Assembly (NCBI GenBank): GCA_903944165.1
Contig: CAJAQT010000049.1
Coordinates: 1-53,862 of the forward strand
DNA from: an uncultured Methylococcaceae bacterium
GTDB taxonomy: Bacteria > Pseudomonadota > Gammaproteobacteria > Methylococcales > Methylomonadaceae
Reading direction: 5' to 3'
Length of the DNA stretch: 53,862 nucleotides
Below the pieces are notes generated by a model. It worked only from the letters and a program-made list of their open reading frames with translations. It searched no databases and had not been told where the DNA came from. A program made the position numbers and the translations under genes. Position 1 is the stretch's first letter; each line of letters starts with the position of its first letter. Positions 1 to 53,862 of this stretch are shown here, one piece after another.

Positions 1-2
1 CT

Positions 3-818
3 GTGGGTGCTACGCGTTTAAATATCATTGCTCAAGCTGCCCTCTTCCCAAACTCAGCAAGCTCAGCAGATGCCATTGTTTACCGCTATAAATCAGGTAC
101 CGTTTCATCAGCTACACCTGGTGTTGATGGCACTGTGTTAACTGGACAGGCAACCACGCTTCCAGTGGCTAGTCCAAACGATTTATCTGGCGATATCGTT
201 GGTGCTTTAGCTGGCGCAGCTTTTAACAATTTAGGCTTAGGTTTAGTCAGTCCAAATTTATTTGGTAACTGGGTTATTCCTAAGTTAGACAGCGGCAAAA
301 CTTTTGCTCGTGGTTATGCTGTTTATAATGGTCAAGCCATTACACCTGCATTACAAGAAGATGTGATCAGTACCACAGGAATTTCAGCATTCAAATTTAA
401 TGTACCTAAATTTCAACCCACCTCATGCGCTAAAAACCTGATTATTCGTGCAGCGGTAGCTAGCTGGTGTAAACGTGGTGGCGGTAAAGCCCATGATGCA
501 GCGCGTAAAGACGTATGGATTGGTACCGACACTGGCAGTAAGTTGTATAGCATGACCGGTGCTGATCATGGCATTATGCCAAACAGCCGTGAAACTTTAG
601 GGATGACTTCAAGCTCAATTACTGAACAAGGTAATGGCAAAAGCTTCTGGCCAGCCATGACTATTGTTCGTGATTTAACCAACAACCCTTTACCAGCAGC
701 CTGTAATGGTGAAAGCTATGATGTGGTTATTGAGCCAAGCGGAACTGATATTGATGCTAACTTAACGATTCCATCAGCTAAATTCCCACAAGGTGCCTCA
801 GGCGCTGTATTCGAATAA
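3..818 (+). CDS. C-terminal part of a hypothetical (probably exported) protein, truncated at window start
   Basis: ORF open at the window edge, followed by a rho-independent-like hairpin at 962-1000; no family recognised. Confidence 0.6.
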   Translation: MGATRLNIIAQAALFPNSASSADAIVYRYKSGTVSSATPGVDGTVLTGQATTLPVASPNDLSGDIVGALAGAAFNNLGLGLVSPNLFGNWVIPKLDSGKTFARGYAVYNGQAITPALQEDVISTTGISAFKFNVPKFQPTSCAKNLIIRAAVASWCKRGGGKAHDAARKDVWIGTDTGSKLYSMTGADHGIMPNSRETLGMTSSSITEQGNGKSFWPAMTIVRDLTNNPLPAACNGESYDVVIEPSGTDIDANLTIPSAKFPQGASGAVFE

Positions 819-961
819 AAAACAAGCAGACCTTGCTTGCATTACGGTGATAAAACGCAAATTTTTTCATATTTTGGGTAACTTTTAGTCAATTCATTTT
901 TCGTCAGAAAAATCTGATTTGACGGTTTAAACCTAATTAACGCATAGTCTTTGATTTTTTT

Positions 962-1000
962 AGAAGCCAAAAGGTATAGAAACAGCCTTTTGGCTTCTTT
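962..1000 (+). terminator. rho-independent-like terminator
   Basis: AGAAGCCAAAAGG ... CCTTTTGGCTTCT followed by TTT; 13-bp stem. Confidence 0.75.
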
Positions 1001-1010
1001 ATTTGGATGT

Positions 1011-1077
1011 CACTGCCTTAACTTAAGCCGTTTGTTATTCGACCCGCTCACCATGAACGGCTTAACTTAAGACAGTG
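1011..1077. repeat. long imperfect inverted repeat / hairpin
   Basis: CACTGCCTTAACTTAAGCCGTT (1011-1032) and AACGGCTTAACTTAAGACAGTG (1056-1077) are complementary at 20/22 positions, 23-nt loop. Confidence 0.8.
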
Positions 1078-1097
1078 CTAGAGGAGGTCGATAAAAT

Positions 1098-1850
1098 ATG
1101 CTCACTCAATACTTTTTTGCCCTGTACTTACTTTTTGTTGCGCCCTATGTTTTAGCAGATATGATAGAGATTAGCGCCGCTAAACAGCTGATCAAAGTAC
1201 ACGATACATCTTTGTACACCATTTTAAACACCATTCAACAGCACACTGGCATACAGCTTCATTATTCTGATATTCCTGATGTCACGCTTTCAGTAGCATG
1301 TCAAACCTCAGCACTATCAGAATTATTAAGCTGCTTATTAACACCTTATAGTAATTGGATAGTACGTTATTCTAAAGACGAGCTTATGCAAAAAAGCTCT
1401 GCTTTACCTGTTGAAATATGGTTAATAAACGCTACAGCCCCTGCATTAGCTTTCACTCCAATTCAAAAAATAGCAACACTTGCTGCGCCTATTAAGGTGC
1501 TTAGCCCATCAATTTTTGAAGGTACAGTCAACCAACGCCTTGAAGCACTTAGTCTCTTAGGAAAAAATACCTTGTCTAATGCAGATATTCATCAGACGCT
1601 CACGACCTTACTAAACGATGAAAATGCAGAAATAAGAGCACGATCATTACAAATCCTTGCTGAACAAAACGATGTACAGATCGCAGAATTTTTACACAAA
1701 GCATTAGAAGATAGTGATGTTTCAGTACGCTTAACAGCGGTAGATTATGCAGGTAAAGACGTGCAACTATTACAGCAGGCACTTAATGATCAAAATGCAA
1801 CCGTTCGTAGCTATGCAGAAATTAAATTAGAATATAGTTATATTCCTTAA
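1098..1850 (+). CDS. secreted HEAT-repeat protein with STN/secretin-like N-terminal domain
   Basis: Signal peptide-like N terminus; 'TILNTIQQHTGIQLHYSDIP..TLSVACQTSALSELLSCLL' resembles STN domains; C-terminal repeats 'NAEIRARSLQILAEQ', 'DVSVRLTAVDYAG', 'NATVRSYAEIKL' resemble HEAT repeats; RBS GAGGAGG. Confidence 0.6.
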   Translation: MLTQYFFALYLLFVAPYVLADMIEISAAKQLIKVHDTSLYTILNTIQQHTGIQLHYSDIPDVTLSVACQTSALSELLSCLLTPYSNWIVRYSKDELMQKSSALPVEIWLINATAPALAFTPIQKIATLAAPIKVLSPSIFEGTVNQRLEALSLLGKNTLSNADIHQTLTTLLNDENAEIRARSLQILAEQNDVQIAEFLHKALEDSDVSVRLTAVDYAGKDVQLLQQALNDQNATVRSYAEIKLEYSYIP

Positions 1851-1969
1851 CTATCAATACTCTATCTGCTTAATAAAACAATGCTGAGTGTCAATGATAT
1901 ATGTAGAAACAACTAACGAGTAAAATCGATAAGCTAAATTTTTTATTAACCTCCATTTTTATAAATAGT

Positions 1970-2419
1970 ATGAATGACTCAATTTTATCTTTAAAACAGG
2001 CCTTAATTATGTCAATGCTAATTAGCCTCTTCAGTAATAATGCAACTGCGCATGATTTAAGTGGGTCGCTTGGACAAGCGAGTTCAGCGGTAGATTTCTA
2101 TCAAATCCATTGTTTTGATGATGGCGCAGGTGCTAATGGGTATTTAGAAGCTGAGTTAAGAGATGAAACGCCTATTGCCGCCCCCTTAATTAGTATGCAA
2201 ATTAGTGTTGGGGAGCGTGTTTATAACACCACTGACGCTAAGGATGCAGATGCCGCGTATAGCCCAAGCTTACAAGTAGCGGGTAATGCTGATGAATATT
2301 ACTTAATAACAATTAATAAAACCGCAGCAGGCAAAGAAAATTATGCGGTATCGTACCATTGCCTGACGGCGGAAAATCAGCATACCGGCACGGAAATATT
2401 TCGTATTGCAGATCAATAA
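1970..2419 (+). CDS. small secreted protein, paralog 1 of 3
   Basis: Signal peptide; shares NTTD...YSP...NKTAAG...YHCLT pattern with the next two ORFs. Confidence 0.7.
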   Translation: MNDSILSLKQALIMSMLISLFSNNATAHDLSGSLGQASSAVDFYQIHCFDDGAGANGYLEAELRDETPIAAPLISMQISVGERVYNTTDAKDADAAYSPSLQVAGNADEYYLITINKTAAGKENYAVSYHCLTAENQHTGTEIFRIADQ

Positions 2420-2442
2420 TTAAGTTTACACAGGAACATTAA

Positions 2443-2883
2443 ATGAACAACTGTCACGCATACCTATTAACCACAGCATTTCTTACAAGTCTTAGCACAC
2501 CCTTACCAACACTGGCCGCGACCTTAACAGGCGCATTATTAGCCAATAGTAGCAGCACCGATTCTTATCACATTACCTGCGCCAGTAATAATAATGGTGT
2601 CACCGATAAGTTAAAAATCAGCGTAGTTGATTTAGCCCCAAACACCTTTCCTATAATAAGTGCTCAATTAATTCAGGGGATGTTGGCAGTTAATACGACT
2701 GATTCTAACGATAAAGATAAAAAATACAGCCCTGAAATTGCCCTGCAACAAGGTAATGCCCGTTACGAGGTGCGTATTAATAAAACCGCAGCAGGCATTG
2801 ACAGTTATTCTTTAAATTACCAATGCGTTACTAAACTAGGTAAACCTACCTCAGCAACTATTAACAGAATCCAAAATCAATAA
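2443..2883 (+). CDS. small secreted protein, paralog 2 of 3
   Basis: NTTDSNDKDKKYSP...INKTAAGIDSYSLNYQC aligned with neighbours. Confidence 0.7.
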   Translation: MNNCHAYLLTTAFLTSLSTPLPTLAATLTGALLANSSSTDSYHITCASNNNGVTDKLKISVVDLAPNTFPIISAQLIQGMLAVNTTDSNDKDKKYSPEIALQQGNARYEVRINKTAAGIDSYSLNYQCVTKLGKPTSATINRIQNQ

Positions 2884-2906
2884 CTCACTTTATTTTTATC
2901 TTATTT

Positions 2907-3350
2907 ATGCGTATTTATTCTGCTTTCTTTTTGCTTGCTATCAGTGGTTTTACACCGCTTACGTGGGCGCATGATGTAATAGGATCATTAAAAACGTCAG
3001 CCAGTGCGACTGATTATTATAAAGTCACTTGTTATGATGATGGCTCTGGTGCTACTGAACGCCTTGAAGTAAAAATCAAAGATGCCGCCCCTGTAGCACC
3101 GCCTTTGGTTAGTGTGCTAGTTAGTAAACAAATGGGCAAAAATTTCATCGTTAAAAATACCACCGACGGCTCAGATGGTAATGCAACATATAGTCCTGTG
3201 ATTAGCATCACTGGTGGTAATGGTGATTATTTTTTAGGCGTAAATAAATCCTCACAACTAGCTGAAAATTATCAGTTACAACTCCATTGCTTAACGCGTG
3301 AGGGGCAACACACAGGAATACAAGAGCCATTACTTATTCAAAATCAATAA
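2907..3350 (+). CDS. small secreted protein, paralog 3 of 3
   Basis: NTTDGSDGNATYSP...VNKSSQLAENYQLQLHCLT aligned with neighbours. Confidence 0.7.
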   Translation: MRIYSAFFLLAISGFTPLTWAHDVIGSLKTSASATDYYKVTCYDDGSGATERLEVKIKDAAPVAPPLVSVLVSKQMGKNFIVKNTTDGSDGNATYSPVISITGGNGDYFLGVNKSSQLAENYQLQLHCLTREGQHTGIQEPLLIQNQ

Positions 3351-3437
3351 ACCTACTGGTGCAGATTTATCATGTGGGCATTGGCATAACGCACCTTTAA
3401 AACGTTTTATTCAAATAACAATAACAATAATAAATTA

Positions 3438-3941
3438 ATGAAAAATTTTATCTTCTCATGTTTTTTAAGCGCATTCGTTATCATTAGCTGTCAACAAACG
3501 GTCTGGGCTGACAAAAGCCCTCAGCCCATGCCTAATTGTGCGTTACTTTTAGCCAATCAATCCGCTAATATTCAGCTCAAAGAGCATCTTGGCAAAGTGC
3601 TGTATGTGGACTTTTGGGCATCGTGGTGTGGTCCGTGTGTTAAATCATTTGCTTTTTTAAATCAGCTTAATGATGAGTTTAAGCCTCAGGGTTTGGACAT
3701 TATTGGTGTCAATTTAGATGAAAATTTTTCTGAAGCCCAAGCTTTTTTAGATAAATACCCCGCTAACTTCACTATCGCAACCGATCAGACTCAACAATGT
3801 GCCACTGAATTCCATGTAAAAGCTATGCCCTCCTCATATTTAATTGATAAAAAAGGAAATATCAGGCATGTTCATCTTGGTTTTAGAGCGGATGAAGCTT
3901 CCAAAATTAACGCCTTGATTCGCCAATTACTTGCTGAATAA
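3438..3941 (+). CDS. TlpA/ResA-type thioredoxin-fold protein
   Basis: Signal peptide, 'LYVDFWASWCGPCVKSF' active site, 'AMPSSYLIDKKGNI'. Confidence 0.9.
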   Translation: MKNFIFSCFLSAFVIISCQQTVWADKSPQPMPNCALLLANQSANIQLKEHLGKVLYVDFWASWCGPCVKSFAFLNQLNDEFKPQGLDIIGVNLDENFSEAQAFLDKYPANFTIATDQTQQCATEFHVKAMPSSYLIDKKGNIRHVHLGFRADEASKINALIRQLLAE

Positions 3942-4083
3942 GCTAATAAAATACTGATAATTATGTAGTCCCCCCTTTTTCAAAGGGCGAAGTGAATCGT
4001 TACAAATACCGCCCTATTTACGTTGAAAAGTGCGCTGAGTGCGCATTATTCCTTACCTTAACCGTCCACCTTGTACGATTTAA

Positions 4084-4338
4084 ATGCTCAACCATTCGCC
4101 ATTAATTATTGCTTTAAAAATAATCAAGAATTACACAGGTTATTTTTTATTCTCCTTAAGCGTTTTGTTATCAGGGTGTGCCTCTGTTTCACCTTGGCAA
4201 CGCGGCATTCTTGCCAAACCTGAAATGCAATTATCAACCCAGCCTGTGCAAGCATTATTTTATGAGCATGCCTATGGCAGTAGAGAAGCTGCCTCGGGTA
4301 GTAGTGCAGGCAGTGGAGGTGGTTGTGGCTGTTATTAA
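4084..4338 (+). CDS. DUF4266-type small lipoprotein
   Basis: Lipobox LLSGCAS; 'VSPWQRGILAKPEMQ'; 'HAYGSREAASG...GGGCGCY' C terminus. Confidence 0.85.
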   Translation: MLNHSPLIIALKIIKNYTGYFLFSLSVLLSGCASVSPWQRGILAKPEMQLSTQPVQALFYEHAYGSREAASGSSAGSGGGCGCY

Positions 4339-6910
4339 AAAAAAATCACCACACTCCGCTTTACATGCGCTCACCTTTGCCGCCTTAGCCTTGCCAGGCA
4401 TAATGGCTGCCCCCGTGTGTGCAGAAAATAACGACGTTGATTTTCAATATGGACATTATCAGGAAGGTAAACGAAATCTATTTTCAGTAAAAAACGATAA
4501 AAACCCTATCGAAGTTGAAAGTCTTTTTGGCAAAGCTACCTTTAGTTTAACTGACCGTGTTAACTTTACCGCGCATTACAGCCAAGATACGTGGTCAGGC
4601 GCTACGCCTATTAGTACCGCACCACTCGCAGCACAAAGTAATCGCGCCTATCTTGCTGATACCGCCTCGGGGCAGACCATAACAGCGGGGGCTTCACCCT
4701 ATTTAAATACCCAACTATTAGTGACGAAAAAATTTGTCCCCTTACAACAAAACGACGTTGGCAAGGTAGTGGGAAAAGAGCCACAAATAGTTCATATTAT
4801 GTCCATGGCCTCACCAGAAACGCGCAAGCAAGGAGATTTTAATTTAGGCTATGAGTGGGACGAATCGGCAATCACTGTTGGCGGTGGCTTGTCTTTAGAA
4901 AATGATTATGAGTCCAGATTTGGTAATGTCATAACACGCTGGGATTTTAATCAAAAACGCACGACCGTTAATCTTGGTCTGAGCTATACCAATAGCGACA
5001 CCTCAGCAATACTCGACCACGATGCTTCGCCGTATATTACAAAAGATTATTTTGCTGGACAGCTTATCCAAACGGGTGCATTAAAAATTATGCAGGGTAA
5101 TCGGCAAGACTGGAGCAGCACCGTAAGTCTTACTCAAATCATTAATAAATATGCGTTATTTGAAACCAGTGCAGGGTATACCCAAAGCACGGGGTATTTA
5201 GAAAATCCCTATAAAGTCATGACGATCATGTTTGTTGATCCCGAACAAACAACTCAACGCTTAACGGGCAATCTACACGCTTTTTTAGAACAACGTCCTG
5301 AGCAACGAAATCAATTTACATTGGGGGGGAAATTTATTCAGCACATTGGTTTTGCTGATGCAGCAATGCATTTGGAGTATCGATTTTTTCATGATGATTG
5401 GGGCATTGCAGCGCATACATTTGGTGCTGAGTGGGTTCAGCCCATCACGAGCAACTGGGTTATTACACCCAAGATTCGTTATTACTCACAAGATGCGGCA
5501 GACTTTTATCAAGCTTATGTATTGTCTAAACAGGCTTATAGCAAAACTCAGTATGACCCTGCCACCGGAAAATTTAACCTAATACCTTACGACCCAAGTC
5601 AATTACCTAACAATTTCTCCAGTGACCAGCGACTGTCCGCGTATGGCGCCATTAGCGGTGGCCTCAGTATCAGTAAACGCTTTTCAAAAGCCATTAGCCT
5701 TGAGGCGGGCGTTGAATATTATCAGCATGCAGGTTCTTTAAAAATAGGCGGAGGCGGTGAAGGTAATTACAGCGATTTTGATTCGTTTATGGCAAATGCA
5801 GCCTTAAAAGTAAATTTAGCCAACCTAGATAGTCGCGCATTTAATGTTCATTCCGAACATCAACATCATCACCAACATCAGGCACACAGCCATAACCATG
5901 CGCCAGCGGGGGTTATGTTCGATCATCTACTTACTGACGCCGGTAGCTGGATGATAGGGTATCGCTTTATGCATGATGAACAAGGTGGGGCTATGCTGCA
6001 CGGCACACACAGCACTACTGATCACACTATTGTAACAACTGGCTGTGGCACTGGTAGCGAGGGTTGTCGTTTAACACCAACGGTTATGGATATGAGTATG
6101 CACATGTTGGATATAATGTACGCTCCCCTGCCCGGACTTACTTTAATGCTGATGCCACAATTTATGGATATGGCGATGAATTTACGCAACTTAACTGGCG
6201 CGCCGCCTATTCCTGTTGGTGGTCATGTGCATTCAGGTACAGGGCATGCAACAGGCGGCATTGGCGATACGGGCATGTATGCCTTGATTAAAGCACTTGA
6301 TCTTACTCATCATCATGTGCATTTTGGACTTGGACTCAGTGCTCCCACTGGCGATGTCGATATTCAGTTAAGACGCGCTCATCAACAAGATGAAGGTTTT
6401 ATTCATTATGGTATGCAATTAGGCAGTGGTACATGGGATTTCAAACCCAGCCTTACCTATACGGGACAACACGAACAATGGTCTTGGGGCGCGCAATTTT
6501 CAAGTACCCAGCGTCTTGAAGATAAAGGCAGCACTGGCTATGCCTTAGGTGATGTATGGCAAACGACAGCGTGGGGTAGCTATCAACTTAGCCCTGGCTG
6601 GTCAGCCTCTATTCGTGGCGTGCATACTAATCAGCAGGCAATTACTGGACAATTTACTGACTTACAGGGCGTCGTTAATGGCGTTTTGTTAGACAATGTC
6701 AATCAACGCTCAGGCCCAATGGATTTTGCTAAAAATTATGGCGGACGCTTTTGGGATATTGGTTTTGGCGTTAATTACATGGTGTCAGAAGGTGATTTCT
6801 CAGGAAATTCAATGGGGGTTGAATGGTTACAACCGCTCAGTACTGACGTCAATGGCGTGCAACTTGATCGCCAAGGTGCGCTTTCTGCCACCTGGGGCTT
6901 AGCTTTTTAA
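4319..6910 (+). CDS. DUF3570 outer-membrane-type barrel fused to His/Met-rich transporter-like barrel
   Basis: GTG at 4319 (or 4325) is a more plausible start than 4178, overlapping the DUF4266 stop; 'DVDFQYGHYQEGKRN..VNFTAHYSQDTWSGATPIS' DUF3570-like; C-terminal 'HQHHHQHQAHSHNH..MDMSMHMLDIMYAPLPGLTLMLMPQFMDMAMN' barrel. Confidence 0.8.
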   Translation: MVVAVIKKKSPHSALHALTFAALALPGIMAAPVCAENNDVDFQYGHYQEGKRNLFSVKNDKNPIEVESLFGKATFSLTDRVNFTAHYSQDTWSGATPISTAPLAAQSNRAYLADTASGQTITAGASPYLNTQLLVTKKFVPLQQNDVGKVVGKEPQIVHIMSMASPETRKQGDFNLGYEWDESAITVGGGLSLENDYESRFGNVITRWDFNQKRTTVNLGLSYTNSDTSAILDHDASPYITKDYFAGQLIQTGALKIMQGNRQDWSSTVSLTQIINKYALFETSAGYTQSTGYLENPYKVMTIMFVDPEQTTQRLTGNLHAFLEQRPEQRNQFTLGGKFIQHIGFADAAMHLEYRFFHDDWGIAAHTFGAEWVQPITSNWVITPKIRYYSQDAADFYQAYVLSKQAYSKTQYDPATGKFNLIPYDPSQLPNNFSSDQRLSAYGAISGGLSISKRFSKAISLEAGVEYYQHAGSLKIGGGGEGNYSDFDSFMANAALKVNLANLDSRAFNVHSEHQHHHQHQAHSHNHAPAGVMFDHLLTDAGSWMIGYRFMHDEQGGAMLHGTHSTTDHTIVTTGCGTGSEGCRLTPTVMDMSMHMLDIMYAPLPGLTLMLMPQFMDMAMNLRNLTGAPPIPVGGHVHSGTGHATGGIGDTGMYALIKALDLTHHHVHFGLGLSAPTGDVDIQLRRAHQQDEGFIHYGMQLGSGTWDFKPSLTYTGQHEQWSWGAQFSSTQRLEDKGSTGYALGDVWQTTAWGSYQLSPGWSASIRGVHTNQQAITGQFTDLQGVVNGVLLDNVNQRSGPMDFAKNYGGRFWDIGFGVNYMVSEGDFSGNSMGVEWLQPLSTDVNGVQLDRQGALSATWGLAF

Positions 6911-6950
6911 GTAGATGCGTGTTAAATAGACGCTATTTTAAATAGGTAAC

Positions 6951-7856
6951 ATGATTTATTTTCACGCACCTTTCACTGCAATGGGCACTCCTTGTGAACT
7001 GCAATTATTTGCCAAACATCATGCCCAAGCCAAACGTGTTGCGAAAACCGTAATCATTGATATCAAACGCTTAGAAAAAAGATATTCTCGTTACAAAACA
7101 GATAGCTTATTAGCAAAAATTAATCGAGTTGCGTGCATAGGCGGAAAGCTTTCTGTTGATGCCGAAACCGCAGGCCTATTAAATTATGCAGAAACTTGTT
7201 ATCAACAAAGCGACGGACTTTTTGATATTACCTCTGGGTTATTACGCACATTATGGCGAACTGATCAAACAACCTTGCCTGAAGCTCACCAACTTGCCGC
7301 ATTATTAACCCATATCGGTTGGGATAAAGTGCATTGGCAAAATCCTGTATTACGCTTTTTAGTGCCAGGAATGGAGCTTGATTTTGGCGGGATAGTAAAA
7401 GAATATGCGGTAGATAGAGCGGCTGAACTCTGTAAAAAAGCGGGGGTTACGCAAGGTGTTATTAACTTAGGTGGCGATATACGGGTAATTGGCCCTAGAG
7501 ACGATGGTCAGGCTTGGACTATTGGCATTCGACATCCACGATATCCTGAGCAACTATTGCACACCGTAGCAATGCATCAAGGCGCATTAGCAAGTAGTGG
7601 TGATTACGAACGCTGCTTGATGATTAATGGCAAGCGTTACGGTCATGTAATTAATCCAAAAACAGGCTGGCCCGTCAATTATTTAGCCTCTGTAAGTGTT
7701 ATGGCAGAGCTGTGTGTCGTGGCGGGCAGTGCTTCCACGATGGCCATGTTAAAAGAAGAGCAAGGCGTCGCTTGGTTAAACCATTTAGGCCTGCCCTATT
7801 CGTGGGTAGATGTACAAGGCAATGCCGGCGGCACCTTACTTGCTCAGTCGCCTTAA
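6951..7856 (+). CDS. apbE: FAD:protein FMN transferase (ApbE family)
   Basis: 'FTAMGTPCELQLFA', 'DFGGIVKEYAVDRAAE', 'GVINLGGDIRVIG', 'YGHVINPKTGWPV'. Confidence 0.92.
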   Translation: MIYFHAPFTAMGTPCELQLFAKHHAQAKRVAKTVIIDIKRLEKRYSRYKTDSLLAKINRVACIGGKLSVDAETAGLLNYAETCYQQSDGLFDITSGLLRTLWRTDQTTLPEAHQLAALLTHIGWDKVHWQNPVLRFLVPGMELDFGGIVKEYAVDRAAELCKKAGVTQGVINLGGDIRVIGPRDDGQAWTIGIRHPRYPEQLLHTVAMHQGALASSGDYERCLMINGKRYGHVINPKTGWPVNYLASVSVMAELCVVAGSASTMAMLKEEQGVAWLNHLGLPYSWVDVQGNAGGTLLAQSP

Positions 7857-7893
7857 GCGGTACAGTGTGTTTGCATGCTTTGCCGCTGCGCAT

Positions 7894-7937
7894 AAAAAAG
7901 CCTTCTGCATCGGTAACAATGCAGAAGGCTTAAGGCT
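7894..7937. terminator. bidirectional terminator between convergent apbE and sodB
   Basis: AGCCTTCTGCAT / ATGCAGAAGGCT perfect 12-bp stem, A-run on the left side. Confidence 0.85.
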
Positions 7938-7945
7938 TTAATTAC

Positions 7946-8527
7946 TTACGCTTGAAAGTTTGCGGTTGCAAATTCCCAATTTACCAACGCCCAAAATGCT
8001 TCTAAATACGCAGGACGTGCATTACGATAATCGATGTAATACGCATGTTCCCAAACATCACAAGTTAACAATGGTGTTTGACCAGTGGTTAATGGACATG
8101 CTGCATTGCTGGTACTCACTAACGCTAAACTGCCGTCAGCATTTTTAACCAACCATGCCCAACCAGAACCAAAGGTAGTCACTGCACATTTGGTGAAGTC
8201 TTCTTTAAATTTTTCAAATGAACCAAACGTTGCAGTAATTGCTTCTGCTAACGCACCCGTAGGTTCGCCACCTGCATCAGGGGCTAAACAATGCCAATAA
8301 AACGTGTGATTCCATACTTGTGCTGCATTATTGAAAATACCGCCCGAAGATTTCATAATAATTTCTTCAAGTGATAAGCCTTCAAACTCAGTTCCAGGAA
8401 CTAAGTTGTTAAGGTTAGTCACATAAGTTTGATGATGTTTACCATAGTGATATTCCAATGTTTCTTCTGAAATATAAGGGACCAATCTATTTTTACCGTA
8501 AGGTAATACAGGAAGTTCGAACGCCAT
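7946..8527 (-). CDS. sodB: superoxide dismutase [Fe]
   Basis: '[15 protein letters not shown]', '[17 protein letters not shown]', '[23 protein letters not shown]'. Confidence 0.95.
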
Positions 8528-8687
8528 TTGAGTATCCTAAATGAAAATATATGTTAAATAAAAACCTATCAATCTACTACACAATTACTTTAGCACTGCT
8601 CAAGAATTAAATAAAGCCAGACTTTAAAGTAAACTATGTGTCACCACACTAAGCTTTTAACCTTACTACATTTGCTGAATTATACTT

Positions 8688-9161
8688 ATGGCTATTGAAA
8701 TCGAACATAAATTTTTACTTGCAAATAATGCTTGGCGCCTTCACATCGATCATTCTGTTAGTTATCGACAAGGTTATTTAAGCACAGCACCAACCAGTTC
8801 TATGCGCGTTAGAACCAGCGACACACAAGCATGGCTAAATATAAAAAGTGCCACAATAGGCACACAACGTCATGAATTTGAATATGAAATCCCTTTGTCC
8901 GATGCCAACACGTTGCTGCACGAATTATGCACTAAACCGTTAATAGAAAAAGTTCGCCATTGTGTGTATGCACATGGGAAGCTCTGGGAAATTGACGAGT
9001 TCTCTGGGGCAAATGCCGGCTTACTGGTTGCAGAAATTGAATTAAATTATCTGGATGAAATCTTTATCAAACCCGACTGGGTGGGCGAAGAAGTCACCTA
9101 TGACCCACGCTATTACAATAATAATCTTGCCACGTTGCCCTATTCAGAATGGGCGCGTTAA
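8688..9161 (+). CDS. CYTH domain-containing protein
   Basis: 'MAIEIEHKFLL', 'YRQGYLS', 'RVRTSDTQAWLNIKS', 'VAEIELNY'. Confidence 0.88.
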   Translation: MAIEIEHKFLLANNAWRLHIDHSVSYRQGYLSTAPTSSMRVRTSDTQAWLNIKSATIGTQRHEFEYEIPLSDANTLLHELCTKPLIEKVRHCVYAHGKLWEIDEFSGANAGLLVAEIELNYLDEIFIKPDWVGEEVTYDPRYYNNNLATLPYSEWAR

Positions 9162-9200
9162 AGCGCGTGTAAAAACGCTTACTTAAACCGCGATAACGCT

Positions 9201-9863
9201 ATGAAAATATTTCTATTTTGGTGTTTTTTATGGTTGCCTGTTAGCACCCTAGCCGCACCCCTTGAGGACACAATTAATACCTTTGAAAGTGCCTGGGCGG
9301 CTATTTATTATCGCCAAGACAATACCGCAAAAGTACGTGATTATGATCAATTACTGCTCACTATAAAAAACAGTTATGCAGACTACCCTCACCAACCCGA
9401 GCTTATTTTTTTTGAGGCGCTAGTCACTGCCAGCCGTGCCGAATATATTGATCCACTTGCTGCATTAGACAGCATTGCTTATGTCCGCACGATTCTTAGC
9501 CAAATTATCACGATCAAGCCTACCACTATGGCGGGTTCTGCGTATGTAGTGTTGGCTACGTTATACCACCAAGCACCGGCTTGGCCGATTGCCTTTGGTG
9601 ATGATAAAAAAGCTGAAGAATTTTTTAAAACAGCACTGATCATTAATCCAAATAGTCTGGATGGCAACTATTATTATGGGCAATTTTTGGTCGCTAAAAA
9701 CGCGCTTAAAGAAGCTGAGTTTTATTTTAAGCAAGCACTTAATATCCCGCTTCGTCCCACACAATTATTAACAGATTCGCGCTTACGTCTTGCCGCACAA
9801 CAGGCACTCACGCAACTCATGCAACAGCAAGAAAAGTCTTGGTCGGCGCGTAAACAAGAATAA
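9201..9863 (+). CDS. exported TPR-like protein
   Basis: Signal peptide; 'AEEFFKTALIINPNSLDGNYYYGQFLVAKNALKEAEFYFKQAL' TPR motif. Confidence 0.7.
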   Translation: MKIFLFWCFLWLPVSTLAAPLEDTINTFESAWAAIYYRQDNTAKVRDYDQLLLTIKNSYADYPHQPELIFFEALVTASRAEYIDPLAALDSIAYVRTILSQIITIKPTTMAGSAYVVLATLYHQAPAWPIAFGDDKKAEEFFKTALIINPNSLDGNYYYGQFLVAKNALKEAEFYFKQALNIPLRPTQLLTDSRLRLAAQQALTQLMQQQEKSWSARKQE

Positions 9864-9889
9864 TAACCTGAACCTTCAGTAAGTATAAA

Positions 9890-9922
9890 AGCCCACTATT
9901 AACACTAAAGTGGCTATTTTTT
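9890..9922 (+). terminator. rho-independent-like terminator
   Basis: AGCCCACT...AGTGGCT followed by ATTTTTTTC. Confidence 0.55.
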
Positions 9923-9983
9923 TCATCATGCTTTCTGATAAGATAACCAACAATCACAACAATTTAATTTTTTAGGATAGATT

Positions 9984-10307
9984 ATGGCTTTTGTCGTTAC
10001 AGAAAATTGTATCAAATGTAAATTTACTGACTGCGTTGATGTCTGCCCAGTCGATTGCTTTCACGTAGGGCCCAATTTTCTTGTTATTGATCCAGATGAA
10101 TGTATCGATTGCACCTTATGTGAACCAGAATGTCCCGCCAATGCTATTTTTTCAGAAGACGAAGTGCCTGAAGGTCAAGAAATCTTTATTCAGTTAAATG
10201 CTGACCTAGCCAAACAATGGCCTGTCATTACTGAAGTACAAAAACCCTTACCTGAAGCCGAAGAATGGAATGGCAAAGAAGGTAAAATCGAATTTTTAGA
10301 AAGATAA
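9984..10307 (+). CDS. fdxA: 7Fe ferredoxin FdxA
   Basis: '[43 protein letters not shown]'. Confidence 0.95.
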
Positions 10308-10353
10308 CGGTTTACCCACACACTTATTTCCCTTAACAACCCACGTTTACTCT

Positions 10354-11772
10354 GTGAGTACACTAGAAACCAAGGATAGCCCCCCTGTCACTATGACCCC
10401 AAAACTGTATATTCAAACCAATGGCTGTCAGATGAATGACTATGATTCTGACAAAATGCGTGATGTTTTGCATGCTTCACATGGCTTTGAATTAGTCGAT
10501 GATCCTAAGCAAGCTGATGTCTTATTACTAAACACCTGCTCAATTCGTGAAAAAGCTCAAGAAAAAGTGTTCTCTGCATTAGGCAAATGGCGCATTATTA
10601 AAACCAAACGTCCAAACGTTATCATTGGCGTTGGTGGTTGCGTTGCGAGTCAAGAAGGTGCTGATTTACAAAAGCGCGCGCCTTTTGTTGATATAGTGTT
10701 TGGTCCGCAAACTTTACATCGCTTACCACAGCTTTTAGATCAAGTGCGCCTGCAACAAAAACCAGTCGTAGATATTTCCTTTCCTGAAATAGAAAAATTT
10801 GATGCCCTTCCAGAGCCGCGTGCAGAAGGCGTAAAAGCCTTTGTGTCAGTGATGGAAGGCTGTAGTAAATATTGCTCATTTTGTGTCGTGCCGTATACAC
10901 GCGGCGAAGAAATCAGTCGTCCTGTTAACGATGTTATCGCAGAAATACGCGCTTTAGCGAAACAAGGCGTGCGCGAAGTTAATTTACTGGGACAAAATGT
11001 TAATGCCTACCGTGGTGCTTTGGCTGATGGCGATATTGCCGAATTTTCCTTATTACTGCATTGTGTTGCCGCCATTGAGGGCATTGATAGAATTCGTTTT
11101 ACTACCTCTCACCCTGTTGAATTCACAGACAGTTTAATTGAAGCCTTTGCTGAAATACCCAAATTAGTCAATCATTTACATCTTCCTGTACAAAGTGGCA
11201 GTAATCGTATTTTAAAAATGATGAAACGCGGTCATCAGCGTGAAGATTATATTGAAACTATCCGTAAATTACGTCTTGTGCGTCCAGATATATGCCTTTC
11301 CTCAGACTTTATTATTGGTTTTCCAGGCGAAACAGACGCTGAATTTGAAGAAACTATGGACTTTATCAACGACATTGGTTTTGATTTATCCTTTAGCTTT
11401 ATTTACAGCCCCCGACCTGGCACACCCGCTGCCGATTTAGTTGATGATATTGCGCCTGAGATTAAAAAGCAGCGTTTAGAACGTTTTCAACAACGCATCA
11501 ACGAAATGACTGCGGCAATCTCCCACAGCATGATTGATACCGTACAAACTGTTTTAGTTGAAGGCCAAGCGAAAAAAAATCCCCTGCAAATGCAAGGGCG
11601 TACGGAAAATAATCGGGTGGTTAATTTTATTGGTCATCCACGCTTAGCAGGACATTTTGTCGATGTTTACATCGCCGAAGCCTTGCCCAATTCATTACGC
11701 GGTCGCTTAATAAGCACCGCAGATTCGCTCATAAATACTGACTCCACAGCACCCACTCAGCAATACGCATGA
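10354..11772 (+). CDS. miaB: tRNA-2-methylthio-N6-dimethylallyladenosine synthase MiaB
   Basis: '[17 protein letters not shown]', '[18 protein letters not shown]', TRAM-type C terminus; ATG at 10393 is an alternative start. Confidence 0.95.
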
Positions 11773-12740
11773 TTACCAACGACCTAACGTTATTGCCCAA
11801 TGATAGCCAACGGTTAGCTAATTTTTGTGGTCAACTTGATAGCCATCTTCGTCAAATTGAACGCCGCTTACAGGTGGATATTGCTAATCGCGGTAATCTT
11901 TTTAAAATCACTGGTCAGGAAGCCGCTGTCAACGCCGCGAGTGCAGTGCTAAATACCCTCTTTGCAAGCACTGAAAAAGAACAATTAACGGCAGAATTAA
12001 TTCATTTAGCCATGCAAGAAGCCTCGATAGAATTGTCATTAACGGCTACTGAATTAGCCCCCGAACCCACGCCGCTCAGCATTAAAACTAAATGCGGCAT
12101 GATTAAAGGGCGAGGGATAAATCAACAACTCTACCTAAACAAAATTGTGAGTCATGATATTAATTTTGGTGTGGGACCAGCAGGTACGGGTAAAACTTTT
12201 TTAGCCGTGGCGTGTGCCATTGATGCCTTACAAAATGAAAAAGTTAGAAAAATTATTTTAGTTCGTCCCGCTGTCGAAGCAGGTGAAAAATTAGGCTTTT
12301 TGCCTGGCGATATGGCGCAAAAGGTCGATCCTTATCTGCGCCCACTTTACGATGCTCTTTACGACATGCTGGGCAACGAACGCGTTGAAAAAATGATTGA
12401 ACGCGGCATTATTGAGGTCGCGCCGTTGGCGTTTATGCGTGGCCGCACCTTAAACGATGCTTTTATTATTTTAGATGAAGCACAAAATACTACGGTTGAA
12501 CAAATTAAAATGTTTTTAACGCGCGTGGGCTTTGGCTCAATTGCCGTTGTCACGGGCGATCTTACTCAAATCGATTTGCCTTCTGAAAAAACCTCAGGTT
12601 TACGCCATGCCTTGGACGTGCTTAAAGACATCAACGGCATTAGCTTTACCTTTTTTAAGGCTCATGATGTGGTCCGCCATCCTTTAGTGCAACGCATTGT
12701 CAGCGCTTATGAACATTACGAACAACAACTAAAAAAATAA
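11769..12740 (+). CDS. ybeZ: PhoH-like ATPase
   Basis: '[24 protein letters not shown]', '[26 protein letters not shown]', upstream of ybeY. Confidence 0.93.
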
Positions 12741-13210
12741 TGAGCTTACTAGAAATCCAAACGCTATTCAGCTCAACACATCAGCCTAGTGATGCGCAAT
12801 TACAACAATGGGTTGACGCAGTATTAATCGACAGTCACCCCGATGGCGAGGTGCTTATTCGTATTGTTGATGAACAAGAAAGCAGCACACTTAACGAACA
12901 CTATCGGCATAAAAAAGGGCCCACAAATATTCTTAGTTTTCCTTTTGACGCCCCCCCTATTCCAGGTTTTCATTCTGATATGTTAGGTGATTTAGTGATC
13001 TGCGCCCCCGTATTAGCCCAAGAAGCGTGTGCGCAAAATAAACGTATTACTGCCCATTGGGCACATATTGTTATTCATGGTGTTTTGCATTTACTTGGCT
13101 ATGATCACCTTGAAGAAGACGATGCCACGCTTATGGAACAAAAAGAAATTACCCTTTTAGCAACCTTAAATTTCGGGAACCCTTACCAAGATGAACACAC
13201 CAATAAGTGA
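12740..13210 (+). CDS. ybeY: endoribonuclease YbeY
   Basis: 'HWAHIVIHGVLHLLGYDH' metal-binding motif. Confidence 0.95.
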   Translation: MSLLEIQTLFSSTHQPSDAQLQQWVDAVLIDSHPDGEVLIRIVDEQESSTLNEHYRHKKGPTNILSFPFDAPPIPGFHSDMLGDLVICAPVLAQEACAQNKRITAHWAHIVIHGVLHLLGYDHLEEDDATLMEQKEITLLATLNFGNPYQDEHTNK

Positions 13211-14042
13211 AGATCAACCTCCAAGTAGACACTCCCCTCAGAAAAGTTGGGTAGAAAAAATAAGCCACTTACTGACCGGGGAGCCTCAAGATATTGAAGA
13301 CTTATTAGAAATACTTAGAGAAGCACGTGAAAATCATTTACTTGATACCGACGCGTTACTCATGATTGAAGGTGTGCTGCAAGTTACCCAAATGCGGGTG
13401 CGAGACATCATGATTCCTCGCGTACAAATGGTTGTTTTACCAAAAGATGCGCCAATAGAATCGATATTCCCCTTGGTTATTGAATTTTGTCATTCTCGCT
13501 ACCCAGTAATTGAAGAAGACCGAAGCAACATTGTGGGTATATTACTTGCCAAAGATTTACTCTCGCATGTCTTACAGAATAAAGCCCTAACAGTTGAACA
13601 AATCATGCGCCCTGCCTGTTTTGTTCCTGAAAGTAAACGGCTCAATGTGTTGTTAAAAGAGCTTCGTACCAAAGGCAATCACATGGCGATTGTTGTTGAT
13701 GAATACGGACAAACCGCAGGCTTAGTCACTATCGAAGATTTACTTGAACAAATTGTGGGCGAAATAGAAGACGAGCATGACGAATATGAAGATGAAAATT
13801 ACGTCATTGAAAAAAATGCGCATGAATTCATGGTTAAAGCATTAATGCCCATTGAAGAATTTGACATCTATTTTTCCACACAATTTACTTCAGATGAATT
13901 TGATACTATCGGAGGCTTTATCGTTAGTCACCTAGAACACATGCCTAAAAAAGGTGAAAGCTTTGAAATTAATACTTTACGTTTTCAAATCATTCAAGCT
14001 GATAGTCGCCGCCTCCACTTAATTAAACTGAAAATACTCTAA
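13191..14042 (+). CDS. corC: HlyC/CorC family CBS-domain protein
   Basis: 'TQMRVRDIMIPRVQM', 'GNHMAIVVDEYGQTAGLVTIEDLLEQIVGEIEDEHD'. Confidence 0.92.
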   Translation: MNTPISEDQPPSRHSPQKSWVEKISHLLTGEPQDIEDLLEILREARENHLLDTDALLMIEGVLQVTQMRVRDIMIPRVQMVVLPKDAPIESIFPLVIEFCHSRYPVIEEDRSNIVGILLAKDLLSHVLQNKALTVEQIMRPACFVPESKRLNVLLKELRTKGNHMAIVVDEYGQTAGLVTIEDLLEQIVGEIEDEHDEYEDENYVIEKNAHEFMVKALMPIEEFDIYFSTQFTSDEFDTIGGFIVSHLEHMPKKGESFEINTLRFQIIQADSRRLHLIKLKIL

Positions 14043-14044
14043 CT

Positions 14045-15106
14045 ATGACTCAACACCCTCTTACAATTTTGGTTACAGGAGGTGCAGGTTACATTGGCAG
14101 TCATGCTTGCGTTGAACTTTTGCAAGCCGGTTATCAAGTTGTTGTCATTGACAACCTCTGCAACAGCAAACCAGAAGCACTCACACGAATAGAATACATC
14201 ACGGGTAAAACGCTTCGTTTTTACCACCAGGACCTGCGCGACAAAACTGCTTTAGCCGCTATATTCGCCACAGAAACCATTGATGCAGTGATGCATTTTG
14301 CAGGGTTAAAAGCGGTCGGGGAATCTTGCCAAAAGCCACAGCTGTATTACGATAATAATGTCTATGGCAGCTTATCGTTATTTGAAGCAATGGCAGCGGC
14401 TAAGGTTAAAAATCTTATTTTTAGTTCTTCAGCCACGGTCTATCAAGAAACCGATCAGCGGCAATATAGCGAAAACCATCCCTTAGGTGCGATTAATCCG
14501 TATGGTCGCACTAAAGCCATGATTGAAGAAATCTTGCGTGACTTAGCTAATGCAGATACCGAAATTAATGCAGAAAATCCTTGGAAAATCATCCTGCTTC
14601 GTTACTTCAATCCAATTGGTGCCCATGAAAGCGGCATGATTGGCGAAGATCCCGATGGCATTCCCAACAATCTATTACCGTATATTTCCCAAGTTGCCAT
14701 TGGTAAATTAGCGCAATTATCAGTTTTTGGTAATGACTACCCAACCCCAGACGGCACGGGTATTAGAGATTATATTCACGTAGTTGATTTGGTAAAAGGG
14801 CACCTTAAAGCACTGGCGGCCTTAACCACGGAGCACTTTAACAACGGTGGCTGCAAAGCTTATAATTTAGGTGGCGGACACGGTTACAGTGTCATGGAAA
14901 TAATTCATGCCTTTGAAAGAGTCCTTGGCAGACCCATTCAGTACAGCATCGCACCACGTCGTGCGGGTGATTTAGCAGAATATTTTGCCAATCCCAAGCT
15001 CGCGCTTAACGAACTTAACTGGCAAGTAGAAAAAACACTTCATGATATGGTTGCAGACACGTGGAACTGGCAAACTAAAAATCCTTATGGCTATAACAGT
15101 CCATAA
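14045..15106 (+). CDS. galE: UDP-glucose 4-epimerase
   Basis: 'VTGGAGYIGSHACVELL', 'SSSATVYQETDQRQYSE..NPYGRTK', 'YNLGGGHGYSV'. Confidence 0.94.
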   Translation: MTQHPLTILVTGGAGYIGSHACVELLQAGYQVVVIDNLCNSKPEALTRIEYITGKTLRFYHQDLRDKTALAAIFATETIDAVMHFAGLKAVGESCQKPQLYYDNNVYGSLSLFEAMAAAKVKNLIFSSSATVYQETDQRQYSENHPLGAINPYGRTKAMIEEILRDLANADTEINAENPWKIILLRYFNPIGAHESGMIGEDPDGIPNNLLPYISQVAIGKLAQLSVFGNDYPTPDGTGIRDYIHVVDLVKGHLKALAALTTEHFNNGGCKAYNLGGGHGYSVMEIIHAFERVLGRPIQYSIAPRRAGDLAEYFANPKLALNELNWQVEKTLHDMVADTWNWQTKNPYGYNSP

Positions 15107-15170
15107 TCAATAATAAACCACGCCTTCAGTAATTCTTAGTATGACAATGACAGTTAAGTAACTGTAAAAA

Positions 15171-15224
15171 GGAGTAAAAAGGCTTTAGCCTGTTTTTAAG
15201 CAATGACTAAAGCCATTGGACTCC
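15171..15224 (+). repeat. two-stage hairpin between galE and argC (terminator/leader or palindromic repeat)
   Basis: GGAGT-aaaaa-GGCTTTAG...CTAAAGCC-attgg-ACTCC. Confidence 0.6.
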
Positions 15225-15291
15225 GTATTTTCCAATTTGAATAGTATTATAATACCGCACCATTTTTTACTACTCATCACAAGGAATTAAC

Positions 15292-16329
15292 ATGATTGAA
15301 GCAGGTATAGTTGGCGGCACGGGTTATACAGGTGTTGAACTACTCCGCATTTTAAGCCATCACCCTAACGTTAACATTCGTGTTGTAACTTCACGCACTG
15401 ATGCGGGCACACCTGTTGCAGATGTTTACCCAAACTTACGTCACCATCTTAATCTTAGCTTTAGCTCACCTGAGCTACATTTATTAGCAGAATGTGATCT
15501 TGTGTTTTTTGCAACACCCAATGGCATCGCCATGCAAATGGTTGATGCGTTATTAAATAAAGGCGTTAAGGTCATCGATTTATCAGCAGACTTTCGTTTG
15601 CGCGACGTTGCCGAGTGGGAACGCTGGTATGGCATGAGCCATGCCTGCCCAGCACGACTAAAAGATGCCGTATATGGCTTACCAGAAATTCACCGTGCAC
15701 GCATTCAACAGGCACACTTGGTAGCCTGTGCAGGCTGTTATCCAACGGCTGTACAACTGGGTTTTTTACCGCTCTTAGAACAACAACTGTGCACAGAAAA
15801 CAGCGTCATTGCCGATGTAAAATCTGGGGTGAGTGGCGCTGGACGTAAAGCAGAACTCAGCACATTAATGAGTGAAACGGGCGAAAGCTTTAAAGCCTAC
15901 GCAGCCAGCGGTCATCGCCATTTACCTGAAATTACCCAAGGCTTAACGGATGCCGCTGGACAACCAATACAGTTAACGTTTGTGCCCCATTTGGTACCAA
16001 TGATTCGCGGCATTCATGCCACCTTGTACGCAAAAATCAGCTTAAATATATCATTAGAAGAAATTCATGCGCGTTATCAAGAGCGTTATCAGAATGAACC
16101 CTTTGTTGACGTATTACCGGTAAATTCACATCCTGATACCCGTAATGTGCGCGGCAGTAATTATTGTCAGATTGCTCTTCATCAGCCGCAAGGTTCAACG
16201 ACATTAGTTATATTATCGGTGCTTGATAATCTAGTAAAAGGCGCCTCAGGGCAAGCGGTTCAGATAATGAACTTAATGTACGACTTACCCGAAACCACCG
16301 GTTTAACTAATCCAGCACTGTATCCCTAA
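15292..16329 (+). CDS. argC: N-acetyl-gamma-glutamyl-phosphate reductase
   Basis: '[21 protein letters not shown]', '[18 protein letters not shown]', '[11 protein letters not shown]'. Confidence 0.96.
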
Positions 16330-16400
16330 CGACGTTACCCATAATAATTACTGAGCAACGTACTCATGCTCATCAGTCACAGCTTAAAAAGGACGCCACA

Positions 16401-17240
16401 ATGTCTGTTATCGATCGTTATGCGGTTTTTGGTCACCCAATTCAACACAGCAAATCGCCAAGAATTCATCGTTTATTTGCTGAGCAAACGGGACAAATAC
16501 TTAGCTACACGGCCCAAGAGGTTTTGCCTGAACATTTTCACCACGCCGTCAGCACTTTTTTTGCGAACGGCGGTAAAGGCATTAACTGCACCGTTCCCTT
16601 AAAAGAATTAGCATGGCAATATGCATGTCAAAGCACGCCTAGAGCCGCATTAAGTAAAGCAGTTAACACCTTGATTTTACAAGACGATGCTACTTTATTA
16701 GGTGACAACACCGATGGCTGCGGCTTACTCACCGACTTAACGGTTAATCATCAGATTACGCTAGCAGGACAACAGGTGTTAATCATTGGTGCAGGCGGCG
16801 CCAGTCGAGGCATTATTGCGCACTTAATCGCGGCAGATGTTGCCAGTATTATCATCGTCAATCGCACCCTTGAAAAAGCCATACAATTAGCGCATGAATT
16901 TAATCATAGTATCCCTGTTACAGGACTAGGTTTTGCAGACTTATCAGGCTATCAATTTGATCTTATTATCAATGCAACTTCTGCGAGCTTAACAAATCAA
17001 TTACCGCCCTTAAGTAATTATTTACTGGCTCCACAAGGTATTTGTTACGATTTAGCCTACAGCAATGAAGACACCGCCTTTGTTCGCTGGGGGCAACAGC
17101 AATTAGCCCAAAAAAGTCTGGACGGCTTAGGTATGTTGGTGGAGCAAGCAGCAGAAGCGTTTTTTCTGTGGCGTAAGGTGCGCCCAGATACGCAAACCGT
17201 TATCGCCTTATTAAATGCCGAACGCACCCACACACCATGA
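16401..17240 (+). CDS. aroE: shikimate dehydrogenase
   Basis: 'DRYAVFGHPIQHSKSPRIH', 'GINCTVPLKELA', 'LGDNTDGCGLL', 'IIGAGGASRGI'. Confidence 0.95.
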   Translation: MSVIDRYAVFGHPIQHSKSPRIHRLFAEQTGQILSYTAQEVLPEHFHHAVSTFFANGGKGINCTVPLKELAWQYACQSTPRAALSKAVNTLILQDDATLLGDNTDGCGLLTDLTVNHQITLAGQQVLIIGAGGASRGIIAHLIAADVASIIIVNRTLEKAIQLAHEFNHSIPVTGLGFADLSGYQFDLIINATSASLTNQLPPLSNYLLAPQGICYDLAYSNEDTAFVRWGQQQLAQKSLDGLGMLVEQAAEAFFLWRKVRPDTQTVIALLNAERTHTP

Positions 17241-17752
17241 AAACGCCCACGCTTAGCAACATAACAAAAACGGCACTGCTGCTAACATTAGGAGGCCTTG
17301 TTATTATTGCCCTTGTCACGCAATTGCGTTCACCACAAGCGCCCCTTGACGCAAGCTTTACAACCATACAAGGCAAGCTATTACAGCTAAGTGCATTACG
17401 CGGTAAGCCTGTACTGATCACCTTTTGGGCAACTGACTGCCCTAGCTGTATTAAAGAAATTCCCGACCTTATTCAATTGTATCAACGCTATCACCCACAA
17501 GGTTTTGAAAGCATTGCGGTCAGCATGTATTACGACATTCCTAGTCACGTCGTTGAAATGAGCCAGCATAAACAACTTCCCTACCCTATTGCCTTAGACC
17601 TTACGGGAACTTTGGCACGCATCTTTGGCAATGTGCAGGTTACGCCCACCAGCTTTTTATTAAGCCCAACGGGACACATAGTGCAACGCTACACGGGTGT
17701 AATAAATATGACCGACGTCGCCACTCAACTTGATATTTACCTTAAAGGCTAA
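17237..17752 (+). CDS. TlpA-family thiol:disulfide redox protein
   Basis: 'VLITFWATDCPSCIKEIPDL', 'VTPTSFLLSPTGHIV'. Confidence 0.9.
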   Translation: MKTPTLSNITKTALLLTLGGLVIIALVTQLRSPQAPLDASFTTIQGKLLQLSALRGKPVLITFWATDCPSCIKEIPDLIQLYQRYHPQGFESIAVSMYYDIPSHVVEMSQHKQLPYPIALDLTGTLARIFGNVQVTPTSFLLSPTGHIVQRYTGVINMTDVATQLDIYLKG

Positions 17753-17756
17753 AGCT

Positions 17757-18182
17757 ATGCTCTGGTTAAAAGCATTTCATCTTATTTTCATGGTTACTTG
17801 GTTTGCAGGATTATTTTATTTACCGCGTTTATTTGTTTACCACGCCATGAGTACCGATGAGATTAGTAACGACCGTTTTAAGGTAATGGAACGTAAACTA
17901 TTTTTTGGCATTATGACACCAGGCATGATAGCCACCTTAATCTTTGGTATCTGGATGTTAAGCACGGGCGGCTGGGCAATGTATGGACACAGTGGCTGGC
18001 TACATGCCAAATTACTGTTATTGCTAGGTTTAGTTATTTATCACTATTACTGCGGGGTATGGTTGCAGTTGTTTAAACATGATTGCAATATGCACTCTCA
18101 TATTTACTATCGCTGGATGAACGAAGTGCCTGTGCTATGTTTACTTGGCATTATTATTTTAGCGGTAGTGAAACCTTTTTAA
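17757..18182 (+). CDS. hemJ: HemJ-like protoporphyrinogen oxidase
   Basis: 'LWLKAFHLIFMVTWFAGLFYLPRLFVYH', 'WLHAKLLLLLGLVIYHYYCG', 'NEVPVLCLLGIIILAVVKPF'. Confidence 0.88.
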   Translation: MLWLKAFHLIFMVTWFAGLFYLPRLFVYHAMSTDEISNDRFKVMERKLFFGIMTPGMIATLIFGIWMLSTGGWAMYGHSGWLHAKLLLLLGLVIYHYYCGVWLQLFKHDCNMHSHIYYRWMNEVPVLCLLGIIILAVVKPF

Positions 18183-18459
18183 ACGCGTGGCAACACACGC
18201 AATCATCTAACATATTAGTTGATGACACTAACGCCAATTTTTGCTGGCGAGTGAGTTTTTTAATTGCTGCTTCGCGCTGACTAGCAGACTGCCTAGTGTG
18301 TCCCGCTTCAATAAACAGCAATTGTTTAGGGCTGCGTCCACGAAAATATTTGGCACCTTTTTGTGCTGCATGTTGATGAAAGCGTCTGGACACATCTGTT
18401 GAAATCCCTGTATAAAGCGTGTTATCCGTACATAAAATTATATAAACAGACCAGTTCAT
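18154..18459 (-). CDS. GIY-YIG nuclease family protein
   Basis: 'WSVYIILCTDNTLYTGISTDVSRRFHQH', 'KYFRGRSPKQLLF'. Confidence 0.92.
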   Translation of the reverse strand: MNWSVYIILCTDNTLYTGISTDVSRRFHQHAAQKGAKYFRGRSPKQLLFIEAGHTRQSASQREAAIKKLTRQQKLALVSSTNMLDDCVCCHAFKKVSLPLK

Positions 18460-18484
18460 TGTTCTTATTGACTAAAATTGACTT

Positions 18485-18964
18485 ATGGAAAATATCATTA
18501 CGCACTCTACCGCACTTGAAGCATTAACAAAACCCATATTAGGCTGGCGAGAATGGGCAACATTGCCCGAACTCAAACTTTCTGACATTAAAGCCAAAAT
18601 TGATACGGGTGCGCGCTCTTCTGCATTGCACGCGTTTGCCATTGAGCCTTATAAAAAGAACGGTCAACAATGGGTGATGTTTGCCATTCATCCTATACAA
18701 CATGACGTAACTACGATTGTTGAATGCCATGCTCAAATAAAAGACCGACGTATTGTCTCAGATTCAGGTGGACACAAACAAAAACGCTATGTGATAGAAA
18801 CGCCTCTTATTTTAGGGACGCACTTGCTGAAGGCAGAAGTCACCTTAACCAATCGGGATAGTATGTTATTTCGTTTATTAATTGGACGCACAGCAATGAG
18901 CAATCGCTTTTTGATTGATCCCAATGCCTCGTTTGTACAAGGCAACCCCAACCAAGATCATTGA
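18485..18964 (+). CDS. putative ATP-dependent zinc protease (retropepsin-like, RimK-associated family)
   Basis: 'GWREWATLPELKLSDIKAKIDTGARSSALHA', 'LIGRTAMSNRFLIDP'. Confidence 0.9.
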   Translation: MENIITHSTALEALTKPILGWREWATLPELKLSDIKAKIDTGARSSALHAFAIEPYKKNGQQWVMFAIHPIQHDVTTIVECHAQIKDRRIVSDSGGHKQKRYVIETPLILGTHLLKAEVTLTNRDSMLFRLLIGRTAMSNRFLIDPNASFVQGNPNQDH

Positions 18965-19125
18965 CGTTTGGGTTAAGACCTAAACATAGGCCGTATAGTT
19001 TCAGCAATTTTTATTATGACCATTACCGTAAACACGAGGCCAAATAACACGAAAAAAGCTGAAGCTTTTTTACTCCAGTGATAATCAACGCCTCCTTTAG
19101 CTTTATTAAATCCCTCATGATTGCG

Positions 19126-19160
19126 GCCCTAATTTAATAAATAATTCAGGGCTATTTTTT
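19126..19160 (+). terminator. possible rho-independent terminator
   Basis: GCCCTaatt...aattcAGGGC followed by TATTTTTT. Confidence 0.5.
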
Positions 19161-19313
19161 GTCATATTCTGAATAGCTTGAGGAGGTGAGCTGCCCAACG
19201 GACATTAACTGAGTTAAAAGTGAACGTCTCATTAACGATGAAATGAGTATTGAGCGCAGGCACTACATTTTTACAATGCCCCTTGGGTACTCTTTGCCAA
19301 AGATGGATTACTT

Positions 19314-22300
19314 ATGATGAATTTATATACCAAAAATAAAATTTACCTTAGCTTTGCAAGCTTGGGTGGCTTTTTAATTTTTTTCACTTTTTTATTGTTT
19401 AATCAGGGTGTAAACATAAAAAATGTTAGCAAGGACATTGACACACGGTGGATGCCACGCATCGTCGCAAGCAATGCGATGAATACAATTATCAGCGATT
19501 ATCGTGCTGCCATTGCACAACATATTAATTCAACTAGCGCCTCTGAAATGGATGAGTATGAACAAGTCATCAGCACGCTTAACGATGAAATGGCGACATG
19601 GCAAAGCAAGTATGATCAGCTGATTGGCTCAGATAATGAGCGCCAATTATTTCAAGCTTTTGTTAGCAGTCATAACACCTATTTAACACTCAGCCGGCAA
19701 TCCCTTGTGTTTTCTCAAAACCAAGAACATCAAAAAGCCATGGATCAATTTCGACGAAATCGCAATGCTTTTACGGAATTAAGCCAGAAAAATGTGCACT
19801 TGATTAACTTTAATAATACTGGCAGTCATGACGCGGTTACCCAAGGCAATAAAATATTTTCGCAGGCTCAAACCATTTGTTTAACGGGTGGTGTGTTGCT
19901 TAGTCTGTTGTTAATAAGCTTTGCCGTGCTGCTCTATCATGCGCCACTGAAACACGCAAACCCTATTAAACAAGCCGCGATTCGCAAAAAAAGCATTCTG
20001 CTATATCTTGTGGTTATTTTTGCCTTTTGGTTATTTGATGGTCTTTTTTATCAGCAATTAGAACGCTCCAACCAACAAATCAGTGCTTTAAATACGCATT
20101 GGCTGCCGCAAATTATCACTATTAATAATCTAAACAATAAAATCAGTAATTATCGCGTTACTGAAGCGTTACTTGTCTTGTCAAATACTGCTGAGGAAAT
20201 TGAACGTTGGACTAATCAATTCAAGCAATTAACGCAAGATATCGAGGATTTAGAAAAAAGCTATCAGACTAGCTTGTTAACCGATAATGAACGGACTATT
20301 TATGCTGAATTTTTAAATCTATTTGGCGAATACCAATCGGCAATACACCATACGACTGAATTAATCCAAAATAAACAAACTGCTGAAGCTGGCAAGCAAA
20401 TTAAACATAACAATATTATTTTTGCTGATTTTCGCATTAACCTCACTGATCTCATCATGCTTAATGAGCGAGGCTGGTTAACGACTAATCAAATTATTGA
20501 CAGCACCTTAGAAACGTTAAAAATCATTAGTTTAGGAGGCGGTGGTGCGTTATTAATATTATTAGTTATCTGCGCGACAACTATACAAACTTGGCTTCAT
20601 GACTTGCCTTTAGATAACACGCCGCAACAACACGCGCGCGCCTTTTCTATTAAACTTAAATTACGGATGGCGTTTTTTGGCATGGTCATCACCTTTATGT
20701 TGTTTGGTTTGTTGATTAATAAACTAATGTTAACTGTTAATTATGAATCTCAAGCCTTAGCCCGTAACTGGTTGCCTAGTATTATTATTATCAATACAAT
20801 TAATACCTTAACCAGTGATTACCGCATTGCTGAGACACAACATATTTTGGCGCATGACACTATCGACAAACTATTTTGGGATAAAAATCTGCTACGCAGC
20901 AAACAAAAAATTAATCAAGCCTTGCATAATTACCAAGCCCTTATTTATTCAGACGAAGAACGCGATATTTATAATATTTTATTAACCGCTTATGAAGACT
21001 ATCAACTGCGTAGCGATAAAATGTTAATTTTGTCGCGTCAACAGAGCGCACTCCAGATAATGATGCCACTACTGCAAAATAATCAATTATTATTTAATGC
21101 CTTAAGTAAAAATCTAAACAAACTTGTTACCCTAAATTCTGAAGGCGGTTTTGATTCAGCTCAACGTAACCAATACATATACCAACAAGCACAACTCATT
21201 ATTTTTGCTGTTATTTTAATTATTTTGTTAACAGCGATTCTGTTTATGCTTATTTTTGATAAAAATATTTCTGTCGCCTTGCAACAATTAACCGCAGCTA
21301 TGCGCGGCTTAGCACGAGGCGAGCTAAATTTTACGCAGCAAAGCTTAGCGCATCGCCATGATGAAATTGGCGAAATGGCAGACGCATTATTCGAAGTTAG
21401 CCAAATATTACGCAATGTCAGTAAAGATTCAACTGACTTAATTAGTGCAGCTAAAGCCGGCATACTGTCAGCAAAAGTCGAGGCATCACGACATCCTGGT
21501 GAGTTTGCTCATACTGCCGAGGGCATGAATACGATCATTGCAACCTTAAGTGAACCCTTGGGTGAATTAGTACAAATCATGCAGAATCTTGCCTTAGGCG
21601 ATTTGGAGGCACGCATGCATGGGCATTACGAAGGGGAATTGCGCATTTTAAAAACCAATGTTAATCGTAGTTTAGATGCCTTAGTCAATTTATTAACCGA
21701 ACTGGGCAGTGCCATGCAACTTATGGCGGCGGGTGATTTACGCTCGCAACTGAGCGGTAATTATCAAGGTGAATTTTCTGTATTAAAAGCTAACACGAAC
21801 AAAACCATCGCTCAACTCACTCTGATTATGGGCAAAATTATTATTAATACTGCTGATGCGGCGGTTGCAATTACCCAAGCTTCTTCGTCATCGCAGTATG
21901 TGGCTGAACAATCAGCGCAGCAACTCAGCGCCATTGAACACGCACAAATCACGCTTGCCGAAACCGCAGTCTCTATTCACGCCATTGCCAATAAAGGTAA
22001 AGAAAATGATGACTTGGCGCGTGTAACTGCACAATCAACGCTTCTTGGTCAAGATGAACTCACTAAGCTTATTGAGTTAATTCAGCATATTGACGCTGAA
22101 TATTTACGCATTGAAAAAATCACTGATGAAATAACGCGTATTGCAGATAAAACCCATTTGTTATCACTCAATGCAGGTTTAGAAGCCATGCGTGCAGGTG
22201 AGCACGGCGAGGGCTTTGGCTTTATTGCGCAACAAATTGGACGTTTGGCTGAAGAAGCCTCAGTTTCTGCGCGCACGATTGGTGACGTAATTAATAGCTC

Positions 22301-22592
22301 AGGACAAAATATTCGACTAAGTGTTCATGCCACGTTAGAAACGCAAGCAGCGATGAATGCTATTGCTAATGCAGCACAAAACAATGCACTTAATGTTGCC
22401 AGTATTTCGGTGGCTATTGCCCAACAATCAGAGGCCATGCAATCACTTAATGAGCGCGTTAAAACGATACGTGTCAGTAGCGAAGCCACTGCGGCAGCGT
22501 CTGAACAAATCAGTACCACAATGGCGCAGTTAGCACAGACTATCCGTCTAACCGCAGATGATGTAAAACGCTTCCAACTTACTGAAAAATAA
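19314..22592 (+). CDS. methyl-accepting chemotaxis-type protein with three tandem 4HB-like sensor modules
   Basis: Three repeated units 'W(M/L)PxI...N..I(S/T)(D/N)YR', 'DNERxxYxxF'; HAMP-like region 'AMRGLARGELNF'; 'LLSLNAGLEAMRAGEHGEGFGFIAQQIGRLAEEA' MCP hairpin tip. Confidence 0.88.
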   Translation: MMNLYTKNKIYLSFASLGGFLIFFTFLLFNQGVNIKNVSKDIDTRWMPRIVASNAMNTIISDYRAAIAQHINSTSASEMDEYEQVISTLNDEMATWQSKYDQLIGSDNERQLFQAFVSSHNTYLTLSRQSLVFSQNQEHQKAMDQFRRNRNAFTELSQKNVHLINFNNTGSHDAVTQGNKIFSQAQTICLTGGVLLSLLLISFAVLLYHAPLKHANPIKQAAIRKKSILLYLVVIFAFWLFDGLFYQQLERSNQQISALNTHWLPQIITINNLNNKISNYRVTEALLVLSNTAEEIERWTNQFKQLTQDIEDLEKSYQTSLLTDNERTIYAEFLNLFGEYQSAIHHTTELIQNKQTAEAGKQIKHNNIIFADFRINLTDLIMLNERGWLTTNQIIDSTLETLKIISLGGGGALLILLVICATTIQTWLHDLPLDNTPQQHARAFSIKLKLRMAFFGMVITFMLFGLLINKLMLTVNYESQALARNWLPSIIIINTINTLTSDYRIAETQHILAHDTIDKLFWDKNLLRSKQKINQALHNYQALIYSDEERDIYNILLTAYEDYQLRSDKMLILSRQQSALQIMMPLLQNNQLLFNALSKNLNKLVTLNSEGGFDSAQRNQYIYQQAQLIIFAVILIILLTAILFMLIFDKNISVALQQLTAAMRGLARGELNFTQQSLAHRHDEIGEMADALFEVSQILRNVSKDSTDLISAAKAGILSAKVEASRHPGEFAHTAEGMNTIIATLSEPLGELVQIMQNLALGDLEARMHGHYEGELRILKTNVNRSLDALVNLLTELGSAMQLMAAGDLRSQLSGNYQGEFSVLKANTNKTIAQLTLIMGKIIINTADAAVAITQASSSSQYVAEQSAQQLSAIEHAQITLAETAVSIHAIANKGKENDDLARVTAQSTLLGQDELTKLIELIQHIDAEYLRIEKITDEITRIADKTHLLSLNAGLEAMRAGEHGEGFGFIAQQIGRLAEEASVSARTIGDVINSSGQNIRLSVHATLETQAAMNAIANAAQNNALNVASISVAIAQQSEAMQSLNERVKTIRVSSEATAAASEQISTTMAQLAQTIRLTADDVKRFQLTEK

Positions 22593-22593
22593 T

Positions 22594-24075
22594 ATGACCA
22601 GCGTGGTTATCCCGCACGATAAATCAATCTTACACAAATTATTACTGCCATTTATCATCAGTATTATTTTGGGTTGCGTTATTTTTTATGGCAATGACGC
22701 GTATCAAATCATGGGCTTGGCTGCGCTTGAAAGCACGATTGTGGTGTTTGGCTATGTACTGGGCATTGCTGAGTTTTTAGTATTAGCGTTATTAATTCAA
22801 CGCATTGTGCAATTGCTTATCTTAGATCGTTTCATTGCCAAGGCATTAGGCTCTCCCACGCCCCGTTTACTCTCACAATTGTCTGCAATCATTATTTACA
22901 CAATCGCCATTGCCGCAATTGTTGGTGTGATTTTTAAAAAAGATTTAACCGTTGTGCTGGCTACGTTTGGCGGTGCAAGCATCGTGATAGGTCTTGCTTT
23001 ACAAGGCATTATTCGTGATTTATTTGCTGGCTTAACGATTAATTTAGATCGCTCCATTAATATTGGTGATTTTATTTCGGTAAAAAAATCTGATAGTTTT
23101 GAAGGGGTAGTACAAGAAATTAGCTGGCGAACCACTCATATTGTTACCTTACAAGGTAATTTAGTGATTATTCCAAACAGCTTGATGTCTGCGGGCGTGA
23201 TCACTAATTACTCCTCACCCAATAATTACATGGAGCAATCGATCAGTGTTTTTTTAGCCATTGATACGCCCGTCAATAAAGTCTTACGCATTTTACTTAG
23301 TGCTGTACAGGAAGCGAGCTTACAGTTTTCGCCAACTCAAGCGCCTGCGCCCAAAGTGGTTCTGCGTGCCATTACCTTGCAAGGTGTTGAGTATGGAGTT
23401 GTTTATTATCCAACGTTTAAATCACGTACCGCAGGCAGACACGCGGTGCATCAGCATTGCTTAAAACATTTAACGTTTGCAGGCTTAAGTCCTCTTGTTG
23501 AACTCATTGCTCCTGAAATTAAGCACACTATCCATTCGATAACACATTTAAGTCAGTTGCTTAGTGGTGTTGAATTATTTGCTGACTTTACTGCTCCGGA
23601 ACTTGAGGTGCTGGCGACTGCGGCTAAATTAGTTCACTTACCCGCGCACGCAGCAGTAACTGAAGGCGGTGAAATGGCTGAGTTTATGTGTTTAATTATT
23701 GAAGGTTTAGTGTTTGCCAACACTTGGCGTCAGCAGGGCAATCAGAAGCCAGCAGAGGCCAGCACTTGTTTAGGTCCAGGCGAGTTAATTAATAGTGTCG
23801 CCTTTCTTGCGGGCGCGGTGTGTGAGACCTCGATTCACACCCAAACTGAAGCGCTTATTTTAATAATGAATTACCACAGCATTGAACAATTGTTCAGCAC
23901 CTACCCTACCTTAAGCAATACGCTTAGCCTTTGCATAGCACAACAGATTTATCACGCGCTACAACAGGGCAAAGCCACGTATTATCTGTCTGCGCATACC
24001 CAAGACATTCCAAGCTTAACCGCCATGGTGCTAAAAAACTTACGACGCACGTTTGCTCATTTACAACTCGCCTAA
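22594..24075 (+). CDS. MscS-family channel with C-terminal cyclic-nucleotide-binding-like domain
   Basis: 'TFGGASIVIGLALQGIIRDLFAGLTINLDRSINIGDFISV', 'GVVQEISWRTTHIVTLQGNLVIIPNSLM'; cNMP-like beta roll in the last ~160 aa. Confidence 0.88.
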   Translation: MTSVVIPHDKSILHKLLLPFIISIILGCVIFYGNDAYQIMGLAALESTIVVFGYVLGIAEFLVLALLIQRIVQLLILDRFIAKALGSPTPRLLSQLSAIIIYTIAIAAIVGVIFKKDLTVVLATFGGASIVIGLALQGIIRDLFAGLTINLDRSINIGDFISVKKSDSFEGVVQEISWRTTHIVTLQGNLVIIPNSLMSAGVITNYSSPNNYMEQSISVFLAIDTPVNKVLRILLSAVQEASLQFSPTQAPAPKVVLRAITLQGVEYGVVYYPTFKSRTAGRHAVHQHCLKHLTFAGLSPLVELIAPEIKHTIHSITHLSQLLSGVELFADFTAPELEVLATAAKLVHLPAHAAVTEGGEMAEFMCLIIEGLVFANTWRQQGNQKPAEASTCLGPGELINSVAFLAGAVCETSIHTQTEALILIMNYHSIEQLFSTYPTLSNTLSLCIAQQIYHALQQGKATYYLSAHTQDIPSLTAMVLKNLRRTFAHLQLA

Positions 24076-24271
24076 CAACGCTAAAAATAACTTTAATCAC
24101 ACGACAAAATAGCTCATTATTAAACGAGTTAACGCTGTTCTATTAGCAAGCTAATGAATATTCATCTGCAAGGCGATAATGCTAATGCGTTAATGACTCA
24201 CCCATAAGTATCCAAAAACAATAATAACAACAGACCGTAGCAGTTTTAATTCGCTGTTACTGGAGGGCTTT

Positions 24272-25963
24272 ATGCAGTTTACAGATAGTTTTTTTTGGCA
24301 ATTTTGGCGCCTAGCTGGTCCTTTTTGGCAAGCTCCCACGCCTACAATTCGTACACAAAGCTTCGCAATTATCACGTTAACTGTTTTACAAATGGTTATT
24401 GCCGTCATCATTACCGCGTGGAGTTCAGCATTATTTAATGCCTTAGAACAACATTCTATGTCAGGACTTTTAACTCAAATTGGGTTTTTAGTCCTGATTT
24501 TTTTGAGCAATATTGCCGTAACGACCAGTCATTTAAAAATCAAACGTAACTTACAAATAGAATGGCGTAAGTGGTTAACCGAACGCGTACTAAGGCAATG
24601 GATGAACCATGCTCATCACTATCAGGTGACGCATATTCAAACTGCATCTCATGATAATCCAGATGGCAGAATCGCTGAAGATATCCGCATTGCGACGGAA
24701 GAGGCCATTAGCTTAAGCCATTCTTTTTTTTATAGCGTGCTACTGTTACTTAGTTTCACCACCTTATTATGGTCTTTGTCTGGCGTAGTACAGATTGATT
24801 TAGGGCTTTTTTCTGTGCAATTACATGGTCATTTAATTCTTATCGCGATTGCTTATGCTAGTGCAGCATCTTTTTTAGGCTGGCGTATTGGTCAGCCATT
24901 AATTACCGCAACCGATAGCAAACAAAGTACCGAAGCAGATTTTCGATTTGATTTAGCAACAGCACGCGATCACTCTCTTGCCATTGCCTTAATTCATAGC
25001 GAAGAAGATGAACGTTCGCGTTTTGCGTCATTATTTCAACATGTGCACACGGCATTTATTGCGCAAACTCATGCAATGATGGCAATTATGCAATTTACCT
25101 CGGGTTATTCTGTTTTATCAACGGCCTTTCCAATCTTAGTCTCAGCACCTCGTTATATCTTAGGCTCTATTAGTTTAGGCGCACTTATGCAATCAGCCCA
25201 AGCTTTTCAACACATGACTTCAGCCTTATCTTGGCCAGTGGATAATATGTCTGGCTTGGCGCAATGGCGTGCATCGGTAGAACGAGTATTAAGCCTAATC
25301 AAAGCCTTAGATGATTTAGAAGGTGAATTGGCAAAACCTGCTCCCAATCGCATTAGCTTTACTAAAGGACAAGACTCCACCTTACGCATTGCTAATCTAT
25401 GTATTACACAACTAGATAATACGGTATGCGTCTCTTGCGTTAACGCAGAAATACGCGCTGGCGAACGTGTGTTAATTACGGGAAATACTTTTAGTAGCTC
25501 AAAATTATTTAAGGTTATTACTGGCTTATGGCCTTGGGGCTCTGGCCAGATTGAACTCCCTGATGATGAACCTATCTTTTTTATGCCGCCTCGACCTTAT
25601 TTACCCACAGGCACGTTACGCAATGCTATTTGCTATCCTTCCAGCGAAGTTGCCATGAGCACGGCAGAATTAACAGCAACACTTAGCTTAGTTGGTTTAT
25701 CCACACTCAGTGAAGCACTCGACACGGTTGATTGTTGGGAAAAATCACTCCCACGCGATCATCAACAACGCTTGGGCTTGGTGCGTTTACTTATTCGTCA
25801 ACCAAAATGGATTTTACTGCAAGAATCGTTTGACTCTCTTGACCCTGAAGGTGAACAACAAATGTTTGAAATTATTTGTCAACACTTACCCAATGCCACG
25901 ATGTTAACCATTACTAATCAACCTACGGCTAAGCAATTTCACACACGACAAATTGACATTTAA
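24272..25963 (+). CDS. YddA/SbmA-type ABC half-transporter with degenerate ATPase domain
   Basis: 'QFWRLAGPFW', 'NPDGRIAEDIRIATEEAISL', 'ITGLWPWGSGQI..IFFMPPRPYLPTGTLRNAICYP'; catalytic motifs altered. Confidence 0.88.
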   Translation: MQFTDSFFWQFWRLAGPFWQAPTPTIRTQSFAIITLTVLQMVIAVIITAWSSALFNALEQHSMSGLLTQIGFLVLIFLSNIAVTTSHLKIKRNLQIEWRKWLTERVLRQWMNHAHHYQVTHIQTASHDNPDGRIAEDIRIATEEAISLSHSFFYSVLLLLSFTTLLWSLSGVVQIDLGLFSVQLHGHLILIAIAYASAASFLGWRIGQPLITATDSKQSTEADFRFDLATARDHSLAIALIHSEEDERSRFASLFQHVHTAFIAQTHAMMAIMQFTSGYSVLSTAFPILVSAPRYILGSISLGALMQSAQAFQHMTSALSWPVDNMSGLAQWRASVERVLSLIKALDDLEGELAKPAPNRISFTKGQDSTLRIANLCITQLDNTVCVSCVNAEIRAGERVLITGNTFSSSKLFKVITGLWPWGSGQIELPDDEPIFFMPPRPYLPTGTLRNAICYPSSEVAMSTAELTATLSLVGLSTLSEALDTVDCWEKSLPRDHQQRLGLVRLLIRQPKWILLQESFDSLDPEGEQQMFEIICQHLPNATMLTITNQPTAKQFHTRQIDI

Positions 25964-26014
25964 ACAGTTAACACGCTTTATAAAACCCATACAGATACCA
26001 CTAGGAGATAGATC

Positions 26015-27142
26015 ATGAATACTGTTCATCATTCCCCTTCACAGCAAGGGAAAAAATTACGCGGCGTTAATTTAGGCAGTTGGTTAGTCATTGAAAAATG
26101 GATGGTTCCTAGCTTATTTGCAGGAACAAATGCTACGGATGAAACCTCTTTTTGTGTTGAATTAGGCGACCGCGCCACTTCTGTTTTAACTCACCATTGG
26201 CAAACCTTTATTACCCGAGATGATTTTGCGTGGTTAGCTGAAGTGGGCATTAATGCCGTACGCATTCCAGTGGGGCATTGGTTATTTGGCGCTGACTATC
26301 CTTATCATCCTGCCTACGGCACTAACCCCTATCCTTTTGTCGTTGGAGGCATTGATATTTTAGATCAGGCGTTTGCTTGGGCTGAGGAATTTAAGCTAGC
26401 CATTATTCTTGATTTACATGCTGCGCCAGGCTGCCAAAATGGTTTTGATAATGGTGGTATTAAAGACGTGTGCGAATGGCATACCCAAACGGCTTATCTT
26501 GAGCACACCCTCACTATTCTTGAACGCTTGGCTGAACGTTATCAACAGCACCCTGCTTTGCACGGTATCGAGGTTCTAAATGAACCACGCTGGGATATTC
26601 CTACTGAGTATTTAAAAGCCTTTACCACTGAAGCCTATCAACGTATTCGCAAACATTGTGCCCCAGAAAATGTCGCCGTGGTCTTTCATGATGGCTTTCG
26701 TTCCTTTACAGAATACAGTGGTTTTTTAATGCCGCCAGATTTTACCAATACCGTATTTGATATTCATCGCTATCAATGTTTTGTCAGAGAAGATATTGAT
26801 TTAGATATTTTTGGTCATGCCCATAAAACACTTACTGAATGGAAACAGGAAGCAGATGACATCAATCATGACCGAGGCGTGGCAAGTTATGTGGGTGAAT
26901 GGAGCTTAGGCATTGATTTACATGTCGTGTCATTATGGGCAGATGGCCCTTTTAATCATGCCCTAGAGGGACTTGATGAATGTCAGGCTAATATTGCTTA
27001 TCGTCTCTATGCCGCAGCACAATTAGCTACCTTTGAACATCATTTAGGCTGGTTTTTTTGGAGTTATAAAACCGAAACCACCCCAGCATGGTGTTTTAGA
27101 GAGTGTGTTGAACGCGGTTGGCTACCCAATAATTTTAGATAA
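26015..27142 (+). CDS. glycoside hydrolase family 5 (glucan beta-glucosidase-like)
   Basis: 'LRGVNLGSWLVIEKWMVPSLF', 'VRIPVGHWLF', 'LDLHAAPGCQNGFDNGG', 'GIEVLNEPRWD', 'YVGEWSLGID'. Confidence 0.9.
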   Translation: MNTVHHSPSQQGKKLRGVNLGSWLVIEKWMVPSLFAGTNATDETSFCVELGDRATSVLTHHWQTFITRDDFAWLAEVGINAVRIPVGHWLFGADYPYHPAYGTNPYPFVVGGIDILDQAFAWAEEFKLAIILDLHAAPGCQNGFDNGGIKDVCEWHTQTAYLEHTLTILERLAERYQQHPALHGIEVLNEPRWDIPTEYLKAFTTEAYQRIRKHCAPENVAVVFHDGFRSFTEYSGFLMPPDFTNTVFDIHRYQCFVREDIDLDIFGHAHKTLTEWKQEADDINHDRGVASYVGEWSLGIDLHVVSLWADGPFNHALEGLDECQANIAYRLYAAAQLATFEHHLGWFFWSYKTETTPAWCFRECVERGWLPNNFR

Positions 27143-27557
27143 GTAATATTTCCCTAAAAAAGCTGAGCAGAGTGAGCACTATTCTTAGCTTTCCTAGCTA
27201 AAATGTTACAGCTTATTTTAAGCCCTCGCGCCACATTGACCTGCACGTTTACTAAGATAAACAGCTTACGTAGCGCGCTAAGTTTCGGCACTCAAACTAA
27301 AAATAATATCAATGAAAGCATTTAAATTACCGATTAACACCTCAACACTTTACACTCTATACGCCTAAGCGTTGAGGTCAGCATCACAAAATTATAACAA
27401 GGGCAGCTAGTATAGACTAACGTGTTGAGTTAAAATCTCTCAGTTTAAATGTGATTATTTATACGCTAAGTAATTAAATCGTCTTAACCGCTCATGCTGC
27501 AAGACAACGATTTAACGCAACGCAAGAGTTTATAACAACTATCGAAGGGGTCGCTCC

Positions 27558-29093
27558 GTGAACAAAACAAAGCAACTTTTCGCTGGTCTGATTCTGTTAG
27601 CCTTAAGCTTAGAATCAGCTTATGCGGACTACACGCTCAATTTAATGAAAGGGGTCACAAAAGTCAGTAATGACGTTTATGATCTACACATGCTAATTCT
27701 ATGGATTTGTATTTTTATAGGCGTTGGTGTGTTCGGTACTATGTTTTATTCGATTTATCATCATCGTAAATCAAAGGGACATAAAGCCGCACAATTTCAT
27801 GAAAATACCACTGTAGAAATTATCTGGACTATTATTCCCACCTTAATCCTTGTGGGCATGGCTATCCCCGCTACAAAAACGCTATTAGAATTAGAAGATG
27901 TGCAAAATTCTGACATGTCAATCAAGGTTACTGGCTGGCAGTGGAAATGGGAATATGAATACCTTGATAATGGCATTCATTTCTTTAGTAGTTTAGATGA
28001 AGCCAGCAACAAAGCTCGTCAAGTAGGCTCTGGAATTGATCCTCGTACAGTTCCTCACTATCTATTAAATGTTGATAAACCTCTTGTTATCCCAACAAAG
28101 AAAAAAATACGCTTTGTGTTTACTGCTGCGGATGTTTTACATTCTTGGTGGGTGCCTGATTTAGGCTGGAAAAAAGACGCTATCCCTGGTTTTATCAATG
28201 AAGCGTGGACTTCTGTTGAGCAAGCCGGCACCTATCGCGGTCAATGTACTGAGTTATGTGGTAAAGATCATGGTTTTATGCCTATTGTTGTTATTGCAAT
28301 GGATCAACCTGATTATGATGCCTGGGTCAAAAAATCATTAGACGATGCTAAAAAAGGCGCTGACTTAAGTGCTCAATCACATGCGCAATTAATGGAAGAA
28401 GGCGCTGAAGTGTATGCCAAAAATTGCTCTACCTGCCATTTACCTGATGGTAAAGGCGTACCAGGTGCCTTCCCTGCAATCAGCGGCAGTGCGATTGCGA
28501 TGGGTGACATTAATGCTCAAGCCAAGTTTATCATCAATGGAAAAGCAGCTATGCCAGCGTTTGGCAAAATGTTAAAAGCAGATGAATTGGCGCAAGTTAT
28601 CACTTATACCAGAAATGCCTTAGGTAATAACGTTGGCGATGAAATTCAACCTGATGCAATTCAAGCACTGCTTCCTTCTAAATCAGCACCTAAAGAGACA
28701 GCTAAAGAAATTGCGCCTAAAACTGGCACAGCTGAACAAATACCTGTTGCCGATAAAACTAAAGAGGAATTAAACGCGCTTGGCAAAGCCGTGTATGCAA
28801 GTAATTGCGCCTCATGCCACCAAGCTGAAGGTCAAGGCATGCCACCAATGTTTCCTGCCTTAACAGGCAGTGCTTTAGTGAAAGGTGATATCAATGCTCA
28901 AATCGATTTAATACTAAAAGGCAAAGGCATGATGCCCGCATTTGGTCATTCTTTATCAGCGACTGATTTTGCGGCAGTAGTGACCTTTACTCGCAACAAT
29001 TTGGGTAATTCAGTCAACGATTTAATCCAACCTTCCGCTATTCAAAAGCTGCAAGCTGAATTGCCTGCGGAAGCAAACGATGACGATGATTAA
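27558..29093 (+). CDS. coxB: cytochrome c oxidase subunit II with two C-terminal cytochrome c domains
   Basis: 'WQWKWEYEY', '[20 protein letters not shown]', '[14 protein letters not shown]'; two CXXCH motifs (CSTCH, CASCH). Confidence 0.95.
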
Positions 29094-29141
29094 ATCCTGA
29101 TGATCCACTCAATTTTTTTTACTAATTTCGAGGTATAAACT

Positions 29142-30761
29142 ATGTCTGCTGTTATTTCAGAGCATGATGAGCATCACGATGAACATCATGATCATGGTCC
29201 TGAAAAAGGGCTGTTACGATGGGTTATTACAACCAACCATAAAGATATTGGTACCTTGTACCTATTTTTCGCCTTAGCTATGTTTTTTGTTGGCGGTGCG
29301 ATGGCAATGGTTATCCGTGCTGAATTATTTGAACCAGGAATGCAATTTGTACAGCCTCAGTTCTTTAACTCAATGACCACAATGCACGCCTTAGTTATGG
29401 TTTTTGGTGCAGTTATGCCAGGTTTTGTGGGCTTAGCTAACTGGATGATTCCTATGATGATTGGCGCGCCCGATATGGCATTGCCAAGAATGAACAACAT
29501 GAGCTTCTGGGTTTTAGTGGCTGGCGTCTTGTTACTGGCCAGCACCTTATTTATGGAAGGTGGTGCGCCTGCTGGTGGATGGACCTTGTATCCACCGTTA
29601 GTATTACAAACGGGTAACGCACTTCCCTTTGCTATTTTCTCAGTGCATTTATTAGGTATTTCTTCAATTATGGGTGCGATCAATATCATTGCAACCATTT
29701 TTAATATGCGTGCTCCTGGCATGACGTTAATGAAAATGCCCTTATTTGTATGGACATGGTTAATCACTGCGTTTTTATTGATTGCGGTAATGCCCGTATT
29801 TGCTGGCGCAGTCACCATGCTATTAACTGATAAATTCTTTGGCACCAGCTTCTTTGATGCAGCAGGTGGCGGTGATCCAGTATTGTATCAACATATCTTC
29901 TGGTTCTTTGGTCATCCAGAAGTGTATATCATGATTTTACCTACGTTTGGCGTCGCCTCTACTATTATCCCTGTGTTTGCTCGCAAACCGCTATTTGGTT
30001 ACAGCTCGATGGTTTATGCCACAGCAGCCATTGCCTTTTTATCATTTATTGTTTGGGCACATCACATGTTTACCGTGGGGATGCCAGTTGCTGGTGAGTT
30101 GTACTTTATGTATGCCACCATGCTGATTGCCATTCCTACAGGAGTAAAAGTATTCAACTGGACTGCAACTATGTGGAAAGGCGCCATGACTTTTGAAACA
30201 CCAATGTTGTTTTCAATTGCTTTTGTGGTGTTATTTACCATTGGCGGATTTACCGGCTTAATGATGTCTATTGCTCCTTCAGACTTCCAATATCATGATA
30301 CTTATTTCATTGTCGCGCATTTCCATTACACCTTAGTTCCGGCCTCTGTTTTCATTCTTATGGCTGCCGGTTATTATTGGTTACCAAAATGGACTGGCCA
30401 CATGTACAACGAAAAAATTGGTCAATTACATTTCTGGTTATCTGTTATTTCAGTCAATATTTTATTCTTCCCACAGCATTTTCTTGGCTTAGCAGGGATG
30501 CCTCGCAGAATCCCTGATTATGCCGTACAGTTTGCTGATTGGAACATGATTTCAAGCATTGGTGGCTTCATTTTTGGCGCCAGTCAGTTACTCTTTTTAT
30601 ACATTGTCATTGACACTATTCGTGGTGGCACTGGTGAAAAAGTAACAGATGAAGTCTGGGAAGATGCTCATAAACATGGCTTGGAATGGACGTTACCTTC
30701 ACCACCGCCTTACCATACCTTTACTACACCGCCAAACGTAATTCCTACCGAACACGTTTAA
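29142..30761 (+). CDS. coxA: cytochrome c oxidase subunit I
   Basis: '[18 protein letters not shown]', '[14 protein letters not shown]'. Confidence 0.97.
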
Positions 30762-30817
30762 GCGTAATTTTTAATTAATGCAATGCGCTATCCTTGATAG
30801 CGCATTAACTTATTCTA

Positions 30818-30916
30818 ATGAATATTAAAACTAAAAATTATTTAACCGCGCTGCTACTCGCCATCATAGCGATTAGTATTTACGCATTTGCCGTCATCAA
30901 GGCCATAACGCCATGA
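30818..30916 (+). CDS. 32-aa single-TM protein, candidate cytochrome oxidase small assembly protein
   Basis: [36 protein letters not shown] overlap with ctaG start; position between coxA and ctaG. Confidence 0.7.
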
Positions 30917-31449
30917 ACGCTGACATCGACCAAAAAAATTCTCGATTGGTTCGTAAATTACTTCTCATTGCTGTCGCAATGTTTGGTTTTGGCTATGCCT
31001 TAGTCCCTCTTTATGATGTTTTATGTGATATTACTGGCATAAATGGCAAGGCTGCGGTGCAAAGTCCGACTGAAAAAAACTACGTTATTGATTACTCAAG
31101 AGAAATTACTGTTGAATTAGTAACTCAACTTAATGAGTCCACGCCAATGGTATTTCGAGCTGAAACAAAAAAAATAACGCTACATCCTGGTGAATACAAA
31201 ACTGTTAATTTTTATGCAGAAAACACCACGAATAAGGCAATGATTGCGCAAGCTATTCCAAGCATCTCACCTGGACTTGCCGCTGAATATTTTGAAAAAA
31301 CCGAATGTTTTTGCTTTACAGAACAAAAATTTAAAGCTAAAGAAGGCCGAACAATGCCCGTGCGTTTTGTGGTTAACCCCAAGTTACCCAAACAATACAA
31401 AACAATCACGCTTGCTTATACCTTCTTTGATAAAACTAAATCTGATTAA
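30913..31449 (+). CDS. ctaG: cytochrome c oxidase assembly protein CtaG/Cox11
   Basis: '[21 protein letters not shown]', 'CFCFTEQ'. Confidence 0.95.
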
Positions 31450-31483
31450 ACTAAACTACATAGTGAAGTAAAGGAGAAAACTT

Positions 31484-32368
31484 ATGTCTTCAAGTGATAC
31501 TTATTACATACCCCATAAAGCGACGTGGCCTGTTATGGCTACCTTCGGTTTAGCAACATTATTGGCTGGATTTGCTAATTATCTTAATGGTTCGTCCATC
31601 GGATCACCCATGATGATTATTGGCTTTACTATTTTTATTATCATGCTTGCTGGCTGGTTTACTTTACAAGCTACCGAAAGTGAAACGGGCCTGTACAACA
31701 AACAAGTAGGCATCTCATTCCGAATGGGCATGATGTGGTTTATTTTTTCTGAAATTATGTTCTTTGCGGTATTTTTTGGCACCCTTTGGTATACCCGTAA
31801 CCTTTCAGTGCCTTGGTTAGGTGGCGAAGGCATTGGTGCGGCAACAAAAGAATTATTATGGCCAAATTTTGAAGCCCATTGGCCAACAAATGGACCTGGA
31901 CATTTACTTGATGGAAAGCCTACCGAGCATGGCGAATTTGAAAAAATGAGTGCCTGGGGCTTGCCTTTTTTAAACACGCTATTGTTATTAAGCAGTGGCG
32001 TAACGGTCACCTGGGCTCATCATGGCTTACTTGAAAAAAATCGTGCTCAATTAATTAAAGGCTTAGCGGCAACCGTTGCGTTAGGATTTTTATTTGTTAT
32101 CTTCCAAGCCATTGAATACCATGAAGCTTATTCTGAAATGGGGTTAACCTTAGGAACAGGCATTTATGGCTCTACATTCTTTATGTTAACTGGCTTCCAC
32201 GGTTTCCACGTATGTGTTGGTGCAATTATTTTAAGTGTGGTTTTATTTAGAACGACTAAAGGTCACTTCTCACCAGAAAACCATTTCGCTTTTGAAGCTG
32301 CGGCATGGTATTGGCATTTTGTTGACGTTGTCTGGCTAGGCTTATTTATCTTTGTTTATATCTTGTAA
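31484..32368 (+). CDS. coxC: cytochrome c oxidase subunit III
   Basis: 'MMWFIFSEIMFFAVFFGTLWY', 'GFHGFHVCVGAI', 'FEAAAWYWHFVDVVWLGLFIFVYI'. Confidence 0.96.
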   Translation: MSSSDTYYIPHKATWPVMATFGLATLLAGFANYLNGSSIGSPMMIIGFTIFIIMLAGWFTLQATESETGLYNKQVGISFRMGMMWFIFSEIMFFAVFFGTLWYTRNLSVPWLGGEGIGAATKELLWPNFEAHWPTNGPGHLLDGKPTEHGEFEKMSAWGLPFLNTLLLLSSGVTVTWAHHGLLEKNRAQLIKGLAATVALGFLFVIFQAIEYHEAYSEMGLTLGTGIYGSTFFMLTGFHGFHVCVGAIILSVVLFRTTKGHFSPENHFAFEAAAWYWHFVDVVWLGLFIFVYIL

Positions 32369-32384
32369 TAAACGCTAGCAATTA

Positions 32385-32421
32385 CAAAAAAAGCGTTACC
32401 CTTGGGTAACGCTTTTTTTTT
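32385..32421. terminator. rho-independent terminator after coxC
   Basis: AAAAAAAGCGTTACCC TT GGGTAACGCTTTTTTTTT. Confidence 0.85.
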
Positions 32422-32463
32422 GTTCATCGTTACTTTGTTCATCGTTACAATAATGTCTTGTAA

Positions 32464-32724
32464 CTATTTATCTACCACAGCAGCTGAGGATAACTTATGC
32501 GCTTGCACCACAACACCTATGCCATGAGGACGAAATAAACCTAATCCCATAGCAACAACAATCACCACAAATAACGCAACGGATACAGCAATTCGAAAAG
32601 TCAATGCCTTGAGTGCTTTTGCTGAATGTACGCTATCCTTACCTTTAATTAAATTGTACAACGCGTACACTAAGCTACTCACGATAAGAAAAAAAACTGC
32701 TATTGCCAACATTTTAATAATCAT
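32464..32724 (-). CDS. twin-transmembrane DUF2909-like protein
   Basis: 86 aa, two TM helices, usual location next to surf1. Confidence 0.7.
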   Translation of the reverse strand: MIIKMLAIAVFFLIVSSLVYALYNLIKGKDSVHSAKALKALTFRIAVSVALFVVIVVAMGLGLFRPHGIGVVVQAHKLSSAAVVDK

Positions 32725-32802
32725 AATCCTCTCACTACTTAATAATAACTTGCGTCTATTTTCTGTTATTCATAACAATATGCCAATTAATTTAACGACT
32801 GT

Positions 32803-33531
32803 ATGACAGCACTAAAAATCATCCAATACCTAAGTCTACTAGGACTCATTATTTTGCTCTTAAGCCTAAGTTATTGGCAATGGACAAGAGCTCATGAAAA
32901 ACAGCTATTGCTGACTCAACAAACACAAAAAAAACAAGCTGAACCTTTAGATATTAGCAACTTACAGCACCTTCCCTTAGCGAAAATACGCTACCAAAAC
33001 ATTGTTGCTGTGGGTCATTACGATACCCAACATACAGTATTAATTGATAATCAAATAAGTGCTGGAAAAGCAGGGTATTTTGTATTAACACCTTTTATAC
33101 TCAATAATTCAACTCAGACCATTCTTGTTAATCGTGGCTGGGTATTAATGAATCCAGATCGACGACAATTACCTACGCTTGGTAAAATAGAACCAGAAAC
33201 ACTACGTATCTCAGGACGAATTAATTATTTCCCAAGTGTTGGCATAAAACTCAAAGGCGCAGACCTGCCAACAAATACAGAGCCCACTATTGTTCAAATT
33301 GTAAATACTGAGATACTGGGGAAAAAACTAGCTCAATCTTTGTACCCGTTTCAGTTAGAATTAAATCAAACTGAAGCGTATGGCTTTAAGCGTGAATGGA
33401 CGACCACAACCTTATTATCTCCAGAACAACACATTGCTTATGCAATACAATGGCTGTTACTTGCCCTCACCTTAACACTTCTTTTTCTTTGGTTTAACTT
33501 TAAAAAAAATGACTCAACAACAAAAAAATAG
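32803..33531 (+). CDS. SURF1 family protein
   Basis: 'LSLSYWQWTRAHEK', 'VNRGWVLMNPDRRQLP', 'HIAYAIQWLLLALTLTLLFLWF'. Confidence 0.92.
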   Translation: MTALKIIQYLSLLGLIILLLSLSYWQWTRAHEKQLLLTQQTQKKQAEPLDISNLQHLPLAKIRYQNIVAVGHYDTQHTVLIDNQISAGKAGYFVLTPFILNNSTQTILVNRGWVLMNPDRRQLPTLGKIEPETLRISGRINYFPSVGIKLKGADLPTNTEPTIVQIVNTEILGKKLAQSLYPFQLELNQTEAYGFKREWTTTTLLSPEQHIAYAIQWLLLALTLTLLFLWFNFKKNDSTTKK

Positions 33532-34246
33532 ACTCTTAATTATAGGTGTCTTTGCTTTATCTATTATTCCCTTATTAAGTGCTTGGTTTATTAAAAACAA
33601 TACCCAATTATTAACAAATACTACCAATAATGGTCATTTAATAACCCCCGTTATTTCCACCCAAAAAGATGACTTGCGTGGCATTGACGATTTTTCCTCA
33701 GCGAATATAAAAGAACTCACAGGACATTGGTTAATTGTTAATATCATTCCTAATTCATCATGCAATGCTGTATGTTTGGAAGCTATTCTTAAAACCAAAC
33801 AATTACGCTTAATGCTCAATAAAGATTTATCACGCACTCGACGCGTGGCCTTGGTTTTTAATAACATTGCAAAAACGACAGCGCAACAATGGTGGTTGAA
33901 AGATAGTTTGCTTTGGCGCTTACATCAAGACAAACAAACAACCGACGATCAAGCATTATTTATACGCTTACACGATGAAAAATATCCCTTGGATGAACAC
34001 TTAATAACCCGCTTAATTGGTCAAGAAAATAGAGAACGCGCGTTACGCTCAGACCTGATTAGAGTTCAACCAACCCCAGCATTAATTAACAAAATAAATT
34101 TATTACACCAAGGAAGCTTACCTGAAGGGATGCTGTTTTTAATCGACCCTTTAGGTAATTTAATGATGCAATATGAGCCAGGATTTGATCCATATAAAGT
34201 AAAAAATGATTTACTGCACTTATTAAAAATATCGCAAATTGGTTAA
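33509..34246 (+). CDS. membrane-anchored Sco/thioredoxin-like protein of cox cluster
   Basis: N-terminal TM; 'GHWLIVNIIPNSSCNAVCLEAILKTKQLRLMLNKD' (CxxxC); 'MLFLIDPLGNLMMQYEPG'. Confidence 0.65.
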   Translation: MTQQQKNRLLIIGVFALSIIPLLSAWFIKNNTQLLTNTTNNGHLITPVISTQKDDLRGIDDFSSANIKELTGHWLIVNIIPNSSCNAVCLEAILKTKQLRLMLNKDLSRTRRVALVFNNIAKTTAQQWWLKDSLLWRLHQDKQTTDDQALFIRLHDEKYPLDEHLITRLIGQENRERALRSDLIRVQPTPALINKINLLHQGSLPEGMLFLIDPLGNLMMQYEPGFDPYKVKNDLLHLLKISQIG

Positions 34247-34272
34247 ATAAGACAATTAGATAAAAAATTAAC

Positions 34273-36210
34273 ATGATTAAAAAACTCACCATACTTAATG
34301 CAACGCTGTCATTCATTAGTCTTTTTTTTGAATACAGTCTACCTTGGCTTAGTCCAGACTTACATTGTCATGACAATGCTTCTTGCTTTCAGTGGTCAAC
34401 ACTTGATTTCAATGCTGCCTCAACCTTAATAAACGTCAGTTTTCACGGTATAGAACTACTGCTATGTGTTTTGCTGTTAAGCAATAGTATTGCGCTGTTC
34501 GTTAGTAAACCAACACCAGCGGTAAAAATCATTGCACTAAGCTTGACTGCACTCATTTTTGCCACAGTCCCTGTATGCTTAACCCTCTTTCCTGACATAT
34601 TTTTAACGTTACCCCATGCAGAAATTTTTGTTTCGCTAAGTAAAACCTTAAGTTTTTGGTTACTCATCGGCGTGTTTTTTCATCTACACACAGCCACTTA
34701 CAGCAACCAAAAACAGCCTGTCTATAAACTATTCCTAGCGCATACGATCAAGCTATTAGTGTTTATTCAAGTAGTTTCTGGCAATGTTATACACGTGACA
34801 CAAACATCTTTATCCTGTGATCAACTCTTAAAATGCAACATTGATTGGCTATTTTTTACCCATAATGACGGTGATTTTAATGCTGTTATTGCATGGTTTA
34901 CCCAAAACACTACAGATTATTTAATTCCAACCCAAACATTATTAACCAGCACACACCTAAGCTTCGCATTACTTAATACACTGGTAATCTTTGGTTTTTC
35001 ACTATGGGCGTTACGACAACCATTACCTGCGATAAAAAAAGCAGGTGGCCTCATAATTTGTTTTTATGCCTTAGCCTTTGCTTCAGGTATCAGCACTATC
35101 TTGCTTAATTTGCCAACAGAGTTCTATGTACTCCATGAAGCGTTTGCAGTTTTGCTAATGCTGCCGTTAATTGCTGTTGATTTTTATAGCCTTTACAACT
35201 TCAACCCATACGCAATACCTAGTCCAGACAAGACTAACGACGCAACCATTACCGTTACCGTTACTTCAGATGAGCACATTAGCACTGCGCCTGAGTCGTT
35301 ATTACTACGGCTAAATGCTCAATTGAAACGATCTCGTGTCGGTTTAACTTCATTATTCAGCAACTTAACATCTTCTTCCGAAGATACCGATGATTTTCTT
35401 GCCGAATTAGAAGCTAATTTAATCATGGCTGATTTGGGTATTTCAGTCACGGCTAAGATTATTGCTCGTCTTAAAACTCAACTCTCTAAACAACAACTGA
35501 CCGATCCAATAACGCTTAAAGCCGCAGTTCAACAAGAATTATTATCTATTTTAATCCCCTACAGCCAGCCCTTAATTATTCCCAAACAAGCGCATCCTTT
35601 TGTTATTTTAGTGGTGGGCGTAAACGGTGCTGGCAAAACGACGACTATTGGAAAATTAGCGAAAAAACTTCAGATTCAAGGTCATAGTGTCATGCTTGCA
35701 GCAGGCGATACCTTTCGTGCTGCCGCTGTAGAACAATTACAAATGTGGGGAGAACGCAATCAAATTCAGGTGGTCGCACAGCACACCGGCGCAGACTCAG
35801 CCTCCGTTATTTATGATGCCGTGCAATCTGCTCAGGCAAAAGGCATTGACGTATTAATTGCAGATACTGCAGGAAGATTACATACCAAAGCTAATTTAAT
35901 GGATGAACTTACAAAAATTAAACGTATCATTGGCAAACTAGATGAACACGCTCCTCATGAAGTATTATTAGTCTTAGATGGTGGTATTGGACAAAATGCC
36001 TTGTCACAAGCCAAGTTATTTAATGAAGCCGTTAGCTTATCTGGCTTAGTTATCACTAAACTTGACGGTACGGCAAAAGGTGGGGTTATTTTTGCCTTAG
36101 CTGAACAAGCAAAAATTCCAATCCGCTTTATTGGCATTGGCGAAGGCATTGATGATTTACAAAGCTTTAATGCTGAAGATTTTGTAGATGCCCTTTTTGT
36201 TAACGAGTAA
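34273..36210 (+). CDS. ftsY: fusion: CtaA/COX15-like polytopic membrane domain + FtsY SRP-receptor GTPase
   Basis: aa 1 to ~325 multi-TM with CtaA-like His pattern; aa ~340 to 645 FtsY: 'GVNGAGKTTTIGKLAKKLQ', 'GDTFRAAAVEQL', 'DTAGRLHTKANLMDEL', 'VITKLDGTAKGG'. Confidence 0.88.
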   Translation: MIKKLTILNATLSFISLFFEYSLPWLSPDLHCHDNASCFQWSTLDFNAASTLINVSFHGIELLLCVLLLSNSIALFVSKPTPAVKIIALSLTALIFATVPVCLTLFPDIFLTLPHAEIFVSLSKTLSFWLLIGVFFHLHTATYSNQKQPVYKLFLAHTIKLLVFIQVVSGNVIHVTQTSLSCDQLLKCNIDWLFFTHNDGDFNAVIAWFTQNTTDYLIPTQTLLTSTHLSFALLNTLVIFGFSLWALRQPLPAIKKAGGLIICFYALAFASGISTILLNLPTEFYVLHEAFAVLLMLPLIAVDFYSLYNFNPYAIPSPDKTNDATITVTVTSDEHISTAPESLLLRLNAQLKRSRVGLTSLFSNLTSSSEDTDDFLAELEANLIMADLGISVTAKIIARLKTQLSKQQLTDPITLKAAVQQELLSILIPYSQPLIIPKQAHPFVILVVGVNGAGKTTTIGKLAKKLQIQGHSVMLAAGDTFRAAAVEQLQMWGERNQIQVVAQHTGADSASVIYDAVQSAQAKGIDVLIADTAGRLHTKANLMDELTKIKRIIGKLDEHAPHEVLLVLDGGIGQNALSQAKLFNEAVSLSGLVITKLDGTAKGGVIFALAEQAKIPIRFIGIGEGIDDLQSFNAEDFVDALFVNE

Positions 36211-36227
36211 ACATCCTCTTATGACTT

Positions 36228-36884
36228 ATGTTGAAATTTGATAATGTTTCAAAACGCTATCCTGATGCTGGAGAAGTGTTAAAGAATGTCAGCTTTCACC
36301 TCCATCATGGTGAAATTGCTTTTTTAACGGGTCATTCTGGAGCGGGAAAAAGCACTTTATTAAAACTCATTGCAGTAATGGAACGTTGTACACGCGGGAC
36401 GATTCTTCTTGATAACGAAAACCTTAGCTCAGCAAAACAACGACAAATACCTTTCTTAAGAAGAAAGATGGGCTTTATCTTCCAAGATTTTAAGTTACTA
36501 AAAAATCGAACTGTCTTTGATAATGTCGCCTTACCTTTAGTTATCGCGGGCTTTGAACATCAAGAAATTAGTCGGCGCGTAAGAGCTTCTCTCGATAAAG
36601 TAGGACTATTAGGAAAAGAAAAAAAATTTCCGATGGCATTATCTGGCGGCGAACAGCAACGAGTCGGTATTGCAAGGGCTGTCGTCAATAAACCTCCGCT
36701 GATTATCGCTGATGAACCTACTGGAAATCTTGACCCAGAATTAGCTGCCGAAATCATGCGCCTGTTTGAAAACTTTCAACAAGTTGGCGTTACTGTACTG
36801 ATCGCGTCCCATGATATTTCTCTTATTACCCAAATGAATCATCGTATTCTTACATTAGATCATGGCAACCTTATATCGAGTTAA
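36228..36884 (+). CDS. ftsE: cell division ATP-binding protein FtsE
   Basis: 'LTGHSGAGKSTLLKLIAVMERCTRG', 'LSGGEQQRVGIARAVVNKPPLIIADEPTGNLD'. Confidence 0.95.
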   Translation: MLKFDNVSKRYPDAGEVLKNVSFHLHHGEIAFLTGHSGAGKSTLLKLIAVMERCTRGTILLDNENLSSAKQRQIPFLRRKMGFIFQDFKLLKNRTVFDNVALPLVIAGFEHQEISRRVRASLDKVGLLGKEKKFPMALSGGEQQRVGIARAVVNKPPLIIADEPTGNLDPELAAEIMRLFENFQQVGVTVLIASHDISLITQMNHRILTLDHGNLISS

Positions 36885-36887
36885 CCA

Positions 36888-37910
36888 ATGAGAACTAATA
36901 AACGCCGTCGACAAACCCAAGAAATTAAACAAATAAGATACATAAAACAAGATATTAGACGAACTCAAGCGTCAGGCGGAAGCCTTCTTAATAAATTGAA
37001 AGCCTATCGTGATCATCATGCTCATGCACTGTTTTCTAGCTTAGGGCGATTAGTCGCTTCGCCTTTCAATTCAATGATGACCATAGCTGTTCTCTCCATT
37101 GCTATTTCTCTCGCGAGTGGCTTTTACCTTGTTGTCGCAAATCTTCAACAACTCTCTGGAAATTTAAAAACCAGCGCACAAATCTCTTTGTTTTTAAAGA
37201 ATGAAATCACTGAAGCGCACGCCATTCAACTTGCGGAAACAATCAAACAAAACCCAGCCATTCAAGCAGTTAATTTAATTACTAAAGATCAAGCGTTGGC
37301 GGAATTTAAAACATTTAGCGGCTTTGGCTCAGCAATAACGGTACTAAAAAGCAACCCTCTCCCAAATGTACTGCAAGTTTTACCCAAACATACCTTTGAA
37401 GATCAGAAAGAGTTAGAAGCGCTTCTGCAAAACTTTCAACAATCAATCGAAGTAGATTCGGCCCAATTAGATATGCAATGGGTTGCACGTTTGCAATCAA
37501 TCATGTCAGTGTCTGAATGCTCCGCACAGTTATTAAACCTTATGCTTGGCCTCTCAGTATTATTTATTGCTGGCAATACCATTCGCCTTGAATTGCAAAG
37601 TCGTCATGAAGAAATCGTAATAGCTCAGTTGGTAGGTGCTACCTGTAATTTTATTCAACGACCATTTTTGTACACAGGATTTTGGATTGGCTTTATTTCA
37701 GGAATTGTTGCTTGGTTTACGGTAACACTCATGTTCTTAATTTTACGCACTTCCGTAGAAAACTTATCAAGCCTATATGGTGGTAATTTTCACTTACTTT
37801 TTTTTAGTTTTTTTGAAACCTTGGTATTAATTTTAATCTCTTCAAGCTTGGGTATTTTAGGCTCATGGAGCGTTTTAACCTATCAACTTCAACTTACACG
37901 ACCTAAATAA
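36888..37910 (+). CDS. ftsX: cell division protein FtsX
   Basis: Follows ftsE; 'AQISLFLKNEITEAHAIQLAETIKQNPAIQAVNLITKDQAL'; C-terminal permease TMs. Confidence 0.92.
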   Translation: MRTNKRRRQTQEIKQIRYIKQDIRRTQASGGSLLNKLKAYRDHHAHALFSSLGRLVASPFNSMMTIAVLSIAISLASGFYLVVANLQQLSGNLKTSAQISLFLKNEITEAHAIQLAETIKQNPAIQAVNLITKDQALAEFKTFSGFGSAITVLKSNPLPNVLQVLPKHTFEDQKELEALLQNFQQSIEVDSAQLDMQWVARLQSIMSVSECSAQLLNLMLGLSVLFIAGNTIRLELQSRHEEIVIAQLVGATCNFIQRPFLYTGFWIGFISGIVAWFTVTLMFLILRTSVENLSSLYGGNFHLLFFSFFETLVLILISSSLGILGSWSVLTYQLQLTRPK

Positions 37911-37926
37911 TACCGTGCTGAAATTA

Positions 37927-37953
37927 TTAGCACTCTTAAATTCAGAGTGCTAA
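37927..37953. promoter_or_regulatory. CIRCE element (HrcA operator) upstream of rpoH
   Basis: TTAGCACTC-TTAAATTCA-GAGTGCTAA, exact 9-N9-9 consensus. Confidence 0.92.
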
Positions 37954-37987
37954 AATAAAGAAAAAATTAACCATGTAGGAACACATT

Positions 37988-38845
37988 ATGAATACTGCTC
38001 TCGTATTACCAGTTAATTTATCGATAGGTTCATTCGATGCATATTTAAATCTCGTAAGACAAATGCCAAAATTATCTTCCGAGCAAGAGCGCGAACTCAC
38101 GCTAAAATACCGAGATGAAGGTGACCTTGAGGCAGCGCGTCAGCTTGTTATGACAAATTTACGCTTTGTTGTCCATGTAGCGAGAGGCTACAGTGGCTAC
38201 GGTCTATCAATGCCTGATATTATCCAAGAAGGTAATGTGGGATTAATGAAAGCAGTCAAACGCTTTGATCCAGACATGGGGGTTCGTCTGGTATCGTTTG
38301 CAGTGCATTGGATAAAAGCTGAGATTCATGAATATGTTATTAAAAACTGGGGGATTGTTAAAATAGCCACCACCAAAGCACAGCGTAAATTATTTTTTAA
38401 TCTACGTAAGTCTAAAGAAGACATTGGCTGGCTTACTCATGATGAAGCGGTTGCTATCGCCAAGGATCTTAACGTTGACGTAAGCATTGTATATGAAATG
38501 GAAAAACGTTTAGGCAATCGTGATATGTCATTCGATCTTTCTGGCGATGAATCTGACGATGACAGCTATATTGCCCCCGTTAGCTATCTACAACAACACA
38601 GTGCTGATCCCGCTATTTTACTTGAAAATGCTGATTGGGATGGTCATGAACAAGACTTACTAACAGAAGCAATGGCAACATTAGATGAACGTAGCTTAGA
38701 CATTCTTAATAGCCGTTGGCTTTCAGAGAAAAAAGCCACGTTGCATGAATTAGCTGAACGTTACAACGTTTCTGCTGAACGCATTAGACAATTAGAACAA
38801 AATGCAATGAAGAAGCTGAAAAATGCAGTAACCCTTGCCGCATAA
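37988..38845 (+). CDS. rpoH: RNA polymerase sigma factor RpoH (sigma-32)
   Basis: 'GLSMPDIIQEGNVGLMKAVKRFDPDMGVRLVSFAVHWIKAEIHEYVIKNW', 'QRKLFFNLRK' RpoH box. Confidence 0.96.
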   Translation: MNTALVLPVNLSIGSFDAYLNLVRQMPKLSSEQERELTLKYRDEGDLEAARQLVMTNLRFVVHVARGYSGYGLSMPDIIQEGNVGLMKAVKRFDPDMGVRLVSFAVHWIKAEIHEYVIKNWGIVKIATTKAQRKLFFNLRKSKEDIGWLTHDEAVAIAKDLNVDVSIVYEMEKRLGNRDMSFDLSGDESDDDSYIAPVSYLQQHSADPAILLENADWDGHEQDLLTEAMATLDERSLDILNSRWLSEKKATLHELAERYNVSAERIRQLEQNAMKKLKNAVTLAA

Positions 38846-38906
38846 TTTATAACGATATAACAAGGCTTAACAATGACCTGTTAAGCCTTGTTTATAAAAA
38901 CGTTTG

Positions 38907-39146
38907 CTATGCAGGCTGAAGTAAATGTAACACAGCGTGCGCATGTTCAGCAGCTTCATGCCCCATAGTTGTTAAATAACCTCCATCTACTTGTGTTATT
39001 AAACCCTTTTCAAATAAACGTCGAGTTGCAGAAACTACATCAACATCAGCCACTGAAGCATGAACCTTAATTCCCTCTAACGTAGTATCAAGATTATAAC
39101 GAACTAAAACATTAAGCTCTTCTAGAATATCTTGAGTATAAAACAT
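38907..39146 (-). CDS. TIGR02647-like small protein
   Basis: 'MFYTQDILEELNVLVRYNLDTTLEGIKVH..VDVVSATRRLFEKGLITQVDGGYLTTMGHEAAEHAH'; start trimmed to internal ATG. Confidence 0.75.
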   Translation of the reverse strand: MFYTQDILEELNVLVRYNLDTTLEGIKVHASVADVDVVSATRRLFEKGLITQVDGGYLTTMGHEAAEHAHAVLHLLQPA

Positions 39147-39290
39147 GAATAAATCCTCGTAATAAATTAAACTAAGCTCATAGCATAAAACTATTTTCTT
39201 CAATGCGACAATTTATTCACTCAATAAAACTATTTTATAGAACAATGACAATGCTTTTCTTAACAAAACCATATTAATACCCCATACTAG

Positions 39291-39346
39291 CTGTCATTTA
39301 TTTTTAATAAAATTGTCATTAAACTGACATTTTTCAACACTATTCT
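39291..39346 (+). promoter_or_regulatory. Pho-box array and -10 element upstream of olsB
   Basis: CTGTCAT at 39291, TTGTCAT at 39313, CTGACAT at 39324 (11-bp register); TATTCT -10-like at 39341, 10 bp after the last half-site. Confidence 0.8.
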
Positions 39347-39379
39347 GTAAAACTGATTATTTTGAACGTATGGACCACT

Positions 39380-40171
39380 ATGAAAAAACTTACTGCCGAA
39401 CCTGAAATTAAATCAGCAAAACGACTAGAGTGTTTCATTGCAGATTCGGATGCAATGATTAAAGAAGCCCAAAGATTACGTTACCGCGTCTTCGGTAAAG
39501 AAATGGGGGCAAAATTAAAGTCTGAATCAGAAGGGCTGGATCATGATGAAGTGGATGACTATTGCGACCATCTAGTTGTGTTTGATAACAACCATAAAAA
39601 AATTGTTGGGTACACTCGATTATTAACGCAAGATCAAGCCGAGCGTTTAGGACGATTTTATTCGCAAGGCGAGTTTAACTTAGACCAAGTGCTATGTTTA
39701 GAAGGACGTTTCTTAGAAATTGGCAGAACCTGTGTAGACCCTGATTTTCGTGGTGGTGCTGTATTAACAACACTCTGGTCAGCTTTAGTTGACTATGCGC
39801 TTAAAGGCAAATTTAACTATCTACTTGGCTGCGCTAGTATTACACCTGGTCCAAGTGGCTTTGCAGTCGATGCCGTTTATAGAAATATCGATGCTAAAAA
39901 TATCGCACCAACATCCATTCAAGTCACCCCAAGCATTCCCGTACCCAACGCACTTCGCTGTGATCGTGATGAATCTGGAATCCCCCCGCTGCTTAAAGCT
40001 TATTTACGTTTTGGCGCATTAATTTGCGGCGAACCGTGCTGGGATGAAGACTTTAACTGTATGGATTTATTTGTTTTACTACCTCTTGATCAATTACAAG
40101 AACGTTACAGCAAACATTATATGAGAGATTATCAAGCAGGACATGAAATTGAAAATGCGGCTGCTTTATAA
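39380..40171 (+). CDS. olsB: L-ornithine N-alpha-acyltransferase
   Basis: 'AQRLRYRVFGKEMGA', 'EIGRTCVDPDFRGGAVLTTLW', followed by overlapping OlsA-like acyltransferase. Confidence 0.88.
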   Translation: MKKLTAEPEIKSAKRLECFIADSDAMIKEAQRLRYRVFGKEMGAKLKSESEGLDHDEVDDYCDHLVVFDNNHKKIVGYTRLLTQDQAERLGRFYSQGEFNLDQVLCLEGRFLEIGRTCVDPDFRGGAVLTTLWSALVDYALKGKFNYLLGCASITPGPSGFAVDAVYRNIDAKNIAPTSIQVTPSIPVPNALRCDRDESGIPPLLKAYLRFGALICGEPCWDEDFNCMDLFVLLPLDQLQERYSKHYMRDYQAGHEIENAAAL

Positions 40172-40892
40172 ACTATCACTCATTAAATTACTTTTTATCT
40201 ATGGATTATTTCTTACTGCTATTATCATCCCAACTGTTAGCATACTAAATAAATTTTACGACACGCGCACGCAATGTGATCGCTTAAAGCAACAATGGTT
40301 CGACTGGCTTGCTCGTATTATTAAGTTACAGATCACTATTGAAGGTGAAGTACCTACGACCTCTTGCTTTATCATAAGCAATCATATTTCTTGGTTAGAT
40401 ATTGTCATCATTGGCAAACTACTTCCAACCTACTTCGTGGCTAAAAGTGACATTGTTCACTGGCCGGTCGTTGGCTTTATTGCGAAACATGCAGGTACTA
40501 TTTTTATTCGTCGTGGTGAAAAAAAGCACATCATGGAAACCTCAGATAAAATGGCATGGTTACTTCAAAACAATTGTACTATCGCAGCCTTTCCTGAAGG
40601 CACGACAACAATCGGCAATAACGTACTAAATTTCCATGCTTCGTTATTTCAACCAGCTTTAGCAAGCAATGCGATTATTCAACCTGTAGCTCTTCAATAT
40701 GAAGGCGCTGCAAAAGATAGTGCACCATTTATAAATGATGATATTTTTCTACCGCATTTAATTAATATGCTTCGCTTAGAAAAAATTGAAGCACGGATTA
40801 CTTTTTTACCTCCCTTAGCATCAACAGATCAATCTCGACACTCAATAAGTAAAACATCAAGACAAGCAATTCTTGATCAAATCACCTACTAA
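40143..40892 (+). CDS. olsA: 1-acyl-sn-glycerol-3-phosphate acyltransferase-like (OlsA-like)
   Basis: 'ISNHISWLDIVIIG' (NHxxxxD), 'FPEGTTTIGNNVLNFHASLFQPA'. Confidence 0.85.
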   Translation: MKLKMRLLYKLSLIKLLFIYGLFLTAIIIPTVSILNKFYDTRTQCDRLKQQWFDWLARIIKLQITIEGEVPTTSCFIISNHISWLDIVIIGKLLPTYFVAKSDIVHWPVVGFIAKHAGTIFIRRGEKKHIMETSDKMAWLLQNNCTIAAFPEGTTTIGNNVLNFHASLFQPALASNAIIQPVALQYEGAAKDSAPFINDDIFLPHLINMLRLEKIEARITFLPPLASTDQSRHSISKTSRQAILDQITY

Positions 40893-40928
40893 CTAACCCT
40901 ACCACTTTAATAAACAAGCTAACTGACA

Positions 40929-42152
40929 ATGCGCATACTGTTTGTCCACCAGAATTTTCCTGGTCAATTTAAACATCTTGCGCCTGCATTAGCTGCACAA
41001 CCTGCTAATGAAGTTGTCGCCTTGTCCATACGAGCTACGCCCCATCAACAAGGTATTCGCATCCTTAACTATCAACCTGCGCGCGGCACCACGCCTAATA
41101 TTCATCCATGGGTAGCTGATTTTGAAACTCAAACCATACGCGGTGACGCAGCTTTTAAAGCCGCACTAAAACTTAAAGAAGACGGTTTTACACCAGACAT
41201 TATCATTGCTCACCCAGGTTGGGGAGAAAGTCTGTTTCTAAAAGATGTCTGGCCCACCGCCAAATTAGGTATGTATTGCGAATTTTTTTATCATTCGCAC
41301 GGTCATGATGTTGGCTTTGATCCTGAATTTCCCACGCCAAATATTGATAATGTGTGCCGCTTACGCTTGAAAAATGTTAATAATTTAGTGCATTTTCAAA
41401 TTGCCGATGCAGGAATTTCACCAACACACTGGCAAGCCAGCACGTTTCCAGATCCCTTTCGGCAAAAAATATCAGTTATTCATGATGGTATTGATACCCA
41501 ACTTATCCAGCCTAATAAAAATGCGACATTAACGCTTAATAATCACTTAGTGTTAAGCCAAAAAGATGAAATTATTACCTTTGTTAATCGCAATTTAGAG
41601 CCGTATCGTGGTTACCATACCTTCATGCGGGCATTACCCACCATCCTGGCACAGCGCCCTAATGCTAGAGTAATCATTGTTGGTGGCGATGATGTCAGTT
41701 ATGGTCAACGCCCCGCCAATGGACAAACGTGGCGCTCACTATTTTTTGATGAAGTAAAAAATACACTTGATTGTAGCCGCGTGCATTTTGTTGGCCGAAT
41801 ACCTTATCCATATTTTGTTAGCTTACTGCAACTATCCTCACTGCATATTTACCTGACCTACCCCTTTGTTTTATCATGGAGCTTATTAGAAGCAATGAGT
41901 GCCGGTTGCTGCATTCTTGCCAGCGATACCCAACCATTACATGAAGCAATCATGCACAATGAAACAGGTCGACTCATTAATTTTTTTGATGTTAATGCCT
42001 TAGCCAACGAAGTGAATACCTTACTCGATGATCCCACTGAGCGCGCGCGATTAGGCCGCCAAGCACGTGAATTTGCGATAAATAACTATGACTTAACAAC
42101 ACGCTGTTTACCCAAACAAATTGCCTGGGCCACCCAATTAAACAACAGTTAA
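40929..42152 (+). CDS. family 4-like glycosyltransferase
   Basis: 'MRILFVHQNFPGQFKHLAPAL', 'VIHDGIDT', 'PYPYFVSLLQLSSLHIYLTYPFVLSWSLLEAMSAGCCILAS'. Confidence 0.88.
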   Translation: MRILFVHQNFPGQFKHLAPALAAQPANEVVALSIRATPHQQGIRILNYQPARGTTPNIHPWVADFETQTIRGDAAFKAALKLKEDGFTPDIIIAHPGWGESLFLKDVWPTAKLGMYCEFFYHSHGHDVGFDPEFPTPNIDNVCRLRLKNVNNLVHFQIADAGISPTHWQASTFPDPFRQKISVIHDGIDTQLIQPNKNATLTLNNHLVLSQKDEIITFVNRNLEPYRGYHTFMRALPTILAQRPNARVIIVGGDDVSYGQRPANGQTWRSLFFDEVKNTLDCSRVHFVGRIPYPYFVSLLQLSSLHIYLTYPFVLSWSLLEAMSAGCCILASDTQPLHEAIMHNETGRLINFFDVNALANEVNTLLDDPTERARLGRQAREFAINNYDLTTRCLPKQIAWATQLNNS

Positions 42153-42210
42153 ACTCATCACCCTTTGCTTATAACCTACACCTACGTTTACGGTTATCCT
42201 CCTTATCATT

Positions 42211-44097
42211 ATGATTAACTTTAAAAATATCACCTTACGTCGAGGTACCCGCATTCTCTTTAGCGATACCACGTTCACCTTACATAAAGGTCAAAAGATT
42301 GGGTTCACTGGCGCTAATGGTGCAGGAAAATCCAGCTTATTCGCACTGGTAAAAAATGAATTACACGTAGATGAAGGTGAATTATTCATCCCACCACACC
42401 TGCATATTGCTCATGTTGCTCAAGAAACACCAGCGGTTACCTGCTCTGCTTTAGATTATGTTGTCGATGGCGACACTGAATTACGCACCTTACAACGCGA
42501 TACGTTAATCGCAGAACATGCCAACGACGGTATGAAAATCGCTGCATACCACGCCCAATTAGAAGAAATTGATGGCTATACCGCTAATGCACGCGCTTCA
42601 CGCTTAATGAATGGCTTAGGCTTTCAAGTAGATCAAGAACAGCTTCCCGTCAATTCCTTTTCAGGTGGTTGGCGCATGCGCTTAAATTTAGCACAAGCAT
42701 TAATGTGTCGATCTGATCTTTTATTACTGGATGAACCCACCAACCATTTAGATTTAGATGCTGTTATCTGGCTTCAAGATTGGCTAACAAAATATCCAGG
42801 CACACTGATGTTGATTTCACATGATCGTGATTTTCTTGACACCATTACCGACCACATCGTGCATATCGAACATAACAAAGCAGAAATTTATACGGGCAAT
42901 TATTCTGCTTTTGAACGTATGCGCGCAGAAAAACTTGCTCAACAACAGGTTGCTTTTCAAAAACAACAACGTGAAATTGCCCATATTCAAAGTTTTGTAA
43001 CGCGTTTCAAAGCCCAAGCAACCAAAGCACGTCAAGCGCAAAGCCGAATTAAAGCCTTAGAACGGATGGAAATTATTGCCATGGCGCACGTTGATTCCCC
43101 TTTCGATTTCAGCTTTAAAAAGCCTGATAAAATACCAAATCCTCTGCTTAAACTAGACAAAGCATGCATTGGCTACGGTACTAAAATAATCATTAAAAAT
43201 ATCAGTTTGACCATCACTCCAGGTGACCGCATTGGCTTACTTGGCTCTAATGGTGCAGGAAAGTCTAGCTTAATTAAAGTACTTGCAGGCGAAATGCAGC
43301 CGTTATCAGGCGAACGTTTGGAAGCTGATGCCTTAAAAATTGGCTACTTTGCCCAGCATCAACTTGAACAATTACGCACTGAAGAAAGCCCCTTGTGGCA
43401 TCTTCAACAATTGGATAAAAAAGCCACCGAAAAAGACTTACGTAACTTTTTAGGTGGCTTTAACTTTCAGGGCGATAAAGTATTAGAGGCCATTAAACCT
43501 TTTTCTGGAGGAGAAAAAGCACGTTTAGTGCTCGCGCTTTTGGTCTATCAAAACCCTAATATGCTATTGCTTGATGAGCCCACAAACCACTTAGATTTAG
43601 ACATGCGTCATGCCTTAAATATCGCTTTACAAGCATATGAAGGTGCGCTAGTTGTGGTCTCTCATGATCGACATTTGTTACGCACAGTAACCGATAAATT
43701 TTATTTGGTCGCCCACGGTAAAGTAGACGCCTATGACGGCGACCTTGACGATTACCGACAATGGTTGAACGATCAACGAAAAGACCTCGACAAACCAAGC
43801 TCTACCTCTACTGAAACGACATCAGTCTCGCGCAAAGACCAACGTAAACAGGATGCAGAACGCAGACAACGCCTAAAACCAATTTATGATGCCTTAAAAA
43901 AAGCCGAACACGATGTTGAAAAGTATCATCAAGAACAACGCCAACTTGAAGCCGCCTTAGCCGACCCAAGCCTATATGACGACGCTAATAAAGCACAGTT
44001 AAAACAACTTTTGGCTCGTAAGTGTGTTGTTGATAACGCCTTAGAAAGTGCTGAAGAAGCCTGGTTAACCGCAGAAGAATTAATCGCCGCCGATTAA
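42211..44097 (+). CDS. yheS: ABC-F ATPase, YheS-like
   Basis: Two ABC cassettes; 'LLLDEPTNHLDLDAVIWLQDWL'; linker 'QRDFLDTITDHIVHIE'-type ABC-F features. Confidence 0.9.
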   Translation: MINFKNITLRRGTRILFSDTTFTLHKGQKIGFTGANGAGKSSLFALVKNELHVDEGELFIPPHLHIAHVAQETPAVTCSALDYVVDGDTELRTLQRDTLIAEHANDGMKIAAYHAQLEEIDGYTANARASRLMNGLGFQVDQEQLPVNSFSGGWRMRLNLAQALMCRSDLLLLDEPTNHLDLDAVIWLQDWLTKYPGTLMLISHDRDFLDTITDHIVHIEHNKAEIYTGNYSAFERMRAEKLAQQQVAFQKQQREIAHIQSFVTRFKAQATKARQAQSRIKALERMEIIAMAHVDSPFDFSFKKPDKIPNPLLKLDKACIGYGTKIIIKNISLTITPGDRIGLLGSNGAGKSSLIKVLAGEMQPLSGERLEADALKIGYFAQHQLEQLRTEESPLWHLQQLDKKATEKDLRNFLGGFNFQGDKVLEAIKPFSGGEKARLVLALLVYQNPNMLLLDEPTNHLDLDMRHALNIALQAYEGALVVVSHDRHLLRTVTDKFYLVAHGKVDAYDGDLDDYRQWLNDQRKDLDKPSSTSTETTSVSRKDQRKQDAERRQRLKPIYDALKKAEHDVEKYHQEQRQLEAALADPSLYDDANKAQLKQLLARKCVVDNALESAEEAWLTAEELIAAD

Positions 44098-44107
44098 TAC
44101 AAATCAG

Positions 44108-46345
44108 TTAATACAAATCAATAGGGTCAACATCCAACGACCAACGTACTTTTTTACTTAATTTTAATTGCTCAATTTTGGGCACCAGTGCCGTTAACAT
44201 GCGCTGCAATGCTTGACGTGAACTGCTTTGGACTAACAATTGATATCGATACACACCTGCACGCCTGATCATGGGTGCAGCAACAGGCCCTAATAAGGCA
44301 ACCTCTTGCTGAGTTAAATCTTTTGCCAAATTGACCACCTCAGTTAAAAAATCTTTAGCTAATTTATTTACTTCAGCCTGTGCACGAAATAAAGCCTGAA
44401 AACTAAACGGAGGTAACTGAGCTAACTGTCGTTGCGCTAATGCACTGGCAGTAAAACTAGGATACCCCTCCTGAATCAAGCGCATTAATAACGGATGATC
44501 TGGGTGTCTAGTTTGCAAAATCACCTTACCTGGCTTGTCTTCACGGCCCGCACGACCGGCAACTTGGACAATCAATTGTGCTAATTTTTCCTCAGCATGA
44601 AAATCCACACTAAACAAACCGCTATCAACATCCAACAAAGCGACCAACGTTACATTAGAAAAGTGATGACCTTTTGCCAGCATTTGCGTACCCAAAATAA
44701 TATCCACTTCACCTTGATTTATTTGCTCTAAAACATTTTCTAAATGTCCCTTTTTGGCAATTGCATCACGATCGACTCTCACCACACGCTTAGTGGGAAA
44801 TAAAGCTTGTAAACTGATTTCCACACGCTCAGTACCTAAGCCTAACGGTATTAACCCCCCCGGTACATGACACGCCGGACACTGTGTTGGTAAGCTACTT
44901 TCTTGCGCACAATGATGGCAACGCAAGACACCATCATGACGATGAATAACCAAATTTGCGTCACACGCAAAACATCTTGCTACCCACCCACAACCATGAC
45001 AAATTAACGTAGGTGCAAAACCTCGACGATTTAAAAACACTAAAACTTGCTGTTTTTTTGCTAAAGTCTGCGCCATTTCAGCGAGCAATGGCTCTGATAA
45101 TCCTTCAGTCAATTGTTTATTACGAATATCCAACACCTGAAAAATAGGTGGGATAGCATGTCCAGCACGTCTGGATAAATGCAAGCGCTGATAACGTTGT
45201 AAATTAACATTATGGATGCTTTCTAATGACGGCGTTGCTGACCCTAACAAAATTGGAATGTGCAATAATTTAGCACGCACCACCGCCACATCTCGGGCTG
45301 AGAAACGAAAGCCGTCTTGTTGTTTAAACGAGGCATCATGCTCCTCATCGATAATGATAATCCCTGGCGATGTTAACGGCGTGAATAAGGCGGAACGTGT
45401 ACCTAATAAAAACTGACAGCTTCCTTGCTGCATTTTTAACCACGCATGATAACGTTGTTTATCTGTTAATTTTGAATGTGATATCACAATTTCAACGGAA
45501 AATCGCTGACGAAAGCGTGCTTCTAATTGAGGGGTTAAGGTAATTTCAGGCACCAATACCAGCACCTGTAAACCACGTGTCAATACGGCATCGATGATTT
45601 GCATATAGACTTCAGTTTTACCGCTTCCCGTCACGCCTTCCAATAAAAACACATTGAACGTTCCTATTTGCTCAGTCACCGCAGTGATTGCTTCTTGCTG
45701 CTCAGCATTGCATTGTAAATGAGCTTGCTTACTGACCGACATAGGCAAACTTTGTGCTGAACTTATCGTCACTTCGGCAATAAAACCTTTATTAAGTAAC
45801 TGTGTTAACGGAGCACGCCAATGTTTATGCCAACGCTTTAACTCGTCAGTAGAAATAGATTGCTTGCAGTGTAGACATTGCTGGATAAGTTCACGCTGTA
45901 GAGGTGCGCGTTGCAACTGTTCACTGGAGATAGCCTTACCTGCCAAAGTAAGTGAGTAATACACCACAGCTTGTGCAGGTAACTTAGCATTAAGCTTAAC
46001 GTCACGCCGCAATAACGCTGGGAAAGCCACCGCAATTACGCTACCTAAAGGATAATGGTAATAGTGACTTGCCCACGTTAACAACTGTAAATCAAGCTTT
46101 GTTAACAATGGCTGCTGATCTAACACCTCAAGTACGCGTTTGAGTTTATGCATGGGGAAATCACTTGCAGACACTAGCTCTATCAATACCCCGACTTTTT
46201 TTAGTCGCCCAAACGGTACAACCACCCTAGTTCCTGGCAGCAGCAACTGACCGTCAAGCGGCGCCAAGTAATCAAATAGGGAATACAACGGTAAATCTAA
46301 CGCAACTTTACAAATACTGTCCGTCATATTGTGCAACTTAGCCAT
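44108..46345 (-). CDS. priA: primosomal protein N' (PriA)
   Basis: 'LLEGVTGSGKTEVYMQII', 'DEEHDASFKQQDGFRFSARDVAVVRA', Cys-rich zinc region, 'VAGRAGREDKPGKVILQT'. Confidence 0.96.
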   Translation of the reverse strand: MAKLHNMTDSICKVALDLPLYSLFDYLAPLDGQLLLPGTRVVVPFGRLKKVGVLIELVSASDFPMHKLKRVLEVLDQQPLLTKLDLQLLTWASHYYHYPLGSVIAVAFPALLRRDVKLNAKLPAQAVVYYSLTLAGKAISSEQLQRAPLQRELIQQCLHCKQSISTDELKRWHKHWRAPLTQLLNKGFIAEVTISSAQSLPMSVSKQAHLQCNAEQQEAITAVTEQIGTFNVFLLEGVTGSGKTEVYMQIIDAVLTRGLQVLVLVPEITLTPQLEARFRQRFSVEIVISHSKLTDKQRYHAWLKMQQGSCQFLLGTRSALFTPLTSPGIIIIDEEHDASFKQQDGFRFSARDVAVVRAKLLHIPILLGSATPSLESIHNVNLQRYQRLHLSRRAGHAIPPIFQVLDIRNKQLTEGLSEPLLAEMAQTLAKKQQVLVFLNRRGFAPTLICHGCGWVARCFACDANLVIHRHDGVLRCHHCAQESSLPTQCPACHVPGGLIPLGLGTERVEISLQALFPTKRVVRVDRDAIAKKGHLENVLEQINQGEVDIILGTQMLAKGHHFSNVTLVALLDVDSGLFSVDFHAEEKLAQLIVQVAGRAGREDKPGKVILQTRHPDHPLLMRLIQEGYPSFTASALAQRQLAQLPPFSFQALFRAQAEVNKLAKDFLTEVVNLAKDLTQQEVALLGPVAAPMIRRAGVYRYQLLVQSSSRQALQRMLTALVPKIEQLKLSKKVRWSLDVDPIDLY

Positions 46346-46403
46346 AATCTATAAAAAAATAAGTTAAGTAATACCGCTAAGTAATTGTGAACATTACACT
46401 TCA

Positions 46404-46432
46404 GAGTTATTCACAAAAGCTGTGGATAACTC
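46404..46432. promoter_or_regulatory. pair of convergent DnaA-box-like sequences upstream of priA
   Basis: GAGTTATTCACA-AAAGC-TGTGGATAACTC. Confidence 0.6.
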
Positions 46433-46639
46433 TGTGTAAAACACCGTTATTAAAAAGCTTAGTAACGGTTTTTATTAGCTTTTTTTCAAATTGTCCAATA
46501 AGCAATCAATACAAACTATCCATTTTAAATCAATAACTTATAAAATAAAAATGAAAAACATTGACATTAAAAAACGTTTTTATTAAAAATAATATACGCA
46601 CAATTAAGCTGTGATTAAACGTCTTAGATGCTAAGTAAT

Positions 46640-47155
46640 CTATGTCTTAATATTCCGTAATTGCGCCAAACTTAACCCTGCTAACAATAAAAAAGCTAAG
46701 CATGTCCAGGCGGGCATACTAAAGCCCAATAATGTCCAATTAACTTCAGCGCATTCTCCTGTTCCACTCAAGAGTAATTTTAAAGAATTAATTATCGGGA
46801 AATTTTGTAACATATATTCTAAGCCTGGACCACATTCAGGTACTTGATCAGGTGGTAAATGTTGCAACCACACATGACGCAGTGAAATCGTAGCGCCTAA
46901 TAAAGCAATAACGCCACCTGCTAGACTATATATTTTTATCCCCTTGGCACGTGGATTATGAATAACCGCAACAATAAAACATAGGCCCGTCGCAAAAATA
47001 GCAATACGTTGAGATATGCACAACGGACATGGCTCTAAGCCATCTACAAACTGAAAATAAGCCCCCATTACCAACAATAACGCACACCCTAAAAATCCAA
47101 CTAAAAACCACAGTCTAGGATTAAGTTTTATTATCTCGAACATGATTTCCCCCAA
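46640..47155 (-). CDS. dsbB: disulfide bond formation protein DsbB
   Basis: 'GLEPCPLCISQRIAIF', 'ECGPGLEYMLQNFPIINSLKLLLSGTGECAEV'. Confidence 0.93.
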   Translation of the reverse strand: MGEIMFEIIKLNPRLWFLVGFLGCALLLVMGAYFQFVDGLEPCPLCISQRIAIFATGLCFIVAVIHNPRAKGIKIYSLAGGVIALLGATISLRHVWLQHLPPDQVPECGPGLEYMLQNFPIINSLKLLLSGTGECAEVNWTLLGFSMPAWTCLAFLLLAGLSLAQLRNIKT

Positions 47156-47242
47156 AAATTACATTGAGCAGCTCGCCCTTAAGCGGTTTCGCCCTTAACC
47201 ATAACAAACTATTATTTATTTAGTACGCAAGTGCAACGGTGC

Positions 47243-48907
47243 TTAATCCTTTACCCACCCATCTCGTAACGTCACTGTACGATTAAAAACCAATTGCTCT
47301 TTACTTGCGTCTAATGAATCAAGGCAAAAATATCCCGTCCGTTCAAATTGAAAACGTTGCTCACTGCTTGCCACAGCTAAACTTGCTTCAACACGGCAAT
47401 CATGCAACACGTCCAATGAATTTGGATTTAGCACCGATAAGAAGTTTTCTTCATTATCAGGTTGTGGCACCGTAAATAAACGATGATACAAACGAATCTC
47501 AGCAGGATAAGAATAGTCTTGTGCGACCCAATGAATAACGCCTTTCACTTTACGACCCTCAGGATTTTTTCCTAACGTCGCTTCATCGTAGGTACAGTGC
47601 AATTCAACTATCTGACCGTGCTCATTTTTGATAACTTCATCACAGCGAATCACATACGCACCACGTAAACGTACCTCACCACCCAAGATTAAGCGTTTAT
47701 ATTTTGGTGGTGGCAGCTCAGCAAAATCATCTTGCTCGATTAAAATAACCCGAGCAAAAGGCACCTCGCGATGACCAAGTTCAGGACGTTGAGGATGATT
47801 ACTAAGGCATAATTGTTCACACCGCTCTTCAGGGTAATTTGTAATGACCACCCGCAAAGGCTGTAATACAGCCATCGCACGCAAAGCATTTTCATTTAAA
47901 TCTTCACGAATGCAATACTCTAATACCCCCATTTCAATCCACGAATTTTGCTTCGTTAAGCCAATACGCTCACAAAAATCTTTAATTGCCTTGGGTGTAA
48001 ATCCTGCTCGACGTAAGCCAGCTAAGGTTGGCATACGCGGATCATCCCAGCCCTGCACATGATTTTCCATGACCAATTGATTTAATTTTCGTTTACTAAC
48101 AATAGTGTATTCCAGTTGCAAGCGGGCAAACTCAATTTGTTGAGGATGACTTGGCGTATTCAACTGCGTTAAAACCCAGTCATATAATGGTCGATGATCT
48201 TCAAACTCTAGGGTGCATAAAGAATGGGTAATATTTTCCAACGCATCAGAAAGACAATGGGTATAGTCGTACATTGGATAAATGCACCACGCATCTCCAG
48301 TTCGTTGATGATGGACGCGCCGAATACGGTAAATAGCCGGGTCACGCATATTGATATTAGGCGAAGCCATATCAATTTTTGCACGCAGCACATAAGCACC
48401 ATCGTTAAATTCACCCGCACGCATACGCGCAAATAACTCCAGATTTTCAGCTACAGTTCTTGAACGATCAGGACTTTCTTTGCCAGGCTCTGTTAATGAC
48501 CCACGGTACGCTCTAATCTCATCGGCCGATAAGCTATCTACATACGCTAAACCTTGCTCTATTAATTGCACTGCATACGCATACAACTGCTCAAAATAAT
48601 CCGATGCATGACATAAATTATCCCAAGAAAACCCCAACCACTGCACGTCACGTTGAATAGCTTCCATATATTCAATGCTTTCTTTTTCAGGATTAGTATC
48701 ATCAAAACGTAAATTGCATGAGCCATTATTTTCAATTGCCATCCCAAAATTTAAACAAATGGATTTAGCATGACCAATATGTAAATAGCCATTAGGCTCT
48801 GGAGGAAAGCGCGTAGCCACGCGCCCATTATGTTTATTATTATTACGATCTTCGGCAATTATGTGACGAATAAAATTAGATGAAACTGGAGTATCTTGAG
48901 TCGACAT
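47243..48907 (-). CDS. glnS: glutamine--tRNA ligase
   Basis: '[24 protein letters not shown]', 'VVSKRKL'-like '[12 protein letters not shown]'; start trimmed to ATG at 48907. Confidence 0.96.
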
Positions 48908-49057
48908 GGCTATAAAAACATCCGCTAGAAAAGAAAACCACACTGAGTGGCTAGAAAAAATAAAACCTGTATTATTATCATTAGGATAATACTGTAAATG
49001 TATAAACCAGTAAAGCACGCCCAATTGGCACATCAAAGCAATTCATACCTCACCTTT

Positions 49058-50416
49058 ATGACCACCTTCTTACCGCAAGCAACCTCCCATACACTTACCG
49101 TATCTCAGTTAAATAAATTAAGTAATCAATTACTTAGCTCACAATTATTTAACATTAAGGTGATTGGTGAAATTTCAAACTTAAGCACACCATCCTCAGG
49201 ACATTGGTATTTTTCACTTAAAGATGCCAATGCTCACGTGCGCTGTGCAATGTTTAAACATCAACAAAAAAAAACCAGTGTTAAACCCAAAGAGGGTTTG
49301 TCCGTGGTTATTAAAGCACAAGTGAGCATTTATGAGCCACGCGGGGACTATCAATTAATTGTTGAGGCTATCGAAGCCGCTGGTAATGGTCAATTACAGC
49401 AAGCCTATGAAGCGTTAAAAACAAAACTGGCTGAAGAAGGTTTATTTGCCAATCACCATAAAAAATCCATTCCTAAACTCCCCACCACCATTGGTATTAT
49501 TACCTCACCAACAGGAGCTGCCTTACACGATATATTAACCGTTCTAAAAAGACGTTTTGCCGCCATACCTATTATTATTTATCCCGTGAGCGTTCAAGGC
49601 GAAAAGGCCAAAACAGAGATTGCTCTCGCCATTACACAAGCAAATGATAGCCCATTATGCGACGTACTTATTCTTGGTCGCGGCGGCGGTTCATTAGAAG
49701 ATTTATGGGCATTCAATGAAGAAATCGTAGCCCGCGCTATATTTGCCAGTGAAATACCTATTATTGCTGCAATAGGCCATGAAACCGACATAACCATTGC
49801 TGATTTTATTGCTGACCTTCGTGCACCCACCCCCTCTGCCGCAGCCGAATTAGCCAGCCCAGATAGTCAAGAATGGTTTAATCAATTCGAGTACCACCAT
49901 AACCGCTTAAAAAACGCCATGGTTCAGCACATCAAACACCAACAAAATCGCACTAATTGGCTAACAAAACGCTTGGAACAACAACATCCACAACAAACTT
50001 TAAGCAGAAATTGCCAACATCTGGATGACTTAGAAACACGACTAAAACAAGCTATCTGCCACAATATCAATGCACTTAGCCATGCTTATGATCGAAAAAA
50101 AATACGTTTACAGCACTTAAGTCCAACTGAAAAAATTCAACTCTATCGCCATCAAGTAAGCCATTTACACCATTATTTGCCCACATTAATCTTAACTAAG
50201 CTCCAGCAATTACAGCAAGAAATACAGCGCAATAGCCAAACATTACAGGCAATCAGCCCTTTAGCAACACTTGAGCGCGGTTATGCGCTAGTTTTAAATC
50301 CTCTAAGCGGGGAAATTATTCGTAGTGTAAAGCAATTAACAATTGGAGAAAGGATAGAAACTAGAGTGGGTGATGGACAACTCGTGAGTACCATAACGCA
50401 TATTGACAACAGCTAA
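49058..50416 (+). CDS. xseA: exodeoxyribonuclease VII large subunit
   Basis: 'LTVSQLNKLSNQLLSSQLFNIKVIGEISNLSTPSSGHWYFSLKDANAHVRCAMFK', 'LILGRGGGSLEDLWAFNEE', 'IGHETDITIADFIADLRAPTPSAAAELA'. Confidence 0.96.
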   Translation: MTTFLPQATSHTLTVSQLNKLSNQLLSSQLFNIKVIGEISNLSTPSSGHWYFSLKDANAHVRCAMFKHQQKKTSVKPKEGLSVVIKAQVSIYEPRGDYQLIVEAIEAAGNGQLQQAYEALKTKLAEEGLFANHHKKSIPKLPTTIGIITSPTGAALHDILTVLKRRFAAIPIIIYPVSVQGEKAKTEIALAITQANDSPLCDVLILGRGGGSLEDLWAFNEEIVARAIFASEIPIIAAIGHETDITIADFIADLRAPTPSAAAELASPDSQEWFNQFEYHHNRLKNAMVQHIKHQQNRTNWLTKRLEQQHPQQTLSRNCQHLDDLETRLKQAICHNINALSHAYDRKKIRLQHLSPTEKIQLYRHQVSHLHHYLPTLILTKLQQLQQEIQRNSQTLQAISPLATLERGYALVLNPLSGEIIRSVKQLTIGERIETRVGDGQLVSTITHIDNS

Positions 50417-50642
50417 CTGCACAACTTGATGTCGAGCAGTTTATGTCGTTTATGACAGTCTATACACGGTTCTTTCAATGTTGTTAAACCACTTTACAAT
50501 GCCTGTTTTCATTCTGAAAAAATCCTAAAATAAAACCTTATGGTTAACACAGAACTACAACATTGATAACAAGGATATCCCGTCGTTCAATATCCTTACT
50601 CTGAGAATACACATCGTACTTGTCTTTTTAACAGGATGTTAT

Positions 50643-51050
50643 TTATTGAACCGTTTTGTATAGCCCATCCAGCACCAATGAATTTGGACTCACCATACCA
50701 ACAATCTGCTTGTTTTCAAGAACGGGTGCCCTGACCAGATTATAATTGGCAAACAGTCGGGAGCAATAGCGGATATCCATATCGGGATGCACCGATATTA
50801 CTGGTTTACTCATGATCTCATAAACGTTAACCCGATCTGGCGCCCGGTCTTTAGCCAGCACATGACGAGCAATATCACCAGAAGTAACCATGCCGTATTC
50901 ATCATCCTCATTGCGTTTATTAACAATCAGAACAGCTGTTTTAAGGGTTTTCATTTTTTTTAAGGCATCGGCTACCGTGGCAATACCGTCAATGGTGCCG
51001 AAGTCGGTTTTCATGACATCTTTAACGCGGATTAGCTTGTTGACCATCAT
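50643..51050 (-). CDS. CBS-domain protein
   Basis: 'VKDVMKTDFGTIDGIATVADALKKM', 'YEIMSKPVISVHPDMDIRYCSRLFANYNLVRAPVLENKQIVGMVS'. Confidence 0.9.
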   Translation of the reverse strand: MMVNKLIRVKDVMKTDFGTIDGIATVADALKKMKTLKTAVLIVNKRNEDDEYGMVTSGDIARHVLAKDRAPDRVNVYEIMSKPVISVHPDMDIRYCSRLFANYNLVRAPVLENKQIVGMVSPNSLVLDGLYKTVQ

Positions 51051-51397
51051 ATTTTATCTTCCAGTTCATGGGTTAATTCTTCAACTTGACGCATGACGCC
51101 AATGGCATCTTCAACATCAACCTGAAAGGCAATGCCGGTGCCAGGTTTATTATCAAATTGTGCGGCCTTGGCAATGGTTTCCAGAATGTGTCGACTAAGG
51201 TGTTCTTCGACCAGAAATAACAGGACATCACGTTGCGTCTCCAAGGTCAGCCCAAAAAAGGTTTTTGACTGATTCAGCCCTTCGCCCCGCGCTGAATTGA
51301 TGACGGTCGCGCCTTTAGCGCCATTTTTACGCGCGGTATCAAGCACCAGGTCGGTTTTATTATCTTCAACAAAAGCAATAATTAATTTGAAATGCAT
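51047..51397 (-). CDS. PII-like regulatory protein (non-canonical T-loop)
   Basis: 'MHFKLIIAFVEDNKTDLVLDTARKNGAKGATVINSARGEG', 'DVLLFLVEEHLSRHILETI'; start trimmed from 51442 to 51397. Confidence 0.82.
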   Translation of the reverse strand: MHFKLIIAFVEDNKTDLVLDTARKNGAKGATVINSARGEGLNQSKTFFGLTLETQRDVLLFLVEEHLSRHILETIAKAAQFDNKPGTGIAFQVDVEDAIGVMRQVEELTHELEDKI

Positions 51398-51405
51398 GGT
51401 TTTTC

Positions 51406-52185
51406 TCAGGATTTTGATGAGCGAGTGCGGGTACCAAGCCAATGTGCAAGTTGCGCATAACCCAGAACCGCAATGATAGGGAATAAACTGGCAAAGGCGA
51501 TTAAACCAAAACCATCCAGTAACGGGTTTCGCCCCGGCACTGCCTCGGCCAGACCCAAGCCTAAGGCAGTCACCAGCGGCACGGTAACGGTCGAGGTTGT
51601 TACCCCGCCAGAATCATAAGCCAGGCCAATAATCATTTTAGGTGCAAAAAAAGTTTGTATCAGCACGACAACATAACCCGATATTATAAAATAATAAAGC
51701 TCGATACCCGTAACAATCCTGAAAGCGCCTAAAGCGATACCGAAAGCAACGCCAATGGAAACCGCAATACGTAACCCCCAGGCATGAATAGCGCCCCCTG
51801 AAATTTGCTCGGCTTTAAGGGCGACAGCGAGTAAGGAGGGTTCTGCAAGGGTCGTTGCAAAACCAATACTGGCGGCAAAGACATAGACCCAGCTATAAGC
51901 TTGCCAGGACAGCGGTTGTTGATTAGGGTTAAAACCCAGAAATTCAGGCGAGGTCAGTTGGGTGGCCATCAATTTCCCCAGTGGGAACAAGGCCATTTCC
52001 AGACCTTCCAGAAAGAAGGCAATGCCCAATAACACATACAAAAAACCGATGAGGGTTTTTTTGGGGTGAGCCAAGGGTTTGCGAATCACCAATAACTGAA
52101 AGCCAATGATAATACCGGCGATAGGGAGAATATCCCGGCAGGTTGCCAATAGAGACAGCGCGAAATGAATTGACCAAGCGATCAT
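51406..52185 (-). CDS. DUF1538-type membrane protein, copy 2
   Basis: '[49 protein letters not shown]'. Confidence 0.85.
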
Positions 52186-52910
52186 AAAAGAATCCCATAA
52201 GCCATTACGAAAATCATCGGTGTCAACGATGCAAAAGCGATCAGTCCAAAACCGTCAATCATTGGATTACGACCTTTAATGGCAGTGGCGAGTCCTACAC
52301 CCAGCGCAGTTACCAAGGGAACGGTAATGGTTGAGGTAGTAACGCCACCCGAATCATAAGCGATCCCGATGATCTCTGCGGGTGCAAACGGCGTTAGAAT
52401 GAGCACGCCACAATAGCCGCCAATAATTAAATAATACAAAGGCCAGCCCCTGATGATTCTTAACACGCCGATTACAATGGCAAAACCAACGGACAGGGCA
52501 ACCGTAATACGCAGTCCCAAAGCATAACTGTCTCTGGCCGCTTCGGTTTGCTCAATGATATTGCCTTTACTGGCGATGTTTGCCGCTTCCTTGGCAATGG
52601 CAATCAGCGCCGGTTCGGCGACGGTGGTACCAAAGCCCAAACAGAAGGCAAACGTCAGTAGCCAAAATAAACTGCCTTTTTTGGCAAAGGCATAAGCCAT
52701 TGCCTCGCCCAGAGGGAAAAGACTTTGTTCCAGTCCCTGAATAAAAAGGGTAAGGCCAAGAATAACAAAAAGCGTACCGATAATTAGACGGGTAATATCA
52801 GGTATCGGTTGACCAATTATCAGAACCTGAAAAATCAAAACAACGGCAAGTATGGGCAACAAATCAAGAAAACTACTGAATAATTGCTTAATAAAACGGA
52901 TCTCTAACAT
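52182..52910 (-). CDS. DUF1538-type membrane protein, copy 1
   Basis: '[49 protein letters not shown]'; start trimmed to ATG at 52910. Confidence 0.85.
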
Positions 52911-52957
52911 TGATAGGCCAATTTTTTGAAGAGGGCTTGATTGTATAGTAAATATCT

Positions 52958-53344
52958 TCACGATACACAATCAATATCGTAGTGTTTAAAAACACTGTCA
53001 GCACTGACTAAATTTAAGTTTTCTGATTGCGCTTGTATTAATATCAACCTATCAAAGGGATCGTTATGATGGGGAGGCAGGTTCTTCAAGGCATAAATAT
53101 GCGCCGCTTCAATGGCTAGTATGTGTAAACCATTCTCCATACATTGTTGTTCAATCAGTTCATTAAGCCGGCAAATCAAGAGCGAGTTTACCCAGTTGAT
53201 TTTTGATCTGCATTTCTCAAATACTGGCCATACTCATGAAAACATCGCTATCTATGTTTTCATAGAGATTCATTACCTGTAGGGGGATTTTTTCAGGGGC
53301 ATTTCTTAGCCATAAAAAACATGCGTATCCAGTAACAGCTTCAT
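52958..53344 (-). pseudogene. VapC-type PIN-domain toxin, disrupted
   Basis: Minus strand reads MKLLLDTHV | FLWLRNAPEKIPLQVMNLYENIDSDVFMSMASI*EMQIKNQLGKLALDLP | LNELIEQQ...HHNDPFDRLILIQAQSENLNLVSADSVF across three frames. Confidence 0.85.
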
Positions 53345-53529
53345 GGTTGACCTGACCAAAAATCATCACCCAAGGGTGCGTCAAAATCATCGCTGATACG
53401 AATTTTATCTTTATATTCCCTCACAGTTCTTTTTGATGATTGCTGCCGTAACTGTTGCTTCCTTAAAAAAGCCACAAAATCAAAGACCTGTTTTTGTAAT
53501 TCAGGCGCTAAAACTTCAAACTCATGCAC
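53341..53529 (-). CDS. DUF2281-type antitoxin
   Basis: 'LAPELQKQVFDFVAFLRKQ', 'APLGDDFWSGQP'; ATGA overlap with vapC pseudogene. Confidence 0.75.
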   Translation of the reverse strand: MHEFEVLAPELQKQVFDFVAFLRKQQLRQQSSKRTVREYKDKIRISDDFDAPLGDDFWSGQP

Positions 53530-53640
53530 TATTGCTGACTATTCATCGTAATGTCCTGTTTAGAAAGGGTTACAAACTTTTTACATCATCAATGCCGTAT
53601 TGCTTGAGAATCTGAATGGCATTGGTTTTAACGACATTTT

Positions 53641-53684
53641 TATTATCGTTCCCACGCTCCAGCGTCACTGCCATTAAGTTAAGG
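53641..53684. repeat. partial palindromic repeat remnants
   Basis: ATCGTTCCCACGCTCCAGCGT (half of a CGTTCCCACGCT..-type palindrome) and CACTGCCATTAAGTTAAGG, similar to the 1011-1077 arms. Confidence 0.45.
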
Positions 53685-53736
53685 ATAATCGTCAATAAAG
53701 CAGATAGTTATGTTGATAAATCCCCCCTACCCACCC

Positions 53737-53862
53737 TGTAGTGGTCTAATAAAAACAGACACCCAGATAGGTTGATATACTTAATCAATCAAAATGGGGA
53801 CATTATCATGAATAAAGAACGTCGAGTATTTGATACCACGTTTAAATTAGAAGTCGTTAAAC
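53737..53862 (+). mobile_element. left end of an IS3-family-like element, truncated by window
   Basis: TGTAGTGGTCTAATAAAAACAGACACC terminal-repeat-like sequence followed by the start of a transposase ORF at 53808 (MNKERRVFDTTFKLEVVK). Confidence 0.65.

Follow-up and report, generated by a model that had tools for sequence, protein, structure and literature searches.

The operon and its host genome

The window, a 53,862-nucleotide stretch of DNA from an uncultured Methylococcaceae bacterium analysed here as a whole, carries on its forward strand the gene order TlpA (3438-3941), DUF4266 (4084-4338), DUF3570 and ApbE (6951-7856), as given by open reading frames and Pfam matches. This confirms the initial annotation, which had placed apbE directly downstream of the DUF3570 gene (at 6951) and TlpA upstream of it. 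The features discussed below are as follows.

3438..3941, + strand: TlpA/ResA-like thioredoxin with WASWCGPC and an N-terminal signal (open reading frame; Redoxin, AhpC-TSA and Thioredoxin_8 matches)
4084..4338, + strand: DUF4266 small lipoprotein with an LLSGC lipobox and a C-terminal GGCGCY (CxC) (PF14086, E 9e-19)
4325..6910, + strand: DUF3570 fusion protein, likely start (open reading frame; GGAGG, then GTG at 4325; PF12094, E 5e-113)
4424..5839, + strand: DUF3570 domain, predicted 16-stranded outer-membrane barrel (AlphaFold2 pLDDT 89.6, pTM 0.87; Foldseek)
4586..4606, + strand: flavinylation motif 1, DTWSGAT, with the putative FMN acceptor Thr at codon 4604-4606 (conservation; C. luteolum homologue)
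4685..4696, + strand: degenerate flavinylation motif 2, AGAS (context TITAGASP), with the acceptor Ser at 4694-4696 (alignment)
5840..6907, + strand: His-rich linker and Met/His-rich C-terminal barrel (conserved residues in relatives; model)
6951..7856, + strand: ApbE flavin transferase lacking a signal peptide (PF02424, E 3e-75; N-termini compared)
7401..7403, + strand: Glu151 codon of ApbE, at position 170 of E. coli Ftp, Gly in canonical enzymes (alignment, 77/77 versus 0/31)
7725..7727, + strand: codon for ApbE Gly259, aligned with the metal-ligand Asp (E. coli Ftp D280) (alignment, 75/75 versus 0/31)

The reading frame around DTWSGAT is uninterrupted and ends at 6910, and its product covers positions 2-424 of the 427 in the PF12094 profile, a full-length match. 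Translation probably begins with the GTG codon at 4325, which lies five bases 3' of GGAGG; the reading frame thereby overlaps the DUF4266 gene at its 3' end. The signal peptide, judged by eye, comprises residues AVIKKKSPHSALHALTFAALALPGIMAAPVCA, with the mature protein encoded from 4424. The TlpA/ResA-like thioredoxin is possibly a lipoprotein, as suggested by the sequence IISCQQ. A DUF4266 gene was found in nearly all of the DUF3570 clusters examined.

The host genome (G000) measures 2.76 Mb, is 98% complete and encodes the B subunit of methane monooxygenase; the organism is a methanotroph of the Methylococcaceae. It holds two more DUF3570 copies (contigs C31/L006 and C156/L007), both short and with both SGAS motifs intact, each lying in a TlpA-DUF4266-DUF3570-DsbD operon without apbE. 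A search of the whole genome for DsbD domains located them on contigs C31, C156 and C225, two of them adjoining the short DUF3570 genes, and found none on the window contig, C49. The short copies are presumably modified in trans; if the leaderless ApbE of the window is the modifying enzyme, this single copy must serve all three DUF3570 proteins of the genome. No DUF3570 gene was found on plasmids. The initial annotation had passed over these two further copies, as well as the AGAS site, the 350-residue C-terminal barrel and the altered, signal-less ApbE. Elsewhere, one locus (L043) carries two long DUF3570 genes in tandem, with one DUF4266, one TlpA and one ApbE gene shared between them, and the same tandem arrangement of long genes occurs in Crenothrix polyspora RSM_CP1 (L166).

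Flavinylation motifs and the predicted barrel

The initial annotation had read DTWSGAT at 4586-4606 as an ApbE flavinylation motif inside the DUF3570 protein, and the heptapeptide is indeed the exact translation of these positions on the + strand. The pattern D..[ST]GA[ST] arises by chance in 0.9% of shuffles of this protein. Across 65 aligned Methylococcales DUF3570 proteins, the Asp, the Gly and the acceptor Thr or Ser of motif 1 are each present in 65/65 and the Ala in 63/65, whereas the residue before the invariant Gly is Ser or Thr in 53/65, Gly in 10 and Ala in 2. Conservation in DUF3570 proteins, above all those next to apbE, had been named from the outset as a check on the flavinylation idea, and it holds in this alignment, including the copies beside apbE. 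The motif often begins with Glu (YETMSGASPWF) in more distant proteobacteria and Myxococcota, the remainder being unchanged.

The initial annotation had also allowed that flavinylation surveys might already cover DUF3570, and this is the case. In Meheust et al. 2021 (PMC8238504), DUF3570 is proposed as an ApbE substrate, with two conserved [S/T]GA[S/T] motifs across 228 DUF3570 proteins, and the C. luteolum DUF3570 protein expressed in E. coli acquired a UV-fluorescent flavin that was lost only when both acceptor serines were changed. The constructs used were truncated of their signal peptide, which places the native compartment outside the reach of that test. The paper also describes clusters of thioredoxin-like, DUF4266, DUF3570 and ApbE genes, 285 with DsbD and 316 further ones without, and suggests iron as the metal for some DUF3570 clusters; the parts read discuss neither a barrel fold nor where in the cell the DUF3570-linked ApbE works. 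The central idea that DUF3570 is flavinylated by ApbE was thus already published in 2021, and the motif alone adds little. What looks new beyond that publication is the signal-less ApbE with an altered site that tracks DUF3570, the predicted 16-strand barrel and the fused Met-rich barrel.

Motif 2 sits about 20-30 residues past motif 1 in the same long loop and reads AGAS in the window protein and SGAS, TGAS, VGAS or AGAS among relatives. Compared with the two published [S/T]GA[S/T] motifs, the window protein keeps the acceptor Ser of motif 2 but has Ala rather than Ser or Thr as its first residue. Modification of this second site is probably weak or absent, because position 4 of the motif is Ala and no acidic residue stands at its start. 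On the other hand, a substitution study of the flavinylation motif found the Asp to be nearly dispensable and changes of the Gly or Ala only partly harmful (PMC12052999), so motif 2 may yet be modified. Eight long DUF3570 copies (L163, L056, L062-L064, L066, L075 and L044) carry GGAT rather than SGAT and lack an apbE alongside; an adjacent apbE was found for 0/8 GGAT copies versus 32/53 of the comparison set (Fisher, p 0.0015), though two GGGS copies do have apbE alongside. The GGAT copies may go without modification or depend on an ApbE acting in trans. Among the 46 open reading frames of at least 150 residues in the window, one other frame contains D..[ST]GA[ST], that of a small secreted protein (2907-3350); it was dropped as a second ApbE substrate, the SGAT motif occurring in only 3/75 relatives.

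The model of the DUF3570 domain is a 16-stranded barrel whose best Foldseek matches are outer-membrane barrels, e.g. FadL, AlgE and PelB. Its long connections (60-131, 198-219, 258-293 and 357-406) all lie on one side, and the opposite side holds short turns and both chain ends. Outer-membrane barrels usually have their ends on the short-turn side and their long loops outside the cell. Because both ends lie on the short-turn side, the long loops, including the one that bears both flavinylation sites, are predicted by this rule to face outward, a topology that rests on strand parity. In the model, strand 3 carries motif 1 (mature residues 55-61) at its top, and motif 2 (mature residues 88-91) falls in the loop that follows, which is modelled poorly; the model is compatible with a flavin in the lumen or outside. 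A likeness to Mtr electron conduits is not claimed, Foldseek with the full model having returned generic barrels, among them MtrB (6r2q_B), at low TM-scores and no specific relative.

A signal-less ApbE subclass that accompanies DUF3570

An N-terminal export or lipoprotein signal is typical of ApbE, albeit not universal. The window ApbE, with the N-terminus MIYFHAPFTAMGTPCEL, starts directly at the ApbE domain, the onset of which lies about 8 residues past the start codon in an open frame only three codons longer, leaving no room for an export or lipoprotein signal. In the canonical ApbEs of the same group, 29-67 residues precede the domain, with a lipobox in those read. Signal-less ApbEs also stand beside DUF3570 in other Methylococcales, other Gammaproteobacteria, Myxococcota and deltaproteobacteria, a minority of DUF3570-linked enzymes having longer predicted N-termini that probably stem from mechanically chosen upstream starts. 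Since it has no export signal, the window ApbE is probably cytosolic.

The subclass also differs in its active site. All 75 of the readable DUF3570-linked ApbEs combine Glu at Gly170 with Gly at Asp280 (E. coli Ftp numbering), whereas the canonical ApbEs of the same group keep the Gly170 and Asp280 pair in 31/31. Metal 1 of E. coli Ftp is bound directly by Asp280 and by the carbonyl of residue 166, which lies four positions ahead of 170 (PMC4767422). The window ApbE has Gly259 at the metal-ligand Asp of the AD..[SD]T motif, and it retains neither of the two acidic residues, D280 and D283, that bind metal in E. coli Ftp (Gly259 and Ser262 instead), so its activity is not guaranteed. The catalytic Ser216 and His232 are retained in the window enzyme, and the Ser and His are kept across the subclass; according to a review of ApbE, the active-site Ser, His and Asp are the only conserved key residues (PMC12052999). 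Because the Ser and His are kept and every lost Asp is paired with a gained Glu near the metal site, we infer that the metal-site carboxylate has been relocated, subclass-wide, in a working enzyme. A tree built without the two diagnostic columns places all DUF3570-linked ApbEs together (support 0.89).

Across Methylococcales genomes, the leaderless ApbE, called from match length and frame, is present in 41/43 that carry DUF3570 and in 0/18 that do not (Fisher, p 1.4e-13), and a DNA signature of the subclass, D.GG[IV].KEYA, occurs in 13 of 299 independently sampled Pseudomonadota genomes, of which 11 are among the 20 with DUF3570 (p 3.5e-13), both statistics treating related genomes as independent. 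Nearly all of the signature matches in the 299-genome sample adjoin a DUF3570 gene. The canonical form, on the other hand, is present in Methylococcales with or without DUF3570. The claim that the window protein is an ApbE substrate, i.e. a covalent carrier, presumably of FMN, in a protein of outer-membrane type, agrees with the reported C. luteolum experiments, with the conservation of the motif and with this co-occurrence; the same lines support reading the locus as an envelope system in which the flavin would transfer electrons.

A cytosolic enzyme that acts on an exported barrel would be unusual, and a periplasmic lipoprotein ApbE could do the work instead. The only other ApbE of the host genome is a canonical lipoprotein, encoded far away on contig C13, with a lipoprotein signal and a complete metal site. 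This enzyme might flavinylate DUF3570 in the periplasm, while the leaderless ApbE has another substrate, cytosolic or unknown, or has lost its activity. Such a division of labour would fit with the presence of ApbE in all 61 relatives, with the absence of both acidic metal ligands from the window ApbE and with the fact that known non-cytosolic ApbE substrates are modified by exported ApbE (PMC12052999). We regard it as possible but rather doubtful, as the canonical form occurs regardless of DUF3570 whereas the leaderless form tracks DUF3570, usually as the next gene; moreover, the Gly-to-Glu change is paired with the loss of the Asp in 75/75, unlike decay, and the active-site Ser and His are retained. 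It is very improbable that the motif is just a structural turn of the barrel, the window protein being unflavinylated and the neighbouring apbE a coincidence of operon history: GGAT and GGGS forms in otherwise ordinary DUF3570 proteins, and a second site in the window protein that has lost its Ser/Thr and has no acidic residue, would suit such a turn, but the C. luteolum homologue is reported to be flavinylated at these motifs (PMC8238504), the acceptor is invariant and DxxSGA near-invariant in copies beside apbE, and the ApbE subclass co-occurs strongly with DUF3570 at the genome level.

The fused barrel, the proposed working and known systems

The C-terminal part of the window DUF3570 protein, about 350 residues, comprises a linker rich in His and then a second barrel, predicted to have some 12 strands, and it has no match in Pfam even at E 10. 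In 44 fused relatives, 12 Met, 5 His and 2 Cys are at least 90% conserved in this barrel, and the DUF3570 part of the same proteins has no conserved Met. The barrel is always fused in Methylococcaceae relatives with a complete gene, and more weakly related proteins that stand alone were found in 30-odd further proteobacterial genomes. Four such stand-alone loci (L244-L247; TMDMHMLGAMY...LMAMVPY) have varied neighbours, one adjoining, by eye, a DUF2946-like short protein and another an ACR3-type arsenite-efflux-like transporter. The sole fusion outside Methylococcales in the 299-genome sample, in genome G162, is accompanied by three copies of PF04744, a copper monooxygenase B subunit found in 3/299 of these genomes.

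Secreted proteins recur near long DUF3570 genes, with Ala-His at the presumed end of the signal peptide in 53/75. In the window, three tandem paralogues (1970-2419, 2443-2883 and 2907-3350) form a small secreted family with no Pfam family, and two of them have a predicted N-terminal His after cleavage (A|HDLSG and A|HDVIG). The product of 3-818, cut by the window edge and likewise without a Pfam family, clusters with secreted proteins of ~300 residues that start A|HTG near other long DUF3570 loci. The gene at 1098-1850, kept upstream of the operon in 25 loci, encodes a secreted protein with an N-terminal short domain that by eye resembles those of secretin/TonB proteins and with C-terminal HEAT repeats.

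We favour, with moderate confidence, the reading of the locus as an operon for outer-membrane flavinylation that belongs to the published DUF3570 type and works as set out here. The leaderless ApbE would move FMN from FAD to the motif-1 Thr (codon 4604-4606) of DUF3570, and would most likely do so in the cytosol, ahead of Sec export and BAM folding. Once folded, the N-terminal domain would form the 16-stranded barrel and hold the flavin in its long outward loop, where TlpA and the DUF4266 CxC lipoprotein would pass thiol electrons to or from it, fed in turn by DsbD proteins of the host, two of which sit with the other DUF3570 copies. The steps differ in strength. That the window protein is flavinylated at the motif-1 Thr by the neighbouring ApbE is quite probable. 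That flavinylation precedes export strikes us as an evenly balanced proposition, and the case for an exchange of electrons, at the outer membrane, between the flavin and the thiol pair of TlpA and DUF4266 could go either way. The genes, the motif with its conservation and the ApbE subclass with its coupling to DUF3570 are established here, and FMN attachment was demonstrated by others on a homologue, whereas we infer the modification site, the topology, the direction of electron flow and the final acceptor, no terminal electron acceptor being evident in the sequence analysed.

This preferred reading may be extended to metals: the fused protein would be a flavin-dependent metal, probably copper, reductase combined with a channel, the flavin barrel reducing Cu(II) at the surface and the Met/His barrel taking up or passing Cu(I) for the particulate methane monooxygenase. 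The Met, His and Cys conserved in the C-terminal barrel, set against the lack of conserved Met in the N-terminal domain, the Ala-His ends of the neighbouring secreted proteins, as in N-terminal-His copper proteins, and the PF04744 copies of G162 are consistent with a copper role. However, G162 counts as a single independent case, genomes without PF04744 widely carry stand-alone relatives of the barrel, Methylococcales relatives without DUF3570 exist, and PMC8238504 suggested iron as the metal of some DUF3570 clusters. Composition and one independent genome suggest a link of the fused barrel to copper, but we consider the full elaboration unlikely. Less likely still is that every part holds at once, with cytosolic flavinylation by a carboxylate-relocated ApbE, passage through Sec and BAM with FMN attached and a methanotroph fusion that serves as a surface copper reductase and importer.

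New at the window locus are two features of a known system: the Met-rich barrel fused to DUF3570 and the ApbE with its altered site and missing signal. Two questions become testable. One is whether flavinylation takes place before export, the ApbE being signal-less in gammaproteobacterial, myxococcal and deltaproteobacterial cases in which the presumed substrate is an exported barrel. The other is the role of the altered ApbE site, as the relocation of the carboxylate (75/75 versus 31/31) hits a residue that the literature counts among the few that are conserved. In addition, metal handling in methanotrophs gains a concrete candidate in the fused Met-rich barrel.

Among known systems, the closest is the C. 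luteolum pair of DUF3570 (ABB24424.1) and ApbE (ABB24423.1), which has the same Pfam domain, a cognate apbE in the cluster and [S/T]GA[S/T] motifs (PMC8238504); compared by description only, the window protein differs in that its first motif is canonical but its second degenerate, that a further barrel is fused to it and that its ApbE has no export signal. The locus shares its TlpA, DUF4266, DUF3570 and ApbE content with the DsbD/thioredoxin-like/DUF4266/DUF3570/ApbE clusters described there and represents this cluster type without a neighbouring DsbD, whereas the DsbD genes of the host accompany two short DUF3570 copies that lack an apbE of their own. The initial annotation had likened the protein to NqrC/RnfG. 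The flavinylation motif is indeed shared with these FMN-binding domain proteins, but membership in their family did not hold: a Pfam search of the window protein gave no match to FMN_bind (PF04205), DUF3570 being the sole domain found, and the fold and family are different. The window ApbE shares PF02424, the catalytic Ser and His and the FAD-site motifs with the canonical ApbE/Ftp enzymes of E. coli, V. cholerae, T. pallidum and T. maritima (1vrm), from which it departs by the missing signal peptide, the change of the AD..[SD]T Asp to Gly and the change of the KGY Gly to Glu. The cytosolic ApbE of Klebsiella pneumoniae, which acts on a soluble fumarate reductase, also lacks an export signal, but its substrate stays in the cytosol (PMC12052999), whereas the partner of the window ApbE carries a signal peptide and is predicted to fold as a barrel.

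Follow-up and report, generated by a model that had tools for sequence, protein, structure and literature searches.

A conserved pseudo-ATPase domain in a YddA/BclA-type ABC half-transporter of methanotrophs: a probable ATP-independent transporter beside beta-glucan enzymes

Degenerate sites are common among heterodimeric ABC exporters, such as TmrAB and TAP, and the known degenerate-site subunits still contribute half of a functional composite site. The passage from an ABC pump to an ATP-free transporter is known from a single group, SbmA/BacA, in which the nucleotide-binding domain (NBD) is already gone, the branch is long, and intermediates are not preserved. SbmA is thought to derive from YddA-like proteins and uses a six-glutamate ladder (PMC13316013), while transport by BclA requires ATP hydrolysis (PMC12003926). 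The protein described here belongs to a clade for which no prior report was found among the openly accessible journal papers searched, and these likewise gave no precedent for an ABC transporter with a degenerate Walker A or pseudo-ATPase, or for a BacA-like protein in methanotrophs.

The gene is encoded in the window, the whole 53,862-nucleotide stretch of DNA analysed, which comes from an uncultured Methylococcaceae bacterium. Its open reading frame at 24272-25963 starts with ATG, has a GGAGG-type ribosome-binding site immediately 5', and follows the YddA/BclA-type order of a PF06472/PF05992 membrane domain (TMD) and then a C-terminal ABC domain fold (Pfam, AF2). The location of the frame and all transporter motif strings quoted in the initial annotation are verified, and the normal YddA/SbmA-type permease domain it described agrees with Pfam matches to ABC_membrane_2 (3.9e-30) and SbmA_BacA (1.8e-15). 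ABC_tran reaches 20.5 bits, under the curated Pfam cut-off of 25 bits. The features are as follows.

24272..25963, + strand: intact CDS, 563 aa, YddA/BclA-type ABC half-transporter with a conserved pseudo-NBD judged catalytically dead (ORF, Pfam, orthologs)
24272..25321, + strand: TMD, residues 1-350, ABC_membrane_2 / SbmA_BacA fold (Pfam, AF2 helices, Rv1819c 6tqe as top fold match)
24530..24532, + strand: His87 codon, TM2, candidate protonatable residue chosen by conservation alone, role putative
24698..24721, + strand: Glu143 to His150 codons, TM3, flanking I146 (aligned with SbmA E203), role putative
25352..25960, + strand: pseudo-NBD, residues 361-563, motifs lost, fold predicted to be kept (alignment, AF2, dN/dS)
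25481..25507, + strand: former Walker A GNTFSSSKL, residues 404-412, one residue deleted, without GK[ST]
25580..25600, + strand: former Q-loop FMPPRPY, residues 437-443, with Pro440 in place of Gln (Pro in most Methylococcales members)
25748..25774, + strand: former ABC signature LPRDHQQRL, residues 493-501, Gly and Glu of LSxGE lost
25808..25825, + strand: former Walker B WILLQE, residues 513-518, with Gln517 in place of Asp, catalytic Glu518 retained
25913..25924, + strand: former H-loop TNQP, residues 548-551, His replaced by Asn549
26015..27142, + strand: GH5 exo-beta-1,3-glucanase, conserved partner gene, 51 bp downstream of the transporter

The motif losses are read against Rv1819c (6tqe), the best solved relative by sequence and fold. 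The reported loss of Walker A holds, GK[ST] being absent, and the P-loop is additionally one residue short, with nine residues (GNTFSSSKL) against the ten of G-x4-GKS/T-x-L. Also as reported, LPRDHQQRL lacks the Gly and Glu of the LSxGE signature and the H-loop His is replaced, by Asn549. For Walker B, the exchange of Asp for Gln517 is correct, but the motif is not wholly gone and keeps the catalytic Glu518. FMPPRPYLP, which had been listed as a surviving landmark of the fold, is in fact the lost Q-loop and cannot be counted as kept because its Gln is Pro440. Five ATPase motifs are lost in all, and the D-loop SLDP is still present, as is Glu518. With these replacements, the nucleotide-binding domain of the window protein is almost certainly ATP-free.

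An AF2 model built on a 22-sequence alignment has a mean pLDDT of 74.8 and a pTM of 0.50 as a whole, with modest confidence in the TMD, and the NBD blocks mostly have a pLDDT of 76-92, with one block at 65. The secondary structure predicted for this part is that of an ABC domain, both strands and helices, with the P-loop shortened ahead of the first helix. In fold, the model matches Rv1819c (6tqe) best, a type IV transporter, over its full length. The ABC fold of the pseudo-NBD is thus predicted to be retained.

Close homologs are present in 24 of 41 related genomes, and a GTDB scan places the gene in Methylobacter, Methylovulum, Methylomonas, Crenothrix, Methylomicrobium, and Methylicorpusculum, all Methylococcales methanotrophs. 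The substitutions, which the initial annotation had proposed to look for in relatives, form an identical set of rewritten motifs at 80 of the 80 Methylococcales loci fetched from GTDB, with ortholog examples such as GNAFTGSKLFKAI, FFMPPRPYLP, LSREQQQRLG, WILLQEAFDSL, and NQPTAEAFH. The residues that have taken the place of the old motifs are themselves conserved (FFMPPRPYLP, LxREQQQRLG, WILLQE, NQP), and the motif loss is far beyond chance because the replacements recur in all of these independent loci. Frames are full-length throughout the 80, contig-end cuts aside. Sequencing error as the cause of the motif loss is ruled out by the nearest species (L031, 92% identical) together with the 80 independent loci.

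Between the window and L031, dN/dS is 0.090 for the TMD and 0.092 for the NBD, and the medians over 23 disjoint pairs are 0.072 and 0.076, respectively. The pseudo-NBD is under purifying selection equal to that of the membrane domain. Eroded motifs in every ortholog and a pseudo-NBD dN/dS of ~0.09 bear out the earlier proposal of selection for a non-hydrolysing domain. Neither orthologs with intact motifs nor relaxed selection, which would have pointed to decay, are seen in the clade, and the motif loss is shown to be ancient and shared across it. The sole ortholog with an interrupted frame in the first survey (G014:C72:5433-7110) carries one TAG or frameshift in an assembly that is 88% complete, and this may be an error.

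The clade extends over Methylococcales, one alphaproteobacterial order that includes Azospirillum, and one further gammaproteobacterial order, with members in 23 of 120 sampled genomes of the alphaproteobacterial order and three of four of the other gammaproteobacterial order. It is set apart by a score gap in class and phylum searches, at ~650-1080 bits against <= ~450 for all others; genes that consist of a TMD only score lower because they are shorter. In the tree computed from the TMD only, the clade is monophyletic (support 100/99), its sister group consists of intact alphaproteobacterial proteins (Rhizobium CCGE532, Nitrobacter X14), and two Azospirillum plasmid genes fall within it. The first trees held long-branch rows (L188, YddA, L120, L141, L157), and a careful tree built without them recovers the same clade. 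Azospirillum plasmid records label clade genes 'ABC transporter ATP-binding protein/permease', which is a misleading label for these proteins. On plasmid pAB510e of Azospirillum sp. B510, the P-loop-less transporter (L126) has a GH1 beta-glucosidase on one side and a Crp/Fnr regulator on the other.

The erosion is graded within the clade. The P-loop has nine residues in 113 of 113 full-length members, with GK[ST] in none of the 113, whereas all 40 intact relatives have ten residues and GK[ST]. An alignment artefact is excluded, as the distance from the fixed G404 to L412 is nine residues in the 113 and ten in the 40. Among the alphaproteobacterial members, the Q-loop Gln is retained by 18/25, the signature Gly by 12/25, the H-loop His by 10/25, and the Walker B Asp by 1/25, and some of those retaining Gln, Gly, or His may still make weak nucleotide contact. 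Methylococcales members keep the signature Gly in 0/85 and the H-loop His in 7/85, and none keeps the Q-loop Gln or the Walker B Asp. Since loss of the P-loop is the sole change common to all members, it suggests itself as the founding event.

A second, separate PF06472 clade with an eroded NBD (L025, L026, L027, L124, L125, L192; e.g. G027:C1:3089006-3090487) occurs in another Methylococcales family, with several copies per genome and up to six PF06472-like matches in one (G743). Its motifs read GPNEEAKQALF or GENQTAKVALF, with the Q-loop Gln changed to Glu, FLDR at Walker B, and no H-loop His. The P-loop there has normal length, so this erosion is independent.

Three genes of the clade consist of the TMD only, namely L115 and L160, from two species of one genus, and L185, a second copy in Methylomonadaceae, with open frames of 430, 416, and 380 aa, respectively. 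A six-frame search of their surroundings finds no NBD remnant, and hisH/hisF-like sequence, read by eye, lies 3' of L115 and L160. In trees from TMD columns, these genes are nested at two separate places in the clade (support 99/95 and 100/98), and a single origin is rejected (AU p 5e-50). Complete loss of the NBD has, on these phylogenies, been shown to occur twice within the clade, with the TMD gene surviving. No other indirect evidence argues as strongly as the persistence of such genes for a transporter that works free of ATP.

The gene downstream of the transporter (26015-27142) is an exo-beta-1,3-glucanase of family GH5 (PDB 8z2w, 1cz1), and its N-terminus is not signal-peptide-like. A GH5 homolog lies downstream on the same strand at 55 of 81 loci, 69 of the 81 having >1.5 kb of downstream sequence. 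One locus (L186, G771:C9:72000-78500) holds the pseudo-NBD transporter in two tandem copies adjoining the GH5 gene. Across 41 genomes, GH5 and transporter co-occur in 24 of 24 carriers and are both absent from the other 17, two of which are family members; this pattern represents few independent gains or losses, the informative genomes being G017, G021, and G025 versus G032/G038. Among alphaproteobacterial members, a GH1 beta-glucosidase adjoins 11 of 25, versus 0 of 39 intact relatives with equal flanks (Fisher 6e-6), the 11 loci including several close relatives and representing about seven lineages. No GH gene was found near either of the TMD-only lineages or near the members in the order of G156.

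Two other genes of the window stand out. Positions 27558-29093 encode a cytochrome c oxidase subunit II that starts with GTG and has two cytochrome c domains fused in tandem at its C-terminus. Positions 19314-22592 encode a 1092-aa chemotaxis receptor in which three consecutive 4HB sensor modules precede the HAMP and signalling domains; its conservation at this position is limited to the nearest relative.

Glucan synthesis is also represented near this family. One Methylococcales member (L193) sits in a cluster of GH17, GT2, transporter, and GH30. The window genome has a homolog of the GH17-GT2-type synthases elsewhere than the transporter (C217:6489-9029); for this synthase type, of which the one from Methylomonas methanica has been modelled along with others, production of cyclic beta-1,3-glucan has been proposed (PMC10237404). 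The homolog adjoins the gene for an intact ABC exporter, which is MsbA-like and has canonical motifs (G000:C217:6451-11037; L199:1951-6538), and coordinates in several relatives suggest the same GH17-GT2/MsbA-like pairing. The glycosidase association could also reflect a non-transport role, or export instead of import.

The best explanation, with a probability of roughly 65%, is a homodimeric, ATP-independent transporter that probably imports beta-gluco-oligosaccharides and carries a structural pseudo-NBD. The pseudo-NBD would serve dimerisation and/or closing of the inner gate and would not be a motor. A beta-(1,3)-gluco-oligosaccharide or beta-glucoside would enter the cell and be cleaved by cytosolic GH5 in Methylococcales or GH1 in alphaproteobacteria, and the GH17-GT2 synthase that the organism itself encodes could be the glucan source in the window genome. 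The driver in place of ATP would be either a proton gradient, through substrate/H+ symport as in SbmA, or intracellular hydrolysis pulling a facilitated uptake. Transport without ATP is the likely part of this reading. A beta-glucan-related substrate stands at even odds, and the inward direction is a tentative proposal.

Proton coupling is likewise put forward with some doubt. Several polar residues in the TMD are specific to the clade (H87, K91, R92, H150, Q265, Q310, Q313, and acidic residues at 143 and 337). His87 is invariant in the clade and rare among intact relatives, position 143 is acidic in every member, and His150 is present in 97%. E143 and H150 lie one helical turn to each side of the position of SbmA E203; a proton role for the pair is putative, and the candidates for symport would be His87, His150, and Glu143.

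The pseudo-NBD might have acquired a different use, that of a non-hydrolytic gate which binds another ligand, such as a glucan metabolite or a nucleotide bound in a novel manner, and so controls a facilitator. Strong conservation of the rewritten residues, including Lys/Arg411 in the helix of the old P-loop and Glu518, fits such a gate, but the TMD-only paralogs show the domain to be dispensable in two lineages, which makes this reading improbable, if the best placed of the alternatives. Slightly less probable is that the protein is no longer a transporter and now serves, as a scaffold or sensor in the membrane, to regulate either the glycosidase next to it or the cell envelope. Loss of the motor and the tight link with cytosolic glycosidases fit that idea; against it, conservation of the TMD equals that of the NBD, invariant polar residues lie inside the membrane helices, and TMD-only versions persist, like the proven transporter SbmA.

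A degenerate half of a heterodimeric exporter, with the ATPase supplied by a partner as in TmrAB and TAP, is a still poorer fit. Degenerate sites are frequent in such pairs, and some alphaproteobacteria also have an intact relative elsewhere (the second match in G337; Azospirillum B510). However, neither composite site could be complete because one and the same subunit has lost its P-loop, the Asp of Walker B, the signature Gly, and the His. Exactly one PF06472 gene is present in the window genome and in each sampled relative of the genus, the two matches of G015 being parts of a single gene that its fragmented assembly has split. The sampled genus genomes therefore offer no sister half-transporter of this TMD family that is competent as an ATPase. 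No half-transporter gene adjoins the pseudo-NBD transporter at the examined loci. A homodimer is the simplest reading of these gene counts, though the sequence leaves some chance that the protein pairs with an unrelated ABC subunit.

The initial annotation placed the protein between YddA-type exporters and SbmA/BacA, and the kind of change it had in mind is supported while the lineage is not. For a true intermediate towards SLiPT transporters, a relic of the lineage that founded SbmA/BacA, speak the same type of change in this protein and in SbmA/BacA and the YddA/BclA-like ancestry of both (PMC13316013). Yet, of the SbmA ladder, only E193 and E276 have counterparts (window E136 and E221), and these also occur in intact relatives including YddA; E203, E269, E287, and E378 align with I146, T214, R232, and Q331. 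The window protein has ladder glutamates at two of six positions, both ancestral, and with the ladder not conserved, the best-known proton route is missing. Homology to SbmA begins at about residue 91 of SbmA and residue 31 of the window protein, leaving TM0 without a counterpart. SbmA scores ~152 bits with a profile of intact YddA/BclA proteins versus ~56 with the clade profile, and on the tree it stands among intact proteins, with an AU p of 0.03 against joining the clade that is weak given the very long SbmA branch. Membership in the founding lineage is accordingly very unlikely, and a separate origin of the clade is indicated: the transition ran in parallel and reached NBD-free end points of its own. 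That the NBD is a mere relic drifting to a pseudogene, as five of five altered motif sites and the G014 copy split by a stop or frameshift might suggest, is rejected with hardly a doubt because of dN/dS (~0.09, equal to the TMD) and the conservation of the rewritten motifs, along with full-length frames at 80 of 80 loci except for contig-end cuts.

In a further-reaching interpretation of the clade, the order of events would be deletion in the P-loop first, rewriting of the other motifs lineage by lineage, and dropping of the whole NBD at least twice. The combined picture, in which an ABC exporter became, independently and in stages, a transporter that needs no ATP and takes up beta-glucan fragments alongside cytosolic glucosidases, has about an equal chance of being right or wrong. 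If true, this would be a second group besides SbmA/BacA to have crossed from primary to secondary or facilitated transport. The clade displays the stages in living, culturable bacteria such as Methylomonas, Methylobacter, Methylovulum, and Azospirillum: the pseudo-NBD is strongly selected, motifs are lost by degrees, and some derivatives have no NBD at all. The order of events becomes testable. It also raises the question of what use an ABC domain unable to bind ATP can have, and the beta-1,3-glucanase link provides a first substrate hypothesis.

Compared with known systems, the GH17-GT2 (NdvB-like/Orphan) synthases (PMC10237404), which have homologs in the window genome and directly beside L193, make glucan rather than transport it, and are not strictly coupled to the transporter because they are also present in the transporter-less genomes G017 and G021. 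TmrAB, TAP, and MsRv1273c/72c likewise have an NBD in which catalytic residues are naturally missing, but retain one complete site via a partner, whereas the window protein has no complete site and no partner gene was found. YddA, BclA, and Rv1819c have the same PF06472/PF05992 TMD family and domain order (Rv1819c 6tqe, sequence E 1e-55); the window protein differs in lacking Walker A, the Gln of the Q-loop, the Gly of the signature, the Asp of Walker B, and the His of the H-loop. SbmA/BacA shares an ABC-exporter-like TMD without a working ATPase and descent from YddA-like ancestors (PMC13316013). SbmA, however, has no NBD and has a TM0 region and the six-glutamate ladder, while the window protein keeps a pseudo-NBD with a predicted fold; the SLiPT feature of having no NBD is present, within the clade, only in L115, L160, and L185.
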